Source of the DNA: Pseudodesulfovibrio nedwellii
GTDB lineage: Bacteria > Desulfobacterota > Desulfovibrionia > Desulfovibrionales > Desulfovibrionaceae
Length of the DNA stretch: 64,000 bases
Direction of reading: 5' to 3'
NCBI RefSeq assembly: GCF_027923765.1
Contig: NZ_AP026709.1
Span: 987,501-1,051,500, forward strand
In this document: one piece after another, positions 1 to 64,000 of the stretch
How positions within the stretch are numbered: position 1 is the stretch's first letter
How the letters are laid out: each line of letters begins with the position of its first letter
Position numbers and translations under genes: made by a program
The notes under the pieces: generated by a model
Database searches by the model: none
Told to the model about the DNA's origin: nothing
What the model saw: the letters and a program-made list of their open reading frames with translations, nothing else

Positions 1-24
1 TACAGCGATATCCAAGGAGATATT

Positions 25-1803
25 TTGGCTCAAAACGTTAAACTCCATAAAATGAGCAACCGATACCTGCTCAAACGCAGCATCGGCTATTTTGGTCCTT
101 ACAAAGGACGTGTCGTCCTTGCAATTGTTGCCATGCTTTTGTACGCGCCAATCGCTCCTGCTCTGGCCTGGTTGACAAAATTCATTACAGATGAAGTACT
201 TATAGCAAAAGATATAAACACATTAGAACTCTGCATATACGGCTTTGCTGGCCTCATAATTTTCAAAGGATTGCTTCAATTGGGTCAGGTTTACGTGATG
301 AACGCAACAGGAATACTGGTGTTGCGAGACTTGCGTCATGACCTTTTTCGAAAAATAATTCGCCTCCCTATGCCTTACTTCGCTGAAAGTGAAATAGGCA
401 TGCTCATGAGCCGGATCGTGGCAGATGTTGTTGCAGTCCGCGTCTGTCTGCCCAGCGGAATCATGTTCGTCAGACAAATTTTCACCCTGATCGGCCTGAT
501 CGGTACGACCATCTATCTTGATGCATACCTGGCCTTCTGGAGCTTGATAGTCATGCCTGTGGCTATCTATCCTTTCGTTTTCTTTGGCCAGAAAATCCGC
601 AAATACGGACGCAAAATGCAAGCCGAGCTTTCAGGCATTAACGTTGTTCTTGAAGAAAGTTTCTCCGGCATCAAAGTTATCAAAGCCTTTGCCAATGAGT
701 TCCGTGAAGAATCAAAATTCAACACGGAAAACAACAATCTGACGCGGATGATTATTCGCCGAATCCTTTATAGTGAAAGTTCTTCCAGAATCATGGATCT
801 GATCGCTGCAGTGGCTGGTGGAACCGTTCTCTGGGTCGGCGGCAGCCGCGTCATCAACGGCTTGATGTCTCCGGGTGACCTTACGGCGTTCCTCGTCTGT
901 CTTGTTCAATTGTATGACCCAATTAAAAAACTTAACGCCTCAAATCACCAGATCCAAGGCGGCCTTGCAGGCGCAGAACGTGTTTTCGACATTCTTGATT
1001 CACCAGATATTCTGGCAGAAAACGATGGCGCCATCGCCTTTAATGGCAAACTCAAAGAGCTTACCTTCAACAACGTCAGCTTTACCTATCCGAACACATC
1101 GGAACCTGCGATCCAGGACCTTTCTCTATCTATCAAGGCAGGACAGCGTGTGGCCATTGTCGGCCCCAGCGGATCTGGCAAGACCACATTGGTCAACCTG
1201 ATTCCGCGATTTTATCTGGCCCAACAAGGCGACATAAAAATCAATGGCACGTCACTTCAGGATTACACTTTGGACAGCCTGCGCCTCAACCTTGGCTTGG
1301 TCTCTCAGGATACTTTTCTATTCAACGCATCCGTGACAGAAAACATCGCCTATGCGCAGGACGAATACGACACCAAAGCAGTCACTCAGGCAGCACAAGG
1401 TGCATTCGCTCACGAATTCATCATGAAAATGCCCGAAGGCTACGACACTGTAGTAGGCGAAGGCGGCGTCAAGATATCTGGTGGACAAAAACAACGCCTG
1501 ACCATTGCCCGCGCCATCATGAAGAATCCGAGTCTTCTCATTTTAGATGAAGCCACAAGCGCACTGGATACCGAATCCGAAAGAATTGTTCAAAAAGCAC
1601 TGGATAATCTGATAGAAGATAGAACCTCCATCGTCATCGCGCATAGGTTATCGACGATTATGTCCGCAGATGTTATTGTGGTCATGGAAAAGGGCCGGAT
1701 TGTAGCTCGAGGCAAGCATGACGATTTGCTTGAGTCCTGCCCGCTATACAATCGCCTCTACCAAATGCAGTTCGAAAACCTCTGCTCTTCAGGGGATAAA
1801 TAA
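25..1803 (+). CDS. msbA: MsbA-like ABC exporter (lipid A / lipid flippase)
   Basis: Single-chain half-transporter of the inner membrane that, as a dimer, would flip lipid A-core across the bilayer using ATP. The N-terminal ~320 residues are the six-helix ABC exporter domain; the nucleotide-binding domain follows with Walker A GPSGSGKTT (about residue 380), signature SGGQKQR (about 485), Walker B LLILDEATSALD (about 505) and H-loop AHR (about 540). At 592 residues it has normal length for the MsbA/multidrug exporter family. The TTG start is chosen because AAGGAGA sits just upstream at 14-20; the first ATG would be residue 10. MsbA rather than a drug exporter is inferred from length and general similarity; substrate specificity cannot be read from sequence. 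Confidence 0.85.
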   Translation: MAQNVKLHKMSNRYLLKRSIGYFGPYKGRVVLAIVAMLLYAPIAPALAWLTKFITDEVLIAKDINTLELCIYGFAGLIIFKGLLQLGQVYVMNATGILVLRDLRHDLFRKIIRLPMPYFAESEIGMLMSRIVADVVAVRVCLPSGIMFVRQIFTLIGLIGTTIYLDAYLAFWSLIVMPVAIYPFVFFGQKIRKYGRKMQAELSGINVVLEESFSGIKVIKAFANEFREESKFNTENNNLTRMIIRRILYSESSSRIMDLIAAVAGGTVLWVGGSRVINGLMSPGDLTAFLVCLVQLYDPIKKLNASNHQIQGGLAGAERVFDILDSPDILAENDGAIAFNGKLKELTFNNVSFTYPNTSEPAIQDLSLSIKAGQRVAIVGPSGSGKTTLVNLIPRFYLAQQGDIKINGTSLQDYTLDSLRLNLGLVSQDTFLFNASVTENIAYAQDEYDTKAVTQAAQGAFAHEFIMKMPEGYDTVVGEGGVKISGGQKQRLTIARAIMKNPSLLILDEATSALDTESERIVQKALDNLIEDRTSIVIAHRLSTIMSADVIVVMEKGRIVARGKHDDLLESCPLYNRLYQMQFENLCSSGDK

Positions 1804-1813
1804 GGATACGACC

Positions 1814-2383
1814 ATGCGCCGCCTGATTCTGGCATTCTCCATTCTGCTGATCTTGGCCTCCCCCGCTCTGGCGGACATAGTCAGAACCGTCAGCACGGAA
1901 TATTATCTGGTGGAAGGACGTGATCCGAAAACTATTTTCACAAATCTGAAAAATCATTCTCCTTTGAACAAAGGAATCAAGACGTATCAGGCACACACAC
2001 TGACGAATATCAAATACAACCTCAAATGGCGCAACAAAGGGGGGCAGTGTACCCTCACAAAGGCAACGGTTTACCTTCACCTTACGTACAAATATCCCAA
2101 GCTCGTTCACAGCGTGGATTACAAAACCCGCAAATGGTGGAAAGAATTCATGACTAACTTGGAAGAGCATGAACTCATCCACGGAGAAATATCAACCAAG
2201 GCGGCCCACTTACTGGACGAGACCTTGGAATCTTTCCCGACAACAAACTGTATCAATTTCAAAGCCGAGATCAAAAAGCGTGCGACCCGTATTCTAGACA
2301 AAATGAAAAGGGATCAAAAGGAATACGATAGGTTGACAGAACACGGCTTGAAGCAAAAACGAAATATGGGACGATATCCATAA
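1814..2383 (+). CDS. DUF922-type secreted Zn-protease-like protein
   Basis: A 189-residue protein beginning at the ATG 10 bases after the msbA stop, so probably cotranscribed with it. Residues 1-20 form a signal peptide ending ASPALA, placing it in the periplasm. The centre carries HELIHGE, an HExxH zinc-protease-like motif, within the pattern expected of DUF922 putative peptidases. No substrate is known for the family. The open frame extends upstream into msbA, but only this ATG yields a signal peptide. It may act on envelope components, though nothing beyond its position after msbA supports that. Confidence 0.7.
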   Translation: MRRLILAFSILLILASPALADIVRTVSTEYYLVEGRDPKTIFTNLKNHSPLNKGIKTYQAHTLTNIKYNLKWRNKGGQCTLTKATVYLHLTYKYPKLVHSVDYKTRKWWKEFMTNLEEHELIHGEISTKAAHLLDETLESFPTTNCINFKAEIKKRATRILDKMKRDQKEYDRLTEHGLKQKRNMGRYP

Positions 2384-2400
2384 CCCCTTTCCTACAGACA

Positions 2401-2436
2401 AAAAAAAGGCGGCGAGAAATTCTCGCCGCCTTTTTT
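2401..2436. terminator. Bidirectional rho-independent terminator
   Basis: Perfect 10-bp stem GGCGGCGAGA / TCTCGCCGCC (2408-2417 with 2421-2430), with an A run on the left and a T run on the right. It lies between the convergent DUF922 gene and glutamate synthase gene and can stop transcription from both sides. Confidence 0.9.
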
Positions 2437-2450
2437 AATCATTCCAAAAG

Positions 2451-4781
2451 TTACTCCAACGGAGCCGGATTCTTCATATCCCATATACCACAAGGACAAG
2501 AATCAGCGCAGAATCCACAAGCAATACACTTGTCAGGATCAACCACCCGTTCAAAACCACCGTCCGATAATTTGTTCCGACTAATGGCAGCCTGTGGACA
2601 AATCGTGTCACAGATATAGCAATCCCGACAGGAGCCACAGGAAGAACACTCAGCCCCGCAATGATCCATATCACTAAATTCAATGACACGAGGATCAAAA
2701 TACTCCAACGTCATCCGAGTGTAGTCAATCATCTCGCGAGTGTCGCTCTGAGGACGACGATTATTGAAGATGTCATCGATAACCTCGGCTGCACGGCGCC
2801 CATGACCAATGGCATGGGTCAACAAACCGGGACGCACGATATCACCGATGGCAAACACGCGAGAATCCGTGGTCTGATAGTCATCGTTGACCACCACATG
2901 ACCACGGTCCAAAGCAATGGTATCCGGTAGGAAGTCCACATCCGGCTGATCTCCGATGGACATGATAACCGTGTCAGCTTCCAGCAATTCACCGCTTTGA
3001 AGCAAAACTCCTTCATCAGTAATTTCCTTGGTAAAACAAGGCCACTTGAACCGAGCACCCACGGCTTCGGCTTCCTTGCGTTCCTTACCGAAAGAGGCCG
3101 GTTCCTGAATATCGATGAGCAAAATGTCTTCAGCACCAACAGTGGCCGCAACAGTCGCCACATCACATCCGACATTGCCCGCGCCGATAATGACCACACG
3201 CTTACCGGATTTCATCTCGCCCTTTTTCACTTCCTGCAAAAAAGTCAGGGCGGGAATAATCCGTTCATGACCAGGTACGGGAATCATCCGAGGTTTCTGC
3301 GCGCCAATGGCCAGAACCACGTAATCATATTCCGCTTTCAGTTCTTCAAATTCCTTTGATTTCAATTGCTGTTGCAGATGCACATGCGGCAATACCTTGG
3401 CGGCACGTTCAACTTCAGCTTCGACAATTTCTTTGGGGACACGACTATAGGGAATGGCCGAGGCAATCTTTCCACCAAGTGTCTTTGCCATATCAAAGAC
3501 AACGGCTTCGTGCCCCTTCATACGAATCTGCCACGCCACGGAAATACCGGCCGGTCCGCCACCGATGACAGCGACACGCTTGCCGGTCAATTCTGGCAAC
3601 TTCGGAGCAGCAGACTTGTATCCTTCTCGACCAAGTTTGGTGATATCCACAGCGGCCATGCCCTGTTGTGTGGAGCGGGTACATCCGTCCATACACAAAT
3701 TAGGACAAAGATAACCACAAACCGTGGCCGGGAATGGTGTATATGCCAAGGCAAGGTCAACGGCTTCATCAACCAGTCCATCACGCACCAATTGCCATCG
3801 CTTCTGTACAGGCATCCCCGTAGGGCAACTGGACTGACACGGAGCCATATATTTACGATTTTCCCACACAGGAACTCGACGAAGAAGATCACCATGGACC
3901 ACCAACGGAATCGGCGAACGATCAAGTGATGTCAAATCACCGATCATACCGCCCTGCCCCAGTTCGGCATCCCAAACATTGGACCGAAAATCAGTCATGG
4001 ACCGACGGACCTTTCCCTTCTTTTCAAACGGGGTCTTCGCCCGAATAAGCTGCCACTCCTCACGTCGAGTGAGTCTTTGAAGCAACCGGCTCCGCCGTAT
4101 CTTCTTGAGAAAAACGGTCAAATTTTCTGTCAACCATGCCCATGTCTCGTCATCAATGGATTCCATCATGGCATCGGCCTGCGAAAAGCCCTCAATAGGA
4201 CCACGAACAAAAATTTGACCACCCACCATGCCAACACACGGACGATAGCCAAGGACATTGTTCGGACTTTGAGACTCATGTCCACAGACGACGGCCGTAC
4301 CACCTGCCATGAACTCAGCGAAATAATCCCCCACTGATCCGAGCACCCAGAGTTCTGGCGGATCGAACCGAGGATTAGTCTTGGTCATGGTCATACAACG
4401 GGAGCCGGTATTACCACCAATAAAGACCTTGCCTTGAGCCATGGCATTACATGCCCCGTTGGAAGCATTGCCGTGCACAGTAATTTCGGCTCCGGCATTC
4501 AACCAACCAAGGTCATCAGAGACAGGCCCCATGACTTCAATGGTCGTACCGGGAAATCCCTTGGAACCAATACGCTGACCGGGCGAGCCGGTGATGGTCA
4601 AGGAAATAGGCTCTTCCTTGGAAATCCAAAGCCGTCCGCCGATGCCGTGCTGGCCCATGGCCTCGATTTCAAACTTGCGGGCACCTTGACGAACAGCACT
4701 TTGAATGCGCTCCTCAAGGATACGCGATTCAAGGCGGCCATCATCATCGTGACCTTGTATGCGATATATTTTCTTTGCCAT
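2451..4781 (-). CDS. Glutamate synthase GXGXG domain fused to NADPH:acceptor reductase (GltA) and ferredoxin
   Basis: Last gene of a three-gene glutamate synthase operon. Residues ~1-230 are the GXGXG beta-helix domain (the C-terminal domain of a classical large subunit); residues ~300-680 are the small-subunit-type flavin reductase, with a Cys-rich linker (CQSSCPTG, CGYLCPNLCMDGC), an FAD Rossmann motif GGGPAG and a second nucleotide site GAGNVG; residues ~700-770 are a polyferredoxin with CSSCGSCRDCYICDTICP and CIACGFCADSCP. It would pass electrons from NAD(P)H or ferredoxin to the FMN subunit encoded next door (28-base gap). The fusion of GXGXG, reductase and ferredoxin in one 776-residue chain is the notable feature. 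Confidence 0.88.
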   Translation of the reverse strand: MAKKIYRIQGHDDDGRLESRILEERIQSAVRQGARKFEIEAMGQHGIGGRLWISKEEPISLTITGSPGQRIGSKGFPGTTIEVMGPVSDDLGWLNAGAEITVHGNASNGACNAMAQGKVFIGGNTGSRCMTMTKTNPRFDPPELWVLGSVGDYFAEFMAGGTAVVCGHESQSPNNVLGYRPCVGMVGGQIFVRGPIEGFSQADAMMESIDDETWAWLTENLTVFLKKIRRSRLLQRLTRREEWQLIRAKTPFEKKGKVRRSMTDFRSNVWDAELGQGGMIGDLTSLDRSPIPLVVHGDLLRRVPVWENRKYMAPCQSSCPTGMPVQKRWQLVRDGLVDEAVDLALAYTPFPATVCGYLCPNLCMDGCTRSTQQGMAAVDITKLGREGYKSAAPKLPELTGKRVAVIGGGPAGISVAWQIRMKGHEAVVFDMAKTLGGKIASAIPYSRVPKEIVEAEVERAAKVLPHVHLQQQLKSKEFEELKAEYDYVVLAIGAQKPRMIPVPGHERIIPALTFLQEVKKGEMKSGKRVVIIGAGNVGCDVATVAATVGAEDILLIDIQEPASFGKERKEAEAVGARFKWPCFTKEITDEGVLLQSGELLEADTVIMSIGDQPDVDFLPDTIALDRGHVVVNDDYQTTDSRVFAIGDIVRPGLLTHAIGHGRRAAEVIDDIFNNRRPQSDTREMIDYTRMTLEYFDPRVIEFSDMDHCGAECSSCGSCRDCYICDTICPQAAISRNKLSDGGFERVVDPDKCIACGFCADSCPCGIWDMKNPAPLE

Positions 4782-4809
4782 TGTATTCTCCGATTGCCTG
4801 AAACTTCGG

Positions 4810-6444
4810 TTAAATCACGTACTTGATATCGAGACGGTCAGCCGCATCCTTGTCCGAGATGCCCAGAGCGTCGGACATACCGACAGGCAGGGACGTGGAC
4901 CGGCCAAGCGGTGCGAACACCTTGCGCAATTCCGTGTCAAAGCTCAGGTAGAAGTCCACCACCCTTTCAGCGACCTTTTCCGGATCAAGACGGCGATAGA
5001 CCCGCGGATCCTGTGAAGTAATACCCTTAGGACAAACACCAATGTTGCAGACATTGCAGCGATCCTTTTCACTCCCAACACATCCAGCTGCGGCCTGCAT
5101 GACGTATTTGCCAATCTGGACCATGGATGCACCAAGCATGATAAGTGCCGCCGCATTAGCAGCCAAATTGCCCTGTTTACCGATACCACCACCAGCAATG
5201 AGCGGAATCTCATTCTGGGCACCGGCCACACACAACGCCTTGTAGCAATCACGCAGATTCGAAGCGATGGGATGGCCCATGTGGTTCATGGAGACGTTGT
5301 ACGCTGCCCCCGTACCACCGTCCTCACCGTCAATGGCGAGGCCTGCTGCATACGGGTTACGCACAAGATTATTAAGCACTGCCAACGATGTTGATGAAGC
5401 AGAAATTTTGGGATAAACAGGCACCCGGAATCCCCAGGCCATGGACATGGATTGAATCATCTTGGCCACAGCTTCCTCAATGGAATATTTGGTCTGATGC
5501 GTCGGAGGGCTGGGTAAACTCACACCTTTGGGTACACCACGAATCGCGGCAATAAGGTTATTCACCTTGTGCCACATGAGCAGCCCACCATCACCGGGTT
5601 TTGCTCCTTGTCCATATTTGATTTCAATGGCGCATGGGTCTTCCTTCATCTCAGGAATGGCGTGAATGATTTCATCCCAACCAAAATATCCGGAAGCGAC
5701 CTGCAGAATCACGTATTTAAGAAAACGGGAACGCAACAGGCGCGGAGGACAGCCTCCCTCACCCGTACTCATACGCACCGGCATGTTCATCTCTTCATTG
5801 AGATATGCCACCCCCATCTGAAGGCCTTCCCACATGTTGGGAGAAAGCGCGCCAAAGGACATACCACCGATAACCAGTGGATAGATTTCACGGACTGGTG
5901 GTTTCCAGCCGTTATTTTGAAAACACTTGATTTCTTCTTCAGGTGGCAACACACGACCGAGCAAGGTCCGCATTTCAAACTCATGGCGACCAGCATCCAA
6001 AGCGGGATCGGTCAGCATAGAAATACGAATAAACTTGATCTGGTCCAACAAAGATTCGGAACTATTCCGACGACCACCACGGGTCCGGGACTGTCCGCCG
6101 CCATTATTGTGAAACTGAAGCGTGGTCGAGTCGTACTGCCGACTCGGCTCAATAGCGTTATTCGGACAGACCATATTACACATGGAGCAGCCAATACACG
6201 CATAGGCTGGGTCCGTACGCTGACGGATGCCATAAAAAGTTGAGAATTCGGTTGTCGGCTTGGCTGCAAGGCCCATAGTCGTCTTAATATTCCGTTTACG
6301 GAATACACCAAGTTCAATGGCGTTAACCGGACAAACCGCCGTACACCGACCACATTGGGTGCATGTATTAATGTCCCACTTGATCTGCCAAGGCAGATCC
6401 TTACGACTTAACGTTGAGGGCGTAATGGGTCTTTCTGAGAGCAT
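4810..6444 (-). CDS. Glutamate synthase, ferredoxin/FMN-binding subunit
   Basis: Stand-alone central (synthase) domain of glutamate synthase, which reduces 2-oxoglutarate plus ammonia to glutamate on FMN. The N-terminal ~120 residues hold two 4Fe-4S motifs, CTQCGRCTAVCP and CIGCSMCNMVCP; the TIM-barrel FMN domain follows (GGMSFGALS, then GEDGGTGAAY), and the C-terminal CNVCNIGVCPKG region would bind the 3Fe-4S cluster. The ATG at 6444 is preferred over an upstream TTG because GGGAGG lies 7 bases before it; it gives 544 residues and overlaps the end of the glutaminase gene by 37 bases, typical of translational coupling. Confidence 0.9.
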   Translation of the reverse strand: MLSERPITPSTLSRKDLPWQIKWDINTCTQCGRCTAVCPVNAIELGVFRKRNIKTTMGLAAKPTTEFSTFYGIRQRTDPAYACIGCSMCNMVCPNNAIEPSRQYDSTTLQFHNNGGGQSRTRGGRRNSSESLLDQIKFIRISMLTDPALDAGRHEFEMRTLLGRVLPPEEEIKCFQNNGWKPPVREIYPLVIGGMSFGALSPNMWEGLQMGVAYLNEEMNMPVRMSTGEGGCPPRLLRSRFLKYVILQVASGYFGWDEIIHAIPEMKEDPCAIEIKYGQGAKPGDGGLLMWHKVNNLIAAIRGVPKGVSLPSPPTHQTKYSIEEAVAKMIQSMSMAWGFRVPVYPKISASSTSLAVLNNLVRNPYAAGLAIDGEDGGTGAAYNVSMNHMGHPIASNLRDCYKALCVAGAQNEIPLIAGGGIGKQGNLAANAAALIMLGASMVQIGKYVMQAAAGCVGSEKDRCNVCNIGVCPKGITSQDPRVYRRLDPEKVAERVVDFYLSFDTELRKVFAPLGRSTSLPVGMSDALGISDKDAADRLDIKYVI

Positions 6445-7544
6445 TGGAGAACCTCCCGGCAATCAGGTCCGACGATTGCCGTGTCGAGATGCATGGGTTG
6501 AAAATCCTGGGTCCGATCACGTTCGGGAATGGCTGCATTTAGCCCACATATCTCGGAAGAAAATCCGTAGATACCAAGTTCCGGGTTACCACCGACAACA
6601 CCAGGACGTAATTTTTTACGATCCTGCGCCATAAACATGGAACCGTCAGGCAAACACCCTATAATACAGTTAGGGCCATCGATAATCAGCTTGCGGCATG
6701 ATCGTTTCAAATTGGACAAAAACTCACGATCTTGGTGCCCAGCCATTTCTTCATCACTCATAGGCGTGATGACATGTTTATAGGAACTGATATCCAGACC
6801 CAATTTTTTGGTGGTAAAATGTGCAATATGGGTCAACACTTCAGAATCGGACTGGTAGCCCTGATACCCAGTGACACCTCGGGACATAAGATATTCGCGA
6901 ATGGGAAGAAACGCCGTATTTTCACCATTGGTCATGGTCGAAATCCCTTCAATAAAGAATGGATGACAGGCATACAGATCAATGGCGTAGTTGGTATTCT
7001 GGCGGCCCTGCGCCATAATATGTCTGGCGTGCAACTCCTTACGGCCAAGTCGAAGATATTCCCCGATGGCCATGGGATCGCCCACCTCCTTGATCATAAT
7101 AGTATCCCGCCAGAAGGAAAAAACCATGATACCACCAGACTCTTCGCCCATGGCACGCAGGTCGAGCCGCATCTGTACCAGACCACGATCAATCTCTTCC
7201 TGCGTCCGAGCACCCCACTCTTTAGGGATCTTATAAGCAATGGAAGCGTAGGTCCCCCGCTTGGGAGTCCCGGTAGGTGGTTCTGAATCAGGCTTGAACA
7301 TAACGGAGTATTTGGACCGGAATCCCTTATCTGCCATGTATTCAAACACACGGGCCAAACCAGGTTCGGTAAAAATGCCAGAAAGGACAGGGTACTCCTT
7401 CAATTCCTCGAAGGCTCCTCCCAATCCGCTCAAAAACAGTCCCACGCCAGAACCATCATGCCCTTCTTTCATCACGTTAAGGGCATCAATGGCACGCATG
7501 GGCGACACCGGATCACGGCTTGTCAGCGCAAATAAACGGCACAT
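6408..7544 (-). CDS. Glutamate synthase, class II glutamine amidotransferase subunit
   Basis: First gene of the glutamate synthase operon. The protein starts Met-Cys (MCRLFALTS), so after Met removal Cys becomes the N-terminal nucleophile typical of class II amidotransferases that release ammonia from glutamine. Length of 378 residues suits a free-standing glutaminase domain, corresponding to the first domain of a classical GltB. Its gene overlaps the FMN-subunit gene, which supports assembly into one complex. The arrangement glutaminase, FMN, GXGXG-reductase matches the modular enzymes known from archaea and sulfate reducers. Confidence 0.88.
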   Translation of the reverse strand: MCRLFALTSRDPVSPMRAIDALNVMKEGHDGSGVGLFLSGLGGAFEELKEYPVLSGIFTEPGLARVFEYMADKGFRSKYSVMFKPDSEPPTGTPKRGTYASIAYKIPKEWGARTQEEIDRGLVQMRLDLRAMGEESGGIMVFSFWRDTIMIKEVGDPMAIGEYLRLGRKELHARHIMAQGRQNTNYAIDLYACHPFFIEGISTMTNGENTAFLPIREYLMSRGVTGYQGYQSDSEVLTHIAHFTTKKLGLDISSYKHVITPMSDEEMAGHQDREFLSNLKRSCRKLIIDGPNCIIGCLPDGSMFMAQDRKKLRPGVVGGNPELGIYGFSSEICGLNAAIPERDRTQDFQPMHLDTAIVGPDCREVLQCSQKDPLRPQR

Positions 7545-7995
7545 GCTCTCGCCTCACTCCATCGTTACAGGATGATTGGATCACACACGGGAGAGTCAAA
7601 GCGACTATTGGTGGAAATTGAGAAGAACCCAATGACTCCGAGAGCCGCCAAACTCCCGAATTCGAGAAGCAGTAAGCGCACTCCTTTCGTCTGACCGTTG
7701 CTTTATCAGCCTTGGCACCGTCGAAATGAGGAGACATTCACAATTATGCAAGAGGGCTGACAACAACTATCATAAAAGAAGAAGCACGCTCACTTTTCTC
7801 CCTCTATGAAAACGGTAGGGGAAAACAGATAAAGCCGCAACCCCAACACATTCATAGATTTTAACAAAAATGTGCAACTTTTTTCGGACAACTAAAGGAG
7901 GATACTGTAGGTCTCATAAAAAACAGGATAAAAATAATCCCATTTTTCAGAGTAGAATTATAAAATAATAACAAAAAAAGTGAAATTTTTCAGAA
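7545..7995 (-). other. Leader/intergenic region upstream of glutamate synthase operon, with nested hairpin
   Basis: About 450 bases without a convincing gene. On the minus strand, which would be the operon leader, a nested hairpin can form at 7589-7640: outer arm GGAGTC with GACTC(T)CC and inner arm ATTGG with CCAAT. The HicB-proximal part (7790-7995) is AT-rich and likely holds the promoter, but no -35/-10 pair is clear enough to call. I do not recognise a known riboswitch. Confidence 0.4.
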
Positions 7996-8397
7996 TCACT
8001 CGGCAAACTCATCAGAATCGAGCGTCTTTCTGGCCGCCATTGCTAAAAAGTCAGCCGGAGAAATATTGTTTTTACGACAACACTTCTCAATTCGCTCTAA
8101 AAGATGGGTATGCATGACAAGCTCGAACTCTTCAAAATCAGTTCCATCGCCTTTCACGGAAATATTAATAGCTTTTTTAGACTTATTCTCTGTTTGCGCC
8201 AGAATTTTTTTCTTTTCTGAAGGCTCTGGCAAGATTTTACCGCGTTCAACAAGGTCTTCAGCAAACATAGCCAAAGCTTCATGTGCGTGATCAACAGCCT
8301 CACTGAGCGTTTCACCACACGTGGTACACGCTGGAAAGTCCGGAAAGGTAACCGAATATCCCTGCTTGTCTTTTTCAAATAACGCCACATACTGCAT
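7996..8397 (-). CDS. HicB-family antitoxin-like protein, orphan
   Basis: The 133-residue product opens with the HicB partial RNase-H-like fold (YVALFEKDKQGYSVTFPDFPACTT, then GETLSEAVDHAHEAL), normally an antitoxin that binds the HicA mRNA interferase. The C-terminal ~50 residues, after a Lys-rich linker, look like a small helical DNA-binding segment (LLERIEKCCRKNNISPADFLAMAARK). No hicA-like gene (about 60-80 codons with dsRBD character) lies on either side: the gene sits 37 bases after mltA and is followed by the non-coding leader region. AAAGGA precedes the ATG. It is probably cotranscribed with mltA and may be a solitary regulator. Confidence 0.75.
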   Translation of the reverse strand: MQYVALFEKDKQGYSVTFPDFPACTTCGETLSEAVDHAHEALAMFAEDLVERGKILPEPSEKKKILAQTENKSKKAINISVKGDGTDFEEFELVMHTHLLERIEKCCRKNNISPADFLAMAARKTLDSDEFAE

Positions 8398-8434
8398 TGA
8401 TCTGTCCTTTTATTGTAAAAAACTAAACACTGAC

Positions 8435-9655
8435 TTAGTTCGCATTTCCCGCAGCCAATGCAAGCACCTTCCTGCTCACGAGCATAAACACCTCGGAATC
8501 AGCCTGAAGATGACCAGCCAAAACTTCGGCTTCATCACCAGAGCCACAAAACAAATCCATTCGAGTTCCCTTGATAGCTCCACCCGTATCTTGAGCCAAT
8601 ACTAACGACATAAACGGCTCGGAACCGCCATCCGCAGTAAGCAATGACGTTTTAAGCGCCACAACGCTTCCCAACGGGATCATATTCCTGTCAACGGCCA
8701 CGCTCACTCGCGGCGTCAGGATACCACCAAATGAACCGTAAGGGCCTTCATCGGCCAATCGAAAAAAAACATAGCTCGGATTTGCATAGAGAATCTCTTC
8801 TATCTTATCTGGATTCTCAGTAAGAAACGTTCGAATGCGCTGCATACTCATCTCTTCTTTGGGGACATACCCCTTGTCGATAAGCAAACGGCCAATGGAA
8901 ACGTATTGACGACCATTTTTCCCTGCGTACAGAATATGCTTGGTGCTCCCGTCAGGAAAAGCCAACCGCCCGGAGCCTTCTATCTGAAGGAAAAAAGCGT
9001 CTACCAAGTCTGAGGTCCAAGCCACTTCCTGTCCTTTTCCATACAACACACGCTCCCCATCGATTGCTGCACGATCATGGTATGGTTCAATGCCGTTCTC
9101 TCCCATTCGATAGACAAGAGACTGTCCTTTCCACCGAGGATGAAAACCACTCAAATTGGTCGTTTTAAGATCATCAGGCACTCCATAAAGCGGAAACTTG
9201 TACGTTTCATCAGGGGTCAAAGAAGCAGCCAACCATGGCTCGTAATACCCCGTCAGCAACGTACGGGGTGCAAGTTTAAGCCATTGAAACCGCTCCGCTG
9301 CCAAACGCGGATTTTGATCCAGCTGGTCAAGCATACCGAGGAGTTCTGTGACGGATTCTCCAAGCTGTGCCCATGTCAATTGCAAACCGGATTGATCTAC
9401 ACAAATCGCTTCCTGCGGACGAGAACGTATGTAGCGAAGATTCTGTTCCAACGCAGGTCGAAGTTCCGTCCATGATTGCATTCCCTGCAACCCACTGGAC
9501 AAATTGTCGGCTAGGTCCTCGGCTTCATTCATATCAAGAGGAATATACGTCGGCTTGTCATCTATGACAGGCATTCGAGTAGTTTCAGGTCCACATCCAA
9601 AAAACGAAATGAGTAAAGCAGCCATAATAACAGGTAAAATCAATCGTACACGCAT
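8435..9655 (-). CDS. mltA: MltA-type membrane-bound lytic murein transglycosylase
   Basis: Outer-membrane lipoprotein that cleaves peptidoglycan glycan strands to 1,6-anhydro ends. The N-terminus is a lipoprotein signal with lipobox SFFGC (Cys about residue 21). The MltA domain follows (LLTGYYEPWLAASLT, QGSGRLAFPDG-like QIEGSGRLAF), and the C-terminal 3D domain carries AQDTGGAIKGTRMDLFCG, which contains the catalytic Asp region of the family. Length of 406 residues is normal. Its ATG overlaps the stop codon of the upstream AI-2E-family gene (TAATG), so the two are translationally coupled. Confidence 0.93.
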   Translation of the reverse strand: MRVRLILPVIMAALLISFFGCGPETTRMPVIDDKPTYIPLDMNEAEDLADNLSSGLQGMQSWTELRPALEQNLRYIRSRPQEAICVDQSGLQLTWAQLGESVTELLGMLDQLDQNPRLAAERFQWLKLAPRTLLTGYYEPWLAASLTPDETYKFPLYGVPDDLKTTNLSGFHPRWKGQSLVYRMGENGIEPYHDRAAIDGERVLYGKGQEVAWTSDLVDAFFLQIEGSGRLAFPDGSTKHILYAGKNGRQYVSIGRLLIDKGYVPKEEMSMQRIRTFLTENPDKIEEILYANPSYVFFRLADEGPYGSFGGILTPRVSVAVDRNMIPLGSVVALKTSLLTADGGSEPFMSLVLAQDTGGAIKGTRMDLFCGSGDEAEVLAGHLQADSEVFMLVSRKVLALAAGNAN

Positions 9656-10761
9656 TATTCACATTCCTCGGAGTCCTTGAGGTCTTCGGCGTATTCCTCA
9701 ATGTAGATTTGCAGCATGACCATGACGAAACTCAGAATAAGAGGGCCGTAAAAAATGCCCAGCATCCCAAAAGAATAGACGCCGCCAAGAATGGCCAGAA
9801 GTATATAAAAAGTAGAAACGCGAGCCGCCTCACGCATAAAAATCGGTCGAAGGATTGTGTCAATACCGACCACAAATATTCCACAATACAACGCAAGGAA
9901 TAAAGCCATTTTCCAATCGCCCACCAAGAAAAGATATATCACGGATGGTACCCAGATCAATCCGGTTCCAAGGACGGGAATTAGTGAGGACAAAGCCATA
10001 ATGGCTCCCCAGAAAAAAGCAGGGATACCAACTACCGCCAGCCCGATCCCTCCGGCTACTCCTTGAAGAATGGCCACCAGCAGGCATCCCATGAGCACTC
10101 CACGGGCCACCCGCTTGAGCGAATCAATAATAAAATCTTCCTGCCGTCTTCTCAACGGAGACAAATGCTTAATATATTCAACCATCTTCGCACCGTCACG
10201 CAGAAAATAAAACAGAATAAAGACCATAAGCAGAAAATGTAAAACAAACTTCGCACCGTTTCTTACTAAATCGGTACCAAAGGTAAGCATCCCCTGAGCA
10301 AACTGTCTGGAATACTGAATCACACTTGCCTTGATATCGACTTCATCAATCCGCAGAAAAGGCAATTCTTCATTGATCATATGGACATATTTATCCAACA
10401 TATCAAGGCTCATATGCGACTTGTACAGTCCTTGCGCCACCCATTGATTCAAAGAAACAAGCGATTCAACTCCTTGACCAATAAGCGCCATAAACAAAAA
10501 GGCCATAGGCAAAATCAAGGCAAAAACGATGATGGAAACGGTCATGACCGATGCCAAATTGCGCCGCCCCTTACAGATCTTCAAAGCCCAGACAAAAACC
10601 GGGGCAAAAAGCACAGCAAGCACCGTAGAAAAAATCAAGGTATGCAAAAAAGGCGCGATCAAAGAAAACCCCAGATACAAGGATAAGGAAAAAAGCAGGA
10701 GAAAGAAGACCTTATAGATCCCTCCGTCCAGCAACGGGACTGATTTCTTTTTGTCACTCAT
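9655..10761 (-). CDS. AI-2E transporter family (PerM/YdiK-like) membrane protein
   Basis: A 368-residue inner-membrane protein with about eight hydrophobic segments in the pattern of the UPF0118/AI-2E exporter family: paired N-terminal helices (VFFLLLFSLSLYLGFSLIAPF), a central amphipathic soluble stretch (~100-160) and the conserved VGIPAFFWGAIMALSSLIPVLGTGLIWVP segment. Members export autoinducer-2 or act in Na+/H+ exchange; which applies here cannot be told. It is coupled to mltA and lies 40 bases downstream of the hybrid kinase gene, so the three may form one operon. Confidence 0.85.
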   Translation of the reverse strand: MSDKKKSVPLLDGGIYKVFFLLLFSLSLYLGFSLIAPFLHTLIFSTVLAVLFAPVFVWALKICKGRRNLASVMTVSIIVFALILPMAFLFMALIGQGVESLVSLNQWVAQGLYKSHMSLDMLDKYVHMINEELPFLRIDEVDIKASVIQYSRQFAQGMLTFGTDLVRNGAKFVLHFLLMVFILFYFLRDGAKMVEYIKHLSPLRRRQEDFIIDSLKRVARGVLMGCLLVAILQGVAGGIGLAVVGIPAFFWGAIMALSSLIPVLGTGLIWVPSVIYLFLVGDWKMALFLALYCGIFVVGIDTILRPIFMREAARVSTFYILLAILGGVYSFGMLGIFYGPLILSFVMVMLQIYIEEYAEDLKDSEECE

Positions 10762-10801
10762 GATAAATCACGCTCCACAGGGTGCCGAAATGCCAACATT
10801 T

Positions 10802-12373
10802 TTACTCATTGTTCAGCGTTGATTGTATGATAGCGGCGATGGTGTCAATATCCACGGGCTTGGAAACGTAATCATTCATGCCCACATGAATGCATCTTTG
10901 TTCGTCTCCCCACATTGCACGCGCTGTCAATGCGACGATAGGAACATCGGGATTCAGGCAGCCCGTATCCGCTTTCCGTATAAGTCGAGTCGCTTCGATA
11001 CCATTCATAATAGGCATTTCAACATCCATAAAAACTATGTCGAACTCCTGCTCTTTGAGTACATCCACTGCCTGCGCTCCGTTTTCTGCCAAGAAAACAT
11101 TGCACCCCATCTTCTGAAGTAATCTGACAATATATCGCTGATTGACCAAATCATCTTCCGCCACAAGGACATTCGCTCCCTTGAGCGGAGATTGATCACT
11201 CAATACGGTCGCCGATGGTGCCTGATCTTCATAGCGACTTCTCTTGAAGGGCAGAATAACGGAAAAGATACTCCCCTTTCCTTCAACACTGGAACATTTG
11301 ATCACACCGCCAAGAACACTCACAAGCCTGCTGACAATAGCGAGACCTAAACCCAATCCCCCTGTCGCATGACGCAAATGGTCCTCGGCCTGATTGAAAC
11401 TCTCAAAAATATCATCCAGCTTTTCTGCGGGAATACCGATTCCAGTATCCTGAATCAGTACTTGAACAGCCAAATCGACATCGCGATCAGCCGCAAACGT
11501 TTCATCCCCATTACTGGGCGGAGACACATCCACCATAACCTGTCCGGAGGAAGTAAACTTCACGGCGTTGTTGATGAGATTGCCCAATATTTGCCTAATT
11601 TTGGCGGTATCACTTCTAATCCAGCCGGGAACATCCGGGGAGATGGAATACTCAAGCGTAACGCCTTTAATTTTAGACGTCCGTTTATACTGGGACAACA
11701 AACCGGACACCATATCTTCCAGACGAAAATCCATTTCCCGCACCGGAAGAGAACTGGCTTCAATCTTGGAATAATCAATTATTTGATTCAGAACCGATAA
11801 TAGGGACCTGGATGATTCACGGATAAGCTGAACATTCTCCCGATACGGAGCATCAATATCGGACATAAGCAACAATTCGGTCATACCGAGTACACCATTC
11901 ATAGGTGTTCTCAATTCATGGCTAACTGTTGCGAGAAAAGATGTTTTGGCCCGATTAGCTGCCTCGGCTTCGCGCTTCGCCTTTTTCAGTTCCCGTTCCA
12001 TCTGGTGTTTGTAAAGACCTATTTCAATAGCTAATTTAAGTTCATTACGATCAACGGGCTTGACCAGATAACTCAATAGGCCTGTGTTTTTTGCCCGATG
12101 AAGGACATCCTCGTCCACCACTTCGGTCAGATAGATGACTGGAATGTCAAAATGACGAAGGATCTCCTCGGCGGCCTCTACGCCATCCATGACTCCTTCA
12201 AGTTGAATATCCATAAGCACAAGATCAGGATTAAGTGATTCCGCCATCTCGATGGCTCTATCTCCACTTGTGGCGTAGCCGCTGACATCATATCCAGCCC
12301 GTTCCAAAGCAGCCTGAATATCAAGCCGGACAACAGCATCATCTTCCACAAGCAGAATCTTTTCTGTCGGCAT
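10802..12373 (-). CDS. Cytoplasmic hybrid histidine kinase, REC-HisKA-HATPase-REC
   Basis: No membrane segment is visible. Domains in order: receiver (KILLVEDDAVV, phospho-Asp in VLMDIQLEG) at ~1-120; short coiled coil; HisKA with SHELRTPMNG (His about 152); HATPase with DTGIGIP and GLGLGLAIV at ~250-370; C-terminal receiver (VLVAEDDLVNQR, VFMDVEMPIMNG) at ~395-520. An N-terminal receiver replaces a sensor domain, so the kinase itself must be switched by phosphorylation from another protein. A free HPt protein occurs at 34566-34874 and could accept phosphate from the C-terminal receiver, but the pairing is only a guess. Confidence 0.9.
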   Translation of the reverse strand: MPTEKILLVEDDAVVRLDIQAALERAGYDVSGYATSGDRAIEMAESLNPDLVLMDIQLEGVMDGVEAAEEILRHFDIPVIYLTEVVDEDVLHRAKNTGLLSYLVKPVDRNELKLAIEIGLYKHQMERELKKAKREAEAANRAKTSFLATVSHELRTPMNGVLGMTELLLMSDIDAPYRENVQLIRESSRSLLSVLNQIIDYSKIEASSLPVREMDFRLEDMVSGLLSQYKRTSKIKGVTLEYSISPDVPGWIRSDTAKIRQILGNLINNAVKFTSSGQVMVDVSPPSNGDETFAADRDVDLAVQVLIQDTGIGIPAEKLDDIFESFNQAEDHLRHATGGLGLGLAIVSRLVSVLGGVIKCSSVEGKGSIFSVILPFKRSRYEDQAPSATVLSDQSPLKGANVLVAEDDLVNQRYIVRLLQKMGCNVFLAENGAQAVDVLKEQEFDIVFMDVEMPIMNGIEATRLIRKADTGCLNPDVPIVALTARAMWGDEQRCIHVGMNDYVSKPVDIDTIAAIIQSTLNNE

Positions 12374-12694
12374 ACAGCATCTCCCTCGCGCATTGGTTCA
12401 ACAGCAACATAGTTACCATAACCAAGAACCAAGAGTAACCCCGTTAAAACCATTATTTTCTAAAGGACGACGCATTATTACACTATTGGCAATAGCCCAC
12501 CGACACCCACTCATATTCAGCTTTAAATGCCTAAAAAACTCTACTTTACAGTAAAAGCCACTATTTCATTTTCCTCAACAATGACGTTGAAAACGTTGCT
12601 GTAGTTGAACTATATGAAAACTCTCTTGATATTTCCAACTATTAAAGCTAAGTAATAATTTCGCTCAATAGACAAAAATGTTCACTGAGCGGGT
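12374..12694. other. AT-rich intergenic region upstream of the hairpin array
   Basis: About 320 bases between the divergent kinase and transporter genes without a supported gene. It contains a small dyad TTTAC-a-GTAAA (12545-12555) and two direct ACGTTG copies (12584-12589 and 12593-12598). The transporter promoter should lie here, but no -35/-10 pair is convincing. Confidence 0.4.
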
Positions 12695-12844
12695 GTCAAG
12701 GACCCAAGACCTCATCGTGTTGTTTTAACCCGGACAACATCGCGAGGCACAGGGCCCAAGCCAACAGGCATGTTATTTTAACCCGAACAACAGCCGTGGC
12801 AAAGGCTCCAAAGCCTCTGGCTTGTCGTTTTAACCCGGACGACA
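12695..12844 (+). repeat. Three tandem ~52-bp repeats, each with two potential RNA hairpins
   Basis: Three imperfect copies upstream of the amino acid transporter. Hairpin 1 has 3-bp stems GTC/GAC (12695-12710), GGC/GCC (12746-12762) and GGC/GCC (12798-12815), with loops sharing AGGnCCnAA. Hairpin 2 has stems TGTTG/CAACA (12718-12739), TGTTA/CAACA with one mismatch (12771-12792) and TGTCG/CGACA (12823-12844), with the 12-base loop TTTTAACCCGGA almost invariant. Stem bases change in a pair-preserving way while loops stay fixed. The array ends 47 bases before the start codon, and a further hairpin, GGTATG/CATACC, follows at 12851-12864. Function unknown. Confidence 0.8.
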
Positions 12845-12891
12845 TTTCAAGGTATGGGCATACCATAACCCCAATTTCACTGGAGGAAAGG

Positions 12892-13716
12892 ATGAAACGC
12901 ATCATTACAATTCTGGCTGCGCTGTCTCTGCTTCTGTGCGCCGCCATGTCGGTCCAGGCGGCTGACATCGATCTCGCCAAAAAATCCACCCTAGAAAAAG
13001 TCATCCAAAGCGGCGAACTGCGCGTTGGTACCGAAGCAGGCTACATGCCTTTCGAAATGACCGACAAGAAAGGTCAAGTCGTCGGTTTCGATATGGATAT
13101 GTGTAAAGAAATGGCCAAGGCCATGGGTGTCAAACTGACTATCATCAACACGGCATGGGATGGAATTATCCCCGGCCTGCTGTCCAACAAATACGATATC
13201 ATCGCTTCCGGCATGACCGTCAATCAGGAACGCAATCTTAAAGTCAATTTCGCCAATCCATATATAGTTGTGGGTCAGACCGCTTTGATCAATAAGAAAT
13301 GGGCTGACGAAATTAAGACATACAAAGATCTGAACAACCCCAAATACACGATTACTTCCAAACTCGGCACGACAGGAGAACAGGCCGCCAAACGCATGTT
13401 CCCCAAAGCGCAATACAAATCTTTTGAGATGGAAGATCAGGCCATGCTGGAAGCTCTTAACGGAAAGGCCACTGCCACCGTTTACGACCTGCCCATGACC
13501 TCCATTTTCTACGCTCAACGCGGTAAAGACGCTGACATGAAATTCTTGAACGAACCTTTCACTTACGAGCCTCTGGGCTGGGCCATCAACAAAGGTGATC
13601 CCGACTTCCTGAACTGGCTCAACAACTTCCTCGTTCAAATGAAAAACGATGGCCGCTACGACCGCATCTACAACAAGTGGTTCGGTTCCAACAAGTGGCT
13701 CAAAAACGTTCAGTAA
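12892..13716 (+). CDS. Polar amino acid ABC transporter, periplasmic binding protein
   Basis: Family 3 solute-binding protein (GlnH/FliY/HisJ type) that captures an amino acid in the periplasm for the permease and ATPase encoded downstream. The ATG is preceded by GGAGG (12882-12886) and opens a signal peptide ending MSVQAADI. The mature part shows the family patterns LRVGTEAGYMPFE, VGFDMDMCKEMAKAMG and YDIIASGMT. Length is 274 residues. The open frame reaches further upstream into the hairpin array, but that stretch lacks protein character. A strong terminator-like hairpin directly follows the stop codon. Glutamine or glutamate as substrate is likely but not proven. Confidence 0.9.
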   Translation: MKRIITILAALSLLLCAAMSVQAADIDLAKKSTLEKVIQSGELRVGTEAGYMPFEMTDKKGQVVGFDMDMCKEMAKAMGVKLTIINTAWDGIIPGLLSNKYDIIASGMTVNQERNLKVNFANPYIVVGQTALINKKWADEIKTYKDLNNPKYTITSKLGTTGEQAAKRMFPKAQYKSFEMEDQAMLEALNGKATATVYDLPMTSIFYAQRGKDADMKFLNEPFTYEPLGWAINKGDPDFLNWLNNFLVQMKNDGRYDRIYNKWFGSNKWLKNVQ

Positions 13717-13730
13717 ACCACACAGAATCT

Positions 13731-13767
13731 TCCGGGGATCGTGTATACACGGTCCCCGGACTTTTTT
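13731..13767 (+). terminator. Strong intra-operon hairpin terminator after the binding-protein gene
   Basis: Arms TCCGGGGA (13731-13738) and TCCCCGGA (13753-13760) enclose the palindrome GTGTATACAC, so nearly all 30 bases can pair, and CTTTTTT follows. It lies between the binding protein and its permease and would reduce, or protect against decay of, the transcript at that point. Confidence 0.85.
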
Positions 13768-13794
13768 CCGTTCTTTACCTTACCGAGTAAATCA

Positions 13795-14805
13795 ATGACA
13801 GATACTGCGACCGTTGGAACTCCCAAAGGATTTAACAAAAATACTTTTTGGAAGGCAGTCTATTTCGTCCTGCTCTTCATTGTCATCGGCGGCTTCTATT
13901 GGGCCACGGAGCAAGCTGATTACATCTGGAGATGGAACCGTCTTCCCAGATATTTCTACTACGTCGAGACAATAGACGTAACGGCCGAAATCGAAGGCGA
14001 AGTCGCCTCCATCACCCAAAAAGATGATGATTCCGTCGTCATAATCGAAGGCGGAGGCGAATCAGAATATTACACCATCCCTGGCTCTGACGTTCGCGTA
14101 AGCGTAGGCGACACCATTTATATGGGCGATCCCATAGGCGTCTATGAAGAAGGCAGGATGGGCCTGCTTCTTGATGGTCTGTTGGTGACCATCGAAGTCA
14201 GCCTTGTTTCCATTTTTCTTGGCATTCTTCTCGGCCTGTTCACGGGCCTTGCAAGAATATCAAACAACCCCTGCCTAAAATGGGGGGCCATTACCTATAT
14301 TGAATTGATTCGAGGTTCTCCCCTACTCGTCCAAATCATGATCTGGTACTTTGTTCTTGGAACCATTATCAATAATCTATTGGCAAAAGCCGACTTGTTC
14401 CAAATTCCTGAACTGTGGTTTGCTGTAGCATCCCTTGCCATTTTTGCCGGTGCCTATGTAGCCGAAATTGTTCGTGCAGGTATCCAGTCCATCCACAAGG
14501 GACAAATGGAAGCGGCCCGATCTCTCGGAATGACCAAGGCTACGGCCATGCGCAAAATCATCCTGCCCCAGGCCTTCAAACGCATACTGCCCCCATTGGC
14601 CGGTCAGTTCATCAGTCTGATCAAAGACTCATCACTGCTAGGCGTCATCGCAATACGCGAGCTGACCAAAGCAACGCGTGAGGCGGTCACCACCAGCCTC
14701 ATGCCCTACGAACTGTGGTTTCTGTGCGGTATCATGTATCTCGTGATCACGTTCACCCTGTCCATGTTCGTTCAATATCTTGAAAAAAGGACAGCGGAGG
14801 TCTAA
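13795..14805 (+). CDS. Polar amino acid ABC transporter, permease
   Basis: HisM/GlnP-type inner-membrane permease. The ATG at 13795 is chosen because the upstream extension would run through the terminator hairpin. Residue ~20-40 is a first membrane helix, then an unusual hydrophilic insertion of about 75 residues (~45-120, rich in Val/Glu/Asp, ending [14 protein letters not shown]) before the standard core, which starts [16 protein letters not shown] and contains [12 protein letters not shown] and the ATPase-coupling EAA loop [23 protein letters not shown]. Length of 336 residues is longer than the usual ~220-250 because of this insertion, probably periplasmic. The gene ends 5 bases before the ATPase gene. 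Confidence 0.87.
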
Positions 14806-14809
14806 ACAT

Positions 14810-15541
14810 ATGATAGATGTCAAAAACGTATATAAGACCTTTTTCGTCCCGCATGAAATTCAAGCCCTGCACGATGTGTCCTACCACATCAATCCAGGCG
14901 AGGTGGTCGTCGTCATCGGCCCATCCGGGTCCGGCAAGTCCACTTTCCTTCGGTGCCTCAATCGTCTGGAACATGCCAACTCCGGCCATATCATGATCGA
15001 TGGCGTGGACGTTCTCGCCCCCAAGACCAATATCAACAAAATCCGCATGGAAGTAGGCATGGTTTTCCAGTCCTTTAACCTCTTCCCGCACCTAACCGTG
15101 CTGGAAAACGTCACTGTGGGCCAAACGTCCGTTCGTAAACGTGGTAAAACGGAATCTGCAGAAAATGCCATGAACTTACTCAACAAGGTCGGCATCCACG
15201 CCAAGGCTGACAACTACCCCGCCCAACTCTCCGGTGGCCAAATGCAGCGCGTCGCTATAGCCCGCGCTCTGGCCATGGACCCCAAGGTCATGCTCTTTGA
15301 TGAGCCAACCTCGGCACTAGACCCGGAAATGGTCGGCGAGGTTCTCGACGTCATGAAAGCCTTGGCCAAAGAAGGCATGACCATGGTCGTCGTCACCCAC
15401 GAAATGGGCTTTGCCCGCGAAGTGGCCGATCATGTCGTCTTTATGGATGAAGGAAAAATTGTCGAAGTCGGTACCCCTGAACACTTCTTCACCGACCCCG
15501 AGCACGAACGTACAAAACTCTTCCTGAGCCAAATACTATAA
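14810..15541 (+). CDS. glnQ: Polar amino acid ABC transporter, ATP-binding protein (GlnQ-like)
   Basis: Cytoplasmic ATPase powering the transporter. Walker [10 protein letters not shown] (about residue 37), Q-loop [17 protein letters not shown], signature LSGGQMQR, Walker [15 protein letters not shown] and H-loop VVTHEM are intact, in a 243-residue chain, which is typical for GlnQ/HisP. The ATG at 14810 is preferred because CGGAGG precedes it; the longer frame would overlap the permease. A terminator follows the stop, closing the operon. Confidence 0.93.
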
Positions 15542-15570
15542 ATGGACCTATCAATCTCACATTCCAAATG

Positions 15571-15600
15571 AAAGGGTTGCGGTTTACCGCAACCCTTTTC
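15571..15600 (+). terminator. Rho-independent terminator after glnQ
   Basis: Stem AAAGGGTTGCGGT / ACCGCAACCCTTT with a two- to three-base loop, running into TTTT. It ends the amino acid transporter operon. The following ~240 bases up to 15840 hold no recognisable gene. Confidence 0.9.
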
Positions 15601-15840
15601 CTGTAAAGAACAGATATCCGACACTCTCCTCACTCCAAATAAACTCTCCACCGTTCTCTGCTATCTCTCATCATCATTTGACACCATTCAGAAAACGAAA
15701 ACAGTTCCCCTTGTGTGTGAGTAAAAACACGTATACAAACTCCCATCATCAACTTATATGTGAAATGAATAACTCATTGTCGGTGTTATTCGGCTCAATA
15801 TTTTCTCCATCGTTGCACAATAAACGATTATAGAGCTCCA

Positions 15841-16875
15841 ATGAAAAATATTTCAAATATACACCCCAAAAAAATCTTAGCCTGCCAACTCCGACAAATC
15901 GGGGATGTCGTGCTTGCTACGCCATCTATCCGGCTGCTCAAGGAACGATTCCCGGACGCTGAACTGGATGTGTTGACAGAAAAAAAATGCGCATCTGTTC
16001 TGGAGAACAACCCGCATATCAGCCATATCTGGACTATCGACAAAAAAGCTCTCAGCAACCCTCTTACCGCACTCAAATACTATAGAAAAGTCGGCAAAAG
16101 CGGCTATGATCTCATTGTTGATTTTCAACAGCTCCCACGCTGTAAATGGGTCGTTCGTTTTTCAACGGCTCCAGTTCGTTTGACCTTTCAACCACCATGG
16201 TACAACCGTCACCTCTACACCCACTGGACGAAGCCCCTCAACGGCTATGCAGCCAAATGCAAAGCAAGCGTTCTCCGCCCCTTGGGCATTGAGTGGAAGA
16301 ACGAACCACCTGAAATCTTCTTCACAAAAGAAGAAAAAGACTGGGCCAAAAAGTTCATTGCCTCACAAGGCATGGAGCCATGCCGCTTTGTAACTGTCGA
16401 CCCCAGCCATCGCCGAATCACCCGGAAATGGCCTGAACGTCACTTTGCCGGCCTCATTCAGCTCATGAGAAAAGACTATCCTGATCTGAAATTCTTCGTA
16501 TTGTATGGCCCCGAAGAACTACCGGTTGCGCAAGAAGTAGCCAAAATCGCCGGAGACGGTGTTATCATTTCCGACAACATGCTTTCCCTCCGCGAAATGG
16601 CTGCAGTCCAATCTATGGCAGCACTCCATGTAGGAAACTGTTCGGCCCCCCGACACTTTGCCGTAGCGGTAGACACTCCTTCTTTGGTTATTCACGGCGC
16701 CACTGGCTTTGGTTGGCGATTTCCATCAGACGAACACGTCAGCTTGGATAAGGGGTTACCTTGCCGTTCCTGCAACCAAAACAAATGCGAAACCAGAGAA
16801 TGTCTGGAAACTTTTCATCCCGAAGAATGTTTAGACGAAGCCTTACGCCTCCTCGCCTTAAGGTATGCTCCCTAA
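15841..16875 (+). CDS. Glycosyltransferase family 9 (heptosyltransferase-like)
   Basis: A 344-residue GT-B-fold enzyme of the ADP-heptose:LPS heptosyltransferase family, expected to act on the cytoplasmic side of the inner membrane in LPS core or other surface glycan assembly. Family patterns: LRQIGDVVLATPSIRLLKERFP at the N-terminus, VDPSHRRITRKWP in the middle, and the nucleotide-sugar region MAALHVGNCSAPRHFAVAVDTP. The C-terminal Cys-rich stretch CRSCNQNKCETREC is common in family members from this bacterial group. It sits in front of the nonulosonate cluster but is separated by 155 bases. The acceptor is unknown. Confidence 0.85.
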   Translation: MKNISNIHPKKILACQLRQIGDVVLATPSIRLLKERFPDAELDVLTEKKCASVLENNPHISHIWTIDKKALSNPLTALKYYRKVGKSGYDLIVDFQQLPRCKWVVRFSTAPVRLTFQPPWYNRHLYTHWTKPLNGYAAKCKASVLRPLGIEWKNEPPEIFFTKEEKDWAKKFIASQGMEPCRFVTVDPSHRRITRKWPERHFAGLIQLMRKDYPDLKFFVLYGPEELPVAQEVAKIAGDGVIISDNMLSLREMAAVQSMAALHVGNCSAPRHFAVAVDTPSLVIHGATGFGWRFPSDEHVSLDKGLPCRSCNQNKCETRECLETFHPEECLDEALRLLALRYAP

Positions 16876-16954
16876 TTTTACATTTGAAGATGTCCAAAAT
16901 CAAAACATTGACATAAACGGACATATCATCCTCTGACGCTCTCATATTCCTCTC

Positions 16955-16983
16955 TTGCCTTCCTCTAATGGAGGACATATGTT
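16955..16983 (+). promoter_or_regulatory. Candidate promoter upstream of legB
   Basis: TTGCCT and TATGTT are separated by 17 bases, a possible sigma-70-type -35/-10 pair about 50 bases before legB. The matches are partial, so this is tentative. A better -35 (TTGACA, 16908-16913) lacks a good -10. Confidence 0.25.
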
Positions 16984-17017
16984 CACAATAAATTACAAGA
17001 TCTTCCGTCTCAAATAG
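16979..17017 (+). CDS. Possible 12-codon leader ORF before legB
   Basis: ATG preceded by GGAGG at a spacing of four bases opens a 12-codon frame (MFTINYKIFRLK) ending 13 bases before legB. The ribosome-binding site is better than that of legB itself, so it could be a translated leader, or a chance frame that overlaps the candidate -10. No amino-acid run suggests attenuation. Confidence 0.2.
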   Translation: MFTINYKIFRLK

Positions 17018-17030
17018 GAATGGGTATAGT

Positions 17031-18041
17031 ATGAATCTGAAAGGAAAAAAAATTCTCGTCACCGGCTCAGATGGTTTTATCGGTTCCCATCTGGTCGAAT
17101 ATCTGGTTCGCCAAGGGTATTCGATCCGCGCCTTTGTCCTTTACAATTCCTTCAACTCTTGGGGATGGCTCGACGAATCTCCCAAGGAAATCACGGACAA
17201 TCTGGAGATATTCTCTGGTGACATTCGCGATCCCAACGGGGTACGTGAAGCCATGAAGGGATGTGATGTGGTCATGCATCTTGCTGCACTTATCGCCATC
17301 CCGTATTCCTACCACTCTCCGGACACGTATGTTGATACCAATGTCAAAGGCACTCTGAATATCGTTCAAGCGGCCAAAGACCTTGGTGTAGAACGTGTTG
17401 TGGTCACTTCCACAAGTGAAGTCTATGGTACGGCGCAATTTGTTCCCATCACCGAAGATCATCCACTTCAAGGTCAATCACCATACTCAGCCACAAAGAT
17501 TGGGGCTGACCAGATAGCCATGAGCTTCTACAATGCTTTTGAAACGCCTGTGTCCATCATTCGCCCGTTTAACACCTACGGTCCTCGCCAGAGTGCTCGT
17601 GCTGTCATTCCAACCGTTATTACGCAAATTGCCAATGGCGCGGAGACTATCAAACTCGGCGCACTCACACCCACTCGCGACTTCAACTATATATCCGATA
17701 CAGTTCGCGGTTTTGAAGCAGTAGCGGCATCTGACGCTTGTGTAGGTGAAGTGGTCAACGTAGGAAGCGGCTTTGAAGTATCCATAGGCGACACCGCACA
17801 AGCCATTGCTGATGTGATGGAAGCAGATATCAAAATAGTCTGCGATCAGGAACGAATTCGCCCTAAGAATAGCGAAGTTGAAAGATTATTTGCCGGAAAT
17901 GAAAAGGTCAAAAAACTTTGTGGTTGGGAACCAGAATTCAACGGGTTAGACGGCTTCAAACGCGGCCTTGAATTAACAGCCAAATGGTTCGCTGACGGTG
18001 AAAATCTTAAACGCTATAAAGCAGACATATACAATATTTAG
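17031..18041 (+). CDS. legB: LegB-like NDP-sugar 4,6-dehydratase (legionaminic acid pathway)
   Basis: SDR-superfamily enzyme of 336 residues. The NAD-binding motif TGSDGFIGSHL is at residues ~11-21; the catalytic YSATK (Tyr-x-x-x-Lys) lies near 152-156 and the Thr/Ser site is STSEVYG. In the LegB family it converts GDP-GlcNAc (Campylobacter) or UDP-GlcNAc to the 4-keto-6-deoxy sugar, the first committed step to legionaminic acid. It heads a run of close-set genes (9 bases before legC). The GDP form is favoured here because a PtmE-like nucleotidyltransferase is in the same cluster. Confidence 0.88.
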   Translation: MNLKGKKILVTGSDGFIGSHLVEYLVRQGYSIRAFVLYNSFNSWGWLDESPKEITDNLEIFSGDIRDPNGVREAMKGCDVVMHLAALIAIPYSYHSPDTYVDTNVKGTLNIVQAAKDLGVERVVVTSTSEVYGTAQFVPITEDHPLQGQSPYSATKIGADQIAMSFYNAFETPVSIIRPFNTYGPRQSARAVIPTVITQIANGAETIKLGALTPTRDFNYISDTVRGFEAVAASDACVGEVVNVGSGFEVSIGDTAQAIADVMEADIKIVCDQERIRPKNSEVERLFAGNEKVKKLCGWEPEFNGLDGFKRGLELTAKWFADGENLKRYKADIYNI

Positions 18042-18050
18042 GACAGCCTA

Positions 18051-19178
18051 ATGTTTGACGACGTACTCTCTTTCATCAGACAACTCTATCGGGAACCCGA
18101 GGGTTTCATCCCTCTCCATGCACCTATTTTTTTCGGACACGAAAAGGAATATCTATGCGACTGCATCGACTCCACTTTCGTTTCCAGTGTGGGAAAATAT
18201 GTTGACCGATTCGAAGATATGGTCTGCGATTTCACAGACGCGGCCCGAGCTATTGCCGTGGTCAATGGCACCTGCGGCCTAACCGCAGCCTTGGGCATGG
18301 TCAATGTACGCCCCGGCGACCTCGTCCTGACTCAGGCATTGACTTTTGTAGCCTCGGCCAACGCCATCAGCCACACCGGAGCCAAACCAGTTTTTCTCGA
18401 CTCGGACAGGGACAGCCTGGGAATGAGTCCGGACGCACTGAAAGCATTTTTAAAAAATCATAATCCTGCTGACGGGCATATTGCCGCTTGTGTACCGGTT
18501 CACATTCTGGGCCACGCCTGTCGTATCCGTGAGATCTGCGAAATCTGTGCAGAATACGACATTCCGGTGGTAGAAGATGCCGCCGAAGTCCTTGGAAGTC
18601 GTTACGAAGGACAGCATCTCGGCACTTTCGGTACGTTTGGGGTCCTCAGCTTCAACGGAAACAAAACCATTACCACCGGTGGCGGTGGTATGATCCTGAC
18701 AAAAGATGCTGAACTGGGTGCGCACGCCAAGCATATGACCACCACCGCCAAAATCCCACACAAGTGGGAATTCCGCCACGACAACATCGGCTGGAACTAC
18801 CGCATGCCAAACGTCAACGCAGCCTTAGGCTGTGCGCAGATGGAAAAACTTGACGCTATCCTCATGGACAAACAGGTCATTGCTTCAGCGTACAAAGCTT
18901 TCTTTGAAGAAAAAAAAGATATTACGTACGTCGATGCGCCAACAAATTGTACGGCCAATTATTGGCTAAACACCATTCGATTCGATTCACAGGAACAACG
19001 CGATATTTTTCTGACCAAGAGCAACGATGCAGGCATTATGACTCGCCCCCTGTGGACCTTAATGTCCGACTTGCCCATGTACACAAACAACCTCAATGAT
19101 GGTTTGATCAACGCCAGATATCTGGCTGCTCGAGCCGTCAACCTGCCAAGCAGCCCCCGTAAGGAGGAATGCGCATGA
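18051..19178 (+). CDS. legC: LegC-like PLP aminotransferase
   Basis: A 375-residue DegT/DnrJ/EryC1-fold aminotransferase that would put an amino group on C4 of the keto sugar made by LegB. The N-terminal signature FIPLHAPIFFGHEKEYL and CIDSTFVSSVGKYVDRFE is typical of the LegC branch; the PLP lysine lies in SFNGNKTITTGGGG, and the EDAAEVLGS motif is the family's cofactor-binding Asp region. The last codons overlap the start of legI (ATGA overlap), indicating coupling. Confidence 0.9.
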   Translation: MFDDVLSFIRQLYREPEGFIPLHAPIFFGHEKEYLCDCIDSTFVSSVGKYVDRFEDMVCDFTDAARAIAVVNGTCGLTAALGMVNVRPGDLVLTQALTFVASANAISHTGAKPVFLDSDRDSLGMSPDALKAFLKNHNPADGHIAACVPVHILGHACRIREICEICAEYDIPVVEDAAEVLGSRYEGQHLGTFGTFGVLSFNGNKTITTGGGGMILTKDAELGAHAKHMTTTAKIPHKWEFRHDNIGWNYRMPNVNAALGCAQMEKLDAILMDKQVIASAYKAFFEEKKDITYVDAPTNCTANYWLNTIRFDSQEQRDIFLTKSNDAGIMTRPLWTLMSDLPMYTNNLNDGLINARYLAARAVNLPSSPRKEECA

Positions 19179-20191
19179 ACCGCAACTCAGTCTTTATAAT
19201 CGCCGAAGCAGGAGTCAATCACAACGGAGACATGGACCTCGCTCGCCGACTGATAGAGGTGGCAGCAAAGGCCGGAGCGGATGCGGTAAAATTCCAAACC
19301 TTCAGAGCCAAAGAAATCGTCACGACTCTGGCCCAAAAGGCAAACTATCAAAAAGAGACTTCTGGAGCTAAAGAATCCCAGTTCGCCATGTTAAAAAAGC
19401 TGGAACTGGATACAAGGGCGCACGAAAATCTCATAGCCCATGCTCAAAAAAACAATATAGAATTTCTCTCCACACCTTTCGATGCAGAAAGTCTGGACAT
19501 GCTCCTTGAACTCGGTATTGCCACCATTAAAATTCCATCCGGAGAAATAACCAATCTCCCCTACCTGCGCCGAGTGGGCAACAAGGGAGTCCCCATTGTC
19601 ATGTCTACAGGCATGACCACGTTGGAAGAAGTCAAAGCTGCTGTCACGGTCCTCATGGAAACAGGGGCATCAGCTAAAGACATAACCCTACTCCACTGCA
19701 ACACCCAATACCCAACACCTCTTGAGGATGCCAACCTCAAAGCCATGGACACACTGGCTCTCACTTTTCCTGAATGTGCAATTGGTTATTCAGACCACAC
19801 TCCCGGCATAGCCTGCCCAATAGCGGCTACAGCCATGGGTGCTTCCCTCATCGAAAAGCACTTCACTCTGGATAAAACCATGGAAGGGCCGGACCATGCA
19901 GCGTCCATTAACCCTGAGGAACTGACTGCCATGGTTTCCGGCATCAGAGATATTGAAAAGGCACTGGGTGATGGGACCAAACAGCCAAGCGTAAGCGAAA
20001 AAGAAAACATCAACATTGCTCGGCGTTTTCTCGTGGCGGCCGCCCCCATTATGGCAGGAGAACCGTTTACCAAAGCCAACGTGGTCGCCAAACGAACTGG
20101 GCAAGGTGGGATTTCTCCCATGCGATGGGATGAAATTATGCAAAAATCAGCATCTAGGAATTTCCATACCGGGGAGATTATTGAGCTATGA
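19175..20191 (+). CDS. legI: Legionaminic/N-acetylneuraminate synthase family (LegI/NeuB)
   Basis: Condenses a hexosamine with phosphoenolpyruvate to give the nine-carbon sugar acid. The N-terminal TIM barrel shows IIAEAGVNHNGD and GADAVKFQTF, the conserved HCNTQYPTP and YSDHTPG motifs, and EKHFTLD; the C-terminal ~65 residues are the SAF antifreeze-like domain (RRFLVAAAPIMAGEPFTKANV). The ATG at 19175 is chosen over 19169 because AAGGAGG (19161-19167) is too close to the earlier one. Length is 338 residues, normal for NeuB proteins. The stop overlaps the start of legG. Confidence 0.93.
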   Translation: MNRNSVFIIAEAGVNHNGDMDLARRLIEVAAKAGADAVKFQTFRAKEIVTTLAQKANYQKETSGAKESQFAMLKKLELDTRAHENLIAHAQKNNIEFLSTPFDAESLDMLLELGIATIKIPSGEITNLPYLRRVGNKGVPIVMSTGMTTLEEVKAAVTVLMETGASAKDITLLHCNTQYPTPLEDANLKAMDTLALTFPECAIGYSDHTPGIACPIAATAMGASLIEKHFTLDKTMEGPDHAASINPEELTAMVSGIRDIEKALGDGTKQPSVSEKENINIARRFLVAAAPIMAGEPFTKANVVAKRTGQGGISPMRWDEIMQKSASRNFHTGEIIEL

Positions 20192-21369
20192 AAATTTGCG
20201 TTTTCACAGGTACACGCGCCGAATACGGCCTGCTACTCCCATTGCTCAAACGCATTGAGCAAGACTCTGATACCGAACTCCAACTTCTGGTCTCAGGGTC
20301 ACATTTGTCTGACCGACACGGGCACACTGTCGACGCCATCATCGCGGACGGCTTCACAATCCAGGCTACAGTACCGCTTCAACTCAATGACGACACTCGC
20401 CTTGGAGTAGCAACAGCCATGGGTGAGGCTCTCACTGGCTGCGCTCATGCTTTGGATAAAATCAGGCCAGACATTCTCATACTACTCGGTGATCGATATG
20501 AATGTTTTGCCTGCGCCACTGCTGCCTCAATCCTGGGATATCCCATTGCCCATATCCATGGCGGAGAAGTAACCGAAGGAGCCATGGATGATTACTATCG
20601 CCACTCCATTACAAAAATGTCCCACCTCCATTTCACCTCTTGCGAAGCATACCGAGATCGAGTCATTCAATTGGGAGAACATCCAGACACTGTCTTCAAT
20701 GTGGGAGCTCTCGGGGTAGAAAACATCATGACCACCCCCCTGATGGACAAAATTGAACTTGAGGCTGATCTCAATTTTTCCATGGGTGACAACTGTTTGC
20801 TCACGACCTATCATCCTGTAACTCAGGATAAAAATGATAAAACCCAACTCAATGAATTTTTCTCTGCCATTGAGACACTGCTCTCGGATGATCCGACTAT
20901 GACAGCAATTATCACCGGGGCCAATGCCGATCCCGGCGGTAACGCCATTGATGAACGGGCCGCTCTACTTGCAAATAAACATCCTCGACAAACTTGCGTT
21001 GTTCCATCGCTTGGCCTTGTCCGATATTTATCCGCAATGAAGTACTGTAAAGCTGTCATTGGCAATTCCTCTTCCGGTATTTTAGAGGCACCAAGTTTCA
21101 AAATCCCTTCTATTAACGTCGGCATACGACAAAAAGGAAGAGAACAGGCCAAATCCGTATTCAACTCACCGTCTGTGTCTGAAATTCTTGTGCGAAGAAC
21201 CCGCCGAGCCTTGGAAGCCGGTCAGACTCGAGTTGTCAAAGAAGTCCTGAACCCGTATGAAAAAGAAGGAACCAGCTTGCACATTTTCAATGAGATCAAG
21301 CAGGCTGCCTTCCAAGTTGCCAAACCATTTTACGACATCACGCACAGCCTGCTTGCAGGCGAGGAATAA
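20188..21369 (+). CDS. legG: NDP-sugar 2-epimerase, hydrolysing (LegG/NeuC)
   Basis: A 393-residue GT-B-fold epimerase that inverts C2 and releases the nucleotide, producing the free sugar used by LegI. It opens with KICVFTGTRAEYGLL, as in NeuC proteins, and contains LLGDRYECFACATAA, AHIHGGEVTEGAMDDYYRHSITKMSHLHF and, near the C-terminus, GNSSSGILEAPSF, which are the family active-site and UDP/GDP-binding regions. The start overlaps the legI stop by four bases. Preference for the legionaminic rather than the sialic acid precursor comes from the neighbouring legB/legC genes. Confidence 0.92.
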   Translation: MKICVFTGTRAEYGLLLPLLKRIEQDSDTELQLLVSGSHLSDRHGHTVDAIIADGFTIQATVPLQLNDDTRLGVATAMGEALTGCAHALDKIRPDILILLGDRYECFACATAASILGYPIAHIHGGEVTEGAMDDYYRHSITKMSHLHFTSCEAYRDRVIQLGEHPDTVFNVGALGVENIMTTPLMDKIELEADLNFSMGDNCLLTTYHPVTQDKNDKTQLNEFFSAIETLLSDDPTMTAIITGANADPGGNAIDERAALLANKHPRQTCVVPSLGLVRYLSAMKYCKAVIGNSSSGILEAPSFKIPSINVGIRQKGREQAKSVFNSPSVSEILVRRTRRALEAGQTRVVKEVLNPYEKEGTSLHIFNEIKQAAFQVAKPFYDITHSLLAGEE

Positions 21370-21372
21370 CCT

Positions 21373-22437
21373 ATGACTCGTTGGAAAGAATCTATTATAT
21401 CACCATCAGCCACTATCCGTGATTCAGTAGAGGCACTCAATAAATCATTGACACAGATAGCTTTGGTCGTCGAGGACTCAGGCCACCTCAAAGGAGTCAT
21501 CACTGACGGCGATGTCAGGCGTGGTTTACTGGCAGGGAAAACACTGGAATCGCCTGTTTCTGGAATCATGGAAACAAATTTCTTCTCGGCCAATGAACAC
21601 GACGACCAATCTGTTCTGCTGACAACCATGCGAGAGCAACAATTCCGCCAGGTACCTTTAGTTGATGACGAAAATCGTATTGTGGGTTTACGGACCCTCA
21701 TGGACATGGTCACCCCTCCCAAAAAAGATAATTGGGTCGTACTCATGGCAGGCGGGCTGGGCCAACGATTGCGCCCCCTTACCGAGGATTGTCCCAAACC
21801 GCTTCTAACAGTGGGCGGCAAACCATTACTCAGCACAATTTTGGACCAATTCGTAGAATATGGCTTTGAACGTTTTTATATTTCCGTCAACTACCGCGCC
21901 GAAATGGTCGAAGACTACTTTGGCGACGGCTCAAAGCGTGGCGTGGAAATTCGGTACCTTCGAGAAGACAAACAACTAGGAACAGCCGGAGCTGTTGGCC
22001 TTATCCCCCAACAAACTGACAAACCAATTTTTGTCATGAACGGAGACCTGCTTACCCGCGTAGATTTCCCAGGCATGCTTGCTTTTCATCAGGAACAAAA
22101 AGCCCGAGCAACAATGGCAGTCCGCAGATTCGACATTCAAGTTCCATATGGTGTGGTCAATGTTGAAGACAACATAATCACGCATCTTGAAGAAAAACCA
22201 ACACATAAATTTTTCGTCAACGCGGGAATCTACGTGTTGGATCCGGACATTGCCGCATCTATCCCTAAAAATGAGTACCTGGATATGCCGACCCTGTTTA
22301 GTCAGCTCATGAACAAAGACGAAACGACATCGGCTTTCCCCATCCATGAATACTGGATGGATATTGGCCGTAAACAAGATTTTGATCAGGCCAATTATGA
22401 TTACGACATGCACTTTCGCGTAAAGGAAGAGTGCTAA
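21373..22437 (+). CDS. ptmE: CBS-domain nucleotidyltransferase (PtmE-like)
   Basis: Residues ~1-115 are a pair of CBS domains (ALVVEDSGHLKGVITDGDVRRGLL; RQVPLVDDENRIVGLRT), and ~120-354 a sugar-1-phosphate nucleotidyltransferase with the signature LMAGGLGQRLRPLTEDCPKPLL and product-binding PIFVMNGDLLTRVD. In Campylobacter the homologue PtmE makes GDP-glucosamine or GDP-GlcNAc for the legionaminic pathway. The CBS pair suggests regulation by an adenine nucleotide. The gene lies 3 bases after legG and 1 base before ptmF. Confidence 0.85.
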   Translation: MTRWKESIISPSATIRDSVEALNKSLTQIALVVEDSGHLKGVITDGDVRRGLLAGKTLESPVSGIMETNFFSANEHDDQSVLLTTMREQQFRQVPLVDDENRIVGLRTLMDMVTPPKKDNWVVLMAGGLGQRLRPLTEDCPKPLLTVGGKPLLSTILDQFVEYGFERFYISVNYRAEMVEDYFGDGSKRGVEIRYLREDKQLGTAGAVGLIPQQTDKPIFVMNGDLLTRVDFPGMLAFHQEQKARATMAVRRFDIQVPYGVVNVEDNIITHLEEKPTHKFFVNAGIYVLDPDIAASIPKNEYLDMPTLFSQLMNKDETTSAFPIHEYWMDIGRKQDFDQANYDYDMHFRVKEEC

Positions 22438-22438
22438 C

Positions 22439-23347
22439 ATGAAAGCATTGATCATAGGGTATGGATCTATTGGAGCACGTCACGCACAAATTCTCGATTC
22501 ATTGGGCTACTCTTTAGCGTGCGTAACCAGCAATCCAAGTTGCCCTTACCCGATCTTCTCAACTATAGCCGAGGCCGTACAAACAACTTCGCCTTCACTG
22601 GCTATCATTTCCAATGCCACAGTCGAACATCTTCCAAGTCTGACTATGCTTATGGACACTGGCTTTACCGGACTTATCCTGGTTGAGAAACCCCTATTCG
22701 ATGAACCATACGCACTCGTTCCTCCACGCGACACCATTCGGGTGGCGTACAATCTACGCTTTCACCCACTGGTCACACGCACACGAGAGTTGCTCACGGG
22801 TCAAACGATTCTCAACGCACAATTTCACGTTGGCCAATACCTGCCCGACTGGCGGCCCGGTACAGATTACACGACCAGCTATTCAGCCAGCCGTGCGCAA
22901 GGCGGTGGGGTACTACGAGATCTGTCGCATGAACTCGATCTGTCCTGTTTTCTTCTGGGATGTTGGAAACGCGTCACAGCCATTGGTGGTCATTTCAGCG
23001 ATCTCAGAATCGACTCCGATGATCAATTTTCCATCCTCATGGAAACCGCTGGTTGCCCTGCCGTCACCATCCACATGGACTACCTGAGCAGGACCACACG
23101 TCGAGGATTCGTCATCACCACGCAAGAATTCTGTCTCCAAGCTGACTTCATTGCAGGAACGCTTACGATGGATACTACAACGGAAGAATTTTCCATTGAC
23201 CGAAACACCACATATGAAAATCAACTCAGGGCCATGATGGTCGATAATCCGCACCTTTGTTCGTTCGAACAAGGTATGAACGTCGTCCAATTAATCCAAG
23301 CTGTTGAAAAAAGTGCACACACTAATACCTGGATAACGGCACCATGA
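22439..23347 (+). CDS. ptmF: Gfo/Idh/MocA-family oxidoreductase (PtmF-like)
   Basis: A 302-residue NAD(P)-dependent sugar oxidoreductase-like protein. The Rossmann motif IIGYGSIGARHAQIL is at the N-terminus and LVEKPLF carries the conserved EKP lysine. The second half has GGGVLRDLSHELDL, the typical family His/Asp region. Its position between ptmE and legF is the same as I recall for PtmF in Campylobacter jejuni, where it takes part in making GDP-glucosamine. The exact reaction here is inferred. Stop and next start overlap (ATGA). Confidence 0.75.
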   Translation: MKALIIGYGSIGARHAQILDSLGYSLACVTSNPSCPYPIFSTIAEAVQTTSPSLAIISNATVEHLPSLTMLMDTGFTGLILVEKPLFDEPYALVPPRDTIRVAYNLRFHPLVTRTRELLTGQTILNAQFHVGQYLPDWRPGTDYTTSYSASRAQGGGVLRDLSHELDLSCFLLGCWKRVTAIGGHFSDLRIDSDDQFSILMETAGCPAVTIHMDYLSRTTRRGFVITTQEFCLQADFIAGTLTMDTTTEEFSIDRNTTYENQLRAMMVDNPHLCSFEQGMNVVQLIQAVEKSAHTNTWITAP

Positions 23348-24024
23348 AACGATATGGATTCATTTTTGCCAGAGGCGGCTCCAAGGGCGTACCAGGAAAA
23401 AACATTCGCCCCCTTGGCGGCATCCCACTCATTGGTCACGCTATCAAAGCAGGTCAAGACTCCGGTTTGCTAGACCGAATTATCGTGTCTACAGACGACG
23501 AGGCCATCGCTGACACCGCTCGGCAACTCGGCGCGGAAGTTCCCTTCATGCGGCCGACAGAACTGGCACAGGATAACAGCCCTGAATGGTTGGCATGGCG
23601 ACACGCCATAAACGCCGTGGATGATTTCGACATATTCGTTTCTCTCCCTTGTACCGCCCCCATGCGTATCGGAGACGATGTACGTCGCTGTATCGAAACA
23701 TTCGAAAGTGACAAGTGCGATATGGTCATCACAGCACGTGAGGCTGAACGACATCCTTCTTTCAACATGATAACAGTGGACACTGCCGGATACGCAACCA
23801 TTGCCATGCCCATAGGTACGGACATTATACGTCGCCAAGAGGCCCCCCCAGTTTTTGACATGACCACAGTTTGTTATGTTACCACCCCAAACTTCATTCT
23901 CGAACACGATGCTGTCTTTCAAGGCAAAGTTAAAATGGTAGAGATACCACCAGAGCGAGCCGTAGATATCGACACGGAACTCGACTTCGCCTTTGCTGAA
24001 TTTCTTATGGAGCGAAACTCATGA
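23344..24024 (+). CDS. legF: CMP-nonulosonate synthetase (LegF/PtmB, NeuA family)
   Basis: A 226-residue cytidylyltransferase that activates the nonulosonic acid with CTP before transfer to a surface acceptor. The family signature FARGGSKGVPGKNIRPLGG is at residues ~8-26, followed by STDDEAIADTARQLGAEVPFMRP. C-terminal VDIDTELDFAFAE contains the metal-binding Asp residues. It overlaps its neighbours by four bases on both sides. Legionaminic rather than sialic specificity is inferred from the operon. Confidence 0.9.
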   Translation: MKRYGFIFARGGSKGVPGKNIRPLGGIPLIGHAIKAGQDSGLLDRIIVSTDDEAIADTARQLGAEVPFMRPTELAQDNSPEWLAWRHAINAVDDFDIFVSLPCTAPMRIGDDVRRCIETFESDKCDMVITAREAERHPSFNMITVDTAGYATIAMPIGTDIIRRQEAPPVFDMTTVCYVTTPNFILEHDAVFQGKVKMVEIPPERAVDIDTELDFAFAEFLMERNS

Positions 24025-24824
24025 AAAGCATAAAACAACTTATGGACCTGACTGGTCGCACTGCCCTGATTACTGGCGGTGCCGGATATATTGGAACAGC
24101 CTTTTGCGAAGCATTGGCTGAAGCAGGCGCGAACATCGCAGTACTCGACATCGCCACTGATCGCGTACAGGAATCGGCGTCGAAACTGGCTGCCACTTAC
24201 TCAATCAAAACCTTAGGCCTAACAGTCAATCTTTCCGACGAGGCCGCAATTGTTGCTGCCCCCAAAAAGGTCAAAGACGAACTGGGCTCACTCGACATCG
24301 TCGTCAACTGCGCCGCATTTGTTGGCACTTCAGGCCTAACCGGTTGGGTCACGCCTTTTGAAGAACAAAGTGTAGCCACCTGGCGCGCTGCCTTGGAAAC
24401 CAACCTGACGGCCTGCTTCGCCCTCATTCAGGCTGCAACTCCATTCCTCCGTGAATCCGGCCATGGTTCAGTCATCAATATTGGTTCAACCTATGGCGTG
24501 GTCGGCCCGGACATGTCTCTCTACGAAGGCACGGCTATGGGCAACCCTGCAGCCTACGCCGCCTCCAAGGGAGGTCTGACTCAACTCACTCGCTGGCTCG
24601 CCACGACACTAGCCCCGAATATCCGCGTCAACTGTATCAGTCCCGGTGGAATTGCCCGCGGCCAAGATGAAAAATTCGTCAACCGATACAAGGAACGCAC
24701 CCCGATGAAACGCATGGGCACTGAAGAAGACATGAAGGGTGCACTTCTCTATCTCGCTAGCGACTTATCGGCCTATGTTACAGGGCAAAATCTGTTGGTT
24801 GACGGCGGCTGGACTGCTTGGTAG
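24021..24824 (+). CDS. ptmA: Short-chain dehydrogenase (PtmA-like)
   Basis: Classical SDR of 267 residues: cofactor motif TGGAGYIGTAF (residues ~15-25), NCAA, catalytic Ser in INIGSTYGVVGPD, then YAASKGG (Tyr/Lys). In Campylobacter PtmA acts with PtmE and PtmF on the GDP-sugar branch of legionaminic acid synthesis. The order legI-legG-ptmE-ptmF-legF-ptmA matches what I recall there, which supports the name. The exact substrate is not established by sequence. Confidence 0.8.
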   Translation: MKSIKQLMDLTGRTALITGGAGYIGTAFCEALAEAGANIAVLDIATDRVQESASKLAATYSIKTLGLTVNLSDEAAIVAAPKKVKDELGSLDIVVNCAAFVGTSGLTGWVTPFEEQSVATWRAALETNLTACFALIQAATPFLRESGHGSVINIGSTYGVVGPDMSLYEGTAMGNPAAYAASKGGLTQLTRWLATTLAPNIRVNCISPGGIARGQDEKFVNRYKERTPMKRMGTEEDMKGALLYLASDLSAYVTGQNLLVDGGWTAW

Positions 24825-24835
24825 ACCGAATCACC

Positions 24836-25705
24836 ATGAATTTTCGCATAATCCCCCGACTTGACATAAAAGGTCCAAACCTCGTTAAAGGAATACATTT
24901 CGAAGGTTTGCGCGTCCTCGGTAAACCCGAAGACTTTGCCCAATATTACTATGAAAATGGTGCTGACGAATTATTTTTTCAAGATGCAGTCGCATCCTTG
25001 TATGATCGCAATAGCCTCCATGACATCGTCAGAAAAACATCTTCGCAAATATTCATCCCACTCTGCGTGGGTGGTGGACTTCGTAATGTCGACGACATCC
25101 GAGAAGTACTTCGAGCTGGTGCAGACAAAGTTGCCATCAATACTGAAGCTATCAAGCGTCCAGAATTGATCAAGGAAGCATCCATTGCTTTCGGCTCCTC
25201 AACCATTGTGGTGTCCATCGAAGCCATCAAGAGAAACAATGGCAGCTGGGAGGCCCTCATCGAATACGGACGCGAAACCACAAAAATAGACGCGCTCGAA
25301 TGGGCCAAACAAGCTGAAGAACTTGGAGCCGGTGAATTGATGGTCACAAGCATTAATAATGAAGGCACCGGCAAAGGCTATGATTTAGAACTGACACAAG
25401 CCATTGCTACCAGCGTTTCCATCCCCGTCATTGCTGGCGGCGGTTGCGGTAACCCCGAAGACGTTGCTACAGTCATCGCCAAAGGACACGCCGACGCTGT
25501 ATCCATGGCGGCGGCTCTGCATTACAAAACCATTGAAACATTGATAGAAAAATCCACCTCGCACGAATATGCACAAGAAGGAAACACTGAGTTCCTCAAA
25601 ACCGGACGAGGATTCGCAAAAGTCACTCCATGTTCCATACACGACATTAAACGTACCCTGAAGCAACGAGACCTGCCTTGTCGAATGAGGGCAAACAATG
25701 AATAA
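24836..25705 (+). CDS. HisF-like cyclase-fold subunit for sugar amidation
   Basis: A 289-residue (beta/alpha)8 barrel of the HisF family. The N-terminal catalytic Asp is kept (IPRLDIKG), but the second catalytic Asp, in the motif usually read as IDA, is Glu (VVVSIEAIKR). Phosphate-binding GGG and GGGCGN motifs are present. Together with the following HisH-like and WbpG-like genes it forms the set that, in Pseudomonas O-antigen and Campylobacter nonulosonate loci, converts an N-acetyl group to an acetamidino group; the barrel conducts ammonia. It is unlikely to be the histidine enzyme. ATG 24836 is used; the longer TTG frame overlaps ptmA. Confidence 0.85.
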   Translation: MNFRIIPRLDIKGPNLVKGIHFEGLRVLGKPEDFAQYYYENGADELFFQDAVASLYDRNSLHDIVRKTSSQIFIPLCVGGGLRNVDDIREVLRAGADKVAINTEAIKRPELIKEASIAFGSSTIVVSIEAIKRNNGSWEALIEYGRETTKIDALEWAKQAEELGAGELMVTSINNEGTGKGYDLELTQAIATSVSIPVIAGGGCGNPEDVATVIAKGHADAVSMAAALHYKTIETLIEKSTSHEYAQEGNTEFLKTGRGFAKVTPCSIHDIKRTLKQRDLPCRMRANNE

Positions 25706-26369
25706 TACCGATGTCGCTATCATCGATTACGGTCTTGGCAACTTATTTTCCATCAAACATGCCTGTGAACACGTCGGATTGTCTGTTTTGATTACAAATC
25801 AATCCGATGAAATACTGACTGCTAAATCAGTCATTCTGCCAGGTGTAGGTGCTTTTGGTGATGCCATGAACGCGCTTAACAAGCTCGACCTAGTCGCTCC
25901 CATAAAAGACGTAGCTGCCAAAGGCACCCCTTTGCTCGGTATCTGCCTTGGACAGCAACTTCTATACTCTGAAAGCGAAGAGTTCGGTTCCCACAAAGGA
26001 CTTGACTTGATTCCCGGCACAGTACAATATTTTTCGGTTCAAAAAATCGACAATATAACGTTGAAAGTTCCCCAAGTAGGCTGGAATACCATTGATTCCA
26101 CCAAAGATAACCCTAATGCGTGGGACGGGACACTTTTGCAAGGTGTAAAGCCCGGAACTGACATGTATTTCGTTCATTCCTGCTATGTTATACCCGACGA
26201 TGAAAACACTGTACTGACAACAACCACATACGGTACTATCAAATTTTCTTCCGGCAGCCGTCTCAATAACATCACCGCTTTCCAGTTCCATCCGGAACGA
26301 AGCGGCATAGATGGACTTGTCGTCTATAAAAATTTCTCTCAACTCATACGCTCTTCGGAGGCACAATAA
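25698..26369 (+). CDS. HisH-like glutamine amidotransferase subunit
   Basis: Class I glutaminase of 223 residues with catalytic Cys in LLGICLGQQLL and His/Glu in FQFHPERSG. It opens with the HisH pattern VAIIDYGLGNLFSI. It would hydrolyse glutamine and feed ammonia through the HisF-like barrel, with which it overlaps by eight bases, to the WbpG-like enzyme that follows without a gap. Context says surface sugar amidation rather than histidine synthesis, as no other his genes are nearby. Confidence 0.88.
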   Translation: MNNTDVAIIDYGLGNLFSIKHACEHVGLSVLITNQSDEILTAKSVILPGVGAFGDAMNALNKLDLVAPIKDVAAKGTPLLGICLGQQLLYSESEEFGSHKGLDLIPGTVQYFSVQKIDNITLKVPQVGWNTIDSTKDNPNAWDGTLLQGVKPGTDMYFVHSCYVIPDDENTVLTTTTYGTIKFSSGSRLNNITAFQFHPERSGIDGLVVYKNFSQLIRSSEAQ

Positions 26370-27584
26370 ATGACGCAATCAAAAACCTTGTTCGGCTTAC
26401 CTGAAAAAGTCCGCTTCTGTAAAAAGTGTGTCATGTCCAACCAACGCCCGTGCTCATATCCTGAATTCAAGCACACTAAAGATCGGATAACGCCGACTCT
26501 ACATATTGATGATGATGGCTTATGTGATGCCTGTCGTTACAATGAGCAAAAGAAAGACGACATCGACTGGAAAGCCCGTGAGGAACAACTCATGCAGCTA
26601 TGTGATAAACACCGCCGTAACGATGGAGGTTATGACTGCATAGTTCCTGGCAGTGGAGGCAAAGACAGCTGTCTGGCTGCGCATACGTTAAAATACGAGT
26701 ATGGCATGAATCCACTCACCGTGACATGGCCACCGATAATGTATACCGAATACGGATACAAAAATTTTCGGAATTGGATTGAAATCGGAGGTTTTGACAA
26801 CATCACTTTCAACCAAAATGGCCGTGCGCACAAACTCTTGACCAAACTGGCCATCGAAAACCTCTTCCATCCGTTCCAGACATTCATTCTCGGGCAAAAA
26901 AATCTCGCTCCCAAGATCGCACTGGAATATAATATTCCCCTCATCTTCTACGGAGAACCCGAAGCTGAATATGGCAACCCCATTGCCGAAACGTCATCTT
27001 CACTGCGAGACAAGTCCTATTACAGCATGAAGAACATTGATGATCTCTACCTCGGTGGAATTTCCATCAAAAAACTCATGGAAGTACACGGCCTGCGTCT
27101 CAACGAGTTATCAACTTACTTCCCAGCAGATGCCGAACGCCTGGAAAAATCAAAAATCGAAGTGCATTACCTAGGATATTATGTCCCTTGGACTCCCCAG
27201 GAAGCATACTACTACGCCGTGGAAAACACCGGTTTTGAAGCACGTCCCTTCCGCACACAAGGTACGTATAGCAAATACAACAGCATCGACGACAAAATCG
27301 ACGATCTGCACTATTATACCACGTACATCAAATTCGGCATTGGTCGTACCACTTATGACGCCTCTCAGGAGATCAGAAATAAGCACCTGACCCGCGAGGA
27401 AGGCGTGGCTTTGGTCCACAAATATGATGGGGAATTTCCCAATATTTATTTTGATGACATTATGGAATATTTAGGAATCACATCCGAACGATTCCAAGAA
27501 TTGACTGATCAAAATCGTTCCCCGCACCTTTGGGAAAAAGTGAATGGTGAATGGAAACTCAAGCACAGGGTAGAAAATTTGTAA
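26370..27584 (+). CDS. N-acetyl sugar amidotransferase (WbpG/PseA/PtmG-like)
   Basis: A 404-residue ATP-pyrophosphatase-fold enzyme. PP-loop SGGKDS is in IVPGSGGKDSCLAA (about residue 95); two Cys pairs, CKKCVMSNQRP and CDACRY, near the N-terminus look like a zinc site typical of this family. It would activate the N-acetyl group of the nonulosonate and accept ammonia from the HisF/HisH pair to give an acetamidino sugar. Start codon directly follows the hisH-like stop. Whether it acts on the free sugar or CMP sugar is not visible. Confidence 0.87.
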   Translation: MTQSKTLFGLPEKVRFCKKCVMSNQRPCSYPEFKHTKDRITPTLHIDDDGLCDACRYNEQKKDDIDWKAREEQLMQLCDKHRRNDGGYDCIVPGSGGKDSCLAAHTLKYEYGMNPLTVTWPPIMYTEYGYKNFRNWIEIGGFDNITFNQNGRAHKLLTKLAIENLFHPFQTFILGQKNLAPKIALEYNIPLIFYGEPEAEYGNPIAETSSSLRDKSYYSMKNIDDLYLGGISIKKLMEVHGLRLNELSTYFPADAERLEKSKIEVHYLGYYVPWTPQEAYYYAVENTGFEARPFRTQGTYSKYNSIDDKIDDLHYYTTYIKFGIGRTTYDASQEIRNKHLTREEGVALVHKYDGEFPNIYFDDIMEYLGITSERFQELTDQNRSPHLWEKVNGEWKLKHRVENL

Positions 27585-27597
27585 GATAGGAACCGCT

Positions 27598-28989
27598 ATG
27601 CTGTGCGCTTTTCAACTCGAAATCATAATACGTGAACTCGACGGAGTACTCTATCAGGCCCTGCATCTTGCAAACAAAGGATTGCCCACGCTCGTGGGCG
27701 ATCATATGGTCAACAAATATATCCGTTCATCAAATCAACCGCTTATCTATTTTGACAGTGATCAACACGAACCAACGAATAGACACGTTCTAAATAATGG
27801 TGGTATTGTGCTGAACCTAAATTCCGAAGGACAAGGTTTTATTGACGATCCGCCAGAAATGCAACGCAATTTTGCCAACGTTATCGAAACCTCGACCAAG
27901 ATATGCCAATGGGGCAAAGAACAAGCCAATATATTGAACAGACTGATTCCTGAATCTCGATTGGATGATATCCCGATAACAGGTCATCCTTCCTTTGATT
28001 TAGTCTCGCCCCAATTCACAAAATACTTTTCTAACCAAGAGATAGTCCGCGAACACGGCGATGATTACATTCTCATCAATACAAGTTTCGGCATGTTCAA
28101 TCATGAAATGGGATTTGACTACTATGTCAAAATGCTCAGTAAGATGGATGAATGGAAAGTGTATGGTGACTCAGAGCATATTGCACACCTAAAAAAACGG
28201 TGCGAGCATCAAGAAAAAACAGCTCTGGCAATGATCGATATGGCTCGAAAAATTGCAGAGGCATATCCGAAACGGCATGTCATAATCCGACCACATCCTG
28301 CTGAAAAATCTTCATTTTACACACAAAAAACATCTGACCTGCCAAATATTTTCGTCACCAAAAAAGGCACAGCCAGAGAATGGATCGCTTCTGCGGCAGT
28401 CGTCATTCATCACGATTGCACGACTGGCTTGGAAGCGACACTCATGGGCAAGCTCGTATTACAATTTGCACCCTATAAAGACTCCGTCGGCGCTGCCATA
28501 CTGATGGCTTCTATAGGTCAGCGGACCACAACAGCAGAAGAAGCTCTCGCGCGCATTGAGCAAGGGACCATGCCTGAAAAAACTTTAGCCCCGCTTCTTG
28601 AACGACTTGCACCGTACCTAGAAAATATTAACCAGAATGCAGCAAATACAATCGCCAACTTGGCGGCCAGCTATACTGATCACACAGCATGGGTTCCAGC
28701 CCCACTCAGTCTTTGGAACAACCTGAAATGTTGGCGAAAATATGTCAGCAAATTGCTCAGAGCTAAACAGCCAGGGAGAAACGGCAGAAAAGTTCGCTAC
28801 GCGCTCAATAAATTTTCACGACTAAAGCAAGAGACTATTCTAGAAAAAATAAATAAAATTCGCGAAATCGAACCCAATCTCCCAGAAGTTTCAGTCACAC
28901 AACTCTGTCTGAATACTTTCCTGATTGGCCCCCCCCAAAAAAAAGAGCCTACTTTTCCTCGTCCTTCTTGTCATCCTGACGGTTCTTGA
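27598..28989 (+). CDS. Surface carbohydrate biosynthesis protein, GT-B-like
   Basis: A 463-residue soluble protein resembling the 'surface carbohydrate biosynthesis' family: EIIIRELDGVLYQALHLANKG near the N-terminus, ITGHPSFDLV, IRPHPAEKS and HHDCTTGLEATLMGK, a pattern shared with capsule-type and polysialyl-type glycosyltransferases. It could transfer the nonulosonate made by the upstream genes. The last ~20 residues are encoded across a C8-A8 tract and overlap the 3' end of the opposite-strand gene by 41 bases, so the C-terminus may vary or be shorter in related strains. Specific activity unknown. Confidence 0.6.
   Translation: MLCAFQLEIIIRELDGVLYQALHLANKGLPTLVGDHMVNKYIRSSNQPLIYFDSDQHEPTNRHVLNNGGIVLNLNSEGQGFIDDPPEMQRNFANVIETSTKICQWGKEQANILNRLIPESRLDDIPITGHPSFDLVSPQFTKYFSNQEIVREHGDDYILINTSFGMFNHEMGFDYYVKMLSKMDEWKVYGDSEHIAHLKKRCEHQEKTALAMIDMARKIAEAYPKRHVIIRPHPAEKSSFYTQKTSDLPNIFVTKKGTAREWIASAAVVIHHDCTTGLEATLMGKLVLQFAPYKDSVGAAILMASIGQRTTTAEEALARIEQGTMPEKTLAPLLERLAPYLENINQNAANTIANLAASYTDHTAWVPAPLSLWNNLKCWRKYVSKLLRAKQPGRNGRKVRYALNKFSRLKQETILEKINKIREIEPNLPEVSVTQLCLNTFLIGPPQKKEPTFPRPSCHPDGS
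28929..28944. repeat. C8-A8 homopolymer tract at the 3' end of the surface carbohydrate gene
   Basis: Eight C followed by eight A inside the final codons of the 27598-28989 gene. Gain or loss of one base shifts the frame and changes only the last ~20 residues or extends the product over the opposite-strand gene. Such tracts are prone to slippage. Confidence 0.7.
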
Positions 28990-29152
28990 AGGTAATGGCT
29001 GCGAGACAGCCTGCGAGTCCGCCGAGGACGACGGCTTTACCGGGAGGCATCATATCGGTGAGGCTAAACAAGTAGCCGATGGCAGCGCCAGCGATGATTC
29101 CCTTGGCAAGGGCATCTATCCATTTCATGAAATCTCTGGAATCGTCGTCCAT
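28949..29152 (-). CDS. Small two-helix membrane protein, unknown function
   Basis: Encodes 67 residues: short acidic N-terminus (MDDDSRDFMK), two hydrophobic segments rich in Gly/Ala (GIIAGAAIGYLF and AVVLGGLAGCLAAI) and a highly charged C-terminal tail (DDKKDEEK). CGGAG lies 7 bases before the ATG, which supports translation. The arrangement suggests a small inner-membrane hairpin protein with cytoplasmic ends. It is convergent with, and overlaps, the surface carbohydrate gene and is divergent from the feo operon. No family recognised. Confidence 0.65.
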   Translation of the reverse strand: MDDDSRDFMKWIDALAKGIIAGAAIGYLFSLTDMMPPGKAVVLGGLAGCLAAITFKNRQDDKKDEEK

Positions 29153-29301
29153 GGTCTACTCCGTGTACAAGCCTTTATAATAGCACAATCAACCGAATCT
29201 GTATCTCAACCCAAGTCAGGTATCTCAGCATAAAACCGTATCGAACACAAGCAAGCCCAAAAGACTCCATCCTAATATGGTATGTTTTTTTCGCAGGACA
29301 C

Positions 29302-29318
29302 TTGACACTGATTCTCAA
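29302..29318. promoter_or_regulatory. Candidate Fur box in the feo promoter region
   Basis: TTGACACTGATTCTCAA, read on the minus strand TTGAGAATCAGTGTCAA, has TTGA/TCAA ends and the GAATCA core seen in Fur sites. It lies 60 bases before the first feo gene, and TTGACA within it may double as the -35. Iron repression is expected for feo operons, but the site is only a visual match. Confidence 0.45.
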
Positions 29319-29377
29319 CATCACTACTACTCTCTTGTCCGGCCTGAAACTCAGGTCAAAACTTTGAGGGGATTAAA

Positions 29378-29560
29378 ATGATCGATACCATACTTGTCGT
29401 TTGCATTGTTTCTATTGCTGGGATATTCGTTGCCCGCAAGCTCTTCAAGCAATTCACGTCAAAACAGCCTTCTTGCAACTGTACAGGTTGCGGACACTCC
29501 GGTTCATGCTCAGGCATTCAGGACAGTCCGAACAATGACAGTTGCCCAGGTGCGCAATAA
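29378..29560 (+). CDS. FeoB-associated Cys-rich membrane protein
   Basis: Sixty residues: a single N-terminal membrane helix (ILVVCIVSIAGIFVARKLF) followed by a short Cys-rich tail, CNCTGCGHSGSC, then a further Cys. This is the form of the small Cys-rich proteins found beside feoA/feoB in anaerobes; they may help assemble the transporter or sense iron. GAGGGG precedes the ATG. It is the first gene of the feo operon here, 58 bases before feoA. The long overlapping frame that runs into feoA is not used. Confidence 0.75.
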   Translation: MIDTILVVCIVSIAGIFVARKLFKQFTSKQPSCNCTGCGHSGSCSGIQDSPNNDSCPGAQ

Positions 29561-29618
29561 TTTTTTTTGCGCCATCGTTGATATTAATTATCAACCAGAA
29601 TATTTCAAGGAATACATA

Positions 29619-29861
29619 ATGTCTCAAGATTTTTGTTTAAGAAAAGCCAAGGTCAACCAGAAGCTCAAGATTAAAACTGTTGCTGCCGAAGGAGAACTCG
29701 GTAGAAGAATCCGTGATATGGGCCTTATCTCTGGCACAGAAGTTCATGTTATCGGCAAGGCCCCACTCAAAGACCCTGTCGCCCTGCGCCTCAAAGATTT
29801 CACGCTCACCTTGCGCAACAGCGAAGCAGATCACATCACCGTCACCCTGTTGGAGGATTAA
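29619..29861 (+). CDS. feoA: FeoA ferrous iron transport accessory protein
   Basis: Small SH3-like cytoplasmic protein (80 residues) that assists FeoB. The family pattern is clear: LGRRIRDMGLISGTEVHVIGKAPLKDPVALRLKDFTLTLRNSEAD. The ATG at 29619 has AAGGA seven bases upstream and gives the usual length; an in-frame extension upstream has no FeoA character. feoB begins 3 bases after the stop. Confidence 0.93.
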   Translation: MSQDFCLRKAKVNQKLKIKTVAAEGELGRRIRDMGLISGTEVHVIGKAPLKDPVALRLKDFTLTLRNSEADHITVTLLED

Positions 29862-29864
29862 GCG

Positions 29865-32000
29865 ATGGCAGAATATACCATTGGTATCGCAGGCAATCCC
29901 AACTGCGGCAAAACCACTATGTTCAACTCCTTGACCGGAGCACGACAGCATGTTGCCAACTGGCCCGGCGTGACCGTCGAAAAAAAAGTCGGCCACATCC
30001 AAACCAACGGCGACTCCATTGTCATGGTAGACTTGCCAGGCACCTATTCGCTGACAGCATACACGCAAGAAGAACTGGTTGCCCGTAACTTCCTCGTGGA
30101 TGAACGACCGGAAGTCGTCATCGACATCATGAATGCCGATGCTCTTGAACGGAACCTATATCTTGCTGTCCAAATCATGGAATTGGGTGTTCCGCTTGTA
30201 CTCGGCCTCAACATGATGGATGAAGTTCGCAGCAGCGGTAAACAGATCGACAGTGAACGACTTTCCAAGCTCTCGGGTTGCACAGTGGTGGAAACCGTAG
30301 CCAGAAACGATCTAGGTACACAGGCCCTCCTGAAAGCGACTCTGAAGCTTGCCAAAGAACAAAATGACACATGGAAACCGTTAAATATTTCCTACGGGCC
30401 AGATCTTGACCCTGTTTTAGATGATATGGTCAAACTCATCGAAGCTGAGAACTTCCTTACCGAAAAAGTCCCAGCCCGTTGGACCGGCATCAAATATCTT
30501 GAACGCGACGAAGACGTGGTCATCAAGGGTCGCATGACCAACACAGCCTTGTCCGACAAACTCGAAGCTATGGCTCGCGAAGTGGCCGATCACACAGAAA
30601 AGACCCTCAAAGCCCGACCGGATGCACTCATCGCCGACCATCGCTATGGATTCATCGCAGGCATGATCAAAGACGTTGTATCTTACCCCGTCCTTGACGA
30701 GGATCGCATCAGCCGTTCTGACCAAATGGACAAAGTGCTCACCCACCGCTTCCTCGGTCCGGCTATCATGCTCGCCATCGTCTATCTCATATATAAAATA
30801 ACGTTCACGGTGGGTGAAATCCCCATGGGCTGGCTAGAAATGCTCTTCGGATGGATGGGAGATACCGCGTACAACGCTTTACCTGACGGCCATCTTCGTT
30901 CGCTGGTTGTGTCCGGCATCATCGACGGCGTCGGTGGCGTCCTCGGATTCGTTCCGCTCATCATGTTCATGTTCCTGATGATCTCAGCCTTGGAAGACTC
31001 AGGATATATCGCTCGCATGGCCTACATGCTCGACCGTATCTTCAAAATATTCGGTCTGCACGGCACGTCAGTACTGCCCTTCATCGTTTCCGGCGGCATC
31101 GCTGGTGGTTGCGCCGTCCCCGGTGTCATGGCCGCCCGTACGCTGAGAAGCCCCAAGGAAAAACTGGCAACCCTGTTCGTAGCTCCTTATATGACATGCG
31201 GCGCCAAGGTCCCGGTCTTCCTTATGCTAGCCGCCGCCTTCTTTCCGCAAAACGCTGCCACGGTCATGCTCATGATCACACTGTGCGCTTGGGCAATGGC
31301 CCTCATCGTAGCCCGTGTTCTTCGCTCCACTGTCATCAGAGGAGCTTCTACTCCGTTCGTCATGGAACTGCCCCCCTATCGCATGCCCACAATGCGTGGA
31401 GTACTTATCCACACCTGGGAACGCACCTGGGAATACGCTAAGAAAGCGGGTACCGTCATTCTCGGCATCTCCATTTTGCTCTGGGCCATGATGACCTTCC
31501 CACAGATGCCGGAAGAACGCCTCGCCCAATATGAATCCATGCGCTCAGCCGTTCAAACTGAAAAAGCCATTACACAGATTGACAACGCTGAATCCGAAGA
31601 AGCCATCCGTCATACTTATGCAGGCCGCATCGGTACAGCTCTGGAGCCAATATCCAAGCTGGCCGGATTCAACTGGCGTGTTAACATTGCCCTGACCGGC
31701 GGTTTTGCAGCCAAAGAAGTCATTGTATCGACTCTGGGAACAGCCTATTCTCTGGGCGAAGTAGATGCAGAAGAAGCTCAGCCTCTGTCTGACAGACTGG
31801 TGGCAGATCCTCTGTTCACCAAGGCCTCGGCACTCGCTCTCATTATCTTCACCATGCTTTATGCCCCCTGCTTTGTAACCGTTGTTACCATGGCACGGGA
31901 ATCAAGCTGGAAATGGGCGGCCTTCAGCGTCGTCGGATCGACAACTCTTGCATTCGGTATGGCGGTCATCGTCTATCAAATTGCCAAAACATTCGTCTAA
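29865..32000 (+). CDS. feoB: FeoB ferrous iron transporter
   Basis: Inner-membrane Fe(II) uptake protein of 711 residues. The N-terminal G domain has G1 GNPNCGKTT (residues 8-16), G3 DLPGTYSL and G4 NMMDE; a guanine-dissociation-inhibitor-like helical stretch follows (~170-270); the rest is the membrane part with two gate domains (IDGVGGVLGFVPLIMFMFLMISALEDSGYIARMAYMLD-type signature, split here, and GGFAAKEVIVSTLGTAY). GGAGG precedes the ATG. A terminator follows at 32024. Regulation by Fur is plausible from the upstream box. Confidence 0.95.
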   Translation: MAEYTIGIAGNPNCGKTTMFNSLTGARQHVANWPGVTVEKKVGHIQTNGDSIVMVDLPGTYSLTAYTQEELVARNFLVDERPEVVIDIMNADALERNLYLAVQIMELGVPLVLGLNMMDEVRSSGKQIDSERLSKLSGCTVVETVARNDLGTQALLKATLKLAKEQNDTWKPLNISYGPDLDPVLDDMVKLIEAENFLTEKVPARWTGIKYLERDEDVVIKGRMTNTALSDKLEAMAREVADHTEKTLKARPDALIADHRYGFIAGMIKDVVSYPVLDEDRISRSDQMDKVLTHRFLGPAIMLAIVYLIYKITFTVGEIPMGWLEMLFGWMGDTAYNALPDGHLRSLVVSGIIDGVGGVLGFVPLIMFMFLMISALEDSGYIARMAYMLDRIFKIFGLHGTSVLPFIVSGGIAGGCAVPGVMAARTLRSPKEKLATLFVAPYMTCGAKVPVFLMLAAAFFPQNAATVMLMITLCAWAMALIVARVLRSTVIRGASTPFVMELPPYRMPTMRGVLIHTWERTWEYAKKAGTVILGISILLWAMMTFPQMPEERLAQYESMRSAVQTEKAITQIDNAESEEAIRHTYAGRIGTALEPISKLAGFNWRVNIALTGGFAAKEVIVSTLGTAYSLGEVDAEEAQPLSDRLVADPLFTKASALALIIFTMLYAPCFVTVVTMARESSWKWAAFSVVGSTTLAFGMAVIVYQIAKTFV

Positions 32001-32023
32001 AAAAACGAATCAGTAAAACAATC

Positions 32024-32055
32024 AAGGGAGTCCTTCGGGACTCCCTTTTCTTTTA
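32024..32055 (+). terminator. Rho-independent terminator after feoB
   Basis: Stem GGGAGTCC / GGACTCCC around a stable TTCG tetraloop (32026-32045), with A/T extension and TTTTCTTTTA downstream. Confidence 0.9.
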
Positions 32056-32095
32056 ATAAAAGATACTCTATGGTCGCTCCGATTAAAGGAGTATC

Positions 32096-33073
32096 ATGTC
32101 TAAAATTTTCACCATCGCCCAAGAACTCATCCGCGACGCTATCTCCGCTTGTTACGAGTTATTCAAGGTTATGATTCCGGTCATTATCGGAGTTAAACTG
32201 TTACAAGAATTCGACCTGATCCAATATGTCGCCCTCCCTCTCAAACCTATCATGGGCCTCCTTGGTCTTCCTGCCGAACTCGGCCTGGCTTGGGCAACAG
32301 CCATGGTCAACTCCATGTATGCAGGCCTCATTGTCTTCCTCTCACTGACTCGAGACATGACGCTCAACACTGAACAGGTCACTATTTTTGCCGTCTTACT
32401 CCTTATAGGACACGGCTTTCTCGTCGAAGGAGCCATTGCTCAACGATCCGGCGCAAAATTCGTTTTTCAAATTTTATCCCGACTATTCGGCGCGTTCGCA
32501 CTCGGTCTGATACTTCACTGGACCTACTCTTCCAGCGGAACGCTCCAAGAGCCAGCTGTCATCCTCTTTCAAAGTTCCAGTCCAGTTGATCCCACCCTGC
32601 TTCAATGGATTTGGGATGAAACAAAAAACCTACTTTCGATCTTCGGCATTGTCCTCGGCCTCATGATCATGATGCGTATCCTGTCGGCCATCCGCGCTGT
32701 CGACTTGATGAACGCCCTGTTACGCCCAATCCTCAAACTTATTGGTATCGGCCCGAAGGCATCGACCATCACCATCATAGGATTCACTCTTGGCCTGGCA
32801 TATGGCGGCGGACTGATTATCAACGAAGCCCAATCCGGACGCATTGACCGTAAGGATGTATTCTATTCCCTAACACTCATGGGATTGTGCCACTCCATGA
32901 TCGAGGATACCCTGCTCATGATGCTCATTGGTGGTCATCTGAGTGGCATATTCTGGGGGCGCATGCTCTTCGGCCTCGTCGCTATGACCATTTTGGTCCA
33001 AATAACACGCCGACTGCCGCAATCTTTCTGCAACAAGTATCTCTGGGGAAACCCCAGACAAACCGTTCAATAA
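32096..33073 (+). CDS. Gate-domain (nucleoside recognition family) membrane protein
   Basis: A 325-residue polytopic membrane protein with about eight helices and two gate-like segments (residues ~25-75 and ~185-270; e.g. GFTLGLAYGGGLIINEAQSGR). The family shares the gate fold with FeoB and spore maturation proteins SpmA/B. Its position directly after feoB, but behind a terminator and with its own AAAGGAG site, suggests a possible role in metal or nucleoside movement; the substrate is unknown. ridA follows after 11 bases. Confidence 0.75.
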   Translation: MSKIFTIAQELIRDAISACYELFKVMIPVIIGVKLLQEFDLIQYVALPLKPIMGLLGLPAELGLAWATAMVNSMYAGLIVFLSLTRDMTLNTEQVTIFAVLLLIGHGFLVEGAIAQRSGAKFVFQILSRLFGAFALGLILHWTYSSSGTLQEPAVILFQSSSPVDPTLLQWIWDETKNLLSIFGIVLGLMIMMRILSAIRAVDLMNALLRPILKLIGIGPKASTITIIGFTLGLAYGGGLIINEAQSGRIDRKDVFYSLTLMGLCHSMIEDTLLMMLIGGHLSGIFWGRMLFGLVAMTILVQITRRLPQSFCNKYLWGNPRQTVQ

Positions 33074-33084
33074 AGGAGAAACAC

Positions 33085-33468
33085 ATGTCCGACATTAAAC
33101 TGATTCACACAGACACAGCCCCGGCCGCCGTCGGCCCTTACTCTCAAGCATCAACGGCCAACGGCATGTTGTTCGTATCCGGCCAGCTCGGTATCATCCC
33201 CGGTGAAGGTAAACTGGCGGAAGGATTCGAGACGCAAACAAAACAGGCTCTCGAAAATATGAAAGCCATTTTGGAAGAAGCTGGTTCTTCTTTAGAAAAA
33301 GTATTGGCCGTCGATGTATTCGTCATGGATATGGGTAAATTTGCTGACCTGAACGCCATCTACTCCGAATACTTCACCGACCACAAGCCCGCCCGTGCTG
33401 CCATTCAGGTTGCAGGCCTGCCGCTGGGTGGTCTGGTTGAACTCAAATGCATCGCTCTCGTAGACTAG
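33085..33468 (+). CDS. ridA: RidA family enamine/imine deaminase
   Basis: A 127-residue cytosolic trimer-forming protein that hydrolyses reactive enamines/imines from PLP enzymes. Conserved features: AAVGPYSQA near the N-terminus, GMLFVSGQLG, and the substrate-binding Arg in KPARAAIQVAGLPLGGLVELKCIAL. AAGGAG precedes the ATG. It is probably cotranscribed with the preceding gate-domain gene. Confidence 0.95.
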   Translation: MSDIKLIHTDTAPAAVGPYSQASTANGMLFVSGQLGIIPGEGKLAEGFETQTKQALENMKAILEEAGSSLEKVLAVDVFVMDMGKFADLNAIYSEYFTDHKPARAAIQVAGLPLGGLVELKCIALVD

Positions 33469-33506
33469 ACGACCGAGAACCGACTGCCCCGTTACAGAAA
33501 CTCTAC

Positions 33507-33535
33507 TTGACAGGGCGTAAACGAAACAGATAACG
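33507..33535 (+). promoter_or_regulatory. Candidate promoter of the attenuated aldolase transcript
   Basis: A consensus -35 TTGACA (33507-33512) is followed, after 17 bases, by ATAACG, a partial -10. It lies immediately before the leader-peptide frame, at the place expected for an attenuator promoter. Confidence 0.5.
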
Positions 33536-33542
33536 AAACCAT

Positions 33543-33620
33543 ATGCACAACATCACCACTCGTTTCTTTTTCTTTTTTAGCTTTTATTTCAGGAACGCCT
33601 GCGGTCTTGGTGTGCAATAG
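33543..33620 (+). CDS. Phe-rich leader peptide of an aromatic amino acid attenuator
   Basis: A 25-codon frame starting MHNITTR and containing FFFFFSFYF: seven Phe and one Tyr within nine codons, then RNACGLGVQ and TAG. A Phe run like this just before a terminator is the hallmark of phenylalanine attenuation (compare PheL and PheM of enteric bacteria). No strong ribosome-binding site is seen (GAAACC upstream), the weakest point. Ribosome stalling at the Phe codons when charged tRNA-Phe is scarce would leave the downstream antiterminator arm (33599-33608) free. The regulated gene is the aldolase at 33721. Confidence 0.8.
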   Translation: MHNITTRFFFFFSFYFRNACGLGVQ

Positions 33621-33653
33621 TCTTTAAATCGAAAAACACTCAAGAGGCCGCGG
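33599..33653 (+). promoter_or_regulatory. Antiterminator helix of the Phe attenuator
   Basis: Bases 33599-33608 (CTGCGGTCTT, in the last leader codons) can pair with 33644-33653 (GAGGCCGCGG) over ten continuous positions including three G-U pairs. This uses the 5' arm of the terminator at 33643-33670, so the two structures exclude each other, as in classical attenuators. Confidence 0.65.
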
Positions 33654-33679
33654 CGAAATCCGCGGCCTCTTTTTTTTTA
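33643..33679 (+). terminator. Attenuator terminator before the aldolase gene
   Basis: Perfect 11-bp stem AGAGGCCGCGG / CCGCGGCCTCT, loop CGAAAT, then nine T. It lies 23 bases after the leader-peptide stop and 41 bases before the aldolase start. It could also end the ridA transcript. Confidence 0.93.
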
Positions 33680-33720
33680 AAGAAGTCGCACCGTCGGTCA
33701 AAAAGAACAAGGAGAGTCCA

Positions 33721-34512
33721 ATGCATTTAGGAAAAGCCATTCGTATGGAACGCATCATGAACCGCAACAATGGACGCACTATCGTAGTGCCTTTGGACCA
33801 CGGTGTAACTGTCGGCCCTATTTACGGACTGATTGACCTGCGTGAAACCGTCAATCAGGTGGCCGAAGGCGGTGCCAACGCCATGCTCATGCACAAGGGG
33901 ATACCCAGATGCTCCCACCGTGCAGGAGGCAAAGACATCGGCCTGATCATCCACCTGTCCGCGTCAACATCTCTGTCTCCGCACCCCAATGCCAAAACTC
34001 TGGTGGGTACCGTTTCAGACGCCCTCAAACTCGGCGCAGATGCCATATCTGTTCACGTCAATCTGGGAGATGAAACCGAATCGCACATGCTGTCCGATCT
34101 CGGCGCTCTCTGCTCTGAAGCCAACGAGTGGGGAATGCCAGTCCTCGCCATGATGTACGCACGAGGCCATAAAATTGAAAACGAATATGACCCGCAAGTG
34201 GTGGCCCATTGCGCCAGAGTCGGCGTGGAGTTGGGCGCGGATATCGTCAAGGTGAACTACACTGGCGATCCAGAATCCTTCAAGGCCGTGGTGGAAGGAT
34301 GCTGTGTTCCCGTGGTCATAGCAGGAGGTCCGAAGCTGGAAAGTGACCGGGATCTCGTCCAAATGGTCTATGATTCCATCCAAGCCGGAGGCTCAGGTCT
34401 GTCCGTGGGTAGAAATGTCTTCCAGCACAAGAATCCGGCCAAAATTGTGGCCGCACTCAACAAGGTCGTTCATGAAAATTGGGATGTGGATGCAGCCATG
34501 AGGCTGCTGTAG
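33721..34512 (+). CDS. Class I aldolase, probable 2-amino-3,7-dideoxy-D-threo-hept-6-ulosonate (ADTH) synthase
   Basis: A 263-residue DeoC/FbaB-type TIM barrel. Schiff-base Lys is K177 in [10 protein letters not shown]; the acid/base region is VPLDHG (D26, H27) and MMYARG carries the conserved Tyr. In methanogens and Desulfovibrio the closest enzymes condense 6-deoxy-5-ketofructose 1-phosphate with aspartate semialdehyde, entering the alternative shikimate route; others are fructose-bisphosphate aldolases. The Phe-rich leader and attenuator just upstream favour the aromatic assignment. AAGGAG precedes the ATG. The usual partner, 3-dehydroquinate synthase II, is not next to it. Confidence 0.8.
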
Positions 34513-34515
34513 ATA

Positions 34516-34559
34516 AAAAAAGATCTGAATCGTGGGCGGGCAATCAGGCCCGTCCACGG
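34516..34559. terminator. Hairpin between convergent aldolase and HPt genes
   Basis: Ten-bp stem GTGGGCGGGC / GCCCGTCCAC with one G-U pair (34532-34557, loop AATCAG). On the minus strand a U run follows after about ten bases (the A run near 34516-34521). On the plus strand there is no T run. Weak terminator candidate. Confidence 0.4.
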
Positions 34560-34565
34560 GTCGAA

Positions 34566-34874
34566 TTACTTCCCGAATTCAACTTGAACACGTTGAAGGT
34601 ACATAAAAAGTCGACCGATCTGCTCGCGACCTTTCTCAAAGTCACAGGCTTTGGCCGCAAGTTCAATGGCCCGGGCTATCTCGCCCATTCCCTTGAAACC
34701 ATAGCCACACCCAGTCCCTCTGGTGGTGTGCCCTAATCGGTTAAGCGTTTCGAAATCTCTTTCTTTCAAGGCAACCTGCATTCTCTCCAAATCTTCCATT
34801 GAAACTTCGAAAAAACGAGGCAACAATTCTTCAAGATCAGGATCAATGAGTTCGATAATAGGAGAGTCAGGCAT
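34566..34874 (-). CDS. Stand-alone HPt phosphotransfer protein
   Basis: A 102-residue helical protein with the HPt core NRLGHTTRGTGCGYGFKGMGEIARAIE; H49 is the expected phosphorylated residue, followed by the family's Gly-rich and Phe positions. It would relay phosphate between receiver domains of a hybrid kinase and a response regulator. No kinase or receiver is adjacent; the hybrid kinase at 10802-12373 ends in a receiver domain but lacks an HPt domain, so it is a possible partner. Confidence 0.85.
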   Translation of the reverse strand: MPDSPIIELIDPDLEELLPRFFEVSMEDLERMQVALKERDFETLNRLGHTTRGTGCGYGFKGMGEIARAIELAAKACDFEKGREQIGRLFMYLQRVQVEFGK

Positions 34875-34960
34875 AGTGAGATACTCATTGTGCAGGGAGA
34901 TGCACGGGCTTGAACATAGTAAGGAAGGCCTCTATTGTGGTGCGGGAGTATTAACAGTGA

Positions 34961-34969
34961 ATTATACCA
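34961..34969 (-). promoter_or_regulatory. Candidate extended -10 promoter for the HPt gene
   Basis: On the minus strand, TGGTATAAT is a perfect extended -10 element about 85 bases before the HPt start. No good -35 is present, as often with extended -10 promoters. Confidence 0.45.
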
Positions 34970-34997
34970 TGTCAAATTTTATACTCTTTACAACGAT

Positions 34998-36155
34998 ATG
35001 ACACGACCTTTTATTCTCTTTCTCTGTCTGGCAATCATAGCCGGATGTACACGATATGATGCCATGCGCATTGCCCGCGCTGCGGCCACTGGCAATCCTG
35101 CAACTGCAGCCGAAAGTCTGGCACGAGACAAAGCCATCGGGTACGCCACGAATCCCGCATCTATCGCTTCTGATATTAAACAATTTCAAAAAATCGTCGA
35201 TGATTTTATTTATGTAGTTACTTCGGTCTGGGGAAAAGATGATGTACGAACACCCCGTCCCAAAGAATACGTCAAATACACTCAAAACTATCTCTCACGC
35301 GCCAGTGTTGATTTTGATACCGGCATGATCACCGTAGAGACAGTGGATACAGACAACCCTCAAATGAGCCTACATAACGCCATTGTCACCACCCTTCTCA
35401 CCCCAAACGACCCTCGAGCAGTAGATCTGTATTCAGCCAAAACAGTCAAACTGGGAGATACTCCGTTTCTGCTGGGAGAAGTCAAAGATAATGATACCAA
35501 GAATATTCGATGGGAATGGCGTGCCAGCCGCTATGCCGACGTGCTCATGGGAACCTGTCTAAAAAAACGAACCAGTGAAGGTAAAATCATTAATTACGTA
35601 ACCATTCCAATGGTCAAAGATCATCTAAATATTCGAGCCAACAAATACAAAAAACAGGTTGTCTCCGCAGCCAAGCGATTCGACATAAGCCAAAATCTCA
35701 TCTATGCGATCATGAAAGTGGAATCTGATTTCAATCCATTTGCAATCAGTTCAGCCATGGCTATCGGATTGATGCAGGTCGTACCGGCTACGGCAGGAAG
35801 CGACGTATACCACTATCTGAACGGCAAAAATGGTCAACCTTCGAAACAGGACTTGCTGGTTGCCTCTACCAACATTACGTACGGCTCCGCCTATCTCCAC
35901 TTGCTAGGAACACGCTTCCTCAAAGACATAACAAATCCGACCTCACGAGAATACTGCATAATCGCCGGATACAACGGCGGCGCGGGGACAGTACTCAGAA
36001 CCTTTGACAAAGACAGGAAAAACGCGGCACAAACCATCAACAGGCTGTCACCCGGAAAAGTATACACCACCCTCCGAACAGAGACACCCTATGCGGAAAC
36101 ACGCCGTTACCTTGGCAAAGTACTTGAAGCCAAGAAACAATTCGTCAACTTCTAG
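34998..36155 (+). CDS. mltC: MltC-like lytic murein transglycosylase, lipoprotein
   Basis: A 385-residue outer-membrane lipoprotein: signal with lipobox IIAGC (Cys ~16), an N-terminal region resembling the DUF3393 domain of MltC (~40-200), and a C-terminal SLT lysozyme-like domain with the catalytic Glu in AIMKVESDFNP, then SAMAIGLMQVVPATAG and CIIAGYNGGAG. It would cleave peptidoglycan glycan strands. The ATG at 34998 is chosen for the signal peptide; there is no strong ribosome-binding site. The PilZ gene follows after 12 bases. Confidence 0.88.
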   Translation: MTRPFILFLCLAIIAGCTRYDAMRIARAAATGNPATAAESLARDKAIGYATNPASIASDIKQFQKIVDDFIYVVTSVWGKDDVRTPRPKEYVKYTQNYLSRASVDFDTGMITVETVDTDNPQMSLHNAIVTTLLTPNDPRAVDLYSAKTVKLGDTPFLLGEVKDNDTKNIRWEWRASRYADVLMGTCLKKRTSEGKIINYVTIPMVKDHLNIRANKYKKQVVSAAKRFDISQNLIYAIMKVESDFNPFAISSAMAIGLMQVVPATAGSDVYHYLNGKNGQPSKQDLLVASTNITYGSAYLHLLGTRFLKDITNPTSREYCIIAGYNGGAGTVLRTFDKDRKNAAQTINRLSPGKVYTTLRTETPYAETRRYLGKVLEAKKQFVNF

Positions 36156-36167
36156 TCAGCACACGCA

Positions 36168-37094
36168 ATGAATATACAGGAAACAGCACTCTCCCTGACC
36201 CGACAACTGACCGACCTGGGCCAACAACTCTTCCCCGGAATGCCGGAAGGAGTGATACGCAATGCCGAAGCAATACTACTGGGCACAATGGCCTTTGTTT
36301 TACTGCTGCTCGGTCTTTTGCTTCTTCGTCGCCCAAAAAAGAAGAACACCTCTTCCAAAACGAACATCCCGCAAAAACTACAGGAGAAAGGTACGGTTGT
36401 AGACATCATAGCCGGACCAGACGACGAAAAAGTTTCCCTGCGATGTGTATTTACTGCGGTCAAATCCAACAAAATCACGTGCGAAATCATCGAACGACTT
36501 GAACCGCTCCAGACTGGGAAAAATCGGCAATTGTTATGTATCTTCGCCCCAACCAAAAACCAGAACGATAAAGTCAATTCATTTGCCACCACCTTGCTGA
36601 AGCTTGGTCACTCCAACCGGACTGCGAATCTCATGGTATTATCAACTCCAACGGAATACACCATGATTCCCCGCCGCAAACACGCTCGAAAAAAAGTTGC
36701 CGACCAACAATTCATCCGTGTTAAACTCTGGCTGGAAGATCCTATCTTCTCCGACACATCCTATCAGGACGCCACTCCCCATATCGGTGTGAACTCTTTT
36801 TCATCCGACAGCCCGGAACAGAGTTCCAATGGTGTGGTCAACATTTCCAATGGCGGTATCGGCCTCAGCATCCTTGATCGCCTTATACCGGAAACCTGTG
36901 GTCCGGATTCTCCCGTGGTCATCAACCTGTTCATGTTCAATTTCAGGGAAAAGACCTTCAAACCTTACTGGTACGCTGGCACTATCCGGTCACTGGAAGA
37001 AAGCCGTCCCGGATTCGTCCGCATGGGGATAGAATTCACATCGACCGCCACCCCAAATTCATCCACGGGACGTCTCAATTGGACTGATCGTTGA
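36168..37094 (+). CDS. Membrane-anchored PilZ-domain protein
   Basis: 308 residues. One membrane helix near the N-terminus (AILLGTMAFVLLLLGLLLL, ~34-52) followed by a basic stretch, a middle domain (~75-160) of YcgR-N-like character, and a C-terminal PilZ domain (~170-300) with the c-di-GMP-binding elements RRKHARKKV (RxxxR) and NISNGGIGLS (N/DxSxxG). It likely senses c-di-GMP to affect motility or envelope functions. The gene is cotranscribed with mltC and is followed by a strong terminator. Confidence 0.8.
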   Translation: MNIQETALSLTRQLTDLGQQLFPGMPEGVIRNAEAILLGTMAFVLLLLGLLLLRRPKKKNTSSKTNIPQKLQEKGTVVDIIAGPDDEKVSLRCVFTAVKSNKITCEIIERLEPLQTGKNRQLLCIFAPTKNQNDKVNSFATTLLKLGHSNRTANLMVLSTPTEYTMIPRRKHARKKVADQQFIRVKLWLEDPIFSDTSYQDATPHIGVNSFSSDSPEQSSNGVVNISNGGIGLSILDRLIPETCGPDSPVVINLFMFNFREKTFKPYWYAGTIRSLEESRPGFVRMGIEFTSTATPNSSTGRLNWTDR

Positions 37095-37112
37095 TTTCAT
37101 TTTCAACACCAC

Positions 37113-37147
37113 AAAAAAAGCCCCGACCAAAAGGTCGGGGCTTTTTT
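37113..37147. terminator. Bidirectional terminator between PilZ and FlgN-like genes
   Basis: Stem GCCCCGACC / GGTCGGGGC with AAAA loop (37120-37141), flanked by seven A and six T. It serves both convergent genes. Confidence 0.93.
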
Positions 37148-37169
37148 AAATTCATTACCCTTCGAGACA

Positions 37170-37526
37170 CTAACTTTTCTTATTCAGAAAACGCTCTTTC
37201 GCCAGCCTCGGCATGTTACCGGAACCGTAACTGTATCCGGCAATTCGACGATTCTGCCGTTTCATACTGGTCAAATCCTGCTTCATGGACCGATGAAGCT
37301 TTCGGGCTTCATCGGTAATCTCATCATGAAGAGATTTCATCTCGACCAACTTGTCCGCCAGAATTTCAAGATTATCCCGGGACAAATCGCCAATAGCTTC
37401 ATCCAAAATCCGTTCCCTATCATAGGCAAGCTTTTCCGCACCAAAGACGTCACCTTCAGTCAAGCACCCGAGTTCACGGCGTCCAATGGACAAAGCCTCG
37501 TCCAGCATATGGCTTCGAGCAGTCAT
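37170..37526 (-). CDS. FlgN/FliT-like helical protein, possible flagellar chaperone
   Basis: 118 residues, almost wholly helical with regular hydrophobic spacing (ALSIGRRELGCLTEGDVFGAEKLAYDR) and a basic C-terminus with RRIAGYSYGSG, similar to the 'aY/gYg' ending of FlgN/FliT export chaperones. The ATG at 37526 has GAGG five bases upstream and starts 2 bases after the previous stop; an upstream extension would overlap that gene. Chaperone function is a guess from shape. Confidence 0.45.
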   Translation of the reverse strand: MTARSHMLDEALSIGRRELGCLTEGDVFGAEKLAYDRERILDEAIGDLSRDNLEILADKLVEMKSLHDEITDEARKLHRSMKQDLTSMKRQNRRIAGYSYGSGNMPRLAKERFLNKKS

Positions 37527-37528
37527 GT

Positions 37529-38131
37529 TTACCTCGTTGTGACGCGGATGTCGTCGCGCAGACTCTTGATGACCTTTTTCCATTTTTCCACCGCCGGAAG
37601 AAATTCATATTCAAGCAAATCGGCCAAAAGTATCCAATCCTCATTTTCCAAGACATCACCCATTTCAGTGAACATGCTGTTCATTTCCTCTGCACTTGTC
37701 AGATATTCGGGGTAATCCTTGAGAGAATATTCATCACGCAGGACACCTACCATGTTCAAGAAATTACGAATGACATCAATAAGGTCCTGATATGTTTCCA
37801 GGGCCTCGGCGTCATCGGCCTGACGGAAAAGATCGGCAACTCGTTTGCCGCCTTCGGCCATGATATTGACGACCTTGTACAGCTCCAGAGTAATTTCCAC
37901 GGCCATTTCATTGGTCGCCATGGTCATGATTTCCACAGACTGAATCTCGGACATTTCAATGTCTTCGGCCTGATGCGGATAAATTTCGGAAAATGATTCC
38001 GAGTTGACCTTCACATCGGTCACAACACGATCTTCAAGATGACCGTCTTCGACCACCTTGTTGAAAACTTGTTCCAAATTCTCGAAATTATTGGAACCGA
38101 TGTCATACTGTTTACCGTCAATAATGATCAT
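37529..38131 (-). CDS. Acidic conserved hypothetical protein
   Basis: 200 residues, strongly acidic, predicted mostly helical after a short beta-rich start (MIIIDGKQYDIGSNNFENLEQVF). AGGAGG precedes the ATG. No motif recognised. It is tightly coupled (2 bases) to the FlgN/FliT-like gene and lies 80 bases after a GT9 gene on the same strand, so a role in a surface or flagellar process is possible. Confidence 0.6.
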   Translation of the reverse strand: MIIIDGKQYDIGSNNFENLEQVFNKVVEDGHLEDRVVTDVKVNSESFSEIYPHQAEDIEMSEIQSVEIMTMATNEMAVEITLELYKVVNIMAEGGKRVADLFRQADDAEALETYQDLIDVIRNFLNMVGVLRDEYSLKDYPEYLTSAEEMNSMFTEMGDVLENEDWILLADLLEYEFLPAVEKWKKVIKSLRDDIRVTTR

Positions 38132-38211
38132 GATGATCTCCTCCTCGAAAGGGTATGATAAAATTTGCCGTTTACGTCGGCTCTCAAGGGACTATTCAAA
38201 ATCCATGCCGA

Positions 38212-39762
38212 CTAAATAAATTCATCGTGCAAAGAAGTCAGAAGGACTCGGTAGCGTTCAGCTAAACCGAGAAGAGAAGCAAGGTCATCACCATATCTCT
38301 GCGTCTCAAATAGCCATAATAAAGCAATTATATTGAGATGTTGACAAGAAGAGAGAATATTTTGCAACCGTTGCCACGATGTCAGAAACTTGGTTTTGGC
38401 CGCAGGGCGTGGACTTTTCTGCAACAGCATCCCCTGCTGAGAGAGCAGGAAAAGCATGTCCACTGCATTCGTCAAAATTTTGGATATCTCATCTCGCATT
38501 TCAGGACGAATTGTCCTGGCAAGTCCTAGACCTTCCGCATAATCGTGTCCATCCAAAAAGCTCTTAAAATACACCCGCTGGATGGCAATCCATGCAGCTC
38601 TGTCCGTAATGTTATGTCCCGATAATGATTCAAGTTCCATAAATCCATCGTGCCCAATACGAGTACGCCACCCTCTCGCTCCAGAAGCGATCTGAAGATC
38701 ATTGGCTGACACCAAGGATTTTGCATATCCATACATAATTTCTGGTGTCACAACCTTACGGCACATTTCGTCATGCGGACAATCCGCACCAAATTCGCAG
38801 GGATGACATTCCATATCCGGTTCCAAACAGATGTTTCCAGCCCGATACGGCCCTGTATCCCACGGTTGAGCTGTAGCCAAAAACACGGAGCACAACGGCA
38901 CCCCAAGGCCTGCGGCAAGATGCATGGTTCCGGTGTCATTGGTCAGCAACATTAAACAGCGAGAAAGTACACCGGCCAACTCATTCAAAGAAGTCTGTCC
39001 CATACAATTAATGAATGGACACTGTGCATGCTCGACAAATCGACTCCCCAACGCCACTTCATTCTTGGTACCAAGTAGAACAGGAACCAAACCATCCCGC
39101 TCCCACAGCATCCTTGCAATCTCACCAAAATATGCCACGGGCCATCTGCGGCGATCTTCACTGGCCCCCATTTGCAGGGCCACAAACCCTTTGCAACCCT
39201 TCGGTATTTCGCTCAACAGGCTATCAGCTGTCGCCAACGCTTCTTCACCGGGATCAGCCAATTCCAAAGAATTTCCTTCTTGATCCAGACCCGCGGTACG
39301 TCGAAAAATATCACATATATTAAACGGACTGGCACCCCGGTGAGCGCCGGCCATCTGAAGAAATGCTGCCCAGGAAGTGGTATCTGCATTAAAACCGAAC
39401 TCATCAACAGTGAACCCCACATCTTCAGCACCCTCTTGCGTCAGATCATACGTCAGCAGACGAGAAGAAACCGAAGGCGTCAGGTTAACAATACTTTCAG
39501 GCCGAAATGTCTCAAGGACATTCCGCTTGAACTCCACGACATCCCTGACCGCCAGTCGCCAATCGTTATCCACTCCCGATAACAACCCCGCCCCCGGAAA
39601 AGGGAAAACGCTATCGACACCGTCAAGCAATGTTGTCGCGGATACAAAATTTTCCAGACAAACCACGCCCACCCGATATCCCCGACTCTTGAAGCCAGAA
39701 ATCACAGGCTGTGTCTGAATGAGGTCCCCGAAACGGGTCAAATTGATGATCAGAACATTCAC
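38212..39762 (-). CDS. Glycosyltransferase family 9 enzyme with C-terminal extension
   Basis: GT9 (heptosyltransferase-like) enzyme of 516 residues. The N-terminus reads NVLIINLTRFGDLIQTQPVI; the donor-binding half has VALQMGASEDRRRWP and LLTNDTGTMHLAAGLGVP; a Cys-rich CHPCEFGADCPHDEMC stretch follows. About 150 further residues (helical) lie after the GT domain and are not part of the usual ~350-residue enzyme. The GTG at 39762 is preferred because AAGGA lies 9 bases before it. Acceptor unknown; flagellar or LPS glycan are options. Confidence 0.82.
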   Translation of the reverse strand: MNVLIINLTRFGDLIQTQPVISGFKSRGYRVGVVCLENFVSATTLLDGVDSVFPFPGAGLLSGVDNDWRLAVRDVVEFKRNVLETFRPESIVNLTPSVSSRLLTYDLTQEGAEDVGFTVDEFGFNADTTSWAAFLQMAGAHRGASPFNICDIFRRTAGLDQEGNSLELADPGEEALATADSLLSEIPKGCKGFVALQMGASEDRRRWPVAYFGEIARMLWERDGLVPVLLGTKNEVALGSRFVEHAQCPFINCMGQTSLNELAGVLSRCLMLLTNDTGTMHLAAGLGVPLCSVFLATAQPWDTGPYRAGNICLEPDMECHPCEFGADCPHDEMCRKVVTPEIMYGYAKSLVSANDLQIASGARGWRTRIGHDGFMELESLSGHNITDRAAWIAIQRVYFKSFLDGHDYAEGLGLARTIRPEMRDEISKILTNAVDMLFLLSQQGMLLQKSPRPAAKTKFLTSWQRLQNILSSCQHLNIIALLWLFETQRYGDDLASLLGLAERYRVLLTSLHDEFI

Positions 39763-39837
39763 GAACACTATCCTTATATACAAACGTCCGCCGGAATTTT
39801 GTCGGACTGACGAAGAAATGCAAGATTAAAGCCGAGA

Positions 39838-40914
39838 TCACAACCCAGCGCCGGCCTGAACCAGCCGGACCAATTTCTCCACGGCCTGAATAGCCATTTT
39901 AAGTTGTTTCTTTTCCTCGGCTTCAAGAAGCATCGGGTTCACAAAATTATGCGGAGGAATGGATTCACGATCACACTCCAACCCGATTTCAAGCCGTTTT
40001 CTCTGAAGATATTCCCATGCCTCCATCAATCGATACCCATGCCTGACTGACACATGCCCGGCTTCGGCCAAAGCACGAATACGATCACAAGTATTGGATG
40101 GTGACAAATTATACTTGAGGACAAGTATCCGTGCACTATTAGTCAAATGCGCAAGGACACTGTTTTTAATATTCAAATGTCCCTGCCACAAACCACCCTT
40201 TTCGGTGATAAAAGCCCCATAAAATGTCAAAGGAAAACGATAGTCCGTAAGTTCTTGAATGAGTAAGGATACCGCAATCGGCTTTGTTCGCACATACTCC
40301 CAAAGTTTATCACGCAATATACGAACGTCTTCTTCGGAACCGAAAATCGCCATAAAATCGAGAATAAGGCCGGATTGCCATGAACCTTTTTCCGCTGGAT
40401 TGGAAAGCCACCGAATCAAACGGGCCAACCAGGAATCAAAATCTCCACGCCATTCCTCATTGCTGATCATGACCCCACCTTCGCACAAAGTCAGTCCCGC
40501 GCCATCCAAGGCGATAACAATGGACTGGGTGCAGTCATCCAACTCATCGACATCCGGCGAAACATGCATGAGCAAGCCATTATCCTGATCCGATCCGAGC
40601 ACCTGTTCCTCTCGACCACCGGAACCGAACTCAAGGAAAGTACATTCTCGAAGCCACGTATACTCCTCGGCATGTGCTTCGAGCACGGCCATGATAACAT
40701 CCCGGTTGAACCGAGAAAGCCGCTTACAGGTCTCCTCGGCTGACAATCCAAAATCAAGCCAATCCTGCACAAGTTCCAGACGGGTTCGACGGATTCCTAC
40801 CAGTTTACCTTCGCGGGCCATGGTCAGCAATTCAGCGTCGAGGCCATCGGGAATCCCCGATTTTCCTCTGGCACTACCGTTTACCGTTCGTTTTTTACCC
40901 GAATCCATGTTCAC
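39838..40914 (-). CDS. DUF294 putative nucleotidyltransferase (GlnD-like)
   Basis: 358 residues. N-terminal helical part, then a nucleotidyltransferase core with FGSGGREEQVLGSDQDNGLL (GS...D-x-D metal-binding pattern, residues ~107-126) and the DUF294 C-terminal helical domain (~220-350). Unlike many members it has no CBS or cyclic-nucleotide domain. The GTG at 40914 is favoured since CGGAG lies 7 bases upstream. It is divergent from the symporter genes at 41104; such pairing of DUF294 proteins with DUF4212/SSS symporters is common and may reflect post-translational control. Confidence 0.8.
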   Translation of the reverse strand: MNMDSGKKRTVNGSARGKSGIPDGLDAELLTMAREGKLVGIRRTRLELVQDWLDFGLSAEETCKRLSRFNRDVIMAVLEAHAEEYTWLRECTFLEFGSGGREEQVLGSDQDNGLLMHVSPDVDELDDCTQSIVIALDGAGLTLCEGGVMISNEEWRGDFDSWLARLIRWLSNPAEKGSWQSGLILDFMAIFGSEEDVRILRDKLWEYVRTKPIAVSLLIQELTDYRFPLTFYGAFITEKGGLWQGHLNIKNSVLAHLTNSARILVLKYNLSPSNTCDRIRALAEAGHVSVRHGYRLMEAWEYLQRKRLEIGLECDRESIPPHNFVNPMLLEAEEKKQLKMAIQAVEKLVRLVQAGAGL

Positions 40915-41103
40915 CGAAAATCTCCGTCGTTGGAGTATCAACCGTTGACCGGAGGAAATTGCCCGTTAGCCGACTGTTTCAAACAAGTATACCCTACGAC
41001 CGAGCGAGTTTGACCGTTTACCTGAAAAGGAATGCTCTCAGCATTTCCACTACTGTAAAAGAAGTGCAACGGCAAACACCACAACCGTACTGGGGGGTAA
41101 ATC

Positions 41104-41370
41104 ATGGACCAAATCGAAGCAATCCGCAAAAAACAACTCAAGTTTGCTCTGGGCGTAGGCATCCCGTATTTCGCCTTTGTCATCAGCATCTTTCTGCTCG
41201 TCTATCTGGCGAGCGAAGCGGTAACACGCATCAGCATCATGGGATTCCCTCTTCATTATTGGCTGGTAGCTATAGCCATCTACCCTATTACATGGGTGCT
41301 CTTCATCTGGTACGTGGGCAAGGCAAATGCCATGGAAGACGAAATAGCCGAAAAGGTCGGAGGAAAATAA
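41104..41370 (+). CDS. Sodium/substrate symporter small subunit (DUF4212-like)
   Basis: 88 residues with two membrane helices (YFAFVISIFLLVYLASEAV and YWLVAIAIYPITWVLFIWYVG) and GFPLHYW between them, as in the small partner of SSS-type symporters (DUF4212, related in role to YjcH/DUF485). GGGGGG lies close upstream. The large subunit starts 1 base after the stop, so the two make one complex. The 160-base upstream gap carries a bulged hairpin at 41029-41047. Confidence 0.8.
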   Translation: MDQIEAIRKKQLKFALGVGIPYFAFVISIFLLVYLASEAVTRISIMGFPLHYWLVAIAIYPITWVLFIWYVGKANAMEDEIAEKVGGK

Positions 41371-41371
41371 G

Positions 41372-42946
41372 ATGGAGACCGGATATCAAATACCATTTAC
41401 GGCTCTGGTCCTGATCGGGTGCATGCTGGCTTTCACCATCGTTACCACGTTCATGTTCCGCAAACAAAAAACGTCTGCCGACTATTATCTGGCCGGACGT
41501 AAGGTCAATTCCTTCATCAATGCGTCGGCAATTTCCTCGGACTACCTGTCCGCAGCATCTTTCCTCGGCGTTGCAGGTGTCGCATTCCTGTTTGGATTCG
41601 ACGGCATCATCTATGCGCTGGGATTCTTCGTGGGCTATATCGCCCTGTTATTATTCCTGGCTTCTCCGCTCAGAAAATTTGGCCGTTACACCGTGCCTGA
41701 CTTTGTTTCGGAGCGTTTCCACTCAAAACGGGCACGCGTGCTCGGCGTTATCGGCGTCCTGTTCGTGTCGCTCTTCTACATGGCACCGCAAATGCTCGGC
41801 GCAGGCAAGGTCATGGGACTGCTTCTGAATTTGGAGTATGAAACTTCCATCATCATCATTGCCTGCATCATCACATTTTATGTCACCGTGGGTGGCATGA
41901 AAGCGACCACCGTCAACCAACTGGTCCAGTTCTGGATTCTGTTTGGTGCCATGTTCCTGCTCGCCTTCATCCCCTTCATGATTAAAGGATACACTTACAC
42001 CGACATCGTCAAATTCATCGGCGACTTCAAAGGTGTAGAACCGGTCACCGGAAAAATGTTCGACGGTGCGGCTTACACCAGCCCTGCATATTGGCTGACC
42101 AACCTGAAAGACACGTTGTCCCTGCTGCTGGCCCTGATGTTCGGCACCGCTGGCCTGCCTCACATTCTCGTGCGCTTCTATACCGCACCCGACGGCAAGG
42201 CAGCACGTAAAACAGTTATCTACGTGCTGCTCCTGATCGGCATGTTCTACATCCTCAGTCCATATGTAGGTCACGTAATCCGCTACGCCTTCCTGCAAGG
42301 TGATGCGATGGGTGTTTCTCCTCATTTGATGCAATGGCTGGCCGACAACGGTAAAAACCTGGCCGTACCTGTTGCTGGTTCCTACTTCGGTGGACAGATC
42401 CTGCTCGGCATCGTCGTGGCCGGTGCATTTGCCGCCATCCTGTCCACAGTTGCCGGTCTGATCATCGCCTGCGCTGGTGCCATCGGCCATGACTTGGTGG
42501 TCAACGTCTTCAACCCGAACATGCCTGAACGCTCCCGCGTCAAGGTAGCCCGCATCGCGTCCGTCATCGTCGGCCTGCTCGGGATCCCGCTCGGTTTCTG
42601 GGCGGAATCCATGCAGATCGCCGTTCTGGTAGGACTGGCCTTTGCTATTGCTGCTTCCACCTTCTTCCCGGTGCTCGTCATGGGCGTGTGGTGGCCCAAA
42701 ATGACCAAGAACGGTGCTTGCGCCGGTCTGATTACGGGTATTGTCGGATCATTCTTCATGATCCTCGGCAAGGGACTGCTCCCCGAATTCCTGCAATTCA
42801 AGAACCCCGGAGGATTCGTCATGATCCTGACCTTCATCGCCATCTATTCCATTTCAAAGATGGAATACGCCTCCAAAGGTGAAGCCGCCCTGCCTCCTGA
42901 TACGGCAGAGGTCATGGCCATCCTCCACGGCCCTGAAAAAGCATAA
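41372..42946 (+). CDS. Sodium:solute symporter, large subunit (ActP-like)
   Basis: 524-residue SSS-family carrier with about 13 helices. Typical signatures: SADYYLAGRKVNSFINASAISSDYLSAASFLG, the sodium-site region TVGGMKATTVNQLVQFW, and AGAFAAILSTVAGLIIACAGAIGHD. With its small subunit it is the type that takes up acetate or other short monocarboxylates with Na+; the exact substrate is not visible. Strong terminator follows. Confidence 0.88.
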   Translation: METGYQIPFTALVLIGCMLAFTIVTTFMFRKQKTSADYYLAGRKVNSFINASAISSDYLSAASFLGVAGVAFLFGFDGIIYALGFFVGYIALLLFLASPLRKFGRYTVPDFVSERFHSKRARVLGVIGVLFVSLFYMAPQMLGAGKVMGLLLNLEYETSIIIIACIITFYVTVGGMKATTVNQLVQFWILFGAMFLLAFIPFMIKGYTYTDIVKFIGDFKGVEPVTGKMFDGAAYTSPAYWLTNLKDTLSLLLALMFGTAGLPHILVRFYTAPDGKAARKTVIYVLLLIGMFYILSPYVGHVIRYAFLQGDAMGVSPHLMQWLADNGKNLAVPVAGSYFGGQILLGIVVAGAFAAILSTVAGLIIACAGAIGHDLVVNVFNPNMPERSRVKVARIASVIVGLLGIPLGFWAESMQIAVLVGLAFAIAASTFFPVLVMGVWWPKMTKNGACAGLITGIVGSFFMILGKGLLPEFLQFKNPGGFVMILTFIAIYSISKMEYASKGEAALPPDTAEVMAILHGPEKA

Positions 42947-42966
42947 TACTCCTTCCTCCATCCTTG

Positions 42967-43003
42967 AGGGACGGGACTGATTCAAAACAGTCCCGTCCCT
43001 TTC
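42967..43003 (+). terminator. Rho-independent terminator after the symporter
   Basis: Thirteen-bp perfect stem AGGGACGGGACTG / CAGTCCCGTCCCT with an 8-base loop, then TTCTGTT. Confidence 0.85.
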
Positions 43004-43071
43004 TGTTGACTTGATGCCTTCATCCTGTCTTAATATTAAAGCTGAATCTCATACTCACGAGGAAACCGGCA

Positions 43072-44322
43072 ATGCCTAAAACAAAAATCATGAATCGTTG
43101 GCTCGTCGTGGTCGGCGCCATTCTCATCCAACTCAGCCTTGGCGCAATTTACGCATGGTCTGTCTTCACCCCAGCCTTGAAAAATGTTGGCTGGTCAAAA
43201 ATGCAGACTCAAATCATCTTTGCAGTAGGCCTCGCCTTTTTCGCCATTATCATGGTCTGGGCAGGCAAAAAATTATCTACATGGGGCCCTCGTAAACTGA
43301 CCATGATTAGCGGGCTAGTACTTGGCTCTGGTTATGCTCTGGCCGGACTGTTTGGCGGCACTAATTTCTGGTTTTTGCTCCTATTCATCGGCATAATTGG
43401 AGGCTCTGGTATCGGCATCGGCTACGTAGTCCCCATTGCGGTGGGTATGCGCTGGTTCCCTGATAAAAAAGGCATGATCACCGGCTTGGCCGTGGCCGGA
43501 TTTGGTTTCGGCGCTATGGGTTGGGTCAAGCTCGCCGGATCATGGGGGCATCTGCTGGCCACCCTCGGTCTCTCCACCACCTTCATCATATATGGTATAG
43601 CCTTTGCCGCACTGGTCATTACCGGCGGCATGTGGATGGTCTTCCCGCCCGAGGGCTGGCTGCCTAAAGGCTATACTCCACCTGAAACAACGGACACAAC
43701 AAACGGCACAAATGGCGGATTCACTTCAGGTGAGATGCTTGCCACCCGTCAGTTCTATTACATTTTTCTGACCTTTGTTTTCAGTGCGGGTGCAGGTCTC
43801 ATGTCCATCGGACTGATGAAACTCTATCCCATGGAAGCGTTACAAGGCGCGGGATACAGTGCCGCCGAAGCCAGTGCCATTGCAGGCACGGCCATGGCGA
43901 TTTTTTTCAGCCTCGCCAACGGCATCGGCCGCATCGCATGGGGTATGATGAGTGATCTTATGGGCCGCAAGGCCGCCATCGTCATCATGACCGCCACGCA
44001 AGGAATCTGCGTCATCGGATTCCCGACCATGGCGACCAACGAACTTATTCTTTATGTGGGGGCAACCTTCATCGGCTTCAATTTCGGCGGCAACTTCGCC
44101 CTATTCCCCACCATGACAGCCGATACTTTCGGCGCAAAAAGCGTCGGCCAGAATTACCCGTTCGTCTTCCTCGCCTATGGCGTGGGCGGCATTTTCGGCC
44201 CCATCCTCGGCGGCATGCTTGGTGATATGGGCAACTTCCCCTTGGCCTTCACTATCTGCGGCGTACTCTGTCTGGTGGGCGCAGTATTGACGTACAATGT
44301 TCAGCCTCCAAAGCATGGTTAA
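43072..44322 (+). CDS. MFS transporter, OFA (oxalate/formate antiporter) family
   Basis: 416 residues, twelve helices. The N-terminal pattern NRWLVVVGAILIQLSLGAIYAWSVFTPAL and the later GSGIGIGYVVPIAVGMRWFPDKKGMITGLAVAGFGFG are diagnostic of the OFA family of carboxylate/anion carriers. Substrates in the family include oxalate, formate and lactate-like acids; the actual one is open. GAGG precedes the ATG. It lies next to the Na+ symporter, hinting at a small-acid uptake region. Confidence 0.85.
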   Translation: MPKTKIMNRWLVVVGAILIQLSLGAIYAWSVFTPALKNVGWSKMQTQIIFAVGLAFFAIIMVWAGKKLSTWGPRKLTMISGLVLGSGYALAGLFGGTNFWFLLLFIGIIGGSGIGIGYVVPIAVGMRWFPDKKGMITGLAVAGFGFGAMGWVKLAGSWGHLLATLGLSTTFIIYGIAFAALVITGGMWMVFPPEGWLPKGYTPPETTDTTNGTNGGFTSGEMLATRQFYYIFLTFVFSAGAGLMSIGLMKLYPMEALQGAGYSAAEASAIAGTAMAIFFSLANGIGRIAWGMMSDLMGRKAAIVIMTATQGICVIGFPTMATNELILYVGATFIGFNFGGNFALFPTMTADTFGAKSVGQNYPFVFLAYGVGGIFGPILGGMLGDMGNFPLAFTICGVLCLVGAVLTYNVQPPKHG

Positions 44323-44439
44323 GAGGTCTCCGATGGATGGGGGAAAGAGATGCAGATACGCCACTCTCCCAAGCCGGGACTTGACAGCGCGAGGGCTGAT
44401 ACCTACTTAGTGGCACCAACACACCAAAGGAGACATTTC

Positions 44440-44775
44440 ATGAGTAATTACGATATCAGACTGGCCAAGCTGGTCAGTGGCGAAATGATCGTTGCCAAAT
44501 ACGACGGCATCGCACGCAAATACGAAGATCCTGCAACCATTCAGGCCATGCCTACCCAAAACGGCAACCAAATGGTTCTGCTGCCTTACGGCTACCCCTT
44601 TGATCAGGAAATGCACGGTGAAATTTCCTTCGACCACGTTCTGTTCGAGTACAAAAACTGCCCGGAAGAACTGAAGACCAAATACATCGAAGCATTGACC
44701 AACATCTCCCTGTCCAGTGGCGGCCTCGACCTGGGTGGCGGCACCCCTGGCGGCGGCGGTCTCGATCTCGGCTAG
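44440..44775 (+). CDS. Small conserved protein with Gly-rich repeated tail
   Basis: 111 residues; AAAGGAGA precedes the ATG (an upstream in-frame ATG has no such site). Residues ~1-90 form a compact domain (LAKLVSGEMIVAKYD, QMVLLPYGYPFD, EISFDHVLFEY) that brings to mind Sm-like beta barrels seen in some phage and bacterial proteins. The C-terminus is GGLDLGGGTPGGGGLDLG, a duplicated GGLDLG motif. Function unknown; its own terminator follows. Confidence 0.7.
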   Translation: MSNYDIRLAKLVSGEMIVAKYDGIARKYEDPATIQAMPTQNGNQMVLLPYGYPFDQEMHGEISFDHVLFEYKNCPEELKTKYIEALTNISLSSGGLDLGGGTPGGGGLDLG

Positions 44776-44801
44776 CCGACACCAGCAAAAACTGGTATTT
44801 C

Positions 44802-44837
44802 AAACGGGGCTGGCTCACCAGAGCCAACCCCGTTTTT
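44802..44837 (+). terminator. Rho-independent terminator after the Gly-rich gene
   Basis: Stem AAACGGGG-TGGCTC / GAGCCA-CCCCGTTT with one internal mismatch and ACCA loop, then T tail. It stands 24 bases before the radical SAM gene start. Confidence 0.88.
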
Positions 44838-44860
44838 CCGTCCTCTAACCAACGATTAGC

Positions 44861-47389
44861 ATGAAAGAATTACTGCCCATCCTCCCCCGTCCGTCACGAT
44901 ATCTCGGCAGCGAATGGGGAACTACGTCAAAAAATCCTGACACCGTCACTGTACGGTGTGCCCTCGCCTTTCCCGACATGTACGAAGTCGGCATGTCTTA
45001 CCTTGGGCAGAAAATTCTTTCACAAGCCATCAACGCCCATCCGCAATTCTGGGCAGAACGGGTTTACACCCCGTGCCAGGAAACCGCTGCGATCCTGCGC
45101 GAGCATAACACTTTACTCACCACTCTTGAGTCGGACACCCCCCTCAAGGATATGGACACCATCGGATTCAGCCTGACGCACGAGTTATGCTACACCAACA
45201 TCCTCTATATTTTGGATTTGGCAGGCATCCCCTTCCGTACATCTGACAGAGACAGCTCACACCCACTCATCATTGCCGGTGGCGGCGCGACCTTCAACGC
45301 AGAACCCATGGCACCTTTTTTCGACGCCATGGTCATCGGCGATGGAGAAGAAACAATGCCTGCTGTCCTATCCTGCATTGAACAAGCGAAAGCCGAAGGC
45401 CTATCACGCCCCAAACTCCTGAAAAATCTAACGACCATACCCGGCATCTACATCCCATCATTTTTCGAAGATCAAGGACCAGGAAAACCGATCAAGCCGT
45501 TGGTTGAAGGCTATGAAACCGTTGAAAAAGCCGTGGTTGACGATCTCAACTCCACTCCGTTCCCCACTGGTCAAACCATACCCTTCGATGCCATCCATGA
45601 TCGACTGACCATGGAAATTGCCCGAGGCTGTACTCGTGGTTGTCGCTTCTGTCAGGCCGGTATGATCTACCGTCCTGTACGTGAACGCTCGCTGGATGAA
45701 CTCGACCGCATCCTGACCGATGGACTGGCCGAAACCGGCTATGAAGAGACGTCCCTCCTCTCCCTGTCTACCGGTGACTATTCCGGCCTGGACTCATTGT
45801 TTACACGCAGCTTCGACAAATGTGCATCCGAACAAATTTCCATTTCCCTGCCGTCACTACGTGTCGGCTCACTGTCCGCCCCCATCATGGAGCGTATTTC
45901 CTCCATCCGGCGAACCGGCGCAACACTGGCCCCGGAGGCTGGCAGTCAGCGCATGCGCGATGTCATCAACAAGGGAATTGATGAAGAAGGTCTCCTTGAA
46001 CACGTACGCATGCTGTTCGACAACGGCTGGCAGGGTGTAAAACTGTATTTCATGGTCGGCCTGCCCACCGAAACCGACGAGGACTTGGATGCTATCGTGG
46101 ACTTGTGCCTCAAGGTGCGTGATTCTGCCGGACGCCACATCAAACGGCTGCAAGTCTCAGCAGCTGTTTCGCCTTTCGTGCCGAAGCCTCAAACGCCTTT
46201 CCAATGGGAATCACAGATTTCATATGATGAAATATACCGGCGTGTTCACTACCTGCGCGACCAATTCAGACGGCATAAACGAATCAGCATCAAATACCAC
46301 GAACCTGAGATGACCTCACTGGAAGGCGTGTTCTCCCGTGGCGACCGTCGACTGGCCGAAGTAGTGGAGCGAGCGTATGCCAAGGGTGCACTTTTCTCCA
46401 GTTGGAAGGACCATCTTCGCTTGGAACCCTACAAAGAGGCCATGGAAGAAGCCGGACTGGACTGGGATAAATACACAGGTTCCCGCGACCCTGATGGCCC
46501 ACTGCCATGGGACCATATTTCCAGCGGCCTGACCAAGAAATATCTGCTCAAGGAACGTGAACGCGCTCTGGCTGAGAAAATCACCGAAGATTGCCGATAC
46601 GGCGCCTGTCACAACTGTGGAGTCTGCGAATTCGATGGTCGAAAGACTACGCTGACAACACAGGCCAAAGACAAAGACATTCGTCCGAGACTTGTTTTTC
46701 CCCAACGCGATCAGGAAGGCGAGCAGCCGCCCTACACCATAGAAAAACCCGACTTGACCATTAAAGAAGCCCACTTTCGACTCTGGTACGAGAAAAACGG
46801 TCCGGCCGCGTACCTCAGCCAATTGGAACTGCAGGCTGTGTTTGAACGAGCTTTCCGTCGTGCAGGATTACCCATGGCGTTTTCTGCCGGATTCCATCCC
46901 ATGCCCAGGTTATCATTCGGCAAAGCACTTCCCGTAGGCGTCTCCAGTAATGCCGAATGGATCAATGTATTTCTCCGACAGGACTTTGAATCGACTGAAG
47001 TCATCAAAAAGCTGATACCCAATATGCCCGAAGGACTTGCCCCCATCAAAGCCGATCGATTATCCATGGGAAAAAAACAACCGCAATCAGTAGAAGAAGT
47101 CTTTGAAATCCAGTTTACCAAGGACGCAAAAAAACGTCTGACACAATGGCAGGACTTCATCAATGCCGAAGAATTTATCGTTGAGAAACGAACAAAAAAA
47201 CGCGGCATGAAGCAGGTTAACGTACGGCCCATCATCAAGGAAATGACCGAAATGGAATTAGGTCTGATCTTAGTTATGGACTGGCGTGAACTGTATATGA
47301 GTCCTTTGGCCTTGTGCATGGCTATCATGAAAGACGCGAGTCAACTCGATTTCACTCTGACCAAGACCGCCCAACGATTCGAAAAATAA
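44861..47389 (+). CDS. Radical SAM protein fused to DUF2344 (TIGR03960/TIGR03936 type)
   Basis: 842 residues. N-terminal ~200 residues resemble a B12-binding-like domain (LIIAGGGATFNAEPMAPFFDAMVIGDGEE); the radical SAM core has the 4Fe-4S motif CTRGCRFCQAG (about residue 255); a second Cys cluster CRYGACHNCGVC lies near 585; the C-terminal ~220 residues are DUF2344 (WYEKNGPAAYLSQLELQAVFERAFRRAGLPMAFSAGFHPMP region). These fusions are widespread but of unknown function, often near ribonuclease G or ribosomal genes, which is not the case here. No strong ribosome-binding site is seen. Confidence 0.85.
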   Translation: MKELLPILPRPSRYLGSEWGTTSKNPDTVTVRCALAFPDMYEVGMSYLGQKILSQAINAHPQFWAERVYTPCQETAAILREHNTLLTTLESDTPLKDMDTIGFSLTHELCYTNILYILDLAGIPFRTSDRDSSHPLIIAGGGATFNAEPMAPFFDAMVIGDGEETMPAVLSCIEQAKAEGLSRPKLLKNLTTIPGIYIPSFFEDQGPGKPIKPLVEGYETVEKAVVDDLNSTPFPTGQTIPFDAIHDRLTMEIARGCTRGCRFCQAGMIYRPVRERSLDELDRILTDGLAETGYEETSLLSLSTGDYSGLDSLFTRSFDKCASEQISISLPSLRVGSLSAPIMERISSIRRTGATLAPEAGSQRMRDVINKGIDEEGLLEHVRMLFDNGWQGVKLYFMVGLPTETDEDLDAIVDLCLKVRDSAGRHIKRLQVSAAVSPFVPKPQTPFQWESQISYDEIYRRVHYLRDQFRRHKRISIKYHEPEMTSLEGVFSRGDRRLAEVVERAYAKGALFSSWKDHLRLEPYKEAMEEAGLDWDKYTGSRDPDGPLPWDHISSGLTKKYLLKERERALAEKITEDCRYGACHNCGVCEFDGRKTTLTTQAKDKDIRPRLVFPQRDQEGEQPPYTIEKPDLTIKEAHFRLWYEKNGPAAYLSQLELQAVFERAFRRAGLPMAFSAGFHPMPRLSFGKALPVGVSSNAEWINVFLRQDFESTEVIKKLIPNMPEGLAPIKADRLSMGKKQPQSVEEVFEIQFTKDAKKRLTQWQDFINAEEFIVEKRTKKRGMKQVNVRPIIKEMTEMELGLILVMDWRELYMSPLALCMAIMKDASQLDFTLTKTAQRFEK

Positions 47390-47413
47390 TCGACTACCTC
47401 ACATAAGTGAGGA

Positions 47414-47830
47414 TTAGAACAGCCCTTCGCTCTCTCCTGTACCGATAGTTACCTGCCGGTACACTTCTTCTGTGCCACCCTGTAACGGCTTCATTTTAAT
47501 CAGGATGTCACTGGAGCCATCCATGAGCACTGTAAACAGGTATCGCGCCCGATTTTCATCGTCTTCAGAGTATTCCAGAAACCGCTCCATACGCAGCATT
47601 GACGGGTCAAACGAAGCTCCCGATATTCTATATCCCTTAACCAAAGGATTGGGCATATCCACGGCCAGGATCTCCCCCCGTTCCAATGTCACTACCGTTG
47701 AATAATCATCATCAATTTCTATAAGTTCCGCAGGATTCAATCCCGTTTCAACAGACGAAGAGCCAAAACAGGCCGTCAGCATAAAAAGGCATACCATAAT
47801 CAACGATAACATACTAAAAAATTTAAGCAT
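47414..47830 (-). CDS. Putative lipoprotein, chagasin-like fold possible
   Basis: 138 residues with a lipoprotein signal (lipobox MLTAC, Cys ~21). The mature part is beta-rich: TLERGEILAVDMPNPLVKGYRISG...DPSMLRMERF...YLFTVLMDGSSDILIKMK, which is reminiscent of chagasin-type (I42) protease inhibitors but too diverged to assign. It is convergent with the radical SAM gene; a small hairpin CCTCAC/GTGAGG without T run lies between them (47396-47411). Confidence 0.6.
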   Translation of the reverse strand: MLKFFSMLSLIMVCLFMLTACFGSSSVETGLNPAELIEIDDDYSTVVTLERGEILAVDMPNPLVKGYRISGASFDPSMLRMERFLEYSEDDENRARYLFTVLMDGSSDILIKMKPLQGGTEEVYRQVTIGTGESEGLF

Positions 47831-48062
47831 TATTCATTTTCTCCAACATCGCCTTCATGGGCAAAACTCTATTGTTAAAATCAAGTTAAAAGTGTATGAG
47901 TGAACAGATTTCTGCCTAACCCATTTATGCCGTGTTCTGCAATGGAAGCAACCCCTTCCGTAGTATCGGTCTGGTAAAGGCGAATCGTGTCCTCTGGACA
48001 CAGGAGAGGTATGGTCACGCCGTTTTATGGCGTAATAGCTTTAATTAATGGAGGAATAACTC

Positions 48063-49688
48063 ATGAAACTGTCGACGTTCAAATCCGCCGGCAAATTCTC
48101 CCTGCTCCTTCTCACCATCGTCGTATCCGCCATGTTGCTGGTCGGTTGCGCCGGAGAAGAGAAGAAAGATGATGCAGCCGAGAAAGCCGAATCTGCAACC
48201 CCCGCTAAAGTCACTCTGAAACTCGCCATGGACGCCGATCCGGTTTCCCTGGACCCTCAGGTCCAGCTGTCCGGTGGTATGCTTCAGTTCTCCCACATGG
48301 TCTTCGACTCTCTCGTTCGTTACGACCAAGACATGAATTTCGTCCCCCGCCTGGCCACCAAGTGGGAACGTATCGACGACCTGACCATGCGCTTCCATCT
48401 GCGTGAAGGCGTCAAGTTCCACTCCGGCAACGAATTCACCGCTGAAGACGTTGTTTTTTCTCTGGAACGCCTGAAGAAATCTGAAGACTTCAAGGGACTG
48501 TTTGAGCCTTTCACCGGTGCCAAGGTTGTGGACGCCCACACCGTGGACCTGATCACCAAGCAGCCTTACGGCCTGGTGCTCAACATGGCTACCTACATCT
48601 TCCCCATGGACAAAAAGTTCTACACCGGTACGGATGACAAAGGTAAGCCCAAGGATCTGATCCTCAAGACGGATTACTCCTACGCCAACGTCAATGAATC
48701 CGGCACAGGCCCTTACGTTGTTGGTCAGCGTGAACAGGGCGTGAAGGTCATCTTCACCCGTTTCGCCGATTACTGGGATCACACCGGTAACATCGAAGAA
48801 ATCATCCTCACCCCGATCAAGAACGACGCTACCCGTGTTGCAGCCCTGCTGTCCGGCGATGTCGACTTCATCATGCCCGTGCCTCCGCAGGATCTCGAGC
48901 GCATCAACTCCACTGATGGCCTGCAGCTCGTGACCATGTCCGGCTCCCGCATCATCACTTTCCAGTTGAACAGCGAACGTAACCCTGCACTGGCTGACCC
49001 CAAAGTCCGCCTTGCCATGGCTTACGCCTATGACAACAACGGTGTTGTCGACAAGATCATGAAGGGCTTCGCTACTGCAGCTGGCCAGATGTCCCCCAGG
49101 GGTTATGCTGGTCACGTAGAAGAATTGGCTCCCCGCTACGACCTTGAGAAAGCCAAGGCTCTGATGGCCGAATCCGGTTTCCCCAATGGTTTCGAAGCAA
49201 CCATGATCGCTCCTAACAACCGTTACGTAAACGACGAAAAGATCTCTGAGGCATTTGTTTCCATGATGTCCAAGATCGGTGGCAAGATCTCCCTGAAGAC
49301 CATGCCCAAGGCCCAGTACTGGGATCAGTTCGATGCACAGGTCGCCGACATCCAAATGATCGGTTGGCATTCTGACACCGAAGACTCCGGCAACTTCTAC
49401 GAGTTCCTGTCCATGTGCCGCAACGCCGAAACCGGCTACGGCCAGTACAACTCCGGTAACTACTGCAATGCCAAGGTCGACGAACTGACCATCGCTGCCC
49501 AGACTGAAACCGACATGACCAAGCGCGCCGCACAGTGCCAGGAAGCTGAAAAGATTCAGTATAATGAAGCTGGCTTCATCCCCCTGCATTGGCAGAACCT
49601 GTCCTGGGCTTCCAAGTCCAACATGGACACTCCGAAGGTCGTCAACGTCATGAACTTCCCGTACTTCGGTGATCTGATCGTCAAGTAA
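48063..49688 (+). CDS. dppA: Dipeptide/oligopeptide ABC transporter, substrate-binding lipoprotein
   Basis: 541-residue family 5 solute-binding protein. Signal ends at lipobox MLLVGC, so it is lipid-anchored, then an acidic/Ala linker. Family patterns: ADPVSLDPQVQLSGGMLQFSHMVFDSLVRY, TMRFHLREGVKFHSGNEFTAEDVVFSLER and GTGPYVV. GGAGGAA precedes the ATG. It begins a five-gene operon with permeases and ATPases. Codon use is strongly biased to C-ending codons compared with neighbours, suggesting high expression. The upstream 230 bases hold a short GTGTCC/GGACAC hairpin (47988-48002) but no clear promoter. Confidence 0.92.
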   Translation: MKLSTFKSAGKFSLLLLTIVVSAMLLVGCAGEEKKDDAAEKAESATPAKVTLKLAMDADPVSLDPQVQLSGGMLQFSHMVFDSLVRYDQDMNFVPRLATKWERIDDLTMRFHLREGVKFHSGNEFTAEDVVFSLERLKKSEDFKGLFEPFTGAKVVDAHTVDLITKQPYGLVLNMATYIFPMDKKFYTGTDDKGKPKDLILKTDYSYANVNESGTGPYVVGQREQGVKVIFTRFADYWDHTGNIEEIILTPIKNDATRVAALLSGDVDFIMPVPPQDLERINSTDGLQLVTMSGSRIITFQLNSERNPALADPKVRLAMAYAYDNNGVVDKIMKGFATAAGQMSPRGYAGHVEELAPRYDLEKAKALMAESGFPNGFEATMIAPNNRYVNDEKISEAFVSMMSKIGGKISLKTMPKAQYWDQFDAQVADIQMIGWHSDTEDSGNFYEFLSMCRNAETGYGQYNSGNYCNAKVDELTIAAQTETDMTKRAAQCQEAEKIQYNEAGFIPLHWQNLSWASKSNMDTPKVVNVMNFPYFGDLIVK

Positions 49689-49726
49689 TGTAAATCATCA
49701 CTTGCAATAGATCGAAAAGAAAATTA

Positions 49727-49763
49727 AAGGGGAACCCCGGTCTTAAACTGGGGTTCCCCTTCA
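49727..49763 (+). terminator. Hairpin between the binding-protein and permease genes
   Basis: Stem AAGGGGAACCCCGG / CTGGGGTTCCCCTT with a 7-base loop (one G-T pair), then TTC. The weak T tail suggests partial termination or a 3'-end stabiliser inside the operon. Confidence 0.7.
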
Positions 49764-49862
49764 CACAGTTGGCGACCATTGGGACGCCCTAAAAAATTCC
49801 AATGAAATCAATCACCTGTTGCATAATCCCATGTGCAGGAAACTGACGGCAATCGAGTAGAC

Positions 49863-50840
49863 ATGTTTGCATTCACTGTTAAAAGAATCCTTCAAGCAGT
49901 GATGGTCATGCTGATCATCAGCTTCATCGGATTCGCTATCAAACACAACTTCGGTGATCCTATCCGCGATCTCGTGGGCCAACGGGTCACTCCTGCCGAG
50001 CGTGCTCAAATGCGCGAGAAACTCGGCCTCAACGATCCCTTCATGGTCCAATATGTCCGTTTTCTGGGCAACGCCATGCATGGCGATCTCGGTCAAAGTT
50101 ACTTCTTCAAAAAACCCGCAGCGCAAGTCATCATCAAAAAAGCACCTGCTACACTGGAATTAGTTTTTTGTGCAGCACTGATTATTGTGCTTCTTTCTGT
50201 TCCACTGGGTATTTATGCAGCCATCAAACCCCATAGTTGGTTCAGCCGATTTGTCATGGGAACTTCGATCGTCGGGGTATCAATGCCGGTATTTCTCACC
50301 GCCATTCTCCTCATCTATATTTTTTCGGTTGAACTCCATTGGCTTCCCTCATTTGGACGAGGCGACACAGTTCGACTCTTCGGATGGTGGGACACAGGCC
50401 TGCTGACGTGGGATGGTCTGAAGCATTTAATCATGCCCTCCATCGCGCTTTCCTCCATCATGCTCCCGCTCTTTATCCGCCTTATCCGATCCGAGATGAT
50501 GGAAGTACTGGAAACAGAATACGTCAAATACGCCTGGGCCAAAGGCATCAAGCCGCGACGTGTGTGGTTAATTCATGCCTTCAAGAACACTCTGCTTCCA
50601 GTTATCACCGTTGGCGGTGTGCAACTCGGTATCATGGTGGCCTTCACTATCCTGACAGAAACCGTCTTTCAATGGCAGGGCATGGGTTCCATGTTCATTG
50701 AATCGGTTGAACGTTCCGACACCTCGTTGATGGTTGCTTATCTGGTTTTCGTCGGCATCATCTTCGTTATGGTCAACACATTGGTCGACATAATCTACGG
50801 CCTCGTCAATCCCACAGTGCGCGTGGCAGGGAGAAAGTAG
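49863..50840 (+). CDS. dppB: Dipeptide/oligopeptide ABC transporter, permease DppB-like
   Basis: 325-residue inner-membrane permease, first of the pair. It starts FAFTVKRILQAVMVMLIISFIGF and shows the DppB pattern of a long periplasmic loop (DPIRDLVGQRVTPAERAQMREKLGLNDP) and the EAA-type loop YVKYAWAKGIKPRRVWLIHAFKNTLLPVITVGG. The ATG at 49863 is preferred over an upstream GTG. The next gene starts 1 base after its stop. Confidence 0.92.
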   Translation: MFAFTVKRILQAVMVMLIISFIGFAIKHNFGDPIRDLVGQRVTPAERAQMREKLGLNDPFMVQYVRFLGNAMHGDLGQSYFFKKPAAQVIIKKAPATLELVFCAALIIVLLSVPLGIYAAIKPHSWFSRFVMGTSIVGVSMPVFLTAILLIYIFSVELHWLPSFGRGDTVRLFGWWDTGLLTWDGLKHLIMPSIALSSIMLPLFIRLIRSEMMEVLETEYVKYAWAKGIKPRRVWLIHAFKNTLLPVITVGGVQLGIMVAFTILTETVFQWQGMGSMFIESVERSDTSLMVAYLVFVGIIFVMVNTLVDIIYGLVNPTVRVAGRK

Positions 50841-50841
50841 T

Positions 50842-51759
50842 ATGCGATCCAAATGGCAAAGATTCAAAGAATCCTACATGCTCTATAACTTCCTCCGGGA
50901 TCCTGTCGCTCTCATCAGCTTCACTATCTTGGCGGTCCTGTTCTTCTCGGCTTTTGCCGCCCCACTGATAGCCCCGCACGATCCATACAACTCGACCACA
51001 ATTGACATCATGGACGCCCAGATTCCTCCTGCATGGGAAGACGGTGGTGGCACCAAGTTCCTCCTTGGAACCGATGCTCAAGGCCGCGACATTCTCTCCA
51101 CCATGCTTTACGGCATGCGTGTATCCATCATCATCGGTGTCGGCGCTGTCTGTCTTCAGGCCTTCATCGGTATCATTGTTGGCTTACTTTCGGGCTACAT
51201 CAGACGGCTTGACAACATTCTCATGCGAATAGCTGATGTCCAGCTATCATTCTCAACGTACATGGTTGCCATTTTCATCGGCGCCATCGTCCAGACCGCT
51301 TTCGGTGTAGCCGGATACGACAAAGTGGCCGTACCGCTGATCATTGTCATTATCGGTTTGGCTGAATGGCCTCAGTACGCCCGTACTGTACGAGCCTCGG
51401 TTTTAGCAGAACGCCGAAAAGAATACGTAGAAGCCGCCCGAGTCATCGGTCTATCAAAAGTCCGCATCATGTGGCGACATATTCTGCCAAATACGCTTTC
51501 CCCTGTACTAGTTATATCCACTGTTCAGGTGGCAAACGCCATCATGTCCGAAGCGGCCCTTTCCTTCCTTGGGCTAGGCATGCCCGTAAACAAGCCTTCT
51601 CTGGGATCGCTGATTACAGCCGGATTCGAATACATATTCTCCGGCTCTTGGTGGATTACCATCTTCCCCGGTATTCTGCTCGTCACCCTAATTCTCGTCA
51701 TTAACCTGCTTGGCGACTGGGTCCGAGATTTCCTCAACCCCAAACTGTACAAGGGGTAA
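50842..51759 (+). CDS. dppC: Dipeptide/oligopeptide ABC transporter, permease DppC-like
   Basis: 305-residue second permease. The N-terminal FLRDPVALISFTILAVLFFSAFAAPLIAPHDPY and GTDAQGRDILSTMLYGMRVSIIIG are typical of DppC/OppC, as is the EAA loop EYVEAARVIGLSKVRIMWRHILPNTLSPV. Tightly packed between dppB and dppD. Confidence 0.92.
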   Translation: MRSKWQRFKESYMLYNFLRDPVALISFTILAVLFFSAFAAPLIAPHDPYNSTTIDIMDAQIPPAWEDGGGTKFLLGTDAQGRDILSTMLYGMRVSIIIGVGAVCLQAFIGIIVGLLSGYIRRLDNILMRIADVQLSFSTYMVAIFIGAIVQTAFGVAGYDKVAVPLIIVIIGLAEWPQYARTVRASVLAERRKEYVEAARVIGLSKVRIMWRHILPNTLSPVLVISTVQVANAIMSEAALSFLGLGMPVNKPSLGSLITAGFEYIFSGSWWITIFPGILLVTLILVINLLGDWVRDFLNPKLYKG

Positions 51760-51762
51760 AAC

Positions 51763-52734
51763 GTGGAACCTCTCATAAATATCAAGAACCTTCGTGTTGA
51801 CTTCGAATTGCGCTCCGGCAAAGTCCGAGCCGTTCGAGATGTCAGCCTGACTATCAATAAAGGCGAACGCCTCGGCATTGTTGGCGAATCCGGTGCTGGT
51901 AAATCCGTGCTTGGCTTTTCCCTCATCAATCTCATTTCCAAACCCGGTAAAATCTCCGGTGGCGAGATCATCTTCAACGGACAGGACATCGCCAAGTTCA
52001 AATATGATCAAATGCGCAAGATCAGAGGAAATGATATTTCCATGATCTTCCAGGACCCCATGATGACCCTCAATCCGGTGCTCACAATTGGCACCCAGAT
52101 GAAGGAAACCATCTTGGCGCATATGGATGTCTCGGACAAGGAAGCAGAAGCAATCTGTCTCGACAAATTGCAGAAAGTCTACATCCCATCCCCGGAAAAA
52201 AGGTTGAAACAATACCCGCATGAATTCTCCGGCGGAATGCGTCAACGTATTGTCATTGCAATATCCCTGTTGACCAGCCCGCAGTTGATCATCGCCGATG
52301 AACCAACCACCGCACTCGACGTGACCATCCAGGCCGAAATCATGGATCTGCTGCTGGAACTCTGTGAAACTGAAAACATGGGCCTAATCCTGATCACTCA
52401 CGACTTGGCCGTTGTTTCGGAAGTCACTCAGCGCATCGCAGTCCTCTATGCTGGTAAAATCGCAGAACTTGGTGACACTGATCAAATTATCAGCAATCCG
52501 CAGCATCCCTATACACAGGGTTTGCTTCAGGCTCTTCCGCAAATGGCGGGAGGAGAACAGCGGCTCAACCAGATCCCTGGTATGATGCCGTCACTCCGAG
52601 ACATGCCCATCGGCTGTCCCTTCGAACCGCGCTGTTCTGAAAGCATGGAGAAATGTAAGACACAAATCCCAACGCTCACCCTGCTTGATAACGGAACACA
52701 AGTGGCTTGTTTCGCTCGCGAAGGAGAAAAATAA
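51763..52734 (+). CDS. dppD: Dipeptide/oligopeptide ABC transporter, ATPase DppD-like
   Basis: 323-residue ATPase starting with GTG (AAGGGG upstream). Walker A GESGAGKSV, signature FSGGMRQR, Walker B LIIADEPTTALDVT and H-loop ITHDL are intact, and the C-terminal Cys-containing region (GCPFEPRCSESMEKCKTQIP), which in this family can bind a 4Fe-4S cluster, is present. Works as a heterodimer with the next gene's product. Confidence 0.92.
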   Translation: MEPLINIKNLRVDFELRSGKVRAVRDVSLTINKGERLGIVGESGAGKSVLGFSLINLISKPGKISGGEIIFNGQDIAKFKYDQMRKIRGNDISMIFQDPMMTLNPVLTIGTQMKETILAHMDVSDKEAEAICLDKLQKVYIPSPEKRLKQYPHEFSGGMRQRIVIAISLLTSPQLIIADEPTTALDVTIQAEIMDLLLELCETENMGLILITHDLAVVSEVTQRIAVLYAGKIAELGDTDQIISNPQHPYTQGLLQALPQMAGGEQRLNQIPGMMPSLRDMPIGCPFEPRCSESMEKCKTQIPTLTLLDNGTQVACFAREGEK

Positions 52735-52736
52735 CC

Positions 52737-53744
52737 ATGAGTGCAATCCTTGAAATCCGCGACATCGATAAACATTTCGATATCTCTGGCTCAATCATCG
52801 ATCAAATCAAATTCTCCGGCGGTAAATTCAACCGCAAACAAACTTTGGTCAAGGCCGTAAACAATGTCACTCTCGACGTTCAGCCCGGTGAAACCCTGAG
52901 TGTTGTCGGTGAATCCGGCTGTGGTAAGTCTACGTTGGCCCGTACAGTCATGGGACTCTATCGCCCCAACAAGGGGGAGATTCACTACAAAGGCGCACGG
53001 ATTGACAATCTTAGCTCGCACCAAATGCGCCCCTATCGCACCAAAATGCAGATGGTTTTTCAGGACCCATACGCATCACTGAACCCGCGTATGACCGTCC
53101 GTCAGATTCTTGAAGAGCCTGTCAGATTCCACAATCCGGGTATGTCTCGTGCCGAAATTCAGGACAAAGTTGCTGAAGTAATGCTTCAGGTCGGCGTTGA
53201 CCCTGTATGGGCCACCAACTACCCGCATGAGTTCTCGGGAGGCCAGCGCCAGCGCATATCAATTGCCCGCGCCTTGGTCGTTGATCCTGAATTCATTGCC
53301 GCAGACGAACCCATTGCAGCTCTCGACGTATCCATTCAGGCACAAATTCTGAATCTACTCATGGACGCTCAAGATCAACGAGGTCTGACATACCTATTCA
53401 TCAGCCATGACTTGAGCGTGGTCGAGCACATCTCCAGCCGCGTGGCCGTCATGTATCTCGGCTGTGTCTGTGAATTGGCCCCTGCCAAGGAACTGTTTTC
53501 CAACCCGAGACATCCGTACACACAAGCTCTGCTCTCTGCCATTCCCAAGATCGGCGGCACAGCAGGTGGACACGTTAAATTGTCCGGCGACGTCCCCACA
53601 CCTATCAACCTGCCCACAGGTTGCGTGTTCAATGGCCGATGTCCGCACGCCAACGAACGGTGTATGCGGGAAATTCCCAAACAAGAAATTCTGGCAAACG
53701 ACGTGAGCGTCGCCTGCCACGCCGTCGAAGAAGGTCGCCTGTAG
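52737..53744 (+). CDS. dppF: Dipeptide/oligopeptide ABC transporter, ATPase DppF-like
   Basis: 335-residue ATPase. Walker A GESGCGKST, signature FSGGQRQR, Walker B FIAADEPIAALDVS, and the C-terminal CVFNGRCPHANERCMREIP cluster region are present. The ATG at 52737 follows GGAG and begins 2 bases after dppD; the longer frame would overlap dppD. A repeat element carrying a large hairpin follows and may terminate the operon. Confidence 0.92.
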   Translation: MSAILEIRDIDKHFDISGSIIDQIKFSGGKFNRKQTLVKAVNNVTLDVQPGETLSVVGESGCGKSTLARTVMGLYRPNKGEIHYKGARIDNLSSHQMRPYRTKMQMVFQDPYASLNPRMTVRQILEEPVRFHNPGMSRAEIQDKVAEVMLQVGVDPVWATNYPHEFSGGQRQRISIARALVVDPEFIAADEPIAALDVSIQAQILNLLMDAQDQRGLTYLFISHDLSVVEHISSRVAVMYLGCVCELAPAKELFSNPRHPYTQALLSAIPKIGGTAGGHVKLSGDVPTPINLPTGCVFNGRCPHANERCMREIPKQEILANDVSVACHAVEEGRL

Positions 53745-53750
53745 GCGACA

Positions 53751-53864
53751 TGCCTCCGACGGCTGGGGTAAGGGAAAGAAAAACCTTTTGCTAAAGGCTC
53801 TTTCTCTCCCTTACCCCAAACCCCATCCCTCTCTTTTCCAAAACTTTTTATGCGCGCATTTGCG
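53751..53864 (+). repeat. Dispersed intergenic hairpin repeat, copy 1
   Basis: Order of parts: TGCCTCCGACGGC; long stem GGGGTAAGGGA / TCCCTTACCCC (53765-53775 with 53807-53817) holding an inner CCTTT/AAAGG hairpin; CCCATCCCTC; CCAAAACTTTTT; and a GC palindrome ATGCGCGCAT (53850-53859). The same order of parts recurs at 59901-59984 and 60076-60190. It probably ends the dpp transcript. Confidence 0.75.
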
Positions 53865-53934
53865 TAGATTTGTTGTTGAAGTCAGCCATGATTTTTGCGC
53901 ATTATTCATTCGTTTGCGTTATAAACAAATAAAA

Positions 53935-53980
53935 ATACGACGTGTCATGTATAAAACATAACACGTCGTATGATCATTTT
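53935..53980. terminator. Bidirectional terminator between dppF and the persulfide reductase gene
   Basis: Perfect 11-bp arms ATACGACGTGT (53935-53945) and ACACGTCGTAT (53961-53971), with extra CATG/CAT pairing in the loop; A-rich on the left and ATTTTTAT on the right. Fits the convergent gene pair. Two smaller hairpins follow near 54013-54047. Confidence 0.7.
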
Positions 53981-54096
53981 TATAACTTAAACCGAAAGCG
54001 ACACAGGATTCCAAGGGGGCCGCCCTTTAGCAAGGTCTAGGACAGCGTCCTGATTTCGCAGAAAGTGACCGCAGGTAAGCCATCACTCCCCGTCAG

Positions 54097-55806
54097 CTAC
54101 ACATCCACTCCATACTTCTTGATTGAAGCCATGCCACCGTGAATATTGGTAACATCCTTGTACCCTTTGGCATCGAGCATAATTTGCGCTTCGTAGGACC
54201 GTGCTCCGGTGTTACAAATAAGCACAATAGGCTTGTCTGTTGGGATCTCATCCAAGCGGTTATAGATTTCCCCCTGAGGCACGTTATGCCACTGACCTGG
54301 ATTGCGATCTATAACCGGTTGAGCATCAGGATTTTCACGACAATCAAGGAAGAAACACTCACTTGATTCACGGTTATCCCACAACTCCTTGAAACCATCA
54401 GGGCCAACGCCACGGTTAATGCCGCGTAAAGCGTTGTCCGCAAGATTTGCCAAAGTATTGAGAATATCCATGGCAGCCGCAAACGGCGGGGAGTAAGCGA
54501 CTTCGAGGTTTGAGATATCATCAATAGTCGGCTTGGATTTAAGAATAGCAGCCACAGTATTGATACGCCCAACCATGGCATCACCGGAACTACCAAAGCC
54601 CTGTACACCGAGCACACGACGCGTAGATTTCTCAACAACCAATTCAAGAGTCATAAGTTCTTTAGTCGGATAAAAATGCGCCCGGTCAAGCTGAATAAGC
54701 AGGACACTGATGGCATCAAACCCGGCAGCTTGAGCGGTTTCGAGACTCATGCCGGTTCCGGCCATGGATGTCTCGAACAGCTTAACCACGAAAGAACCAA
54801 TCACACCGTCAAACTTACTCTCACTTCCGGCCAAGTTGGAACCGATAATGCGTCCCTGACGATTCGCCATGGACCCAAGCGGCAAAAACGCAGGCTGATC
54901 TGTGAGAAGATTTTTAACAAGGCAGCAGTCACCGCCAGCGTAAATATCCGGGTCATTGGTGCGCATGAATTCATCAACGAAAACACCACCGCGCTCGTGC
55001 ACGTTCAGACCAGCTTCTTTGGCGATATCGGAATTCGGGACCACACCCGCAGCGATAATCACGGCCTCGGCATCAAGGGTCCGCTTGTTGGTTACAACAC
55101 GAACAACCTTACCGTTCTCGCCTTCGATAGCCGTGACGGTTTCACCGAAGTAGAAGTTTACGCCACCCTCTTCCATGTGTTTCTGGCCCATGGTTGCCAA
55201 CGCTGGGCTGACAAGACGCGGCATAATCTGATCAGTGATCTCTACAACAGACGTTTCCACACCCCACATATCAGCAAAAGCCTCAGCCATTTCCAAACCG
55301 ATAAATCCGGCACCAATGATAACGGCGTTACTGACTTCGCCCTTGGAGATGGACTCTCGAATACACGTGGCATCATGCGGATTACAGACGTAATTCACAC
55401 CCTTAAGATCATCACCGGGCAAATTCAGTGTGCGCGGTGATGCGCCGGTAGCAATAACCAGTTTGTCGTAGTTAATACACGCCTTTTCACCGGTCGTCAC
55501 ATTCTCGACTTCAACGCACTTCTTCTCGCGATCGATACGCGTAGCCTTAGTCAAAATCTGAACGTCAATCCCTTTTACTTCCTTGAAGAACTTAGGATCA
55601 CGCACCATGTGAAAACTGGTCTGTGACAGTTCTATCGCATCGGACACATCGCCAGAGACATAATATGGAATGCCACATCCCCCGTAGGAGATGAGCGAAC
55701 TCTGGTCGATCATGGTCACCGTGGATTCCGGTTCAAGCCGCTTGAAACGGCAGGCGGCCTTGGGCCCAAGGGCCACACCGCCAATGACAACAATATGCTG
55801 AGACAT
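54097..55806 (-). CDS. CoA-disulfide/persulfide reductase with C-terminal rhodanese domain
   Basis: 569 residues. The flavoprotein part (~1-450) has FAD motif VVIGGVALG, redox Cys44 in SYGGCGIPYY, NAD-binding VIIGAGFIGLEMAEAF and FAD motif PDIYAGGDCC; the C-terminal ~110 residues are a rhodanese domain with active loop CNTGARS. This is the CoADR-Rhd/Npsr architecture, which reduces CoA persulfide or polysulfide with NAD(P)H, fitting a sulfur-metabolising anaerobe. It stands alone between a terminator and the aminotransferase gene on the same strand. Confidence 0.9.
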   Translation of the reverse strand: MSQHIVVIGGVALGPKAACRFKRLEPESTVTMIDQSSLISYGGCGIPYYVSGDVSDAIELSQTSFHMVRDPKFFKEVKGIDVQILTKATRIDREKKCVEVENVTTGEKACINYDKLVIATGASPRTLNLPGDDLKGVNYVCNPHDATCIRESISKGEVSNAVIIGAGFIGLEMAEAFADMWGVETSVVEITDQIMPRLVSPALATMGQKHMEEGGVNFYFGETVTAIEGENGKVVRVVTNKRTLDAEAVIIAAGVVPNSDIAKEAGLNVHERGGVFVDEFMRTNDPDIYAGGDCCLVKNLLTDQPAFLPLGSMANRQGRIIGSNLAGSESKFDGVIGSFVVKLFETSMAGTGMSLETAQAAGFDAISVLLIQLDRAHFYPTKELMTLELVVEKSTRRVLGVQGFGSSGDAMVGRINTVAAILKSKPTIDDISNLEVAYSPPFAAAMDILNTLANLADNALRGINRGVGPDGFKELWDNRESSECFFLDCRENPDAQPVIDRNPGQWHNVPQGEIYNRLDEIPTDKPIVLICNTGARSYEAQIMLDAKGYKDVTNIHGGMASIKKYGVDV

Positions 55807-55857
55807 GGTACTTTACCTATAAGTTTGCGCTCTGATCGTCCCTCACGACCAAAGACG

Positions 55858-57033
55858 TTACTTCAAGAATGAGTCAATGCTCAGACCCAACCGTTTGATA
55901 CCTTCTTCAATCCGCACTTCGTCGGCATTGGAGAAATTGAGGCGCAAAGTGTTCTCGCCAGACCCATCGACATAAAAAGGCCTTCCTGGAACAAACGCAA
56001 CCTTATCCTTGATGGCCGCATCAAAGAGATCCATACTCGAAACACCTTCAGGCATGGTTGCCCACAGGAACATACCACCCTCGGGACGAGTAATGGAAAC
56101 ATCGCTCGGGAAATACTTTTCAATCATCTCGACCATGCACGCACGTTGGCGCCCATACCGTTCCTTGATGAGTTCTACATGGGTTTCAATATCGTTGGTT
56201 TCCAAATACCGCCGCATAATGGCCTGTGCCAAGGTGGAGGTATGCAGATCAGATGCCTGCTTGGCGATAACCAACTTGTCGTAAACAGCCTTTTCAGCGA
56301 CCACCCAACCGATACGGAAGCCCGGTGCAGCAATTTTGGAAAAAGAACCGCACAAGATACCAGGCTTCTTGCAGAAAGAGTAAACGCTCGGCATATCTTC
56401 GCCCAAGAAACGCAATTCGCCATACGGATCATCTTCAACAAAAAGAACGTCATACTTGTCCGTCAACTCGGCAACAGCCTTACGCTTTTCCAAGCCATAG
56501 CTCACACCTGACGGATTCTGGAAGTTCGGGACAGCATAGAAACACTTTGCTCCGTCCTTAAAGGCCACTTCCAATTCTTCGAGATTCGGACCATCGTCTT
56601 CAAGGGATACGGTCACGAACTCAGGTTCAAAAATGGAAAAAGCCTGAATGGCTCCGAGATAACCAGGCCGCTCAATAACAACCTTGTCCCCTTTATCCAG
56701 AAAAACCTTGGCACAAATATCAAGAATCTGCTGAGAACCGGTGGTCACAAGAATGGAATCCGGGTCCACAGTCAAACCACGATTGGCGTATCGTTGAGCA
56801 ATAATGGCCCGCAGACCGGCATCACCTTCGGTGGTGGAATATTGCAGGGCAGACGCACCAATATTCGCGAAAACTTCCTGAGAAGCCTTAGCCATGGCAT
56901 CGACTGGGAACAATTCGGGATTGGGCAACCCACCTGCAAATGAAATAATTTCGGGGTCGGCAGTAACTTTCAAGATTTCTCGAATGAATGAACGATGAAC
57001 CGTTCCCATTCTCCGAGCGAATTTTTCTGACAT
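55858..57033 (-). CDS. PLP-dependent aminotransferase (LysN/2-aminoadipate type)
   Basis: 391-residue fold-type I aminotransferase. It contains ISFAGGLPNPELFP, TTGSQQILDI, VPNFQNPSG, the Asp in VEDDPYGELRF and PLP Lys in SFSKIAAPGFRIGW. This pattern belongs to the aminotransferase I/II group that includes LysN and related broad-range enzymes acting on aromatic, branched or aminoadipate substrates. The ATG at 57033 has AAAGGAG seven bases upstream. Substrate cannot be set from sequence. Confidence 0.87.
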   Translation of the reverse strand: MSEKFARRMGTVHRSFIREILKVTADPEIISFAGGLPNPELFPVDAMAKASQEVFANIGASALQYSTTEGDAGLRAIIAQRYANRGLTVDPDSILVTTGSQQILDICAKVFLDKGDKVVIERPGYLGAIQAFSIFEPEFVTVSLEDDGPNLEELEVAFKDGAKCFYAVPNFQNPSGVSYGLEKRKAVAELTDKYDVLFVEDDPYGELRFLGEDMPSVYSFCKKPGILCGSFSKIAAPGFRIGWVVAEKAVYDKLVIAKQASDLHTSTLAQAIMRRYLETNDIETHVELIKERYGRQRACMVEMIEKYFPSDVSITRPEGGMFLWATMPEGVSSMDLFDAAIKDKVAFVPGRPFYVDGSGENTLRLNFSNADEVRIEEGIKRLGLSIDSFLK

Positions 57034-57402
57034 AACTTTTCTCCTTTCAGGAGAGTCAGATACTCGGAAAACCCAGACCTTGCAAGGCCGTATGAAGAAT
57101 AAGAGGAAAAGGAAGCAGAAGATTTCAACACCATCAAAAAAGCAAGTCGGCAAGAAGCCACCTTCAAAAACAAGAGGAGGGAAATATCATATAAATAGCA
57201 TCGAAATGGTCACCAAACAAAAGCACTCCCACAATTAAGACTATTTCAGCATTTTAATAACAACCATTATCGTCTTTGTGTCGATTTATATTGTGTATCC
57301 TTCAAAAAAACGACCATCCTTTGTATCCGGTGGCAAAAAAGTCCGGTACGATATTTGCTTTCAATAATTTGATTTTATACATATTTACACCTATTGAGAG
57401 CC
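57034..57402. other. AT-rich divergent intergenic region
   Basis: About 370 bases between the divergent aminotransferase and binding-protein genes. No gene, strong hairpin or clear promoter pair is seen; the region becomes very AT-rich toward 57380, where promoters for the plus-strand gene are likely. Confidence 0.4.
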
Positions 57403-58200
57403 ATGCATTACATTCAGCTTTTTCTCGTGTGTTTCTTCAGTTCCCTGCTCAGTTGCATCTCTATTGCCAAAGCGGAAAATTTTTTAGCTATGGCAGCTCC
57501 ATATCCCCCGTATAGCATCAGCAATGGTTTGCGAGTCGAAGGGATATCGGTCACCACACTGATGACCATCATGCAACGGTGCGGCACCCCTATTAGCAAC
57601 CAGGAAATAAAACTGGCACCGTGGGCATATGCTTATGAATGTACAGCCCGCACACCACAAAGAATTATCCTCAATGCCGTTCGCACCCCCAAAACGGAAC
57701 AGCTCTATAAATGGGTAGGTCCTATCGCAACGAGCAAGGTCGTGCTCATCGGTCGAAAAAAAGATAAATTTTTAATTAATACAAAATCCGATCTCAAAGG
57801 GCTCCGCATCGCAACTGTACGCTGGAGTCGGCCGGAAAAAGCTCTGTTGGCAGGCGGCATAAATGCAAACAAGCTTCATCGCAGTCCAGCACATGTTCAG
57901 GCTCTCCGTAAACTGAGTAATGGGGAAGTGGACCTCTTTGCTTTTACGGAAAAAGGCGCTCCATATTTGATGGACGGATTGGGGATGATGCAAGACGACT
58001 ACACGATCTGCTATACTTTTGACGAGCAACCGCTTTACTTCGCCTTTAGTAAAGACACTGATGACAGTCTCATCTCTCAACTGAATAAAGAACTTAAAAT
58101 CCTCAAGGCAACAGGAGCCAGTGGTCAGAGTCAATTCGATATACTCTTGGCCGAAGAGATACAACACCAAAAAACCGACCACACCTGTCGCAGGATGTAG
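57403..58200 (+). CDS. Periplasmic solute-binding protein, family 3-like
   Basis: 265 residues with a signal peptide ending ISIAKAEN. The mature part resembles family 3 binding proteins lacking a cognate transporter: AAPYPPYSISNGLRVEGISVTTLMTIMQRCG, GLRIATVRW and ALRKLSNGEVDLFAF. No permease or ATPase is adjacent, so it may work with a distant transporter or as a sensor. An ATG is used; an upstream TTG adds three residues. A terminator follows. Confidence 0.75.
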   Translation: MHYIQLFLVCFFSSLLSCISIAKAENFLAMAAPYPPYSISNGLRVEGISVTTLMTIMQRCGTPISNQEIKLAPWAYAYECTARTPQRIILNAVRTPKTEQLYKWVGPIATSKVVLIGRKKDKFLINTKSDLKGLRIATVRWSRPEKALLAGGINANKLHRSPAHVQALRKLSNGEVDLFAFTEKGAPYLMDGLGMMQDDYTICYTFDEQPLYFAFSKDTDDSLISQLNKELKILKATGASGQSQFDILLAEEIQHQKTDHTCRRM

Positions 58201-58214
58201 CCGGTAACAATATC

Positions 58215-58243
58215 AAAAAAGGGGCCACACGGCCCCTTTTTAT
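58215..58243. terminator. Bidirectional terminator
   Basis: Stem GGGGCC / GGCCCC with ACAC loop (58221-58236), six A before and five T after. It separates the binding-protein gene from the convergent 56-residue gene. Confidence 0.88.
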
Positions 58244-58414
58244 TTACTCTTTATCAGGTGACCAATTCGGGTCACGGTATTTGTCAGGGTTGTAGAGACG
58301 CCAATCGGAACCATCGTCATACTTCTCATCCGCACCAGGATATGGTGTGAAGATCTTTTCATCTTTCTTGTCGTCTTTGTGACGATCAATATTTTCAAAA
58401 TATGACTTTTCCAT
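58244..58414 (-). CDS. Small charged protein of 56 residues, unknown function
   Basis: Begins MEKSYFENIDRHKDDKK and ends DWRLYNPDKYRDPNWSPDKE. AGGGG stands six bases before the ATG and a terminator follows directly, so it looks like a genuine small gene. The sequence is very polar and rich in Asp, Lys and aromatic residues, with no membrane segment or signal. It is located downstream of fumarase on the same strand (gap 91 bases). No family recognised. Confidence 0.6.
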   Translation of the reverse strand: MEKSYFENIDRHKDDKKDEKIFTPYPGADEKYDDGSDWRLYNPDKYRDPNWSPDKE

Positions 58415-58505
58415 GACAAACCCCTGATATCATTCTTTTTTTACTTATCTCGAATTATCTCATTAGGACTTAAACGTCACTGCGTTCAGCCACTCTGTGA
58501 ATGAA

Positions 58506-59057
58506 TTATCCTACGCTGTCAAGCTTGGGTTTGACATACAATTCCCCGCCATGACAGTCGTTAATGACCAACAACGGAAAATCTTTCACTTTCATTGCAC
58601 GAACAGCTTCTGGCCCGAGTTCTTCAAAAGCGATAACCGTGGATTCCACGATGGAATTGGACAGCAAAGCCCCTGCTCCACCAGTTGCTCCAAAGTACAC
58701 GCCCTTGTATTCCTTCATGGCATCTTTAACTTCGTCGGAACGTTTACCCTTACCGATGGATGCCTTCATACCGAGCGAATGTAATCTCGGAGCATAGGTA
58801 TCCATTCGATAACTGGTGGTAGGGCCAGCGGAACCAATAGGACGGCCCGGAGGGGCCGGAGAAGGACCGACATAATAAATGGCAGAGCCTTCCAATTCAA
58901 AAGGAAGCTCCTTGCCAGCATCCAACAGATCGAACAACTTTTTATGGGCCGCATCACGTGCGGAATGAATCGTACCAGTCAGGAAGACAACGTCCCCAGC
59001 CTTCAATTGCACCATGTCTTCATCAGTCAACGGGGTGGTCAATTTATATTCAGCCAT
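58506..59057 (-). CDS. Fumarate hydratase class I, beta subunit
   Basis: 183 residues; the C-terminal half of class I fumarase as a separate subunit. Features: LKAGDVVFLTGTIHSARDAAHKK, YYVGPSPAPPGRPIGSAGPTTSYRMD and GKGKRSDEV. With the alpha subunit it interconverts fumarate and malate using a 4Fe-4S cluster. Its start codon overlaps the alpha-subunit stop codon. The usual ~180-190-residue length is kept. Confidence 0.93.
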   Translation of the reverse strand: MAEYKLTTPLTDEDMVQLKAGDVVFLTGTIHSARDAAHKKLFDLLDAGKELPFELEGSAIYYVGPSPAPPGRPIGSAGPTTSYRMDTYAPRLHSLGMKASIGKGKRSDEVKDAMKEYKGVYFGATGGAGALLSNSIVESTVIAFEELGPEAVRAMKVKDFPLLVINDCHGGELYVKPKLDSVG

Positions 59058-59896
59058 TACAGTACGACCTCCTCATGACGCTGGGAATGACACTGGACAT
59101 TGACTGCCAGTGGCAGGCTCGCCAGATGACACGGTTCCAAAGTGATCTTAACACCAAGCACGGTCGTCTTGCCGCCCAATCCCATGGGACCAATGCCAAG
59201 TCCGTTGATGGCTTCTTCCAATTCTTTTTCCATTTCCGCGACCCTCGGCTCAGGATGCGTATCATCCAATTCACGCAGAAGTGAACTTTTAGCAATCTTG
59301 GCAGCGTGTTCGAAAGTGCCGCCGATACCAATGCCAATAACCGTAGGCGGACACGGATTGGGACCAGCCTCTGCCACGCGATTGATCACAAAGTTCTTGA
59401 TACCTTCCCAACCTTGAGCCGGAGCCAGCATAGTGACACGAGACATATTCTCGGCACCGCCGCCCTTGGCCATGTAGGAAATTTTCAATCTGTCACCGGG
59501 AACCATGTCAAAATGAATGACAGCCGGTGTTCCGTCACCCGTATTGGCACGGGTTAATGGATCGCAAGCGGATTTACGAAGGAAACCTTCATCATATCCT
59601 TTACGGGTCCCTTCATTGATGAGGTCGCGAAGGTTACCGCCGACGACTTTGCAGTCATCACCCACCTCAACATAATACACGGCCAGACCGCAGTCCTGAC
59701 ACAGAGGCAACTTGGTCTCCATGGACAGATCTGCATTTTCCAGCAACTGACGCAGAACTTCCTTGGCTGAAGAAGATGTCTCTTCAGCCATGGCCTGCTC
59801 CAATTTGTTACGAACGTCCTGAGGAAGCTCCGTGTTGGCCTTGATACACATCGTGGCCACAGCTTCAACAATGTCCGCTGCCTGAATTTCTCTCAT
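59057..59896 (-). CDS. Fumarate hydratase class I, alpha subunit
   Basis: 279 residues carrying the cluster-binding Cys (LPLCQDCGLAVYYVEVGD; NPCPPTVIGIGIGG; NVQCHSQRHE). N-terminal REIQAADIVEAVATMCIKANTELP is typical. Together with the next gene it forms the oxygen-sensitive fumarase used in the fumarate branch of anaerobes. Located near frdCAB on the same strand, so malate, fumarate and succinate are handled by neighbouring genes. Intergenic repeat copies 2 and 3 lie upstream. Confidence 0.93.
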   Translation of the reverse strand: MREIQAADIVEAVATMCIKANTELPQDVRNKLEQAMAEETSSSAKEVLRQLLENADLSMETKLPLCQDCGLAVYYVEVGDDCKVVGGNLRDLINEGTRKGYDEGFLRKSACDPLTRANTGDGTPAVIHFDMVPGDRLKISYMAKGGGAENMSRVTMLAPAQGWEGIKNFVINRVAEAGPNPCPPTVIGIGIGGTFEHAAKIAKSSLLRELDDTHPEPRVAEMEKELEEAINGLGIGPMGLGGKTTVLGVKITLEPCHLASLPLAVNVQCHSQRHEEVVL

Positions 59897-59900
59897 AAGA

Positions 59901-59984
59901 TTGCCTCCGGCGGCTTAGGGAACCTTTTGAAAAAGGTTCCCTAAGATCCCTCCAAAACTTTTTGTCGCTCGCTTCGCTCGAAGC
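59901..59984 (+). repeat. Dispersed intergenic hairpin repeat, copy 2
   Basis: TTGCCTCCGGCGGC, then stem TTAGGGAACCTTTT / AAAAGGTTCCCTAA, TCCCTCCAAAACTTTTT and GC-rich hairpin GCTTCG-CT-CGAAGC (59971-59984). Shorter main hairpin than copies 1 and 3. It lies in the leader of the fumarase alpha gene. Confidence 0.7.
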
Positions 59985-60075
59985 CGTGCAAGCGCGTTAC
60001 ATTAATTTTCGAAATACAATTAAAATAAAACCAACTCTCAACCCGACAGCCTGACCGTTTACTATTCTCCCCCCT

Positions 60076-60190
60076 CCGCAACGCGGCACAAAAAATTTGG
60101 GAAAGAAAATGGAATGGGAGTCTGGGGGAAGGGAAGAGAAAGAACCCTTTCCAAAAGATTTCCCTCTTCCCTTCCCCCAGCCGTCGGAAA
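60076..60190 (-). repeat. Dispersed intergenic hairpin repeat, copy 3
   Basis: Minus-strand orientation: TTTCCGACGGC, perfect 17-bp stem CTGGGGGAAGGGAAGAG / CTCTTCCCTTCCCCCAG (60164-60180 with 60122-60138), a CCCATTCC stretch, CCCAAATTTTTT, and a GC hairpin CCGC-aac-GCGG (60077-60087). It directly follows the frdB stop and probably ends the frd transcript. Faces copy 2. Confidence 0.75.
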
Positions 60191-60195
60191 CATCT

Positions 60196-60933
60196 TTACT
60201 TCTTGAATATTCTTTTCAATGAAGTGATACCCATCTTCCTGCGAAGGAAGCCGAGCTGATTTTGTAACGGTAAATGCTTGGGACAGACATCCTCACAGGC
60301 CAAAAGACCCATGCAGCCAAAAATCCCCATGTCATTACCGATAATTTCATAATAATCATTTTCAGTCCGTTTATCGCGCGGATCGATAAGGAAACGAGCA
60401 ACACGGTTCAGCGCCGCCGCTCCCATGAAATCCTCACGCAGACGGGCCGTACCACATGCAGAAATACAACAACCACATTCCACACACCGTTCCAACTCAT
60501 AGATATCCACAGCCTGTTTATTATCCATGCGCTCTTCAAGAGCAACAGGATCAAACTTCTTGTTCGTATGAATCCAGGATTCAGTCTTGGTATACATCTC
60601 ACGGAACCAGGAACCGGTGTCCACGGACAAATCTCCCACGAGCTTGAAAACCGGCAACGGCAACAAGGTAATTTCACCGGGCAAATCTTTGGTTTTAGTA
60701 TGACATGCCAGACCGGGACGGCCATTGATAACCATGCCACAGGAACCACAAATACCGGCGCGACAACAAAAATCAAACTGCAATGAAGAATCCTGCTCCT
60801 CACGAATGCGATTGAGCGCAATAAACAACGTCATGGAGTCGGTTTCTTCCAACACGAACTCCTGCATATGCGGCGCGGACTGCTCATCCTTGGGATTATA
60901 CCGGAATATATTGAATTTCAGTAATCTGGACAT
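60196..60933 (-). CDS. frdB: Fumarate reductase/succinate dehydrogenase iron-sulfur subunit
   Basis: 245 residues. 2Fe-2S ligands in CCRAGICGSCGM (N-terminal ferredoxin-like domain), 4Fe-4S motif CVECGCCISACG and the 3Fe-4S region CMGLLACEDVCPK are all present. It transfers electrons between the cytochrome b and flavoprotein subunits. AAGGAA precedes the ATG, 3 bases after the frdA stop. Confidence 0.95.
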   Translation of the reverse strand: MSRLLKFNIFRYNPKDEQSAPHMQEFVLEETDSMTLFIALNRIREEQDSSLQFDFCCRAGICGSCGMVINGRPGLACHTKTKDLPGEITLLPLPVFKLVGDLSVDTGSWFREMYTKTESWIHTNKKFDPVALEERMDNKQAVDIYELERCVECGCCISACGTARLREDFMGAAALNRVARFLIDPRDKRTENDYYEIIGNDMGIFGCMGLLACEDVCPKHLPLQNQLGFLRRKMGITSLKRIFKK

Positions 60934-60936
60934 GCT

Positions 60937-62772
60937 TTATTCCTTCTTGTCGTCGGCGCTGATGATTTCGGACTTGCCGTAGCCACGGTCTCCCGGAGGA
61001 ATTTCGACGACCTCGGTGGCGGCTTCATATTCGAGCGTCGGCAGTGTGTCGCCTTCGTTCTTCCAATAAGCCAATGTACGATTGAGCCAATCACGGTCAT
61101 TACGCGCGGTGAAGTCTTCGCGGTTGTGAGAACCACGGGATTCCGTCCGCATAAGCGCACCGTAAGCGACCATCAAAGCCATCTTGGCCTGACCTTCAAG
61201 CTTAAGTGCTGCGGCCAATTCCGGGTTGACTCCCTTGCCATCGGACCGCAAACCTACATTCCTCGCTCGTGCCAATGCTTCCTGAAGAGAAGCGACACAG
61301 GTCTCCAAACCTTCCTGAGTACGGAAGATATTCGCACCCTTGTGCAAGGCATCCTGCATGGCTGCACGGACCTTGTAAACATTCTCGGAACCGTTGGTGC
61401 AGTTGATAAGATCATCAATACGAGACTGTTGCTTCTTAACCGTATCATTGATGAGCGAGGTCTTGAATTCAGTCTCGCATCCTTGGAGGTATTCAGCAAT
61501 CTTGCGACCGATGAGACCACCTGCAACGACGGTTTCAGCAAGAGAGTTACCACCCAAACGGTTGAATCCATGCATATCCCAACATGCCGCCTCACCAGCT
61601 GCGAACAGGCCTTTAAGACCATACGCGGCACCGTCCCTGTTGGTACGGACACCACCCATGGAATAATGCTGTGTGGGACGAACCGGAATCAACTGGTGAA
61701 TCGGATTAACGCCAAGGAAGGATGTACAAATTTCGTACACTTCACGAAGCTTGCCAGTGATATGTTCTTCACCCAAATGACGAATATCAAGCCAGAGATG
61801 TTCGCCGTATGGAGACTTGACGCCATGTCCTTCGCGCATGTGATGAGTCATCCAACGGGAAACCACGTCGCGAGAAGCAAGTTCGGCCTTATCAGGCTCG
61901 TACTCGTGCATGAAGCGTTTTTCATTGACGTCGAGAAGCGTTCCGCCATCACCGCGACAACCTTCGGTGACGAGAATATCGGTCGGCACGATGCCGGTCG
62001 GATGGAACTGAACGGCTTCCATATTACCCATGGGAACCACGCCGGTATCCACACACATGGTGTGCGCTCCACCATCACAAATAACCGCGTTCGTGGTATT
62101 CGGATAAATACGTCCGAAACCGCCTGCCGCGATCATGGTCGCTTTGGACAAATAAGTCAGTAGCTCACCAGTACGCAAACAACGGGCAACAACGCCGTAG
62201 CAAGTATCGCCATCCTGAATCAAGGCTATGGCTTCAGTCTTGTCATGGACCTCGACGCCCACTTGGGCACACCTATTGTCCATGGTACACATAACCGCAT
62301 GGCCTGTGCCATCCGAAGTATAACAGGTACGCCATTTGGCCGTACCGCCGAAGGAACGGGCCATGATCAACCCTTCTTTGTCCTCGGCTTCAATTTTTTC
62401 AAACTGCTTGCCGCCCTTGTAGTAAATGGACTTACCAGGAACAACACGGTTCCAAGGCACGCCCCAATGGGCCAGACGACGCATTTCAATGGGAGCCGTG
62501 TCTGCGAACAGACGGGCCACTTCCTGATCGCAACCCCAGTCGGAACCTTTAACGGTGTCCGCGAAGTGAACGTCTGGACAGTCGCCCTCACCCATGACCG
62601 AGTTACCCAAGGAAGCCTGCATGCCACCCTGTGCTGCGGAAGAATGGGAACGACGAGCCGGGACCAGGCTCAAACAGATGGCGGAGAAACCAGCGTCTGC
62701 CGCTTCAACAGCAGCACGCTCGCCCGCCAGACCTGCGCCGACAACAAGAAAATCGGTGTAGATAGTCTGCAT
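60937..62772 (-). CDS. frdA: Fumarate reductase/succinate dehydrogenase flavoprotein subunit
   Basis: 611 residues. FAD dinucleotide motif VVGAGLAGERAAVEA at the N-terminus; the covalent FAD His is in RRSHSSAAQGGMQ; catalytic region HPTGIVPTDILVTEGCRGDGG; C-terminal half with QHYSMGGVRTNRDG and HGFNRLGGNSLAE. It resembles the Wolinella/Desulfovibrio B-type enzyme. AGGAGA precedes the ATG, and gene order frdC-frdA-frdB matches that type. Direction in the cell (fumarate reduction or succinate oxidation) is not decided by sequence. Confidence 0.95.
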   Translation of the reverse strand: MQTIYTDFLVVGAGLAGERAAVEAADAGFSAICLSLVPARRSHSSAAQGGMQASLGNSVMGEGDCPDVHFADTVKGSDWGCDQEVARLFADTAPIEMRRLAHWGVPWNRVVPGKSIYYKGGKQFEKIEAEDKEGLIMARSFGGTAKWRTCYTSDGTGHAVMCTMDNRCAQVGVEVHDKTEAIALIQDGDTCYGVVARCLRTGELLTYLSKATMIAAGGFGRIYPNTTNAVICDGGAHTMCVDTGVVPMGNMEAVQFHPTGIVPTDILVTEGCRGDGGTLLDVNEKRFMHEYEPDKAELASRDVVSRWMTHHMREGHGVKSPYGEHLWLDIRHLGEEHITGKLREVYEICTSFLGVNPIHQLIPVRPTQHYSMGGVRTNRDGAAYGLKGLFAAGEAACWDMHGFNRLGGNSLAETVVAGGLIGRKIAEYLQGCETEFKTSLINDTVKKQQSRIDDLINCTNGSENVYKVRAAMQDALHKGANIFRTQEGLETCVASLQEALARARNVGLRSDGKGVNPELAAALKLEGQAKMALMVAYGALMRTESRGSHNREDFTARNDRDWLNRTLAYWKNEGDTLPTLEYEAATEVVEIPPGDRGYGKSEIISADDKKE

Positions 62773-62783
62773 GGCTATTTCTC

Positions 62784-63434
62784 CTAGTTAACGCTCAAAA
62801 AAAGGAATCGAACCAGAGTAACCAGTCCGATACCAACAAAGAGCAAAGTAAGCATATTTTCACTGCGCTTGAACTTGGGACGATCCTTGTCCTTCACAAA
62901 TCCCCACTTCACGCCAATACGGTAAAAACCGATGCCGACATGCAGCTCTGCCAAAGGCAGGAGAATAAGATAGAAAACGGCCCAGAATCCACCCTGAATA
63001 CGAGCGGCGGACTTGGCTGCGGTAATAGGAAGGTCAGTAAGAATCACCCACATATGGATCGAACCCATAACCAAAATAATCATAGCGGACACAACCTGGA
63101 CTACCCACAGCCAGGTGTCACCATGACGCATCATCCGGGCATGCTGCCAGATGGTTTTTTGACCATCAGCACGGAACGGAATCTTCCGGGCGGCCAGTAC
63201 AAAATGTGTCAGGAAAACAAGAAAAATAAGCGGACCGCCAACCTGAGCCATACCCGTCGCCTCAAAAAAATGAGCGATAGAGTTCATGACATTCGGGCTG
63301 ATAACAACACTGGAAACCAGTAGCATGTGACACCACATAAACAAAATCAGACTGACGCCGGACAGCATCTGGAGCCAGTCCAATGCGCCATCCCACTTGC
63401 CGGATTTGCCAGCTGGTGCGTAACTGATGGACAT
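62784..63434 (-). CDS. frdC: Fumarate reductase/succinate dehydrogenase diheme cytochrome b subunit
   Basis: 216 residues with five membrane helices, the single-anchor type of Wolinella succinogenes. Candidate heme b ligands are the His residues in MWCHMLLVSS, LTHFVLAARK, SIHMWVI and ELHVGIGFYRIG. It reacts with menaquinol/menaquinone in the membrane. First gene of frdCAB, with a promoter candidate 50-80 bases upstream. Confidence 0.92.
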   Translation of the reverse strand: MSISYAPAGKSGKWDGALDWLQMLSGVSLILFMWCHMLLVSSVVISPNVMNSIAHFFEATGMAQVGGPLIFLVFLTHFVLAARKIPFRADGQKTIWQHARMMRHGDTWLWVVQVVSAMIILVMGSIHMWVILTDLPITAAKSAARIQGGFWAVFYLILLPLAELHVGIGFYRIGVKWGFVKDKDRPKFKRSENMLTLLFVGIGLVTLVRFLFLSVN

Positions 63435-63486
63435 TCAATCCCTCCGTTAGGTTAAACACAGAAGTTCCCTCGACAATCAATCACTA

Positions 63487-63516
63487 AACCTATGCCTGCC
63501 AAAGGTTTTTTGTCAA
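63487..63516 (-). promoter_or_regulatory. Candidate promoter of frdCAB
   Basis: On the minus strand TTGACA (63516-63511) and TAGGTT (63492-63487) are separated by 18 bases, about 50 bases before the frdC start. The -35 is perfect, the -10 partial. Confidence 0.4.
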
Positions 63517-63882
63517 TATCTCCAAGTCTCTCTCGCAGGGTCTCACCTGTGAATATGGGGTAATAAAAAAGAAAAAAAGCTATTGATTGCACGGTCAAAC
63601 AATGTTCTTTAAGTGCAATATTTTTTTTCTTACTTTATCATTTTTCCGTATTAATTAGGGATATGATCGAAACAAATCTGCACACGATAAGAGCGACACG
63701 GTCAGTGACGGATAATGGTTTTCATTTCAGCCGCGCTCGGTTACGGTGCCCCTCTGCTCAGATGGCTGTAAGTCGAACCAAACTTGCCAGCACGTTTTTC
63801 CGACTTATCTTGTTGGAACCAAATTAAACCATTGAAACAAACTGACCATTCTCGAACATGATGAACCATATGGAGACTGCCC
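63517..63882. other. Intergenic region between frdC and a divergent lipoprotein gene
   Basis: About 365 bases without a supported gene. It has AT-rich stretches with A and T runs (63565-63655), where promoters are expected, and a GC-richer part at 63690-63790 with short inverted arms. No known RNA motif recognised. Confidence 0.35.
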
Positions 63883-64000
63883 ATGTTCCGAACATTATTA
63901 TTGCTGGCCGGTCTGACCATGATCGCAACCGGCTGCCAAATAACACACATGAATAAAACACAGACCACCGATTTCACGCCTGTCCAGAAGACCACCCTGT
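63883..64000 (+). CDS. Lipoprotein, N-terminal fragment cut by the window end
   Basis: 39 complete codons visible. GGAG lies 8 bases before the ATG; the protein begins MFRTLLLLAGLTMIATGCQ, a clear lipoprotein signal with Cys at residue 18, followed by a polar Thr/Gln-rich start of the mature part. The frame is open to the end of the window. Function cannot be judged. Confidence 0.65.
   Translation, partial: MFRTLLLLAGLTMIATGCQITHMNKTQTTDFTPVQKTTL

Follow-up and report, generated by a model that had tools for sequence, protein, structure and literature searches.

The window, the whole stretch of 64,000 nucleotides of Pseudodesulfovibrio nedwellii DNA that was analyzed, contains a short Phe-rich reading frame in front of an aldolase gene, both on the forward strand. 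The gene (33721-34512, ATG at 33721) encodes a class I DhnA-type aldolase of 263 aa, a predicted ADTH synthase according to its matches to TIGR01949 and MJ0400, and has the ribosome-binding site AAGGAG at 33709-33714. The leader frame (33543-33620) begins with the ATG at 33543 and encodes MHNITTRFFFFFSFYFRNACGLGVQ in 25 codons, followed by the stop codon TAG at 33618-33620. Its Phe codons are located at 33564-33578, 33582-33584, and 33588-33590, and the run FFFFFSFYF lies where the initial annotation had described it. The TTGACA noticed upstream of the leader was confirmed at 33507-33512 and serves as the -35 box of a predicted leader promoter. A candidate -10 box, GATAAC (33529-33534), is an imperfect match that follows a 16-nt spacer and lies 8 nt from the leader ATG. 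Region 2 (CTGCGGTCTT, 33599-33608), within the leader frame, is the partner of 33644-33653 in a putative antiterminator, based on duplex score and covariation. An intrinsic terminator (33642-33679) is made up of region 3 (33642-33653), a loop, region 4 (33660-33671), and a T run. Folding also predicts a 1:2 helix (33544-33616) between the start and the end of the leader, with the Phe run in its loop. Among the 1558 short frames of the window (distinct stops, both strands), the leader is the only one with at least seven F/Y/W in 10 codons, and it alone of the five F-rich frames listed has a terminator 3' of it. The gene upstream of the leader is ridA, which has the same direction and ends at 33468. 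FeoA- and FeoB-like frames, then a nucleoside-recognition (Gate) protein, are found at 29394-33073, upstream of ridA and the aldolase gene.

The aldolase was present in at least 93 of 98 relative genomes, among the matches listed. From the relatives, 151 aldolase genes with upstream DNA were collected and used to build a FastTree tree; of its 148 inner branches, 65 are weak. The window gene falls in a clade that has a support of 95 and comprises 35 rows from four genera, and every one of these rows has a Phe-dominated leader. L115 has both the leader and the terminator, and the one Trp codon of L113 is placed after the Phe run. Comparison of orthologs for the Phe-rich leader and the alternative helix, which had been proposed as a check, was passed: the leader was found in 35/35 rows and the 2:3 helix in 34/34 scored (L091 has no TTGAC and was left out of the scoring). 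The clade of the operon copy described below has 33 rows and a support of 97. Scanning found no leader in the clade of the third paralogue (14 rows, including L003) or in a clade of seven around L196. For L164, just 116 nt of upstream DNA were available, and L118b, L127b, L132b, and L134b are the second genes of tandem pairs. L128, which lies outside the window clade, has a Phe-rich leader too, a possible second origin of the Phe preference. Eleven loci (L004-L014), read by eye, each combine TTGACA with an aromatic-rich leader and a G+C-rich hairpin that has a T run. They were kept out of the 151-gene set, and many of them are the same sequences as its rows. One of them, L004, is from a Pseudodesulfovibrio MAG and encodes an aldolase 99% identical to that of the window.

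Two ADTH-synthase paralogues besides the window copy are found in the P. nedwellii genome. They are 67% and 64% identical to it, and both score above the TIGR01949 cut-off (396.4 and 363.2 bits). The operon copy (L228, G000:C1:3470000-3480000) is at the head of an aro-phe-tyr-trp operon with genes for ADTH synthase, DHQ synthase II, chorismate mutase-prephenate dehydratase, and prephenate dehydrogenase, and it has a Phe/Tyr/Trp leader. Frames read as aroA, trpE, and trpG were also seen at L228. For the third paralogue (L003, G000:C1:2369024-2369803), no leader or terminator was found by the scan. This trio of a Phe leader, a mixed leader, and none recurs in the other three genera of the window clade: G046 (L114, L190, and L212, respectively), G053 (L116, L207, and L201), and G057 (L131, L188, and L208).

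The codon content of the leaders separates the two copies. The 35 window-clade leaders total F 237, Y 20, and W 1, versus F 121, Y 113, and W 54 for the 33 operon-clade leaders. The Phe codons of the window clade are TTT (147) and TTC (90). One Phe codon dominates each core position, occurring in 25-30 of 32 rows at positions one to five, and, therefore, synonymous change is modest evidence. The initial annotation had raised the possibility that tRNA-Tyr is sensed as well. An attenuator that responds to Phe and Tyr, or to general aromatic supply, and not to Phe alone could account for the one Tyr codon of the window leader and for the mixed leaders in sister clades. We consider this unlikely, since Tyr occurs anywhere in 15/35 and Trp in 1/35 of the window-clade leaders, whereas Phe, Tyr, and Trp codons are all present in 33/33 operon-clade leaders. 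The Tyr codon of the window leader lacks conservation within its clade. Sensing of tRNA-Tyr by the window copy is not supported, but it is likely for the operon copy. Tyr-rich aldolase leaders with little or no Trp were seen at L198 (YYYSY), L189 (FAYGYY), and L218 (FFYCYSY), which are possibly Tyr-tuned copies. Tandem ADTH-synthase pairs were observed at L118, L127, L132, and L134, in four genera of the family, with the second gene lacking its own leader.

The identification of the aldolase as an ADTH synthase in aromatic synthesis, proposed initially, was supported by profile, structure, and gene set. The protein scores 400.2 bits against TIGR01949, the ADTH-synthase equivalog (cut-off 299.45). 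Among proteins of solved structure, MJ0400 gives the best match (E 7e-100); its Asp33, Tyr153, and Lys184, taken to be catalytic, are aligned with D, Y, and K of the aldolase. DHQ synthase II is represented in the genome by one PF01959 match. Neither AroB (PF01761) nor a type II DAHP synthase (PF01474) was found in the genome, with no match to either model, and the sole PF00793 match is the KDO8P synthase. The presence of DHQ synthase II, with AroB and DAHP synthase not found, suggests that the alternative (ADTH/DHQ synthase II) shikimate route is likely in this genome, in which case the window aldolase is predicted to be one of three candidate first-step isozymes of aromatic synthesis. It is improbable that the enzyme is instead a fructose-bisphosphate aldolase or another DhnA-type aldolase. 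These enzymes have the superfamily in common and models of class I FBP aldolases do match the protein, but under their cut-offs, while the ADTH-synthase equivalog cut-off is exceeded and the best solved match is MJ0400. One paralogue adjoins DHQ synthase II, and the Phe leader itself also speaks against another function.

The position of the predicted promoter was compared among 115 leaders by measuring the distance from the last TTGAC upstream to the first in-frame ATG. This distance is 36-37 nt in 84/115 leaders and 35-40 nt in 105/115. For such spacing, consensus sigma-70 geometry predicts a transcript whose 5' end is at the leader ATG or no more than about 2 nt away from it. Shine-Dalgarno matches to AAGGAGGT are 3 nt or shorter in 97/115 leaders; at aldolase starts, they are at least 5 nt long in 113/133. 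A loose aromatic criterion is passed by 133/151 rows, a count that includes frames in leader-less clades taken for chance. The poor ribosome-binding site of the leader frame, regarded initially as the weak point, was borne out; it fits a leaderless transcript, and the predicted leaderless state of the mRNA is the likely cause. We predict that the leader is leaderless in most of the order. L219, L222, and L225 are exceptions, with TTGAC spacings of 54-65 nt and Shine-Dalgarno matches of 4-5 nt. The -10 boxes of the leaders are weak, and a sigma-70 promoter scan of 33200-34000 listed no site.

A covariance model spanning region 2 to the terminator (R1) was used to find further copies of the switch. 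R1 has three strong sites in the P. nedwellii genome: the operon copy, 647297-647393, and the window copy. At E <= 1e-7, a match was found in 36/36 genomes of the genus and three matches in 30/36, and a fourth match appeared in seven genomes at E <= 1e-6. The gene behind 647297-647393 (L242:2088-3695, G000:C1) encodes an SSS symporter (PF00474, SSF domain) with a Phe-rich leader attenuator. A small accessory protein (NF045580) adjoins it, and the symporter scores under the cut-offs of PutP and PanF. A Phe leader precedes a sodium:solute symporter in 31/36 genomes of the genus; no symporter site was found in G008, G014, G021, G029, and G030, of which G021 and G030 are nearly complete. When one further site per genome was taken (31 plus that of P. 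nedwellii), 31/32 were an SSS symporter behind a Phe-dominated leader, and the remaining one, L272, has an operon-type leader. The last 26 residues of the symporter leaders total F 264, Y 13, and W 1, with MNTYPNRFSFFFFFSFRFFRSACGLGVYV as an example. The symporter leader is Phe-only in G046 and Phe/Tyr in G067. Since a Phe leader precedes both the window ADTH synthase and the symporter, the two likely form a small tRNA-Phe regulon. Judged by its leader alone, the symporter is a possible phenylalanine importer. Weak R1 matches in the P. nedwellii genome (L235 and L237-L240) were rejected as ordinary-looking terminators with no aromatic leader. One R1 match in G096 (L277) lies before a frame read as DctP-like, and the scan found no aromatic leader there.

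The strong sites examined are all in cis, before ADTH-synthase or symporter genes. This argues against a main role in trans for the leader peptide or for the RNA of about 137 nt that termination would leave, a role like that of rnTrpL/peTrpL of Sinorhizobium meliloti. A role in trans would be consistent with the end of the leader peptide, RNACGLGV, being well conserved in the window clade, and in S. meliloti, a leader mRNA with its ATG at the 5' end is described as acting in trans (PMC7298713). However, the conservation may be explained by the leader end coinciding with region 2, and we regard a mainly trans-acting leader as very improbable.

The strong terminator reported 3' of the leader frame has a stem of 12 pairs (33642-33671), nine of them GC, followed by the T run. 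The ten-pair helix between 33599-33608 and the 5' arm of the terminator was also recovered, at -16.2 kcal/mol, and 2/100 shuffles were as good. Folding of 33536-33680, which had been suggested as a check, gave -42.3 kcal/mol (z -4.84). Terminators were found in 113/115 frames having TTGAC and ATG. The exceptions are L130, which has a leader and no terminator by the criterion used, and L220, whose frame we take for no leader. A 2:3 duplex was present in 113/113 scored leaders, with a median of -20.3 kcal/mol. No more than 5/100 shuffles were as good in 103/113 leaders, and the remaining 10/113 fell outside the 5% tail. Region 2 starts 5-8 nt past the last aromatic core codon in 96/113 leaders and ends upstream of the leader stop codon in all 113 but L131, so a ribosome at the stop codon would cover it.

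Covariation was examined in an alignment of 46 diverse sequences drawn from the 113 leaders (A1). Region 2 was cut with the help of the predicted duplex and, thus, these counts lean towards pairing: the 2:3 helix is 86.7% paired, compared to 37.5-43.8% when slid by 1-3 columns. It has 27 two-sided cells versus 10.2 in shuffles, with 0/500 shuffles as high, and six of its pairs have changes on both sides. At the 2:3 pair of columns 11-88, UA occurs 26 times, CG 13, UG 4, AU 1, and other combinations 2, and the terminator partner of this region-3 base is unpaired in 31/46 sequences. The same pair in 111 leaders (L146 and L187 were skipped) is T-A 47, C-G 37, T-G 25, A-T 1, and C-A 1. Since the terminator partner is mostly unpaired, region 3 follows region 2 at this position and not region 4, which supports selection acting on the antiterminator itself, apart from the terminator. 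A hairpin that is merely the terminator of ridA, with a Phe frame read by chance from a U-rich stretch, can be set aside with little hesitation: ridA does end upstream in the same direction and a T-rich stretch yields Phe codons in one frame, but TTGACA separates ridA from the leader, the frame is present in 35/35 rows, Tyr and Trp codons are retained in the operon clade, L009, L011, and L012 keep the leader and terminator behind the end of a nucleoside-recognition-protein-like frame and not ridA, and the 2:3 helix covaries apart from the terminator.

The 1:2 helix that closes the Phe run in the window is an additional element predicted by folding only. Long-range 1:2 pairs were found in 34/34 scored leaders of the window clade, with a median z of -2.7 measured against plain letter shuffles, and the helix is weaker than z -2 in 9/34. 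Ribosome stalls were scored with an assumed footprint of 12 nt. Before region 4 has been transcribed, the antiterminator scored -23.9 kcal/mol for an A site at Phe codons 8-14, -16.8 kcal/mol at codon 16, and -1.4 kcal/mol at the stop codon. A ribosome located at the final Phe codon would overlap part of region 2, which counts against the model. In the full RNA, the terminator was favored at equilibrium in all cases, stalling in the Phe run included; the switch would therefore have to work by kinetic trapping.

These elements support the attenuator layout of the pheA/pheS type recognized initially, with a Phe leader, a terminator, and a covarying 2:3 helix. We consider it highly likely that the stretch is a ribosome-mediated, Phe-specific transcription attenuator that would control one of three ADTH-synthase paralogues. 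Sequence and comparison show the Phe leader and the terminator, as well as 2:3 and 3:4 pairings that exclude each other; the 1:2 helix is predicted by folding. RNA polymerase would start at or beside the leader AUG, and a ribosome would presumably load on the leaderless 5' end. When Phe-tRNA is ample, the ribosome would reach the stop codon at 33618 and cover region 2, and the 3:4 terminator would halt transcription. When Phe-tRNA is scarce, the ribosome would stall in the Phe run and 2:3 would pair before region 4 exists, allowing read-through into the gene for the aldolase. If the leader were left untranslated, region 2 would be sequestered in the 1:2 helix and transcripts would terminate by default. 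Through its Phe/Tyr/Trp leader, the operon paralogue would read all three tRNAs, and the sodium symporter behind its Phe leader would share the small tRNA-Phe regulon with the window gene.

Rfam RF01859 (Phe_leader) represents the enteric pheL-pheA and pheM-pheST attenuators. No Rfam match was found in the window at the gathering threshold; RF01859 gives a full-length weak match to the leader (32.1 bits, E 8e-4), below its gathering score of 55. In both systems, the gene is preceded by a Phe-rich leader, a terminator, and helices that can form alternatively. Unlike in the enteric system, the gene here encodes an enzyme predicted to catalyze the first step of the alternative shikimate route, the leader is predicted to be leaderless, and paralogous leaders differ in the tRNAs read. 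In E. coli, the first step is split among the aromatic end products by the DAHP synthase isozymes AroG, AroF, and AroH, through feedback inhibition and repressors. The ADTH synthases resemble this split, which is predicted here to be made by leader codons.

The uORFC-13-1 motif of Acholeplasma aroF is similar in having a U-run Phe uORF and a terminator before a first-step enzyme (PMC8632094). It differs in that the enzyme is a DAHP synthase, the group is another one, and the uORF has a ribosome-binding site; its description includes no isozyme split. The S. meliloti trpL attenuator is also similar, since the 5' end of its RNA is the leader ATG (PMC7298713), but it is a Trp leader before trpE(G), and the start in P. 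nedwellii is a predicted one. A putative attenuator is listed before the D. vulgaris genes aroA'>aroB'>aroQ-pheA>aroF>tyrA>[trp operon] in Table 7 of PMC1173090 (2005), an entry that stems from Merino's website. It is probably the homologue of the attenuator of the operon copy, provided that aroA' is the ADTH-synthase gene. The entry itself mentions no leader peptide, control codons, single-gene Phe copy, or symporter. The initial annotation knew of no description of this leader in the group; as far as these sources go, this stands for the Phe-only copy and does not hold for the attenuator of the operon copy. In our literature search, in which subscription journals were thinly covered, none of the matches listed dealt with the Phe-only copy, the split of codons between copies, or the leader of the symporter, and a search that included Desulfovibrio yielded no paper on a Phe leader in the group among the matches listed.

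A broader reading appears fairly probable to us: attenuators across the order, mostly leaderless, would split the first aromatic step by their leader codons, with tuning through codon swaps that leave the switch unchanged. Phe-only leaders would control one ADTH synthase and the symporter, a Phe importer, and the operon copy would respond to all three tRNAs. If true, the regulatory logic of aromatic synthesis could be read from sequence in an order of sulfate reducers, isozymes would be specialized through leader codons, and leaderless translation would be central to an attenuator in a group for which we found no report of it. The leader would also point to what an SSS symporter transports. 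Within one genome, the paired leaders would be a natural experiment, with a similar RNA switch and other control codons.

Among more distant loci (L015-L083, n=69), 18 meet a loose criterion. Ten of those 18 were read: eight have a leader and hairpins, and L081 and L083 have none. These eight loci (L019, L021, L025, L030, L036, L041, L044, and L048), which are outside the order, have leaders with Phe and Tyr codons followed by hairpins, and six of them have Trp codons too. The eight loci are titled Desulfobacterales-type or Syntrophaceae. TTGAC lies within 60 nt in two of them (33 nt in L041 and 55 nt in L021), which suggests that the leaderless form may belong to the Desulfovibrionales. In L030, L036, L041, L044, and L048, two hairpins whose arms contain GCCGTGG lie between the leaders FFSAFYYFYYWY and the aldolase gene.
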